Source: Candidatus Omnitrophota bacterium | GTDB lineage: Bacteria; Omnitrophota; Gorgyraeia; JABMRJ01 | Length of the DNA: 35,825 nucleotides | NCBI GenBank assembly: GCA_016783555.1 | Contig: JADHWH010000015.1 | Location: 1-35,825, forward strand | Direction of reading: 5' to 3' | In this document: positions 1 through 35,825 of the stretch, in pieces | How positions within the stretch are numbered: position 1 is the stretch's first letter | Layout of the letters: each line of letters begins with the position of its first letter | Position numbers and translations under genes: made by a program | The notes under the pieces: model-generated | Told to the model about the DNA's origin: nothing | Seen by the model: the letters and a program-made list of their open reading frames with translations, nothing else | The model's database searches: none

Positions 1-2
1 CA

Positions 3-923
3 CACCTGCAGCATGCGCAGTGTATACTGCTGGCGCACCAGATGCTGGCGTATGTGGAGATGTTCCAGAGAGACAAGGATAGATTGACTGAGGCAAAGTC
101 GAGAGTGGACGAGATGCCCTTGGGCTCATGCGCCCTAAGAGGGACTGCGCTTAAAATTAACAGAAAGATAGTGGCGAGCCAGCTCGGTTTCTCAAAGATA
201 AGCCAGAATAGCATCGACGCCATAAGCGACAGGGATTTTGTAATGGAGATACTATCGGCGCTTGTGATCGTAGGTATCCATCTTTCAAGATTTGCCGAGG
301 ACATGATCCTATGGTCGACGAAGGAGTTTTCATTCGTAGAGATTGACGAGTCTTTTGCGACGGGCTCAAGCATGATGCCCAACAAGAAGAATCCCGACAT
401 CCTTGAGCTCATCAGGGGGCTTTCCGGAAAGATTTATGCCAATCTTTCAAGCGTGACTGTGATGATGAAGGGGCTCCCGCTTTCTTACAATAGGGATCTG
501 CAGCTTGATAAGATACCCCTCTTTAGTTCAGTAGATACATTGGAGGAGGTCCTGCCCCTTATCGCAAGGCTTATAAAGAGATTGAGAGTAAACAGGAAGA
601 ATATAAAAAACAAGATAAAAGACGACGAGTTTCTCTTTGCTACCGACATAGCAGAGTTTCTCATTAAGAACGGCCACTCATACAGGGAGGCCCATGATAT
701 AACGGGGGATATAGTAAAGTACTGCATAAAGGAGGACATGGTTATTTCAGAGATTCAGGAATCAAGACTTAAGAGATTCTCAAGCGCGCTGTCGTCCAAA
801 GCTGTAAAGAGACTGCTCGATCCGGAAATATCGGTCTCTTCCGTCAGATCGGAAGGGGGCACAAATCCCGAGATGGTAAGAAATGCGATAGAGAGATGGA
901 AGGGGAAGTTTAAGAATGCATGA
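3..923 (+). CDS. argH: Argininosuccinate lyase, 5'-truncated by window edge
   Basis: Frame open from nt 3 (HLQHAQCILLAHQMLAYVEMFQRD); contains GSSMMPNKKNPD fumarase/ASL signature. Confidence 0.95.
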   Translation, partial: HLQHAQCILLAHQMLAYVEMFQRDKDRLTEAKSRVDEMPLGSCALRGTALKINRKIVASQLGFSKISQNSIDAISDRDFVMEILSALVIVGIHLSRFAEDMILWSTKEFSFVEIDESFATGSSMMPNKKNPDILELIRGLSGKIYANLSSVTVMMKGLPLSYNRDLQLDKIPLFSSVDTLEEVLPLIARLIKRLRVNRKNIKNKIKDDEFLFATDIAEFLIKNGHSYREAHDITGDIVKYCIKEDMVISEIQESRLKRFSSALSSKAVKRLLDPEISVSSVRSEGGTNPEMVRNAIERWKGKFKNA

Positions 924-2172
924 ATTCAGACATAAAAACAATGTACTATATTGTGAGTCCGTAAGGGTACCAGACATCGCCGAAAGGGTTAAGACACCCT
1001 TTTATCTTTACAGCCATCATACCCTTGTGGACCATTATAGAAAGATAAAGAGGGCATTTAAGAGCGTAGATGCCCTGATATGTTTTTCGATGAAGGCAAA
1101 TTCGAGTCTGGCCGTATGCCGGGCCCTTGTCAATGAAGGCGCAGGGCTCGACATAGTAAGCGGTGGCGAGCTCTATAAGGCATTAAGGGTGGGAGTAGAC
1201 CCTAAGAAAATAGTCTATGCCGGGATAGGCAAGACGCGCAGAGAGATTGAAGAGGCGATGAAGGCCGATATATTGTTCTTCAACGTAGAGAGCCTCCCTG
1301 AGCTAATTTTGCTGGATAGCGTCGCTGGGAGCATGCGGCGTATAGTTAATGTCTCTTTAAGGCTAAATCCGGACGTCGCGGTAAAGACACACCGTTATAT
1401 AGTCACCGGCACAAGCGAGAGTAAATTCGGCATAGGCTTCGAGGCCGCAAGGCGGATATTCGAAAGGAGCGATGCCTTCCCTAATCTAAGGATAAACGGA
1501 CTGCATCTTCACATTGGATCGCAGATTACACATTCACGTCCTTATGTGAGGGCATTAAGAAGAGTTTACGCCTTTATTAAGAAAGCCCCTCGAAACCTGC
1601 AGTATCTGAATATAGGCGGCGGATTAGGTATAGTATACGGAAATGAGCGGCCGCAGACTGCGCATAGGTTTGCAAAGGCGGTTTTACCTATAATAAAGAA
1701 GACAAAACTCAAGCTCATACTCGAACCCGGCCGCTTCGTAGCGGGCAACAGCGGCATACTCGTTACGAAGGTATTGTATGTAAAGGAGAGCTTGAATAAA
1801 AGATTCGTAATAATCGATGCCGGCATGAATGATATGGTCCGCCCTTCTTTCTATGGCGCGTATCACAATATTCAGCCGGTAGTCCGCAAGTCTCACGGAA
1901 GGGCGCCGCATATGGTAGTGGACGTGGTCGGCCCAGTCTGCGAAAGTGGGGATTTTCTTGCCAAAAACAGACGTCTGCCCATGGTGATAGAAGGGGATAT
2001 CCTGGCTGTGATGGGCGCCGGGGCGTATGGTTATACCATGTCCAGCAACTACAACTCACGGCCGAGGGCGGCGGAAGTGATGGTTATTAGAGATAGGTTT
2101 TATACTATTAGGGAGAGAGAGATCTACAGGGATTTGATTAAGGGAGAAGTTATACCCAGGGAATTGAGATAG
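916..2172 (+). CDS. lysA: Diaminopimelate decarboxylase
   Basis: PLP type III fold decarboxylase motifs (CFSMKANSS, HLHIGSQI, EPGRFVAGNSG, GPVCESGD, GAYGYTMSSNYN). Confidence 0.95.
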   Translation: MHEFRHKNNVLYCESVRVPDIAERVKTPFYLYSHHTLVDHYRKIKRAFKSVDALICFSMKANSSLAVCRALVNEGAGLDIVSGGELYKALRVGVDPKKIVYAGIGKTRREIEEAMKADILFFNVESLPELILLDSVAGSMRRIVNVSLRLNPDVAVKTHRYIVTGTSESKFGIGFEAARRIFERSDAFPNLRINGLHLHIGSQITHSRPYVRALRRVYAFIKKAPRNLQYLNIGGGLGIVYGNERPQTAHRFAKAVLPIIKKTKLKLILEPGRFVAGNSGILVTKVLYVKESLNKRFVIIDAGMNDMVRPSFYGAYHNIQPVVRKSHGRAPHMVVDVVGPVCESGDFLAKNRRLPMVIEGDILAVMGAGAYGYTMSSNYNSRPRAAEVMVIRDRFYTIREREIYRDLIKGEVIPRELR

Positions 2173-2174
2173 AT

Positions 2175-2996
2175 GTGAAAGACCTCAAATTCACCAAGAT
2201 GGTTGCCAGCGGCAACGACTTTATTGTAATCGACAATCGCAGCCGCGGTCTTATTGATTACGGCCATTCAATTAAAGAGGCCGCAAAGAGGCTCTGTGGG
2301 AGAAGATTATCCGTCGGCGCCGACGGTATGCTCCTTATTGAGAATTCCAAAAAGGCCGACTTTAAGATGAGGATCTTCAACCCCGACGGTTCCGAGGTTG
2401 ATATGTGCGGGAACGGCTCGCGGTGTGTGGCCCTCTACGCGGTCGAAAACGGCATTGCAGAGAAAGATATGAAGATAGAGACGAGCGCAGGCGTCCTTGA
2501 TGCCGAGGTAGTGGGCTTAAGGGTTAAAGTGAGATTGACGGATCCTGAGTCTGTAAGATTGAATAAGCGCGTAAGAATAGGAAAGAAGAATTACAAGATC
2601 CATTTTATTAATACGGGAGTTCCGCATGCGGTATCTTTTGTGGAAGATCCGGACAGGATTGACGTAGAAAAGATCGGTTCCAAGATAAGGTTTCACAGGT
2701 CCTTTAAGCCTAAAGGGACAAATGCCGATTTTGTTAAGGTCTTAAGCCCCAAGGAACTTAAACTAAGGACATATGAAAGGGGAGTGGAGGCGGAGACCTT
2801 AGCGTGCGGCACCGGAGCCGCCGCCTCTGCGATAGTATCCAGCATGGTTTACGGCTTTAAGCCTCATATAGATGTAAATACAAAGAGCGGTGAGGTATTG
2901 AGAGTTTATTTTGATATTAGAGGCAAGGGCGTAAGGAATGTATTCTTAGAGGGTGAGGCCAAAGCTGTTTATAAAGGGAGGATCAGTTATGTTTAG
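2175..2996 (+). CDS. dapF: Diaminopimelate epimerase
   Basis: GNDFIVID, MRIFNPDGSEVDMCGNGSRC, ACGTGAAAS motifs; GTG start. Confidence 0.95.
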   Translation: MKDLKFTKMVASGNDFIVIDNRSRGLIDYGHSIKEAAKRLCGRRLSVGADGMLLIENSKKADFKMRIFNPDGSEVDMCGNGSRCVALYAVENGIAEKDMKIETSAGVLDAEVVGLRVKVRLTDPESVRLNKRVRIGKKNYKIHFINTGVPHAVSFVEDPDRIDVEKIGSKIRFHRSFKPKGTNADFVKVLSPKELKLRTYERGVEAETLACGTGAAASAIVSSMVYGFKPHIDVNTKSGEVLRVYFDIRGKGVRNVFLEGEAKAVYKGRISYV

Positions 2997-3858
2997 AGGT
3001 TCATTTGTTGCGCTGGTGACGCCGCATAAAAAAGACGGCGAGATAGACGAAAAGAAATTTAGAAAATTGATAGAGTTCCAATTGAAAAACAGCACTGATG
3101 GTATTGTCCCCTGCGGGTGTACGGGTGAGGCGGCTACGCTCTCTTACAATGAACAGATGCGGCTTATGGATATTACTGTGGAGACAGTCAACGGGAGGAT
3201 ACCTGTCGTTGCCGGCGCCGGTTCTAATTGTACCGAGGAGACCATCAAGCTTACCAGGCATGCCAGGAAGGCCGGGTGCGACGGGGCCTTATTGATTACT
3301 CCGTATTACAACAAGCCGACACCCGAAGGCCAATATCGCCATTACGAGAAAATAGCAAAGACGGTTGATATACCTATAATGCTCTATAATGTTCCGTCGA
3401 GGACCGGCATTTCGATGAAGCCGGAGACCGTAGCGCGGTTAAGTAAGATAAAGAACATAGTTGCCATAAAAGAGGCAAGCGGCAGCTTAGATCAGGTTAG
3501 CCAGATATTATCGCTTTGCGATATAGCCGTATTAAGCGGCGACGATTCGCTGACATTGCCTATAATGAGCCTGGGCGGCCAGGGCGTGGTTTCGGTCGCG
3601 GCTAATATAATTCCTAAAGAGGTCCATGAGCTGGTGAGGCAGTTTTTAAACAGAGATATCGAAGGGGCGCGCAATAGACATTTTAAGTTAATGCCGCTTT
3701 TTAAGGCACTCTTTATAGAGACTAATCCTATTCCCGTAAAGGCCTGCATGGGTATTATGAAGATGTATAAGCCTACATGGAGGCTGCCCCTTTGTGAACC
3801 TATGCCTGAGACGATAACAAAATTGAAAAAGGTTTTGAAAAGTCAGGGGTTGATATAA
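2989..3858 (+). CDS. dapA: 4-hydroxy-tetrahydrodipicolinate synthase
   Basis: FRGSFVALVTPHK, GCTGEAATLS, YNVPSRTG motifs; ATG at 2989 preferred over the track's 2953 start (GGGAGG upstream). Confidence 0.95.
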   Translation: MFRGSFVALVTPHKKDGEIDEKKFRKLIEFQLKNSTDGIVPCGCTGEAATLSYNEQMRLMDITVETVNGRIPVVAGAGSNCTEETIKLTRHARKAGCDGALLITPYYNKPTPEGQYRHYEKIAKTVDIPIMLYNVPSRTGISMKPETVARLSKIKNIVAIKEASGSLDQVSQILSLCDIAVLSGDDSLTLPIMSLGGQGVVSVAANIIPKEVHELVRQFLNRDIEGARNRHFKLMPLFKALFIETNPIPVKACMGIMKMYKPTWRLPLCEPMPETITKLKKVLKSQGLI

Positions 3859-3862
3859 GTAT

Positions 3863-4555
3863 ATGATTAAAGTAGCGGTAAGCGGTTGCAACGGCAGAAT
3901 GGGAAGAAGGATTAAGAGTCTGGTTGAGCAGGATCCCGGACTGGAATTGGCCGGGGCCTTTGACATAGACGCTGATCCCCGTCCCGCAATTAAGAATTGT
4001 GATGTATTGATAGAGTTTACCACACCTGAAGCGACGGTGAAAAATTTGGCGATTGCAAAGGAACTCGGCAAGGCGGCAGTTATCGGGACAACGGGCCTTG
4101 ATGAGAAGAAGCTAAAATTAATAAAAGAAGCGGCCTCTAAGATATCCGTGGTCTTTTCGCCGAATATGGCTGTCGGCGTGAATCTGCTTTTTAATCTGAC
4201 CGAAAAGGCGGCCTCGGTCTTGGATAAGAGATATTCTGCGTCGATATCCGAGACGCATCACGTCCATAAGAAAGATGCCCCAAGCGGCACGGCCAAGAAG
4301 CTGCGCGGCATAATAGCCGGCGCAAGAAAAAGCCATTCAGAAGAGATTAAGGTCGAGTCAAAAAGAATCGGAGAAGTAGTGGGCGATCATACAGTTGTCT
4401 TTGACGGCAAAGAAGAGAGAATAGAGATAACCCACCATGCGAAGTCAAGAGACGTCTTCACAAGAGGCGCTATTGTAGCGGCAAAATTTGCCGCAAAGAA
4501 GAAACCGGGCCTCTATAGCATGGATGAGGTTCTCGGTATAGGACAAGGGAGATGA
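3863..4555 (+). CDS. dapB: 4-hydroxy-tetrahydrodipicolinate reductase
   Basis: VSGCNGRMGRRI, ETHHVHKKDAPSGTA motifs. Confidence 0.95.
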   Translation: MIKVAVSGCNGRMGRRIKSLVEQDPGLELAGAFDIDADPRPAIKNCDVLIEFTTPEATVKNLAIAKELGKAAVIGTTGLDEKKLKLIKEAASKISVVFSPNMAVGVNLLFNLTEKAASVLDKRYSASISETHHVHKKDAPSGTAKKLRGIIAGARKSHSEEIKVESKRIGEVVGDHTVVFDGKEERIEITHHAKSRDVFTRGAIVAAKFAAKKKPGLYSMDEVLGIGQGR

Positions 4556-5718
4556 CAAAGATAGATATTTCAGACAGGCTAAAGAGGCTTCCTCCTTATC
4601 TCTTTGTTGAGATAGATAGGGAGAAGAAGCGCGCTCTGGATAAGGGCAGGGATATCATAGACTTAGGCGTAGGAGATCCTGACCAGCCGACGCCGGGTTA
4701 TATAATAAATGCGCTTAATAAGGCTGTCAGGGACCCATCGACTCATCATTACGCCCTGGATAACGGCATGAAGGAGTTGAGAGTCGAGATAGCCAGATGG
4801 TATAAGGAGAGATTCGGCGTCGAACTGGATCCCGATAGTGAGATACTGCCTTTGATAGGGTCCAAAGAAGGCATTGCCCACATGCCCCTGGCTTTTATAA
4901 ACCCCGGAGAGATAGCCCTTGTGCCGAATCCCTGTTATCCGCCGTATAGAAGCGGCGTCATCCTTGCCGGCGGAGAGATTCACGATATGCCTCTTGAGGA
5001 AGAGAATTCTTTTTTGCCGAGAGTCGATTCGATAGAGAGGTCTGTATTGGAAAGAGCCCGCCTTATGTACTTGAACTATCCGAATAATCCTACGGGCGTG
5101 CCTTGCGATAAGGATTTTTACCAGAGGGTTGTCGAGTTTGGGTTGAAGAACGATATTATAATATCAAGCGATGCCGCTTATACAGAGATGTCGTACGACG
5201 GATATTCGCAGCCGAGCTTTTTAGAGGTAGAGAACGCAAAGAAGATAGGCGTGGAGTTTCATTCTCTCTCCAAGACCTACAATATGACCGGTTGGCGCAT
5301 AGGCTGGGTCTGCGGTAACAGGGATATAATTGCCGGCATAGCAAAGGTAAAGTCGAATATCGATTCAGGCGTATTCAATGCAATCCAGCGCGCGGGCATA
5401 GCGGCATTGAAAGGGCCAAAGAGCGAAATCGATAAAATGAAGAGGCTTTACCAGGATCGCAGAGACGTATTAGTCAAGGGCTTAAACTCTATTGGCTGGC
5501 AGGTGACTAAGCCCAAGACCACTTTTTACCTCTGGGCCAAGACATTGGGCGGACGCGATTCCGCCAGCATGTGTAAGACGCTTTTGAATGAAGTGGATGT
5601 TGTGATGACACCCGGCGTCGGATTCGGGAGTTACGGCGAGGGTTATGTGAGGATGGCCCTTACCGTGCCGAAGGAGAGGCTTAAAGAGGCGGTAGACAGG
5701 ATAAAGAAGATTGTATGA
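4552..5718 (+). CDS. dapL: LL-diaminopimelate aminotransferase (class I/II aminotransferase)
   Basis: Fold-type I aminotransferase; NYPNNPTG, SLSKTYNMTGWRIGW; context directly after dapB. Confidence 0.85.
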   Translation: MTKIDISDRLKRLPPYLFVEIDREKKRALDKGRDIIDLGVGDPDQPTPGYIINALNKAVRDPSTHHYALDNGMKELRVEIARWYKERFGVELDPDSEILPLIGSKEGIAHMPLAFINPGEIALVPNPCYPPYRSGVILAGGEIHDMPLEEENSFLPRVDSIERSVLERARLMYLNYPNNPTGVPCDKDFYQRVVEFGLKNDIIISSDAAYTEMSYDGYSQPSFLEVENAKKIGVEFHSLSKTYNMTGWRIGWVCGNRDIIAGIAKVKSNIDSGVFNAIQRAGIAALKGPKSEIDKMKRLYQDRRDVLVKGLNSIGWQVTKPKTTFYLWAKTLGGRDSASMCKTLLNEVDVVMTPGVGFGSYGEGYVRMALTVPKERLKEAVDRIKKIV

Positions 5719-6122
5719 CCGAGGCATATATAGGGATAGGGTCTAATCTGGGCGATAGAAGACAATATATAAAAGACGCTATCAGGATGCTGAGAGAATC
5801 CCCTGACATAAAGATCGACAAGGCCTCGCCGCTCTATGAGACAGACCCTGCCGGCGGCCCGCCGCAGGGCAGATTCCTAAACGGTGTATTAAGGCTAAAG
5901 ACCGATCTTTCCCCGAGGCAATTGCTAAAGAGGCTGAATGAGATCGAGGACTCCCTCGGAAGAGAAAGAACCGTTAAAGACGGCCCGCGCACAATAGATC
6001 TGGATATCCTCACTTACGGAGATTTACATATAGAAGAGGAAGATCTTGTGATTCCCCACCCCAGAATGGAAAGAAGAGATTTTGTTAAGCGCCCGTTAAA
6101 CGATATCCTGGATATTAGATGA
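5715..6122 (+). CDS. folK: 2-amino-4-hydroxy-6-hydroxymethyldihydropteridine pyrophosphokinase
   Basis: AYIGIGSNLGDR, GPRTIDLDIL, IPHPRM motifs. Confidence 0.95.
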   Translation: MTEAYIGIGSNLGDRRQYIKDAIRMLRESPDIKIDKASPLYETDPAGGPPQGRFLNGVLRLKTDLSPRQLLKRLNEIEDSLGRERTVKDGPRTIDLDILTYGDLHIEEEDLVIPHPRMERRDFVKRPLNDILDIR

Positions 6123-6970
6123 GAATATTTAAAGAGATAAAAGAAGCGCAAGGTTACATAAAGAAGGAGAAAGAAAAAGGAAGATCCGTAGGGTTCGTCC
6201 CGACTATGGGTTATCTGCACGAAGGACACCTTAGCCTCATAAGAGAGGCGCGAAAGAGAAACGATCTGGTTGTAGTGAGTATCTTTGTAAATCCCGCGCA
6301 ATTCGGCCCTAAGGAAGATTATAAGAGGTATCCGCGCGATTTGAAGCGCGATGAGAGATTGGCAAGGGCGTCAGGCGCAGATATCATATTTTATCCATCG
6401 GTCAGGGGGATATACCCCGACGGATATCAGACTTACGTTGAGGTTACGGATATTACCGAAAGGCTATGCGGCAAATCCCGGCCCGGCCATTTTAAAGGGG
6501 TCGCAACCATTGTGACAAAATTATTCAATATAGTCCAGCCGGATATCGCGTATTTCGGCCAGAAAGATGCGCAGCAGGCTATAGTGATAAAGAGGATGGC
6601 AGGCGATCTAAATATGGATTTGAAGATAAGGGTTATGCCTATCGTAAGGGAGCCGGACGGCCTTGCCATGAGTTCCAGAAATAGATACCTTTCAGATAGG
6701 GAAAGGTCTGACGCGCCCGTTTTGTACGATTCCTTAAATCTGGCAAGAAGATTAATAAAGAGCGGCTGCCGCGATACAAACAGGATAAAAAACGATATGA
6801 AGAGATTGATAAAATCCAAAAAGGGAGCGCGCATCGATTATATATCGATAAGCGATCTTAGGAATTTAAGAGAGCTCAAACGTATTAAAAAAGAAGCGTT
6901 AATAGCCTTGGCTGTCAGGATAGGCAAGAGAAGGTTGATCGACAATATGATTGTGGGAGGCAGGATTTAA
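6119..6970 (+). CDS. panC: Pantothenate synthetase
   Basis: VPTMGYLHEGHLSLI, FVNPAQFGPKEDYKRYPRD, DGLAMSSRN motifs. Confidence 0.96.
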   Translation: MRIFKEIKEAQGYIKKEKEKGRSVGFVPTMGYLHEGHLSLIREARKRNDLVVVSIFVNPAQFGPKEDYKRYPRDLKRDERLARASGADIIFYPSVRGIYPDGYQTYVEVTDITERLCGKSRPGHFKGVATIVTKLFNIVQPDIAYFGQKDAQQAIVIKRMAGDLNMDLKIRVMPIVREPDGLAMSSRNRYLSDRERSDAPVLYDSLNLARRLIKSGCRDTNRIKNDMKRLIKSKKGARIDYISISDLRNLRELKRIKKEALIALAVRIGKRRLIDNMIVGGRI

Positions 6971-8166
6971 TGTCCATTAAGATAATCACGGACAGATGCA
7001 CCGGTTGTAAGCTCTGCATAAAGGTATGCCCGTTTGGGGCGTTGGAGGTAGTTGAGAAGAAGGCGATAATAGAGATGGCAAGATGCAACCTATGCGGTGC
7101 ATGCGTGCCTGCGTGCAAGTTTAACGCCATAGAGCTTAAAAAGGTCATGGGTCCGACCAGGGACCTTAGTTCATACAAAGATGTATGGGTGTTTTGCGAA
7201 CAGAAAAAAGGCGTTGTCCAGAAGGTATCATGGGAGCTTTTAGGCGAGGGTGGGAAACTCGCCCGTAAGCTTGGTTGCGATCTATGCGGCGTAATCCTTG
7301 GTAGTGACATAGATGAAGCAGTCAAAGAGATAGTAGATCGCGGCGCCAAGAAGGTCTATGTGGTTGACTCACCCGAGCTTAAATCATATCTTGATGAGCC
7401 GTATACGAACGTCTTGGTAGATTTAGTAAAAGAGTATAAACCCGAAATCTTTTTATGCGGGGCCACTACTATAGGAAGGAGCCTTATATCGAGGGTAGCT
7501 GTTAGGATAAACACGGGCCTCACGGCCGACTGCACGGGGCTTGATATAGATCTGGATAAGAGGATGCTTCTGCAGACGCGGCCTGCGTTCGGCGGAAATA
7601 TTATGGCGACTATCATTACCCCTAATCACAGACCGCAGATGGCAACGGTAAGGCACAAGGTAATGAAGGAAGCAGATACGGATACCTCCAGGAAAGGCGA
7701 GATTATAAAGAAAGATTACAAGAAGGAACTATTTAAGTCTAACACCCGCATATTGGATGTCGTCGAGGAATTGGAGTCTACAGTAAATTTGACCGAGGCG
7801 GATGTAATCGTATCAGGCGGACGCGGGCTCGGCGGGCCTGAGAATTTTCAGCTTATAAGAGAGCTTGCAGAGGTGCTGTGCGGCGCTGTCGGCGCCTCAC
7901 GCTCCGCAGTCGATGCGGACTGGGTATCATATTCACACCAGGTCGGCCAGACAGGGAAGACCGTCTGCCCTAAGATATATATCGCATGCGGAATAAGCGG
8001 CCAGATACAACACCTCATAGGCATGCAGTCTTCAGACATTATAGTAGCCATAAACAAAGACCCCGATGCCCCCATCTTTAACGTCGCCACCTACGGCATA
8101 GTGGGGGACCTGTTTGAAATCGTCCCCGCCCTCACCAAACACCTCCGCGAAACCCTGAAGAGATAA
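6970..8166 (+). CDS. etfA: Electron transfer flavoprotein alpha subunit with N-terminal 2x[4Fe-4S] ferredoxin domain
   Basis: Two CxxCxxCxxxCP-type clusters in the N-terminus; C-terminal FAD motif GGRGLGGPENF...GASRSAVDADW...GQTGKTVCPKIYIACGISGQIQH. Confidence 0.92.
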   Translation: MSIKIITDRCTGCKLCIKVCPFGALEVVEKKAIIEMARCNLCGACVPACKFNAIELKKVMGPTRDLSSYKDVWVFCEQKKGVVQKVSWELLGEGGKLARKLGCDLCGVILGSDIDEAVKEIVDRGAKKVYVVDSPELKSYLDEPYTNVLVDLVKEYKPEIFLCGATTIGRSLISRVAVRINTGLTADCTGLDIDLDKRMLLQTRPAFGGNIMATIITPNHRPQMATVRHKVMKEADTDTSRKGEIIKKDYKKELFKSNTRILDVVEELESTVNLTEADVIVSGGRGLGGPENFQLIRELAEVLCGAVGASRSAVDADWVSYSHQVGQTGKTVCPKIYIACGISGQIQHLIGMQSSDIIVAINKDPDAPIFNVATYGIVGDLFEIVPALTKHLRETLKR

Positions 8167-8209
8167 GGAAAATAGGGATAAGTCCATTTTTTATATCTCC
8201 TTTTCAGGC

Positions 8210-8238
8210 TTGACAATCCCATAGTTATAATGTATACT
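8210..8238 (+). promoter_or_regulatory. Sigma70-type promoter for HTH gene/smc
   Basis: TTGACA (8210-8215), 17-bp spacer, TATACT (8233-8238). Confidence 0.75.
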
Positions 8239-8311
8239 CGATTTCGACAAGACTACTAGTTTATATATGTTTGTATACTTTATTGATGTTTATTAAAGTT
8301 TATACAAGTCG

Positions 8312-8506
8312 GTGATATCTATGCCAGAGAAGATATATAATATACAGGAAGTAGCGGATTTCCTCGGGTTATATAAAGGTACGATTGTCAATTATGAGAA
8401 TAGACATATATTTCCCAAGGCGCACAGGAATCCTATCAATAACTACAGAGAATACGCAAAGGAAGACATAGAGGGATTAAGGAAGATATTGAAGAGAGGA
8501 AGGTAG
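8312..8506 (+). CDS. Small MerR-type helix-turn-helix DNA-binding protein
   Basis: 64 aa, IYNIQEVADFLGLYKGTIVNYENRHIFPKAHRNPINNYREYAKEDIEGLRKIL is MerR/HTH_17-like; ATG at 8321 is an alternative start. Confidence 0.75.
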   Translation: MISMPEKIYNIQEVADFLGLYKGTIVNYENRHIFPKAHRNPINNYREYAKEDIEGLRKILKRGR

Positions 8507-8513
8507 GCAATAT

Positions 8514-11500
8514 ATGTATTTTAAGAGATTAGAGATGTTCGGTTTTAAGTCTTTTGCGGAGAAGACCAAGATTGATTTTGAACGCGGCATCACCGCCGTT
8601 GTAGGTCCAAACGGTTGCGGAAAATCAAATATAGCTGACGGGGTGAAATGGGTTCTCGGCGAACAGTCGGCAAAGTCGCTGCGCGGTTCCAGCATGGAGG
8701 ACGTCATATTTAACGGCTCGGAATATAAAGAGCCGCTCGGCTACGCAGAGGTTTCACTTACCTTATCCAACGAAGGGAAGCTCCTGCCCATAGAGTATGA
8801 CGAGGTAACAATCTCGCGCAGGCTCTACCGTTCAGGTGAGAGCGAATATCTTATAAATAAGAACCCTGTGAGATTGAGAGATGTAAATGAGCTGCTCATG
8901 GGCTCGGGCATGGGTACGAGCGCCTATTCCATGATAGAGCAGGGAAAGATAGATCAGATCTTAAGCGCCAATCCTGAAGACCGCCGTATCGTATTCGAGG
9001 AAGCCAGCGGCATAACGAAATATAAGTCGAAGAAGAAAGAAGCGATAAGGAGGCTGGAGAATACAGAACAGAATCTTCTTAGGGTTGACGATATCATTAA
9101 GGAAGTGGAGCGCCAGATCAGGTCTATTGAGAGGCAGGCCAAAAAGGCCCAGCGCTACAATGAGCTGTTCAATAAGCTGAAAGACCTCGATACGAAACTT
9201 GCCGCATTCAGATATAGAGAGATGAATAATAATAGGGAAACCCTTCAGAAAGAGAAATCCGAAATTAAGAATAAAGAAGAGAGTTTCCATGTAAAGATGG
9301 CTGAATTCAACAAAGAGTTAAACGAGCTTAATGCCAGAGAGGAAGAGTTAGATTCAAAAATATATAGATATCGCTCAGAACACGATGAGACCAATATCAC
9401 GTTACAGAGAAATCAAGACAAGACCTTGCTCAACAGAGAAAGGCTGCAGGAGTTATATAAATACGAATCTGATCAGAAAAGAGAGCTCGATTCCCTTAAC
9501 GCGAGAATGGGCGTTATTACAAAGACAGTGGATGATATGACGGGCAGGCTGACGGTTATCTCTGAAAATACACAATCCAAAGAGGGCATCCTCCTGGCCA
9601 AGGAGGAGGAATTGGCAGATCTTAAGGAGACAATAGTCGAAAATGAAGAGTCCCTGAGGGTAAACAAGTTCAAAGTGGTAGATATCTTAGCGGTACAATC
9701 GCGCCTGCGAAACGAGATTACCAAGATAACAAGCGACATGCAGAATGTCTCCGCAAGGATCAGGCGTTTAAACACGGAGAAAGAGAATGTGTCGAAAGAA
9801 CTGGCAGGCCTGGATAGTAATCTCTCAGAGGCAAGATTGTCCGTGAATACGACAATCTCTAAAGTTGAGTCGCTGGACAAAGAAAGGATAGCGTTTCAAA
9901 ACAGTTTAAAGAAAGAGAAAGAAGAGTTTGGTTCGCTGGAGGAAGGGATTAATGAGTCTAAGAATCACATCCTTTCTCTCCATTCCAAATCGAATTTTTT
10001 AAAAGACCTCGTTAAGCGTCACGAAGGCTTCACGGGCGGTACGCAGGCGTTTCTAAATAGGCTGTCTAGCGGCGAGCTGAGGCTGGAGGGCGGCTGCGAA
10101 CCGTTGGCGGAACTTCTTGAACCCAAGAGGGGGTATGAGGCACCCTGCGAAGCGGCGCTTATGGAATACCTCCAAATGATCGTTATAGATAGCTGGAATA
10201 CGGCCTTTATAGCGCTTGATTACTTAAAAAAGAATAACCTGGGCAAGGCGAGCTTTATAAGGAATAACGGCGTGGATTCCGTCTTTGAAGTGACAAAGCC
10301 GGATAGCAAATTAGTGCTGGGTAATATCCTGGACTACATGAAAGTCGATTCAAGATACAGAAGCCTCTTTGCGAGACTGCTTAAAAACACATTTTTAGTC
10401 GGTACAGTGGAGGACGGTGTTTCAGTCCTGGAGTCCATGCCCGAAGGAATGAGAAAAAAGATTAAGCTCGTAACCCGAAAGGGCGATATAATTACCGAAG
10501 ATGTTATAACAGGCGGTAGCGGCGGGGAGGACTTTACCACAAGTGTTATAGGGCGCCGCGGCAGGATTAAAGAGACAGAAGAAGAGATTGCGGAGTCCGA
10601 AAAGAATATATTGACCCTGAAGAAAGAATTGCAGAGATGTAAAGACCTTATAGAAGAGGACCAGGCCAGGATAAAGAGAGTAGAAGAAGTCTTACATGCC
10701 GAAGAGATAAAGATGGCTCAAAAGAAATCACAGGAGGCAAACCTTGAGAAGATGCAGAAGAAGGTCAAGGAAGAATTTGACCTTGTGGATTTAGAGATAG
10801 AAGAGTCCATGTTTAAGCAGAATGAGCTTAAGGATAGGGAATCCGAGCAGAAATCCAGGCTGGAAGAGGCAGGCCGCGAAGAGTCAGGTCTGCAGAATAC
10901 GATTATAAATTCACAAAACTTCATAGAAAACGGGACGAAGAAAAAAGAGGAACTTCTCATAGCAATCACACAGATACAGACAGAGCTTACCTCCCTCAAA
11001 AGAGAGGAAGATGAATTTTACAAGAGGGCCGAGCAGCAGAAGACCTACTATGAAGAACAGGTAAGGATTTTAGATGTCAAGAGAGAAGCTATAGAGACAG
11101 CCTCCCGGCGTCAGAAGGAGCTGAAGGACGAGATAGAAAAACTAAAATCCGATACGGAAAATTTAAAAGAACGTAAAGAGATCGTTGACAAAGAGCTTGA
11201 TATGCTCAAGAAAGAGGCAGCCGAGCTGAAGAGGGTTATAGACAAAAAAAGAGAAGAGCTTGATATAAGAAAAGGAAACCTGGATGTCGTGAAGGACAGG
11301 GTCCATAAACTTGACATGGAAGAGGCCCAACTCTCCTTCCAGTTGGAGACCTTGAGGAATAAGATAAATCAGGTATATAAAATAAACCTTGAGGAGATAG
11401 CGCCGAATGCGGAGAAGATAGAAGACAAAGACGCCGTTCAGGGCCAGGTAGACGAATTGAGCCAGGCTGTAGAAAGAATAGGGCCTGTAAATCTGGTGGC

Positions 11501-12101
11501 TATAGACGAACACAAAGAACTCGAAGAGAGACTCTCTTTTCTTAAGCATCAACAAGAGGATCTTGTAAGCGCGAAGGAGTCTTTGCACAAAGCGATAAAG
11601 AAGATAAACCAGACCACAAAGGCTCTTTTTATGGAGACCTTTGCAAGTATCCAGAACGAGTTTAAAAATTACTTTAGATTCTTATTCGGCGGGGGAAAGG
11701 CGGAGATACTTCTCTTGGATGAAAATGACGTTCTAGAAAGCGGCATTGAGATTATAGCAAGGCCGCCGGGAAAGAAACTGCAGACGATATCTCTGCTCTC
11801 GGGCGGAGAGAGGGCCCTGACCGCCATAGCGCTGCTCTTCGCCATATTTAAGACAAAACCGAGTCCTTTCTGTTTTTTGGATGAGATAGACGCGGCATTG
11901 GATGAATCTAATATAGGAAGGTTCAGTAAGGCCCTCCAGGAGTTTGCTGAAAAATCACAATTTATAGTTATTACCCACAGTAAAAAGACCATAGAGATAT
12001 CAGATGTTATGTACGGAATTACTATGGAGCAATCGGGCGTTTCCAGGGTAATATCGGTTAAATTTGCGCAGAAGAAAGAAAAGGAGGCCGTTCCGGCATA
12101 A
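8514..12101 (+). CDS. smc: Chromosome segregation protein SMC
   Basis: 1195 aa; Walker A GPNGCGKSNIADG, hinge around SGELRLEGGCEPLAELL, signature LLSGGERALTAIALLFAIF, Walker B CFLDEIDAALDE. Confidence 0.97.
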   Translation: MYFKRLEMFGFKSFAEKTKIDFERGITAVVGPNGCGKSNIADGVKWVLGEQSAKSLRGSSMEDVIFNGSEYKEPLGYAEVSLTLSNEGKLLPIEYDEVTISRRLYRSGESEYLINKNPVRLRDVNELLMGSGMGTSAYSMIEQGKIDQILSANPEDRRIVFEEASGITKYKSKKKEAIRRLENTEQNLLRVDDIIKEVERQIRSIERQAKKAQRYNELFNKLKDLDTKLAAFRYREMNNNRETLQKEKSEIKNKEESFHVKMAEFNKELNELNAREEELDSKIYRYRSEHDETNITLQRNQDKTLLNRERLQELYKYESDQKRELDSLNARMGVITKTVDDMTGRLTVISENTQSKEGILLAKEEELADLKETIVENEESLRVNKFKVVDILAVQSRLRNEITKITSDMQNVSARIRRLNTEKENVSKELAGLDSNLSEARLSVNTTISKVESLDKERIAFQNSLKKEKEEFGSLEEGINESKNHILSLHSKSNFLKDLVKRHEGFTGGTQAFLNRLSSGELRLEGGCEPLAELLEPKRGYEAPCEAALMEYLQMIVIDSWNTAFIALDYLKKNNLGKASFIRNNGVDSVFEVTKPDSKLVLGNILDYMKVDSRYRSLFARLLKNTFLVGTVEDGVSVLESMPEGMRKKIKLVTRKGDIITEDVITGGSGGEDFTTSVIGRRGRIKETEEEIAESEKNILTLKKELQRCKDLIEEDQARIKRVEEVLHAEEIKMAQKKSQEANLEKMQKKVKEEFDLVDLEIEESMFKQNELKDRESEQKSRLEEAGREESGLQNTIINSQNFIENGTKKKEELLIAITQIQTELTSLKREEDEFYKRAEQQKTYYEEQVRILDVKREAIETASRRQKELKDEIEKLKSDTENLKERKEIVDKELDMLKKEAAELKRVIDKKREELDIRKGNLDVVKDRVHKLDMEEAQLSFQLETLRNKINQVYKINLEEIAPNAEKIEDKDAVQGQVDELSQAVERIGPVNLVAIDEHKELEERLSFLKHQQEDLVSAKESLHKAIKKINQTTKALFMETFASIQNEFKNYFRFLFGGGKAEILLLDENDVLESGIEIIARPPGKKLQTISLLSGGERALTAIALLFAIFKTKPSPFCFLDEIDAALDESNIGRFSKALQEFAEKSQFIVITHSKKTIEISDVMYGITMEQSGVSRVISVKFAQKKEKEAVPA

Positions 12102-12128
12102 GTTTGCCTGACCCAAGCGGGAAGGGAA

Positions 12129-12194
12129 GGGGCGTTCGCATTTTCTTAGTAGATTACTCATATAATATATCAATGCGAGCGTCCCTAATTTTTT
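12129..12194 (+). terminator. Probable intrinsic terminator downstream of smc
   Basis: GGGGCGTTCGCATT (12129-12142) pairs along 14 bp, with G-U wobbles, with AATGCGAGCGTCCC (12172-12185); T6 tract 12189-12194; the 29-nt loop is long. Confidence 0.6.
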
Positions 12195-12257
12195 CTCTTA
12201 AGATCCTTCGCCCTATAGGGCTCAGGATCAAGTCAAATTTTCTGATGAAAATTTGAC

Positions 12258-12285
12258 TTGACAGACGGTGATTTTGTATTATAAT
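12258..12285 (+). promoter_or_regulatory. Consensus sigma70-type promoter of riboflavin operon
   Basis: TTGACA (12258-12263), 16-bp spacer, TATAAT (12280-12285), about 8 nt before the aptamer start. Confidence 0.85.
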
Positions 12286-12292
12286 ATTCTTA

Positions 12293-12474
12293 ATCTTCGG
12301 GGTGAGGCGTAATTCCTCAACCGGTAGTTAACCCAGCCCTTGTACACAAGGGCTGGGTGAAAGCCTACGAACCCTTGAGCGCACACTAAAGTGTGCGCTA
12401 CAGCAGCTAAGAGCTGCTAAGGGTAGATTCGGTGAAATTCCGAGGCCGACCGTATAGTCGGGATGAGAGAAGAT
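12293..12474 (+). ncRNA. FMN riboswitch (RFN element) aptamer
   Basis: RFN conserved blocks: ATCTTCGGGGTGAGGCGTAATTCCTCAACCGG ... GATTCGGTGAAATTCCGAGGCCGACCGTATAGTCGGGATGAGAGAAGAT; P1 ATCTTC/GAAGAT. Confidence 0.95.
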
Positions 12475-12496
12475 GGTGATATCATGCGAGTTTTTG

Positions 12497-12523
12497 AACC
12501 CCGAAGACAACTTCGGGGTTTTT
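12497..12523 (+). terminator. Riboswitch expression-platform terminator
   Basis: AACCCCGAAG-ACAA-CTTCGGGGTT followed by TTT; CCCCGAAG can alternatively pair with CTTCGGGG at 12295-12302. Confidence 0.88.
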
Positions 12524-12538
12524 CATTTTGAGGTAAAG

Positions 12539-12598
12539 ATATGAACCCCGTTAGACCTCATGAGAGGTCAGCGGGATGAGGAGGTCTAACGGGGTGAA
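12539..12598 (+). repeat. Palindromic translation-initiation element, copy 1 (ribBA)
   Basis: Perfect 15-bp arms 12545-12559 / 12581-12595; flanks identical to copy 2 (21 nt on the left, 20 nt on the right). Confidence 0.9.
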
Positions 12599-13793
12599 AT
12601 TTAATACCATTCCAGAGGTTGTAGAAGATATAAAGAAAGGCAAGATAGTCATAGTCGTAGACGACGAAGACCGCGAGAATGAAGGCGACTTTGTCATGGC
12701 GGGGTCTCTGACTACGCCAGAGTCTATAAACTTTATGGCCAAGTACGGCCGCGGATTGATATGTGTCCCTATGGAAGAAGAGATTCTCGACAGGCTTAAT
12801 CTATATCCAATGGTATCAACCCCGCCCGACCCCTACAAAACCGCATGGATGATTTCGGTAGATTCAAAGCGCGGTATAACCACGGGCATCTCCGCTTATG
12901 ACCGCTCATTTACCATTAAGAGACTCTCCGACAGCAACGCAGGACCGGATGAATTCATAAAACCCGGCCATATCTTCCCGCTCAAATCGCGCCAAGGCGG
13001 CGCATTAGTAAGGACAGGCCATACCGAAGCATGCGTTGATTTCTTGAGGCTGGCAGGATTATACCCCGTAGGAGTTATATGCGAGATTATGAACGAAGAC
13101 GGGACCATGGCCAGGGTGCCCAGGCTCTTCGAGATCGCCAAAGAGTTTAACCTTAAAATCTGCACCATCGCGGATTTGATCAGGCATAGAAGGAGATCCG
13201 ACAAACTAATAAAGAAGGTCGCAGAGACTTCACTCCCGACAGAATACGGAAGCTTCAGGTTGATCGTATATGAATCAGTTGTTGACAAACAACATCACCT
13301 GGCCTTAATAAAAGGAGATTTAACCCAAGAGGATACACTCGTCAGGGTTCATTCTCAATGTCTTACCGGAGATGTTTTCGGCTCGCAGAGATGCGACTGC
13401 GGAAGACAGCTTAAGGACACCATGGCTATAATCGAAAGAGAAAAAAGAGGCGTCATACTTTATATGAGACAGGAGGGCCGCGGTATCGGCCTTGTAAATA
13501 AACTAAAGGCCTATGAGCTTCAGGATAACGGCCTTGATACGGTAGAGGCGAATCTGGCATTGGGATTCCAGCCGGATCTCAGGGATTACGGGATAGGCGC
13601 GCAGATATTGGTGGATTTAGGCCTAAAGAATATAAGGCTCCTTACCAATAATCCGCAGAAGATCGTAGGGCTTGAAGGATACGGCCTGGATATCAAGGAG
13701 AGGCTGCCGCTTGAGGCTAAACCGACAAGCGAATGCAGAGGTTATCTTAAGATTAAGAAAGAAAAATTAGGCCACAAGTTGAGTAAGGTATAA
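12594..13793 (+). CDS. ribBA: Bifunctional 3,4-dihydroxy-2-butanone-4-phosphate synthase / GTP cyclohydrolase II
   Basis: [12 protein letters not shown] (RibB), [24 protein letters not shown] (RibA); GTG start with AGGAGG 9 nt upstream preferred over the track's 12576. Confidence 0.93.
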
Positions 13794-13811
13794 AAGATGA
13801 GGAGGTGCAAG

Positions 13812-14276
13812 ATGGGAAAGACGTTTAAGGGCAATATGACGGCAAAGGGAAAGAAGTTCGGAGTAGTTGTGTCGCGGTTTAACGAGTTTATTTCATCGAG
13901 GCTTCTTGAAGGCTCCTTGGACACTTTGGTAAGACAGGGCGCCGACGAGAAGAATATCGATATTGCATGGACGCCAGGTTCGTTTGAGATACCCTATATA
14001 GCAAAGCGTATGGCAGGTTCGAAGAAGTATGACGCCGTGATCTGTCTCGGTGCAATACTCCGCGGCTCAACGCCTCATTTCGATTATATTGCAAGCGAGG
14101 CTGCCAAAGGGATTGCAAAGGTATCTTTGGATACAAACGTCCCGTGCATATTCGGCGTAATAACCGCCGACACGCTGGAGCAGGCCATAGAGAGGGCCGG
14201 CACAAAAGATGGAAATAAAGGAAGACAGGCGGCATTGACCGCCATAGAGATGGCGAATCTATACGAGGAAATATAA
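13812..14276 (+). CDS. ribH: 6,7-dimethyl-8-ribityllumazine synthase
   Basis: [53 protein letters not shown] 13812 chosen with AGGAGG upstream. Confidence 0.94.
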
Positions 14277-14702
14277 ATGCGGAAACGGACAAAGGCGCGG
14301 GAGTGCGCGCTGCAGGTACTCTACCAGATAGATATTACGCGTAAGGAATGCGACTACTGCCTCAAGGATTTCTGGCAGGCAAAGACTGAGGCGGACGATT
14401 CCATAAGAGAATTTGCGAGTCAGCTTGTAAAAGGGGTGGTAGATAATCAAAAGAAGATCGATGGCGTAATAAGCGGTTACGCCACTAACTGGAATATAGA
14501 CAGGATGGCTGTGGTCGACAGAAATATACTGCGCCTGGCCTCTTTCGAGCTGCTTTTTCTAAAAGATATACCGCCTAAGGTGAGCATAAATGAGGCCGTC
14601 GACATAGCAAAGAAATACGGGGACAAAGACTCCGGCAAGTTTGTAAACGGCATTTTAGACAAGATAGCAAAGGAGGAAGTTGTTGCGCAAAAGAAAGATT
14701 GA
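14277..14702 (+). CDS. nusB: Transcription antitermination factor NusB
   Basis: [66 protein letters not shown]. Confidence 0.95.
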
Positions 14703-15528
14703 CCTGCACGTTCACACGTATTATTCCGATGGGACATTTTCTCCGGAGAAGGTAATCAGCGAAGCCAAGAAGAGAGGTTTGTCCGCGGTAGCTATATGCG
14801 ACCATGACTGCGTGGAGGGCATCGAAGAGGCCAAGAAAGCCGGCGCCAAACACGGAGTCGAGGTTATACCCGGCGTAGAAGTTACATGTGAAAAGGACGG
14901 CTTAGAGATACATATGCTGGGCTATTTTATCGATATAGAATCAAGGCCTATCATCGATTTGATAACGGTTTTAAGGGATAAGCGCATAAAACGTATATAT
15001 GATATGGTGGATAGATTAAAAAATTATAATGTCAATATATCGCCGCATAAAGTCTTTGCGCTAAGCCCGAAAGGGGCCGTGAGCAGGATGCACCTGGCCA
15101 GCGCGATTTACAATGAAGGCTTTGTCTCGAGCATAAAGGAGGCGTTTGCTAAGTATATAGGCGATAAGGCGCCCTGTTATGTGAGCAGATTCGAAGTATC
15201 TCCGGAATCAGCTATAGATGCCATACTAAAGTCTAAAGGCGTTCCCGTATATGCGCACCCAAATGTAATGGGAAGAGACGACCTTATTCCAGGTTTTGCG
15301 AAGGCGGGACTCCGCGGAATTGAGGTATACCATTCGGAACACAATAGGTGGACAGAAGAGCATTATCTGAATGTGGCCCATAAGTTCGGACTTTTGGTTA
15401 CCGGCGGGTCCGATTGTCATGGTGCCGGTAAAGGGAGGATCCTTATGGGCGGCGTTACTATGCCGTATTCAACCTTGGAAGATTTAAAGAGAGAGGCGGA
15501 GGATGTAAGAAAAAACCAAGATGCATAA
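14680..15528 (+). CDS. PHP-domain metal-dependent phosphoesterase
   Basis: [36 protein letters not shown]-like and GSDCHG motifs. Confidence 0.88.
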
Positions 15529-16609
15529 TGATGACTATTTTATGAAGATGGCGTTGGCGCTTGCTAAAAAGGGAAGAGGCAGGACAAGTCCGAACCCGAT
15601 GGTAGGCGCTGTTTTAGTTAAAGGCGGGAAGGTGCTCTCCAAGGGTTACCACAGAGGATTCGGACTTCCGCACGCCGAGGTTGAGGTCTTAAATAGAGCG
15701 GGAAGAGAGGCGCAGGGCGCTACCCTTTATGTGAATATGGAGCCTTGCGGCCACTTCGGAAAGACACCCCCCTGCACAGAGAGGATAATAAAAGAGGGCG
15801 TAAGAAGAGTCGTTGTAGGGATGCGCGACCCCAACCCCATCAATTACGGAAAGGGTATTAAGAGATTGCGGCGAAGCGGCATAGAGGTAGACTGCGGTGT
15901 GCTTAAGAGAGAATCGAAAATGCTGAACCGCGCATTTACGGCTTTTATTACAAAGAAGAGGCCGTATGTTACGGTAAAAGTTGCCCAAAGTCTCGACGGA
16001 AAGATTGCAACGTCCGCGGGCTGTTCTAAGTGGATAACAAATGAGATATCGAGGCGGTTTGTGCATAGGTTAAGAAGCGGCGCAGACGCCGTCTTAGTGG
16101 GCGTCAACACGATAATAAAAGATGACCCTCTTTTAAATGCGCGGATAAAGAATCTTAAGAAACAGCCGCTTAGGATAGTTCTCGATAGCAGGCTTATAAC
16201 ACCCAAAGGCAGCAAGGTTATAAAAGATAGATCTCCTCAGACGATTATCGCCACGACAGACAAGGCGTTTAATAAAAATAGAGATAAGTTTAAAAGGGAG
16301 GGTGTAGATGTAGTCTCTTTTAAAGAGAAGAAAGGTGCCGTTTGTCTTAAGTCATTATTAAGATATCTTGCGCACAGAGGAGTCTCACACCTTCTGGTAG
16401 AGGGCGGCGGCACTGCAATCGCAAATTTCCTAAAGGATAAGCTTGTGGATGAGATCTTTATCTTTATCGCGCCTAAGATAATAGGCGGCAGGGATGCGAT
16501 TACTTCAGTAGAAGGCGAGGGCGTGAAATCTTTAAAGGACGCTCTTAAACTGAGAGATGTCAAGATAAAGAGATTTGGTGAGGATATCCTGATTCGAGGC
16601 CATGTTTAG
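15521..16609 (+). CDS. ribD: Bifunctional diaminohydroxyphosphoribosylaminopyrimidine deaminase / reductase
   Basis: [37 protein letters not shown]; reductase [12 protein letters not shown]. Confidence 0.95.
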
Positions 16610-17243
16610 CGGAATAATTAAAGAGATAGGCGTCATTGAGGAGATAAGACCTAAAGCGCATAGCCGTCTTATGTCAATAAAGCAGGCAGGGATTTCCAAA
16701 GACGCAAAGGTCGGTGATTCTATTTCTGTGGACGGCGTCTGTCTCACGGTAGCCGATAAAAAGGGTGAAGTTCTGCGCTTCGATGTGATAAAAAAGAGTC
16801 TTGAAAAGTGTACACTCGGCGGCGCTAAAGAGAGAGAAAGGGTAAATCTTGAGCCTTCTCTGAGTCTAAATGAAGGCATAAGCGGCCATCTTGTAAGCGG
16901 CCATATTGATGAAGTGGGAAGGATAAGGAGAGTAGCAAGGCAGGGCAGAGACATTATGCAGATAATGATAGCGATAGACGGGTCAAAAAGCTCTCTCTTG
17001 GTCAAGAAGGGGTCTGTAGCGGTAAACGGAATAAGCCTGACGGTAAATGATATCGGCAAAGATTTCTTTATAGTGGATATCATACCCCATACTTACAAAG
17101 CGACGACGATGTATCTTAAAAGAATAGGCGATAATGTCAATATCGAATACGATATATTGGCAAAGTACGCATTAAAGGGCCTTTCCAGGGTAACCCCAGA
17201 TACCTTCAGCGCGGATTTTTTAAAAGAGCACGGGTTTATATGA
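16602..17243 (+). CDS. ribE: Riboflavin synthase alpha subunit
   Basis: [48 protein letters not shown]. Confidence 0.95.
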   Translation: MFSGIIKEIGVIEEIRPKAHSRLMSIKQAGISKDAKVGDSISVDGVCLTVADKKGEVLRFDVIKKSLEKCTLGGAKERERVNLEPSLSLNEGISGHLVSGHIDEVGRIRRVARQGRDIMQIMIAIDGSKSSLLVKKGSVAVNGISLTVNDIGKDFFIVDIIPHTYKATTMYLKRIGDNVNIEYDILAKYALKGLSRVTPDTFSADFLKEHGFI

Positions 17244-17264
17244 TTTTACAATTTTGTAACAGGG

Positions 17265-17293
17265 TTGACATTGCTATGGGTATATGTTATACT
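17265..17293 (+). promoter_or_regulatory. Sigma70-type promoter
   Basis: TTGACA (17265-17270), 17-bp spacer, TATACT (17288-17293). Confidence 0.75.
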
Positions 17294-17340
17294 TGCTAAT
17301 TGATATTTAAAATAAATAAATATATGAAAGGAGGGATAGA

Positions 17341-17745
17341 ATGAAGAGAATAGGAAGCGTTATATTAGTTATGACATTGGTAATAAGCTTGGCGTCGAGC
17401 GCATACGCACAGACTCCAGCTGTAAAATTAAACCGCGGCTTAGTCAATGCCCTCACAGGCCTATGGGAATTGCCCGTTGACGTCCTTAGGACATGCAAGC
17501 AAGAAGGGGCTCCAAAGGGATTAACGGTAGGTTTGGTGAGAGGTTTGGTAATGGGGGTGTATAGAACACTCGTAGGTATATATGAAGTAGTTACCTTCCC
17601 GGTTCCAGCACCTGCAGGATATAGACCTATTACCGATCCGCCTACACTGTTAACATCTGAGACGTTAGAACCCGCAAACCCGGAAATGCGTGGGGATTTC
17701 AGACCTCTTAGCAGTGCATACGAAGGAACGACGCGTAAAAAATAA
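17341..17745 (+). CDS. Exported TIGR04073-like (exosortase-system-associated) protein, paralog 1
   Basis: Signal peptide ending SSAYAQ; KLNRGLVNALTGLWELP ... GLVMGVYRTLVGIYEVVTFPVPAPAGYRPI. Confidence 0.7.
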   Translation: MKRIGSVILVMTLVISLASSAYAQTPAVKLNRGLVNALTGLWELPVDVLRTCKQEGAPKGLTVGLVRGLVMGVYRTLVGIYEVVTFPVPAPAGYRPITDPPTLLTSETLEPANPEMRGDFRPLSSAYEGTTRKK

Positions 17746-17762
17746 GCAGCATCTATGATTTT

Positions 17763-17823
17763 AAAGAGTTGGTCTTTTATGTGAATTCTTACATTTTTCA
17801 TATAGAGGGCCAGCTCTTTTTTT
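17763..17823 (+). terminator. Strong hairpin/terminator between tandem paralogs
   Basis: 21-bp helix including G-U pairs: AAAGAGTTGGTCTTTTATGTG (17763-17783) with CATATAGAGGGCCAGCTCTTT (17799-17819), then a T tract. Confidence 0.7.
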
Positions 17824-17848
17824 CAAAATCGATGATAAGGAGGTCTTT

Positions 17849-18193
17849 ATGAAGGAGAAAGCGAAAAGAGTAGCAGTGTTTTTTGTCCTTGTTCTCTTTA
17901 TGTCAGGCATGATTGCGCCTGATGTTTTTGCCCAGACCCCCATAAGAAAACTGGGTAGAGGCCTGGCCAACTTTGGGACAGGCATATTGGAATTGCCGTA
18001 TACTGTGGTGGATGTCGCAGAAGAAGAGGGTTATCTGGCGGCAGTTACATACGGCGTGGTTAAAGGTATAGCCATGAGTCTCTTGAGAATAGGCATCGGC
18101 GTTTATGAGACCGTTACTTTTATAATACCTCTTCCATGGAGATATGCGCCGATATTAGAGCCTGAATTCATGATGAGCGAAGATACTTTCTAG
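17849..18193 (+). CDS. Exported TIGR04073-like protein, paralog 2
   Basis: Signal peptide ending VFAQ; TPIRKLGRGLANFGTGILELPYTVVDVAEEEG...IGVYETVTFIIPLPWRYAPILEP parallels the 17341 gene. Confidence 0.7.
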   Translation: MKEKAKRVAVFFVLVLFMSGMIAPDVFAQTPIRKLGRGLANFGTGILELPYTVVDVAEEEGYLAAVTYGVVKGIAMSLLRIGIGVYETVTFIIPLPWRYAPILEPEFMMSEDTF

Positions 18194-18561
18194 CCTCTAT
18201 CTAACATCCGCCGGAATTTGTACTGCAGCCACTTTTTTGCGTGATACCTTGTGTAAGGTATTAAAAAAACGAATCCCGCAAGGTCTGTTATAAGCCCAGG
18301 GGTAAGAAGTAATAGCCCGCCCGCAAATATAAAGAGACCGTCTATAAGGCGTTCGCTCGGGATTATACCCATATTTAGATCTCTTTGTATACCGGATATC
18401 GTCTTCAGGCCTTCACTCTTCGCCAATAAGGCGCCGATTATGCCCGTTGTTATTACAATAGATACTGTGTTAAAGACGCCTATATGTTGGCCCACCTTGA
18501 TCAAGATAGCCAATTCCACAAGAGGAACCGTTATGAACGATAATATGAGATATCCCAGCAT
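18190..18561 (-). CDS. fxsA: FxsA family membrane protein
   Basis: LSFITVPLVELAILIKVGQHIG...TGIIGALLAKSEGLKTISGIQRDLNMGIIPSERLIDGLFIFAGGLLLLTPGLITDLAGFVFLIPYTR. Confidence 0.88.
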   Translation of the reverse strand: MLGYLILSFITVPLVELAILIKVGQHIGVFNTVSIVITTGIIGALLAKSEGLKTISGIQRDLNMGIIPSERLIDGLFIFAGGLLLLTPGLITDLAGFVFLIPYTRYHAKKWLQYKFRRMLDRG

Positions 18562-18627
18562 AGTGTTTACATTATAGAGCCCTTCTTATTCAATGTCAAG
18601 AACGGCGGGGATTTGGGAGACCTGGTA

Positions 18628-18656
18628 TTGACTTTGGCTTATAATAATGATATAGT
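18628..18656 (+). promoter_or_regulatory. Sigma70-type promoter upstream of tRNA-Pro/acyP
   Basis: TTGACT (18628-18633), 17-bp spacer, TATAGT (18651-18656). Confidence 0.6.
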
Positions 18657-18739
18657 ATTAAGATATTTTATTTATGCATCATAATTAGCGCATATGAGTA
18701 ATAATTGCTTTATAGAGACTTCCGGAAGGTGAAGAAGAT

Positions 18740-18818
18740 CGGGGCGTGGCTCAGCTTGGTTTAGAGCGCTTGCTTCGGGAGCAAGAGGTCGGCGGTTCGA
18801 ATCCGCCCGCCCCGACCA
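18740..18818 (+). tRNA. tRNA-Pro (anticodon CGG), CCA encoded
   Basis: Acceptor CGGGGCG/CGCCCCG, D-stem GCTC/GAGC, anticodon arm CTTGC-TTCGGGA-GCAAG, T arm GGCGG-TTCGAAT-CCGCC, 3' ACCA. Confidence 0.95.
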
Positions 18819-18822
18819 CGAT

Positions 18823-19101
18823 ATGATGAAGAAACGGGTGCGGGTATTATACAGCGGAATGGTGCAGGGTGTGGGTTTCAGGTTTACGGCTGAGGCCGTC
18901 GCGCAGAGACTCGGCGTTGTAGGTTGGGTGAAGAATCTCCCTGACGGCAGGGTAGAGCTTCTCTGCGAAGGAGACGAAGAGGTCCTGAAAGGTCTTTTTA
19001 GCGATATTAAGAACGGTACATTGAGAAATTATATTCGGGATACAGATGTATCTTGGTCTGAAGCGACCGGTGAATTTAAGGATTTTGATATAAGGTTTTG
19101 A
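18823..19101 (+). CDS. acyP: Acylphosphatase
   Basis: VRVLYSGMVQGVGFRFTAEAVAQRLGVVGWVKNLPDGRVELLCEGDE. Confidence 0.93.
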   Translation: MMKKRVRVLYSGMVQGVGFRFTAEAVAQRLGVVGWVKNLPDGRVELLCEGDEEVLKGLFSDIKNGTLRNYIRDTDVSWSEATGEFKDFDIRF

Positions 19102-19107
19102 TAAATA

Positions 19108-22324
<3,217 letters not shown>

Positions 22325-22349
22325 AGAAATTATTTTTAAGGAGGCGGAA

Positions 22350-22970
22350 GTGAGAAAGGGGAAGTTGTTTATCAAAAAGATGGTAGTGGGGGGCATGAAG
22401 GCCAACTGCTATATATTCGGAGACCCCGAGACAAAAGAGGTCTTTGTTATCGATCCGGGCGGCGATTACCACAGGATAAGAGCGGTATTAGACAAGGCCG
22501 ATTTAAAGACAAAGGCTATTATAAATACTCACGGTCATATAGACCATATAAGCGCCAACAGGTATCTGGGCTACCCTATATGGATTCATAAAGACGATGC
22601 CATGTTCTTGCAGGATTCTAAGAAGAACCTATCTTCATTATTCGGTTTTAATCTAAAATCGCCGCCTGCCACCAGGCTGCTCGAAGAGGGCGAGACGCTT
22701 GAGATCGGCGATATCTCACTGGAGGTTATCCATACGCCGGGTCACACGCCGGGCTCAATCTGCTTAAAGTCGGACGGCCTGATGTTTACCGGCGACATAC
22801 TATTCTATGGCGGCATAGGAAGGTCTGATTTTCCACATGGTTCGGAGAAGACGCTGTTCGAGTCTTTAAAAAATAAGGTCTTAATACATGATGATAATAC
22901 AGTCATCTATCCGGGCCACGGCCCGTCAACAACGATAGGCGAAGAGAAAAAATCAAACCCGTTTTTGTAA
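22350..22970 (+). CDS. MBL-fold metallohydrolase (glyoxalase II-like)
   Basis: NTHGHIDHI, HTPGHTPGSICL, FTGDILF, YPGHGPSTTIGEEK; GTG start with AGGAGG upstream. Confidence 0.9.
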   Translation: MRKGKLFIKKMVVGGMKANCYIFGDPETKEVFVIDPGGDYHRIRAVLDKADLKTKAIINTHGHIDHISANRYLGYPIWIHKDDAMFLQDSKKNLSSLFGFNLKSPPATRLLEEGETLEIGDISLEVIHTPGHTPGSICLKSDGLMFTGDILFYGGIGRSDFPHGSEKTLFESLKNKVLIHDDNTVIYPGHGPSTTIGEEKKSNPFL

Positions 22971-22975
22971 TAAAT

Positions 22976-23866
22976 ATGGAAGAGCTGATAGATCAATTTC
23001 TGAATTTCCTTTCTGTCGAGAGGGGATTGGCCGCAAACACAATCTCTTCTTATAGGATCGATCTTATCAAGTTTACCGTTTTTTTAGAAAAGAATCATAT
23101 AGCTTCTATGGGAAGCGTCAGAAAAAACCACCTTATTAAATATCTGATGCTTTTAAAAGATAAGAGGCTTTCGACGAATTCCATATCGAGGAACCTCGCG
23201 TCCATAAAGACGTTTTATAAATTTTTGGTAAATGAGAAGCATGTAAAAGAGAATGTGGCGGGTATTCTTGAGTCGCCCAGGCTGTGGAAGAAGCTGCCCA
23301 ATACGTTGAGCGTGGAAGAGGTCGACAGGCTCTTGAGCGCGCCGGATCGAAGAAGCTGGATGGGTATCAGGGACAGGGCGTCGCTGGAGCTTTTATACGC
23401 AACGGGCATGAGGGTTTCGGAGTTAATCAATCTTAAGGTAAATGATTTAAATATGGACGTGGGGTTTATTAAGTGCGTGGGAAAAGGGTCAAAGGAGAGG
23501 ATAATACCCATTGGAAAAAGGGCTAAGGATGCCGTTAAAAAGTATCTTGATAAATCGAGAGGCAGGCTTGTAAAGGCCAAATACCAGGACGGCGCCCTCT
23601 TTTTGACGAGGCTTGGCAGGCGGATGTCGAGGCAGAACTTCTGGAAGATGATAAAGTCTTACGCCCGCAGGGCCAAGATAAAAAAGGAGTTTTCCCCCCA
23701 TGTTTTGAGGCACTCATTCGCGTCGCACCTTTTGGAGAGGGGCGCGGATTTGAGGATAATCCAGGAGATGCTGGGACATTCAGATATATCGACCACACAG
23801 ATATACACGCATATTGACAAAGAGAGGCTTAAGTCGATACACCATAAGTACCACCCGAGAGGATGA
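22976..23866 (+). CDS. xerD: Tyrosine recombinase XerD/XerC
   Basis: Core-binding domain plus YATGMRVSELINLKV, HVLRHSFASHLLERGADLRIIQEMLGHSDISTTQIYTHI. Confidence 0.88.
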   Translation: MEELIDQFLNFLSVERGLAANTISSYRIDLIKFTVFLEKNHIASMGSVRKNHLIKYLMLLKDKRLSTNSISRNLASIKTFYKFLVNEKHVKENVAGILESPRLWKKLPNTLSVEEVDRLLSAPDRRSWMGIRDRASLELLYATGMRVSELINLKVNDLNMDVGFIKCVGKGSKERIIPIGKRAKDAVKKYLDKSRGRLVKAKYQDGALFLTRLGRRMSRQNFWKMIKSYARRAKIKKEFSPHVLRHSFASHLLERGADLRIIQEMLGHSDISTTQIYTHIDKERLKSIHHKYHPRG

Positions 23867-23880
23867 AATGACAATAGTTT

Positions 23881-23984
23881 AAAGCGCAAAGCTAAAAACT
23901 AAAAACTGTTGTGCCGCCTTCGGCGGCGCTAAATTAAAGGTCGCGAAGCGACACAACAGTTTTACGCTTTAAGCTTTAAGCTTT
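23881..23984 (+). repeat. Cloverleaf-type inverted-repeat element with heptad-repeat arms
   Basis: AAAACTGTTGTG (23902-23913) / CACAACAGTTTT (23952-23963), nested hairpins at 23913-23927 and 23940-23952, and AAAGCTN/NAGCTTT heptads in the outer arms. Confidence 0.8.
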
Positions 23985-23998
23985 ACACTCATACTAAA

Positions 23999-25399
23999 AT
24001 GGACCTGATAGCGACACATACCAATGATGTATTAAAGGTTCTGCATCACGGCCTTATCGTTGATAGAAGGATTACGCGAAGGCTAAAGAAGCGGCCTCTC
24101 TTAAACCTGGCGCGGAAGATGAGAGCCGCTCTTCCCGCAAGGCTTATGAGACTCCTGAAGCTTATAGGAAAGATGGCCGAGGAGAAAGAGTTCGCAGCAT
24201 TCGTCATCGGCGGTTTTGTCAGAGACCTTATCATGAATGTAAGGAATTACGATGTCGATATCGTTGTGGAGGGCAACGCCATAGAGTTTGCCAAAGCGTT
24301 TGCCGATAGACTAAAGGGCTCATTGGTCATCCATAGGAAATTCGGCACCGCCACTGTCGTAATGCCATGGGGTCTTGGCAGGAACGGGAGATTTAAAGTG
24401 GATATAGCCACCGCGAGAAGAGAGAGATATGAATTTCCCGCTGCGCTTCCCGATGTAGAATTCAGTTCTCTCAGGGATGATCTGTATAGGCGGGACTTTA
24501 CCATCAATGCCATGGCGATTGTGCTGAACAGCAAGAATTTCGGCCAATTGATAGATTTCTTTAATGGACAGAGACACCTCGAAGAAGGAGTAGTATCCGT
24601 CCTGCATAAAGAGAGTTTCATGGATGACCCGACCCGCATATTCCGCGCCGTACGATTTGAGCAGAGATACGGTTTTAAGATAGATAAACCAACAGAAAAT
24701 TTAATAAAAAAAGCTATAAAAAAGGATATGTTCGGAAGAACCGGAAATATGAGGATACGTGACGAACTTATCCTTATACTAAAAGAGGAGGATCCTATGC
24801 GCGCGATCAGAAGGATGCATCAGCTCGATGAGTTAAGATTTATCCATCCGAAGATAAAGATGCAAGAAGATTTAAGATCGTTATTTAAGTCTATAAAACA
24901 GACATGCCGGTGGTACAAAAAGTCCCAGCTTAAAGAGAGATCCCTCGATGATTGGTTGATGTACCTTATGGCGCTTTTTGAAAATTTGGATAAGAAAGAC
25001 GCCAAGGCCATATGCAATAAGTTCGCCTTCAGGCGGGGTGACACTATGCGGATTGCCTCATATAAGGAAGAGGGAGATAGGGTCCTTAAGTTTATGTCGC
25101 AGAAAAAAAAGATGCCCCCTTCCTCTGTTTATAAGAGACTGCGCCCTCTTTCTTACGAGGTGATTCTTGTGCTCTATGCGAAAGCCGATGACAGGAAGAT
25201 AAAGAGCCGAATAATAAATTTTCTCTTAAAGAGCAATGACATAAAGATAAAGACTACGGGAGATGATTTGAAAAGACTGGGATTTAAGCCGGGGCCCGCT
25301 TTGGGAAAGGCGCTTAAGGAGATATTGTATGCCAAGATCGACGACAAGATAGAGACTCGAAAAGACGAGCTTTCATTAGCAAGGGAGATGTTAAAGTGA
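23999..25399 (+). CDS. CCA tRNA nucleotidyltransferase / poly(A) polymerase family protein
   Basis: VIGGFVRDLIMNVRNYDVDIVVEG, RRDFTINAMAI, DDPTRIFRAVRFEQRYGF. Confidence 0.9.
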   Translation: MDLIATHTNDVLKVLHHGLIVDRRITRRLKKRPLLNLARKMRAALPARLMRLLKLIGKMAEEKEFAAFVIGGFVRDLIMNVRNYDVDIVVEGNAIEFAKAFADRLKGSLVIHRKFGTATVVMPWGLGRNGRFKVDIATARRERYEFPAALPDVEFSSLRDDLYRRDFTINAMAIVLNSKNFGQLIDFFNGQRHLEEGVVSVLHKESFMDDPTRIFRAVRFEQRYGFKIDKPTENLIKKAIKKDMFGRTGNMRIRDELILILKEEDPMRAIRRMHQLDELRFIHPKIKMQEDLRSLFKSIKQTCRWYKKSQLKERSLDDWLMYLMALFENLDKKDAKAICNKFAFRRGDTMRIASYKEEGDRVLKFMSQKKKMPPSSVYKRLRPLSYEVILVLYAKADDRKIKSRIINFLLKSNDIKIKTTGDDLKRLGFKPGPALGKALKEILYAKIDDKIETRKDELSLAREMLK

Positions 25400-25677
25400 T
25401 AGTGGGTCTGTTGAGAGTGGAGCTTCTTATCCATAACTCGCGCTCTCTCAAGGCAAAGAGGCATGTCTTGAAAGGCCTAAAGGAGAGACTGAGGAGAGGT
25501 TTTAACATATCGGTCGCGGAGATAGATAATCACGATAAATGGCAGAGGGCGACTTTGGGTATTGCCTATCTTGACAGAAATAAAGCTTTAGTAAACAGCG
25601 CATTGGATAAGATATTGAATTTTATCGAGACATTTCACGAAGTCCAGTTAACAGATCAGGAAATGGAGATATTGTGA
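25396..25677 (+). CDS. DUF503 (YlxP-like) protein
   Basis: VGLLRVELLIHNSRSLKAKRHVLKGLKERLRRGFNISVAEIDNHDKWQRATLGIAYL; upstream of rbfA. Confidence 0.9.
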   Translation: MIVGLLRVELLIHNSRSLKAKRHVLKGLKERLRRGFNISVAEIDNHDKWQRATLGIAYLDRNKALVNSALDKILNFIETFHEVQLTDQEMEIL

Positions 25678-26036
25678 TGGGTGTTAGGCCGGAGAGGGTA
25701 CAAGAGGCGTTGAGAAGGGAAGTAAGCTTGATTATACAGAAGGAGATCAAAGATCCAAGATTAGGATTTACGACTATCACGAAAGTGGAAATATCCAAAG
25801 ATTTAAAAAACGCACATATATATTACAGCGTCATGGATGAGAAAGACGCTATAAATACAAAGCACGCCCTTATGAGCGCCGAGGGTTATATAAAGAAATT
25901 GATAGGCGACAGACTCAAGATGAAGTTTATGCCGAATATCAAGTTTAAGGCTGATAAAACAATGGAACACAGCCGCCGCGTACTTGAGATTCTGGAAAAG
26001 ATAAAAAGAGAGGATAAGAAAGATGGTAAAGAGTGA
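25674..26036 (+). CDS. rbfA: Ribosome-binding factor A
   Basis: RPERVQEALRREVSLIIQKEIKDPRLGFTTITKVEISKDLKNAHIYYSV. Confidence 0.95.
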   Translation: MMGVRPERVQEALRREVSLIIQKEIKDPRLGFTTITKVEISKDLKNAHIYYSVMDEKDAINTKHALMSAEGYIKKLIGDRLKMKFMPNIKFKADKTMEHSRRVLEILEKIKREDKKDGKE

Positions 26037-26985
26037 AATAATAGAGACGATAGAAAAGTATAACAAATACCTTATTGTGTCCCACGTAAACCCCGAAGGC
26101 GATTCACTGGGCAGCCAGTTTGCCCTAAAGGGGCTCCTCAGCAAACTGGGCAAAGAGAGCGTGATAGCCAACGAGGCCGAACCAGCGGAGCTGTACGAAT
26201 TTCTCGATATCAATGACGACATCATTACAGATATTAAGAAAAAGATTGATTATAAAGCGATCATTGCATTGGACTGCCCCGTTATTAAGAGGGTCGGCAG
26301 GGCAAAGAAGTTTTTTAAGAAAGATAAGATTTTGATAAATATAGACCACCATATATCAAATACAAATTTTGGGGATGTGAACTGGGTCGAACCTTATACG
26401 AGTTCCTGCGGCGAGATGGTCTATGAATTATACAAGGCATTTAATGTGCCGATAGATTACAGGTCCGCGCTCTTTTTGTATGTCGCTATTATTACAGACA
26501 CGGGAAGTTTTGCTTACGAAAATACATCTTCCAGGACGCATGCCATAGTCGCGGAATTAATAGATAGGGGATTAAAACCCAATCTTATCTATCAGAAGCT
26601 TTATGAGAATAGAACCGCATCGGAAGTCAAGCTCTTAAAGGATGCGCTTTCCACCATCAGGTTTGCTAAAGATGAAAAGATCGCTTATATGTACGTGACA
26701 AAGAGCATGCTCGACAGATATAATCTTGACCTGGATGTTACAGAGGGGTTTGTGAATTACGCCCGGTCTATAAACGGTGTTAAGGTGGCGATGATATTTT
26801 TGCAGAACCCGTCAAATGAGAAGCGGATAGGCATAAGTTTCAGGTCTAAGGGGGAAGTGGATGTAGATAAGCTTGCCTCGTTGTTCGGAGGCGGCGGACA
26901 TAAGAACGCCTCCGGCTGTGTACTCAGCGGCGACCTTAAGAAGGTAATAAAGAAAGTGGTGGATACGGTTACCAGGAGCATATGA
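26023..26985 (+). CDS. nrnA: DHH/DHHA1 phosphoesterase, NrnA-like
   Basis: VSHVNPEGDSLGSQ, ALDCP, NIDHHISNTNFGD, TDTGSFAYENT, GGGGHKNASGC. Confidence 0.93.
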   Translation: MVKSEIIETIEKYNKYLIVSHVNPEGDSLGSQFALKGLLSKLGKESVIANEAEPAELYEFLDINDDIITDIKKKIDYKAIIALDCPVIKRVGRAKKFFKKDKILINIDHHISNTNFGDVNWVEPYTSSCGEMVYELYKAFNVPIDYRSALFLYVAIITDTGSFAYENTSSRTHAIVAELIDRGLKPNLIYQKLYENRTASEVKLLKDALSTIRFAKDEKIAYMYVTKSMLDRYNLDLDVTEGFVNYARSINGVKVAMIFLQNPSNEKRIGISFRSKGEVDVDKLASLFGGGGHKNASGCVLSGDLKKVIKKVVDTVTRSI

Positions 26986-27054
26986 ACCCCGTTAGACCTC
27001 TAGCGGGAAGTAAAACTCACGAGTTCTAATAGATAGGAGGTCTAACGGGGTGAA
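26980..27054 (+). repeat. Palindromic translation-initiation element, copy 2 (truB)
   Basis: Perfect 15-bp arms 26986-27000 / 27037-27051 identical to copy 1; loop sequence differs. Confidence 0.9.
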
Positions 27055-27724
27055 CGGCATAGTTATAGTCGATAAACCCAGCGGCCTTACAAGCCACGAT
27101 GTGGTCTTATTTTTTAGGCGCAGATTCAAGATAGAGAAGGTAGGACATGCGGGTACTTTAGACCCTATGGCTACGGGGGTCCTGGTCCTGCTTCTCGGCA
27201 AAGCGACAAAGCGCTCCGGTAATTTCATAACGGATGATAAAGAGTATGAAGGGACGATGAAATTCGGCGTAAGGACCGATACGCATGACAGAGAAGGAAA
27301 GGTCCTTCGCGCAATGGATAGCTCCGGCCTTACCGATAAAGCGGTAGAGGAGGCATTCAGTTCTTTTCGCGGTACTATTAACCAGGTCCCGCCTATGGTC
27401 TCGGCCGTAAGGCATGAAGGCAGAAAACTTTATGAATTGGCAAGAAAGGGCGTAGAGGTTGAGCGCAAACCCAGAAGGGTGACTATCTATGATCTTAAAG
27501 CCCAAAAGATAAGACTGCCCGAAGTATCTTTTACCGTGCATTGTTCCAAGGGGACATATATAAGAAAGCTCGCCGATGATATCGGCGAAAAACTCGGCTG
27601 CGGCGCGCATTTGACAAGTTTAAGAAGGACAAGGTCCGGAAGGTTTGGAATCGATGATTCTGTCTCTTTTGAGGAATTAAAGAAATTCGACAGCAAGATG
27701 CTCGAGGCCCGTGTAGAATTATGA
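27050..27724 (+). CDS. truB: tRNA pseudouridine(55) synthase
   Basis: GIVIVDKPSGLTSHDVV, GHAGTLDPMATGVLVLLLGKATK; GTG start. Confidence 0.96.
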   Translation: MNGIVIVDKPSGLTSHDVVLFFRRRFKIEKVGHAGTLDPMATGVLVLLLGKATKRSGNFITDDKEYEGTMKFGVRTDTHDREGKVLRAMDSSGLTDKAVEEAFSSFRGTINQVPPMVSAVRHEGRKLYELARKGVEVERKPRRVTIYDLKAQKIRLPEVSFTVHCSKGTYIRKLADDIGEKLGCGAHLTSLRRTRSGRFGIDDSVSFEELKKFDSKMLEARVEL

Positions 27725-28659
27725 AACTATACCACTCACTAAAGAGTGTAAAGAGACCTTCCTCCGGCAGCATTGTGGCGATAGGCGTATTCGACGGCCT
27801 CCATAAGGGCCACAGGCGCATAATAAATACGCTTCTTAAAAGGTCAAAGATAACCGGAAGAAAGAGTCTTATATTAACCTTCTATCCGCACCCCGCTTCG
27901 GTCCTCTATTCCAAAAACCCTGCCCCGCTTCTCATCTCCTTAAAGCATAGATTAAGGCTCCTAGAGGAGTTAGGAATAGATATAGCCGTAGTCATTGAGT
28001 TTACCGAGAAGTTTTCCAGGATGAAGCCGGAGAGATTCATGAGAGGTGTCTTGCAGAAGAGACTTGGTATGAAAGAGATGCTTGTGGGGGATGATTTCGT
28101 CTTTGGCAATAATGCGGCCGGCAATGTAGAATTCTTAAAGAGCCTTTCCGAAAAATACGGTTTTACGCTGACTAAAATAAGATTACTTAAATCAGAGAGA
28201 AGAATTATAAGCTCCACCTATATAAGATCCCTTATCATCAGGGGTAACCTGGCCAGGGCTTCAAGGTTATTAGGAAGGCCTGTCTCCATATTAGGCACTG
28301 TAAAAAAGGGGAGAAAGAAGGGCAGGCTGTTAGGGTATCCTACGGCCAACATAGATCCCCATCACGAAGCGATTCCTCCCAGCGGCGTCTACGCTGTTTA
28401 TGTTTATTACAGGAAGAAAAAATACAAAGGCATATTGAATATAGGCGTTAGACCGACTTTTTATCCTGTGCGCTATCCGCCCGAACCCACGATAGAGGTT
28501 CATATATTCAATTTTAATAAGGATATTTACGGCAGAGATATAGAGATTATATTCGTAAAAAGGCTGCGGCCCGAGAAGAGATTTAAAGATAAGGAAGGCC
28601 TTATTAATAAGATAAAACTTGACGAAAGAAAAGCCCGTAACGCATTGAAAGAGATTTGA
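27721..28659 (+). CDS. ribF: Bifunctional riboflavin kinase / FAD synthetase
   Basis: AIGVFDGLHKGHR, LTFYPHP, GDDFVFGNNAAGN, GRLLGYPTANI, GVYAVYV. Confidence 0.95.
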   Translation: MKLYHSLKSVKRPSSGSIVAIGVFDGLHKGHRRIINTLLKRSKITGRKSLILTFYPHPASVLYSKNPAPLLISLKHRLRLLEELGIDIAVVIEFTEKFSRMKPERFMRGVLQKRLGMKEMLVGDDFVFGNNAAGNVEFLKSLSEKYGFTLTKIRLLKSERRIISSTYIRSLIIRGNLARASRLLGRPVSILGTVKKGRKKGRLLGYPTANIDPHHEAIPPSGVYAVYVYYRKKKYKGILNIGVRPTFYPVRYPPEPTIEVHIFNFNKDIYGRDIEIIFVKRLRPEKRFKDKEGLINKIKLDERKARNALKEI

Positions 28660-28699
28660 TTTATTATAGAATATAGTATATACTAATATAATTAAAGCA

Positions 28700-29149
28700 A
28701 TGAAGATCAATATAAGAAAGATATTATTTAAGAGACTGGGCAAGAAAGGCCTTACTTTCGCAGAGACCGTTATAGCTATTCTTATAGCGGCTATTTTGCT
28801 TGTGGGGTTCCTGCAGGCGTGCACTTCTTCTGCTCTTCTTCTGAGGAACATAAAATATAGAGTCAGGGCTGTCAATATAGCACAGGCCGAGATAGAGGAT
28901 GTAACGGCCCTGGGCTATAGCGGTATCGACATGTCAGAATTCACAGGCGGAAAACAAGTGAATGTTATTATAGATGAAGGCGTTACGGCAGCTTCCGGCG
29001 ATGACGTAATCGGCTTGATGACTACCACGGTTGAAGATGCCACATCGGGGCCTGACAACGGAAGGAAGATTGTGGTAGGTATCAGCTGGAGTATGCTAGG
29101 GCAGGCGAGAAGCGAGCTTCTGGAGACGGTAATATATGATTATCTGTAA
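28700..29149 (+). CDS. Prepilin-type (PilV/PulG-like) protein
   Basis: Class III signal KKG^LTFAETVIAILIAAILLVGFLQA. Confidence 0.8.
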   Translation: MKINIRKILFKRLGKKGLTFAETVIAILIAAILLVGFLQACTSSALLLRNIKYRVRAVNIAQAEIEDVTALGYSGIDMSEFTGGKQVNVIIDEGVTAASGDDVIGLMTTTVEDATSGPDNGRKIVVGISWSMLGQARSELLETVIYDYL

Positions 29150-29672
29150 GGAAAAGTATTTTATAAATAAGAGAGGCGGCTTTACTATACCAGAGGTCCT
29201 TTGCGCGTCCGTGATACTGCTCTTTGTATTAATGGCCGTCTTCTCCACCTATCTTATGCTGGCCCAGTATGTGACCGATACGACCGCGCAGGCCGGATTG
29301 CAGGGCAAGGCAAGGGTCGTTGTTGACAGGATAGCGCGGGATATAAGGCTGGCATCCGGCATAAGCTGCCCTTCCGCGGGGACAAGTATAACATTGACTT
29401 TTGATCCTGCGAAGATCGGCCAGACAGGCTCTTCGTGGAATACAAGATATAGGCTGGTCAGTGATGAAATCCTATATTCCTCTGACGGAACTGATGATTC
29501 CGAAATCTCAATCTTAGACAGCGTGAGCATAAATACGGGCGACGTGCTCTTTTTGTATGATGACACGAAAGAGACGGTTACAATAGATGTTAGGACGGAG
29601 AATACCCCTTTAAGCGGGACCATGCAGTCAACGCGTTTTACAACAGTAGTTCAATTGAGAAATGCGTCATAA
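29136..29672 (+). CDS. Prepilin-type (PilW-like) protein
   Basis: KRGG^FTIPEVLCASVILLFVLMAVFSTYLML. Confidence 0.8.
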   Translation: MIICKEKYFINKRGGFTIPEVLCASVILLFVLMAVFSTYLMLAQYVTDTTAQAGLQGKARVVVDRIARDIRLASGISCPSAGTSITLTFDPAKIGQTGSSWNTRYRLVSDEILYSSDGTDDSEISILDSVSINTGDVLFLYDDTKETVTIDVRTENTPLSGTMQSTRFTTVVQLRNAS

Positions 29673-31206
29673 AAAAGATAGCAATAGCAAAGGATATGCC
29701 TTAGTACTAACCTTGGCCTTTAGCGCCATATTCATTATTATGGTGGCAGGGGTGATGTCTCTGGTTAACGCCGAGATTAACATGGGGAGATATCACGCCG
29801 ATTCCGCAAAGGCGTTCTTTCTGGCAGAGGCAGGCATAGAAAGGGTCATAGCGACTATAAGAGATGGCGGGACACCGTCCGCCAGTTTGGATTTTACTCT
29901 TTCACAGACCGGATTAAGCGATGACGCGACTCTGGACGCCGTTGTTATAACGATAACGTCTTCGACTATAGCGCCTAATACCTACCAGCTGACATCAACT
30001 GCCGCACTGGGCTCATCCACGCGCGTTGTAAAGGCAAATATAATGTATAACCCCCCCTCAAAAGTCTTTGATTACGCTTATTTCATAAACAATTGGGGCT
30101 GGCTGTACGGCGATACCATAACGATAAACGGCGATATACGGTCAAACGGAAGGTGCGATAACGGCGGCTACAACCCCGTGGTCGAGGGAGAGATTTACGC
30201 GGCACAGGGGATAGGCGGACAGGAGAATTATAGAGGTAAAGCCGGAACTGTGGTAGATGAGGAATATATATATCAGCACCCGAATTCACCCGTGGTGAGC
30301 ATGCCTAATCTTCAGGATTTGAGCTATTATGAAACCGCGGCGGTGAGCGCCGAGAGCACCATATCCATAGGCGATACAGTTATAGTAAGCGCCGTATTCG
30401 GCGATGACGCGGGTGAGTGCGGGAATATAGTGTTAGTGGGTACCACGACTAACCCTGTTCATGTTGACGGCCCTGTTGTCGTGAGAGGGGATGTTGTGAT
30501 TACAGGAACGATAACGGGACAGGGGACGGTCTATTCCGGAAGAAATGTCTATGTGGCCGGCGGCATAACCTACAGCAATCCCCCTGATAGCCCGCGCCCT
30601 TCTTCAGACGACCAGGGTGTAATAGACCAGTGGGTAGCCGATAATGAGAATAAGGATATAGTGGGATTCGCCGCTTCTGAAAATGTGGTCTTGGGTGATT
30701 ACACGGGCACTACGGGAGGGCCTTGGTATGCGGATAACTGGCTCTTCTCTATGGGGAGTGAAGACGTAGGAGAGGATGGCATACCGGATACTTCTGATAC
30801 AGGCGAAGGAGACGGCGTCTTTCAGAGCGCTTACGAAGATCTTGACGGGGACGGCATCTTTGATAATAACTATACATGGACAGACATACAGACGCAGGTC
30901 GACATAACAAGCTTCTATAATGTGCCGGGAGGCGTAACTGGCTTCGGGGATCTTGCGACCAATTATATCAGCAGCGTAGACGGCATATATTATACCAACC
31001 ATGCCTTTGCTGGGAGAGTGGGATATGACGTGGTGGTCAACGGATCCATTATATCCAAAGACGAAGCGATAATATATAGAAATTATATTACTATGAATTA
31101 TGACGAGAGGACAAACAGCAAATATAAATCTGACCCCAATTGGCTGATAGACCTGCAGTTGCCGTTCTCCGAAAGAGTCCGGGTCATAGGATGGTGGGAA
31201 GGATGA
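29662..31206 (+). CDS. PilX-like pilus assembly / minor pseudopilin protein with Ca-binding-like loops
   Basis: KGYALVLTLAFSAIFIIMVAGVMSLVNAEINMGRYHADSAKAFFLAEAGIERV; EDLDGDGIFDN near the C-terminal third. Confidence 0.65.
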   Translation: MRHKKDSNSKGYALVLTLAFSAIFIIMVAGVMSLVNAEINMGRYHADSAKAFFLAEAGIERVIATIRDGGTPSASLDFTLSQTGLSDDATLDAVVITITSSTIAPNTYQLTSTAALGSSTRVVKANIMYNPPSKVFDYAYFINNWGWLYGDTITINGDIRSNGRCDNGGYNPVVEGEIYAAQGIGGQENYRGKAGTVVDEEYIYQHPNSPVVSMPNLQDLSYYETAAVSAESTISIGDTVIVSAVFGDDAGECGNIVLVGTTTNPVHVDGPVVVRGDVVITGTITGQGTVYSGRNVYVAGGITYSNPPDSPRPSSDDQGVIDQWVADNENKDIVGFAASENVVLGDYTGTTGGPWYADNWLFSMGSEDVGEDGIPDTSDTGEGDGVFQSAYEDLDGDGIFDNNYTWTDIQTQVDITSFYNVPGGVTGFGDLATNYISSVDGIYYTNHAFAGRVGYDVVVNGSIISKDEAIIYRNYITMNYDERTNSKYKSDPNWLIDLQLPFSERVRVIGWWEG

Positions 31207-31664
31207 AGCTAAAAATAGAGACCGTCATTGTATCCGTCTTTGCCTTTTTTCTCTTAGTCCCAAGCAGCGCTTATGCGCTTAGGCCGCTGGGCACTAAGTC
31301 TGTAGATGCGGAATCGAAAAAGGTCGTCTCTCAAGAAGGGGCAGCCGAAGAGATATCGGCAAAAGATGTCAGTGGAATGAAGAGGCGGATAGCCGAAGAG
31401 ATAGAGAAGACTAAAGAAGAGAAGAGGAAGATAATAGAGAAGGTAAAGAAGGAGGGACCACCCGCTGTAAGAAAAAGAAGACCATTCGAAGCAGTCGAAG
31501 GTGTTCGTTATACAGCAAGGCCTGAGCCGAAGATAATAGAGCCGACCCAGAGGCATAATGTATTAATCAAGGAAAGACCGTTTGTGGTGATCTTGACACT
31601 TCTTGCGTTAGCCGGTATAGCATACCTGCTCTACAGACTCATATTAAGAAGAATGAGCAAATAG
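31203..31664 (+). CDS. Exported/membrane protein of unknown function
   Basis: MKLKIETVIVSVFAFFLLVPSSAYALRPLG signal, charged middle, C-terminal TM FVVILTLLALAGIAYLLYRLILRR; the track's 31140 start is too long. Confidence 0.65.
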   Translation: MKLKIETVIVSVFAFFLLVPSSAYALRPLGTKSVDAESKKVVSQEGAAEEISAKDVSGMKRRIAEEIEKTKEEKRKIIEKVKKEGPPAVRKRRPFEAVEGVRYTARPEPKIIEPTQRHNVLIKERPFVVILTLLALAGIAYLLYRLILRRMSK

Positions 31665-31694
31665 GCCCGCCTTTTTTCTTGCGTATTTATCATA

Positions 31695-31723
31695 TTTACA
31701 TTTATCTTTACTTATGATATAAT
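31695..31723 (+). promoter_or_regulatory. Sigma70-type promoter of rpsO-pnp
   Basis: TTTACA (31695-31700), 17-bp spacer, TATAAT (31718-31723). Confidence 0.75.
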
Positions 31724-31755
31724 ATGCACAAAATAATAACAAAAGAAGGGGTACG

Positions 31756-32022
31756 ATGTTGGCTAAAGAGAAAAAGACAAAGGTTATAGAAGACTATAAA
31801 ACCCATCCTAAGGATACGGGTTCTTGTAGTGTCCAGATAGCGCTTCTGACCGAAAGGATAAATAGCCTGACCACGCATTTTAAGACCCACAAGAAAGACC
31901 ACCATTCCAGACAGGGGCTACTTAAACTGGTCAACCAGAGAAGGCGTCTTTTGGACTACTTGAAGAGATACGACGAAAACAAATACAAGGAACTCATCAA
32001 GAAGCTGGATATAAGGAAATAG
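31756..32022 (+). CDS. rpsO: 30S ribosomal protein S15
   Basis: [51 protein letters not shown]. Confidence 0.97.
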
Positions 32023-32028
32023 CGATAT

Positions 32029-32063
32029 CGTCATCGCTGTAAAGTATCAGCTCTCTAATGACG
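32029..32063 (+). promoter_or_regulatory. Stem-loop in rpsO-pnp intercistronic leader
   Basis: CGTCAT-c-GCTG-taaagtat-CAGC-tctcta-ATGACG. Confidence 0.45.
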
Positions 32064-32098
32064 CTCTTGAGGTTCCCCTACACAAGAAAGGATGCTAA

Positions 32099-34249
32099 AT
32101 GAATAAGCGTTTCGAGACTAAGATTGGCAATGAATCTCTTATAATAGAGACAGGAAAATACGCAAAGCAGGCGAATGGTTCTTGCACTGTCCAGCTTGGC
32201 GGTACTTTAGTATTGGTTACGTGCGTAACCTCAAAAAAACCGAGGGAAGGGATAGACTTCTTCCCCTTGACGGTTGAGTATCAGGAAAAGACATACGCGG
32301 CAGGCAAGATCCCGGGAGGATTTTTTAAGAGGGAAGGAAGGCCCAGTCAGAAAGAGATATTGACGGCCCGCCTTATCGATAGGCCTGTCAGACCGCTCTT
32401 TCCGAAAGGCTTCATTAACGAAGTGCAGGTGATGGCAATAGTGCTCTCTTATGATGGCCAGAACGATTCGGATATCTTGGCGCTTATAGGCGCATCGTGC
32501 GCTCTCTCTATTTCCAGCATACCTTTTAACGGCCCTATCGGAGCGGTAAGGGTAGGCAGGATAAATAACGAGTTTGTGATAAATCCGACGTTTAGCCAGT
32601 TAGATGAATCTGCGCTTGATCTGGTTGTGACCGTGACAAAAGACGGCGTTATCATGCTGGAAGGAAACTCAAGCGAGCTTAAGGAAGAGATTATATACGA
32701 AGCGGTAAATTTCGCTTATAAACAGTCAAAGGCGGTAATCGCTTTTATAGACGGCATTGTAAAGGAATGCGGCAGGAAGAAGATTACGCCGGAGCTTAAG
32801 GAGATCGATCCGGACCTGCAGGCTCAAGTTGAAAAATTAGCGTCCGCCGAGCTCGACAGGATAAACGGCATGAATGCCAAAGAAGAACGCATAGAGACAT
32901 TCGATATCCTGGCGAAAGAGATAGTATCTAAGCTGGTAACAGAGGATGGGCCGCATGAGGAGAGCGATGTAAAAAAAGCGCTCTCTAAAGTAGAGAAAGA
33001 GAAGGTAAGACAGCTTATATTAAAAGATAAGAGACGTGTGGATGGAAGGGGTTTTACCGATGTAAGGTCTATATCCTGCGAGACAGGGATACTGCCTCGA
33101 ACACATGGTTCGGGGCTCTTTACAAGAGGCGAGACGCAGAGCATTGCGGTGACGACCCTGGGCACAAGCGCCGATGAGCAGATGATAGACGCGCTTAAAG
33201 GCAAGGCCTATAAAAGTTTTATGCTCCATTATAATTTTCCTCCGTTTAGCGTGGGAGAGGTAAGGCCTGTGAGAGGTCCCGGAAGGCGGGAGATAGGGCA
33301 CGGCGCATTGGCGGAGAGGGCCCTTAAGGCCGTAATGCCTTCCAATGAGGACTTTCCCTATACCATAAGACTGGTCTCTGATATATTGGAATCTAACGGC
33401 TCTTCCAGCATGGCGACGGTATGTGCGGGAACACTCTCTCTTATGGATGCGGGCGTTCCTATAAAGGCGCCTGTCAGCGGGATAGCGCTCGGGCTTGTTA
33501 AGGAGAATGACAAAGAGATTATCCTGACGGATATCGGCGGTGTCGAGGACCATTATGGCGATATGGATTTTAAGGTGGCCGGCACAAAAGAAGGCGTTAC
33601 GGCCATCCAGATGGACCTTAAGATAGGGGGCATATCTCTGGATTTGGTAAAGAAGGCTCTTAGCCAGGCGCATGATGCGCGATTGGTTATATTGGATGAG
33701 ATGAAGAGCGTAATCTCAAAGCCTAAAGAGTCTATCTCTGAATACGCGCCGAAAATTGTAGTGCTGCGCATAAATCCTGATAAGATAGGAGAACTTATAG
33801 GCCCCGGCGGTAAGAATATAAAGCGTATAACAGCGGAGACAGGCGCGACTATAGACATAGAAGATGACGGCACCGTCCAGATAGGCGCAATAGACACGGT
33901 TGCCTGCGATAAGGCGGTTGAGGCGGTAAAGAGGATTACGCAGGGTGTCGAGGTTGGTAAGATATATCTTGGGAAGGTTAAAAGAATTATGGAGTTCGGC
34001 GCCTTTTGCGAAGTTCTTCCGGGGAAGGAAGGCCTTATCCGCATATCAGAGCTTGCCAATAAATTTGTTAAGAAGGTAGAGGATGAGGTAAAGGTCGGCC
34101 AGGAATTTCCCGTTAAGGTAATAGAGATAGACCCTCAAGGCAGGATTAATTTGAGCAAGAAGCAGGCTGTCGATAAAAAAGAAGGGCAAGATGAGAGTCA
34201 TCACGAAAAGCACAAAAGATTGGATCACAAAGATAAAGGTAAACATTAA
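32099..34249 (+). CDS. pnp: Polyribonucleotide nucleotidyltransferase
   Basis: Two RNase PH domains, KH (INPDKIGELIGPGGKNIKRITAETGATIDIEDDG) and S1 domains. Confidence 0.97.
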   Translation: MNKRFETKIGNESLIIETGKYAKQANGSCTVQLGGTLVLVTCVTSKKPREGIDFFPLTVEYQEKTYAAGKIPGGFFKREGRPSQKEILTARLIDRPVRPLFPKGFINEVQVMAIVLSYDGQNDSDILALIGASCALSISSIPFNGPIGAVRVGRINNEFVINPTFSQLDESALDLVVTVTKDGVIMLEGNSSELKEEIIYEAVNFAYKQSKAVIAFIDGIVKECGRKKITPELKEIDPDLQAQVEKLASAELDRINGMNAKEERIETFDILAKEIVSKLVTEDGPHEESDVKKALSKVEKEKVRQLILKDKRRVDGRGFTDVRSISCETGILPRTHGSGLFTRGETQSIAVTTLGTSADEQMIDALKGKAYKSFMLHYNFPPFSVGEVRPVRGPGRREIGHGALAERALKAVMPSNEDFPYTIRLVSDILESNGSSSMATVCAGTLSLMDAGVPIKAPVSGIALGLVKENDKEIILTDIGGVEDHYGDMDFKVAGTKEGVTAIQMDLKIGGISLDLVKKALSQAHDARLVILDEMKSVISKPKESISEYAPKIVVLRINPDKIGELIGPGGKNIKRITAETGATIDIEDDGTVQIGAIDTVACDKAVEAVKRITQGVEVGKIYLGKVKRIMEFGAFCEVLPGKEGLIRISELANKFVKKVEDEVKVGQEFPVKVIEIDPQGRINLSKKQAVDKKEGQDESHHEKHKRLDHKDKGKH

Positions 34250-34673
34250 GAGAAAGGATGATTGCGGGGATCTGCCGCTGCCCGCTTATGCGACGGAAGG
34301 CTCGAGTGGCATGGATCTCTATGCGGACGTAAAAGGTCAGCCGGTCATCAGGCCCGGCGATATAAAACTGGTATCTTGCGGCGTATATCTATCTATTCCG
34401 CATGGGTATGAAGCAGAGATTAGGCCGAGGAGTGGATTGGCGTTAAGGCACGGGATTACTCTGGTCAATACTCCCGGAACGATAGACTCAGATTATAGAG
34501 GGCTCGTAAGCGTTATACTGACGAATTTAGGCAGGGAAGATTTTATAGTCAAGCGCGGCGACAGAATAGCGCAGATGGTCTTTAAGAAGATTGCGGTAGC
34601 CGAGCTTGTAGTCATAGATGAGTTGGATGAGACTGTAAGGTCCGCCGGTGGATTCGGCCATACGGGTATATAA
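34191..34673 (+). CDS. dut: dUTP diphosphatase
   Basis: YATEGSSGMDLYAD, RPRSGLALRHGITLVNTPGTIDSDYRG, GDRIAQMVF, GGFGHTG; start overlaps pnp. Confidence 0.93.
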   Translation: MRVITKSTKDWITKIKVNIKRKDDCGDLPLPAYATEGSSGMDLYADVKGQPVIRPGDIKLVSCGVYLSIPHGYEAEIRPRSGLALRHGITLVNTPGTIDSDYRGLVSVILTNLGREDFIVKRGDRIAQMVFKKIAVAELVVIDELDETVRSAGGFGHTGI

Positions 34674-34679
34674 AATACA

Positions 34680-35450
34680 ATGTCTATTATTGAATCTATT
34701 CTTTGGGGGGCCTTGCAGGGGCTGACAGAGTTTATACCGGTAAGCAGCTCCGGGCACCTTGTCGTTATACCTCATATCCTTGGCGTAGCTGCGCCGAATT
34801 TAGTATTCAACATAGCCGTACATGCAGGTACTCTGCTTGCGGTTATCATATATTTTAGAAAGGATATACCAAAGCTCTTTACGGCTAAGAAGAGGCTGGG
34901 GCTTTTGGTTCTTCTCGCGACTATACCGGTATTTATTTGCGGGTTTTTATTCGCAGACAAGATTAAAGGATTCTTCGGATATTCGAGGTATCTGGGATGG
35001 TTCTTTGTTATAAATGGGTGCATGCTTCTTTTTTTGCATCTAAAATTGCGCAACAGGCTTAATATGGCATCGGCGAACTCAAACTCGACACCGAATATAT
35101 GGCAGGCGCTTATAATCGGCGTTGTTCAGTCTCTCGCGCTCTTTCCCGGAATATCCAGAAGCGGCATTACTATCACAACGGGTGTATTCACGGGCCTTGA
35201 TAGAGAGGATGCATATAAGTTTTCATTTTTGTTATTTATACCGGCAGCGTTACTGGCTTTTCTATTCAGCATCAAAGAGGCAGCGATAGAAGGCGGTTTT
35301 AATATAACTCTGTTGATAGGTGCTCTATTCAGCGCGTTATTTGGATTATTGGCGTTAAAGGCCCTCTTTTTTCTCCTTAAAAGGGCCAGATTGTATCTTT
35401 TCGGCTTTTATTGCATAGCCGTTGGATTATTGGCGATTTACGTCTTTTAA
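34680..35450 (+). CDS. uppP: Undecaprenyl-diphosphatase
   Basis: GALQGLTEFIPVSSSGHLVV, FPGISRSGITITTG (BacA/UppP motifs). Confidence 0.95.
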   Translation: MSIIESILWGALQGLTEFIPVSSSGHLVVIPHILGVAAPNLVFNIAVHAGTLLAVIIYFRKDIPKLFTAKKRLGLLVLLATIPVFICGFLFADKIKGFFGYSRYLGWFFVINGCMLLFLHLKLRNRLNMASANSNSTPNIWQALIIGVVQSLALFPGISRSGITITTGVFTGLDREDAYKFSFLLFIPAALLAFLFSIKEAAIEGGFNITLLIGALFSALFGLLALKALFFLLKRARLYLFGFYCIAVGLLAIYVF

Positions 35451-35459
35451 TCTCCTTAA

Positions 35460-35488
35460 TCTAACCAGGTTAGATTAACCTGGTTAGA
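35460..35488 (+). repeat. Perfect 13-bp palindrome upstream of ftsK
   Basis: TCTAACCAGGTTA-GAT-TAACCTGGTTAGA. Confidence 0.85.
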
Positions 35489-35504
35489 GGTTGGAAAGTG
35501 CGAT

Positions 35505-35825
35505 ATGAAAGAAGAGAGAATAAATGAGATATGGGCGATATTCCTCCTTGCGGTCACGATACTTCTCTTTGTAAGTCTCTTCAGCTTTGATCCCACCGAT
35601 CTGTCTTTTTATACATCGAATCCAAATGTCCCTGTTAAGAATTTTACCGGGATGGCAGGCGCGTACCTGGCAGGGGTTCTCATGTTTACCATAGGAAGGG
35701 CGAGTTTTGTAATACCCTTCATTACTCTTAGCTGGGCGGTGGGCAGGTTCATAGGAAGGATACCGGAGAAGTCCTATCTCAAGGCACTCGGCGCGGTAGT
35801 CCTCACTATAGCGACAAGCTCGTTT
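35505..35825 (+). CDS. ftsK: DNA translocase FtsK/SpoIIIE, N-terminal membrane domain (3'-truncated)
   Basis: Open frame MKEERINEIWAIFLLAVTILLFVSLFSFDPTDLSFYTSNPNVPVKNFTGMAGAYLAGVLMFTIG resembles FtsK 4TM. Confidence 0.85.
   Translation, partial: MKEERINEIWAIFLLAVTILLFVSLFSFDPTDLSFYTSNPNVPVKNFTGMAGAYLAGVLMFTIGRASFVIPFITLSWAVGRFIGRIPEKSYLKALGAVVLTIATSSF

Follow-up and report, generated by a model that had tools for sequence, protein, structure and literature searches.

What is the palindrome that lies on the start codon of truB, and how can a gene interrupted at this very point still be started? The locus belongs to the window, i.e., the whole stretch of 35,825 nucleotides analyzed here, which is contig 11 of an Omnitrophota genome of 1.77 Mb in 78 contigs. 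A preliminary description had taken the palindrome for the second copy of one at 12539-12598, both having flanks of 21 and 20 nt in common around different loops. Both arms are found at the two places and the loops do differ; instead of being a second copy, the truB palindrome is one of about 70 insertions, and its 16-nt arm is found at 186 places in the genome at ≤2 mismatches (backwards-read control, 0). We consider it probable that it is a MITE-like non-autonomous copy of a minimal GIY-YIG mobile element that invades start codons.

Results

The insertion at truB and its empty site

At truB, the palindrome is an insertion of 64 bp (CCCCGTTAGACCT...AGGTCTAACGGGG; Table 1) placed between two copies of TGAA, which form a 4-bp direct repeat, and its 13-bp arms, CCCCGTTAGACCT and AGGTCTAACGGGG, enclose a 38-nt loop. 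The palindrome described earlier was correctly seen, except that the outer TGAA on each side is target duplication and not arm. The ATG reported to overlap the nrnA stop codon TGA (26983-26985) is present in the sequence and is the original start of truB. The insertion splits this ATGA overlap and truB now starts at a GTG, from which the N-terminus of TruB, MNGIVIVDKP, aligns with relatives starting at ATG. According to RNA fold prediction, the Shine-Dalgarno sequence (SD) and the start codon lie within a stem of about 16 bp, and at truB they are paired to the left arm.

Table 1. Coordinates of the features at truB and ribBA in the window.
Feature	Position	Strand	Basis
Original truB start codon ATG, overlapping the nrnA stop (ATGA)	26982..26984	+	sequence; G001 has an insert-free ATGA overlap
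15-codon leader ORF MNPVRPLAGSKTHEF, opened by the old truB ATG	26982-27029	+	leader stop position
TGAA target duplication at truB, left copy	26983..26986	+	flank comparison
Palindromic insertion at truB, 64 bp; 9-member unit family in genome	26987..27050	+	sequence
Left terminal inverted repeat of truB unit	26987..26999	+	unit extraction
Insertion-borne Shine-Dalgarno AGGAGG, 9 nt ahead of GTG	27035..27040	+	sequence
Right terminal inverted repeat of truB unit	27038..27050	+	unit extraction
New truB start GTG (last base of insertion plus TG of duplicated target)	27050..27052	+	sequence
TGAA target duplication at truB, right copy	27051..27054	+	flank comparison
TGAA target duplication at ribBA, left copy	12542..12545	+	flank comparison
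49-bp copy in ribBA start codon; 10-member unit family; GTG start 12594-12596	12546..12594	+	unit extraction
TGAA target duplication at ribBA, right copy	12595..12598	+	flank comparison

Comparison of the nrnA-truB junction among relatives, as the preliminary description had proposed, reveals an empty site. In G001, the closest relative compared (the only one of the same family, and of a different genus), nrnA and truB overlap in CTATGAACGG without insertion, and joining the truB flanks of the window without the insertion gives CATATGAACGGC, which is the arrangement of G001. The genome of G001 contains no arm at ≤1 mismatch, and the element is absent from truB in all 28 other relatives examined, the TruB N-termini aligning at the same residue. 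An ATGA-type nrnA/truB overlap is also present in G036 (L275).

A family of short copies that occupies start codons

Four arm matches (≤3 mismatches) are present in the window, against 0.12 expected from shuffles. From the regions around copies in the whole genome 72 clusters were extracted, 71 of which were left after one contig overlap had been removed. The four bases before CCCC are identical to those after GGGG in 68 of the 71 copies, the repeated sequence being TGAA (49), TGAG (9), TGGA (2), TGAT, TAAA, TAAG, TTTA (2), TTCG, CTCG, or CCCG. As the flanking repeat covaries with the insertion site, it is a target duplication. The agreement also holds where the start codon itself fixes TG: at 61 of 62 such sites the two following bases match (about 65% estimated by chance from base frequencies). 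The ends are perfect over 13 bp in 58 copies, and in six further copies they are covariants of the type TCCC/GGGA.

Exactly at a start codon (A/TGAA type, the slash marking the insertion point) are 62 of the 71 copies, and nine are elsewhere. At such sites the left junction reads A (or G)/TGNN and the right junction GGGG/TGNN or GGGA/TGNN, with a long ORF downstream. All 49 copies flanked by TGAA on both sides are at starts, whereas of the 276 TGAA sites in the window only about 9 coincide with a gene start. At 48 sites ATG has been converted to GTG; TCCC...GGGA-ended variants restore ATG. The right arm provides AGGAGG, 9 nt and then the new GTG or ATG, and GGAGG is present in the right arm of 58 of 62 start-site copies versus 1 of 9 others (Fisher p 4e-7).

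Near-identical units are found at unrelated genes, with eight genomic relatives for the truB unit and nine for the ribBA unit, and there are tandem copies arranged as unit-TGAA-unit. Identical or near-identical units at unrelated genes together with tandem copies show dispersal. Mobility, one of two readings offered at first for conserved arms around divergent loops, is supported by site-varying duplications, near-identical units at unrelated genes, the empty site of G001, and the 28 relatives devoid of the element. The other reading, selection on the arms, is likely as well, because the right arm constitutes the new SD and start codon.

In the tandem pairs at L032, L036, L054, L075 (four sites), and C53:7141-7260 (L063 6544), the second units are the same or nearly the same 64 bp, following a GGGG-TGAT-CCCC joint, while the first units are all different from each other. 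Sharing of one second unit points to a composite or to a hot spot of recombination.

Is the start-codon pattern a matter of survival only? Insertion might be random, with only those copies tolerated that rebuild an SD and a start, or with those favored that raise expression. The right arm is indeed a good SD plus start, and other groups of full-length elements (see below) also accept TAAA and TTTA targets outside starts. Intergenic sites should be tolerable too, yet only nine of the 71 copies lie outside start codons, and full-length copies in other genomes choose start codons likewise. As judged from these sequences, the small number of intergenic copies would argue for a choice of start codons or for positive selection. 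Survivorship as the whole explanation is doubtful in our view, though it deserves serious consideration; it can hold alongside a start-codon-invading element, and targeting and selection may both act.

A regulatory role would be another reason for a hairpin at this position. The palindrome would then be a translation switch acting in cis, hiding SD and start until a leader ORF is translated, and would have been kept since it is useful and not since it is mobile. The predicted stem suits such a switch, as do leader ORFs that end at the new start by a GTGA or ATGA overlap (20 of 63 start-site rows) or at a TAA within the right arm (six rows); most others stop earlier. Right arms that persist alone in relatives also speak for it. 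However, varying target duplications, insertions away from starts, empty sites, tandem copies, and the GIY-YIG ORF described below require mobility, and six leader frames, the only ones to do so, continue in frame into the gene. A switch in place of mobility is therefore very unlikely, while both are compatible if the origin was mobile and regulatory use came later.

As to these lone right arms, GGAGGTCTAACGGGRTG forms the gene start region in relatives, for example of a nusG-like gene (L083, L084, L096, L097, L109, L117, and L120); these are read as decayed insertions that have been retained for initiation.

The same arms enclose a GIY-YIG gene

In several relatives, a small GIY-YIG gene ends directly ahead of AGGTCTAACGGGRTG. 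Seven GIY-YIG genes are encoded in the genome studied here, and one of them is located between the arms. This ORF of 92 amino acids (C76:22513-22791; L082 2014-2292) lies in the start codon of dnaE, with a guaB-like gene ahead of it, both names being taken from a reading of the translations. It reads MNPVRPPHWYYCYVL...LKNRLKGGLTG and begins with the left repeat (ATGAACCCCGTTAGACCT, encoding MNPVRP) and ends with the right repeat (GGAGGTCTAACGGGGTGA, encoding GGLTG and stop), so that the duplicated target supplies both its ATG, which is that of the host gene, and its TGA. It is the only full-length copy in this genome, compared with about 75 short ones. None of the remaining GIY-YIG genes of this genome is flanked by ends of the dnaE-site or truB type.

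Different inverted repeats, e.g., ACCCTTGACATTT and AAAGCGGGAA with CGCG flanks, occur around other GIY-YIG genes of this genome (L134, L135, and L138), which are possibly further families of a similar kind.

Full-length elements of 265-310 bp (about 270 bp), with terminal inverted repeats (TIRs) of about 13 bp and 4-bp duplications, exist at unrelated genes, both in Omnitrophota and in further phyla. In the phylum-wide set, paired repeats are found at 26 loci and equal 4-bp flanks at 17 of them, including nearly all of the close group, which sits at start codons, for example ahead of trpS (L140) and rpiB (L146). In a wider group, whose ends are CCCCGTTAGAGAT...ATCTCTAACGGGG, TAAA and TTTA serve as additional targets, and examples are found between pgk and tpiA (L153, L164); with TAAA or TGAA as target, the stop codon again comes from the target (..FLSLTG stop). 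Since the same arms enclose a GIY-YIG ORF and related full-length elements exist elsewhere, the palindromes of the window are best read as MITE-like derivatives. The similarity of short-loop families to the nuclease gene is mostly limited to the ends, and only for a 67-bp family does it extend further, to the 3' end of a full element; for the truB loop no convincing similarity to the nuclease gene is detected beyond the arm.

Values of dN/dS of 0.03-0.17 in most pairs, and of 0.34 in one close pair, indicate that the GIY-YIG ORF is under purifying selection. Residues Y13, Y24, G26, R34, H38, and E70 are invariant and N84 is nearly so, in agreement with a GIY-YIG catalytic site. PF01541 is the only Pfam domain, with neither a second domain nor a known transposase in the parent element, and the predicted fold (pLDDT 86) has its closest counterparts in UPF0213 and Slx1.

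These data bear on two other candidates for the mobilizing enzyme. A conventional transposase, e.g., of DDE type, might move a MITE family in trans, the GIY-YIG ORF being hitch-hiking cargo or a homing gene. Inverted ends combined with 4-bp duplications are a classical mark of DDE elements, short copies far outnumber the single full one, and some genomes with short copies, such as G014 and G023, lack a close GIY-YIG match. Yet at many unrelated sites and in various phyla the ORF fills the element from repeat to repeat, with no other gene seen in a survey non-exhaustive for DDE genes, and it evolves under purifying selection; we regard this alternative as unlikely. The chance that the units are REP or REPIN sequences mobilized by IS200-like Y1 transposases (RAYTs) of the genome is slight to the point of being negligible. 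Eight Y1_Tnp genes are present and the units are palindromic, dispersed, and hairpin-forming, but arms (≤2 mismatches) are near none of the eight, which largely refutes such an origin; they enclose GIY-YIG ORFs instead. Also, 4-bp duplications are present, which are not expected from IS200/IS605 chemistry.

Occurrence in other bacteria

Short copies with TGAA duplications are found on more than 100 contig stretches among the matches listed, and the phyla among these matches are Omnitrophota, Patescibacteria, Nitrospinota, Nitrospirota, Planctomycetota, Cloacimonadota, Elusimicrobia, Bacteroidetes, and Deltaproteobacteria. ATG precedes 51 of the 81 short copies read. In copy-carrying genomes of other bacteria, paired ends flank 16 of 30 GIY-YIG loci (mean for shuffled motifs, 0.07), nine of these 16 having equal 4-bp flanks. 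The ends of full elements in other phyla vary jointly (TACC/GGTA, TCCT/AGGA, CCCTGTTAAAT/ATTTAACAGGG). In phage (50,697 records) and plasmid collections the nuclease has no match at 1e-10.

At L304-L306 and L308-L315, left and right terminal bases change together (TACC/GGTA, CCCCGTGAGA/TCTCACGGGG), as if one end had been copied from the other. The insertion length is a multiple of three in 52 of the 81 copies read, and copies of such lengths, as in Patescibacteria (L175, L181, L188, L190, L219, and others), can become joined to the gene start in frame, giving N-termini of the type MNPVR...SNGV.

Discussion

Proposed mechanism

The observed anatomy, target duplications, start-codon bias, ORF conservation, and spread can be joined in the following scheme. 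The full element consists of two TIRs and a single GIY-YIG nuclease ORF and inserts between the A and the TGAA of a host start codon, duplicating 4 bp. The first target copy provides an ATG, together with the ribosome site of the host, for the nuclease or for a short leader peptide (MNPVRP...). The second provides the TGA stop of the nuclease and, with the final base of the insertion (G or A), the new GTG or ATG of the host gene, to which the right repeat brings AGGAGG. Ribosomes coming from the old ATG would open the hairpin and move to the new start or re-initiate there, a coupling that the end positions of the leader ORFs suit, and we propose that expression of the host gene is kept up in this way.

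The weakest point of the scheme is our inference that the nuclease itself is the mobilizing enzyme. Slx1, a relative by fold, acts on branched DNA by cutting it, and for this reason the GIY-YIG protein probably sees the palindromic ends as branched DNA; it may cut TRAR-like targets with a 4-nt stagger, joining being carried out by the enzyme or by host repair. Against self-mobilization counts that GIY-YIG proteins are known as nucleases and not as strand-transfer enzymes. We know of no transposon class in which a GIY-YIG nuclease is the sole enzyme and is combined with terminal repeats and target duplications, and searches of the open-access literature (GIY-YIG with TIRs or target duplications, start-codon insertion, palindromic elements, arm letters) returned no description of such an element.

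We lean, with some reserve, toward a new class of DNA transposon in which a lone GIY-YIG ORF has the terminal repeats as its end codons and the target copies as start and stop, in which start codons are targeted, and in which the invaded gene is given a new ribosome site and start. It would perhaps be the smallest autonomous one, with miniatures spread through Omnitrophota, Patescibacteria, and several other phyla. What appeared to be a twin palindrome at truB seems to be a miniature of an undescribed and very small start-codon GIY-YIG mobile element.

By mending the translation start that it breaks, an element in this niche would solve the usual cost of insertion in gene-dense genomes. If true, this would explain a very common palindrome and many unassigned small GIY-YIG genes in uncultured bacterial phyla, as well as the odd MNPVR...SNGV N-termini added to proteins by gene callers. 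A one-gene mobile element of about 270 bp could also be a simple tool to study or engineer insertion.

Comparison with known systems

UPF0213/YhbQ and Slx1 GIY-YIG proteins (PDB 1zg2, 4xlg, 7cq2) are the nearest solved relatives by sequence and fold, but they are not known as mobile elements with TIRs, whereas here the ORF is the element. The free-standing GIY-YIG homing endonucleases of T4-like phages (segA-G; PMC2988022) resemble it in that the nuclease gene lies between or overlaps host genes, and start/stop overlaps are described there too, e.g., UAAUGA at mobE, which encodes an HNH enzyme (PMC2988022). Homing of these phage enzymes proceeds by allele conversion and involves neither terminal repeats nor target duplications (PMC2988022). 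The present element shares the GIY-YIG catalytic residues with homing endonucleases, but has TIRs, duplications, and miniature derivatives, and many unrelated sites instead of a single cognate site with allele conversion.

Bacterial MITEs (RUP, ERIC, Correia/NEMIS; PMC10969869) are likewise short, with TIRs, target duplications, and a full-length parent with the same ends. All of these features and empty sites are found here, the autonomy of the parent being putative; the difference is that the parent encodes a GIY-YIG domain only and no DDE or other known transposase, and that the ends double as SD and start codon. Neither GIY-YIG nor the start codon is mentioned in the MITE review (PMC10969869). 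Rickettsia palindromic elements (reviewed in PMC10969869) are also palindromic insertions tolerated inside genes, sometimes in frame. Instead of in-frame insertions in ORF bodies, we find insertions at start codons, with few in-frame leaders, rebuilt initiation signals, 4-bp duplications, and an identified parent nuclease element.

REPINs and their RAYTs (PMC3116915) are similar in consisting of paired inverted short repeats that form hairpins, are high in copy number and non-autonomous, and are accompanied by a single-copy enzyme gene in the genome. Here, the enzyme is of GIY-YIG type and not a Y1 tyrosine transposase, its gene lies between the same ends, 4-bp target duplications are formed, and start codons are occupied instead of extragenic sites.

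Some longer copies of the family (L037 12125, L043 2074, L048 2038, and L073 12253) contain a nested second palindrome resembling TTGTAGGGCAGGTTTAAACCTGCCCTACAA, perhaps a REP of Y1 transposases that has been inserted into the element.
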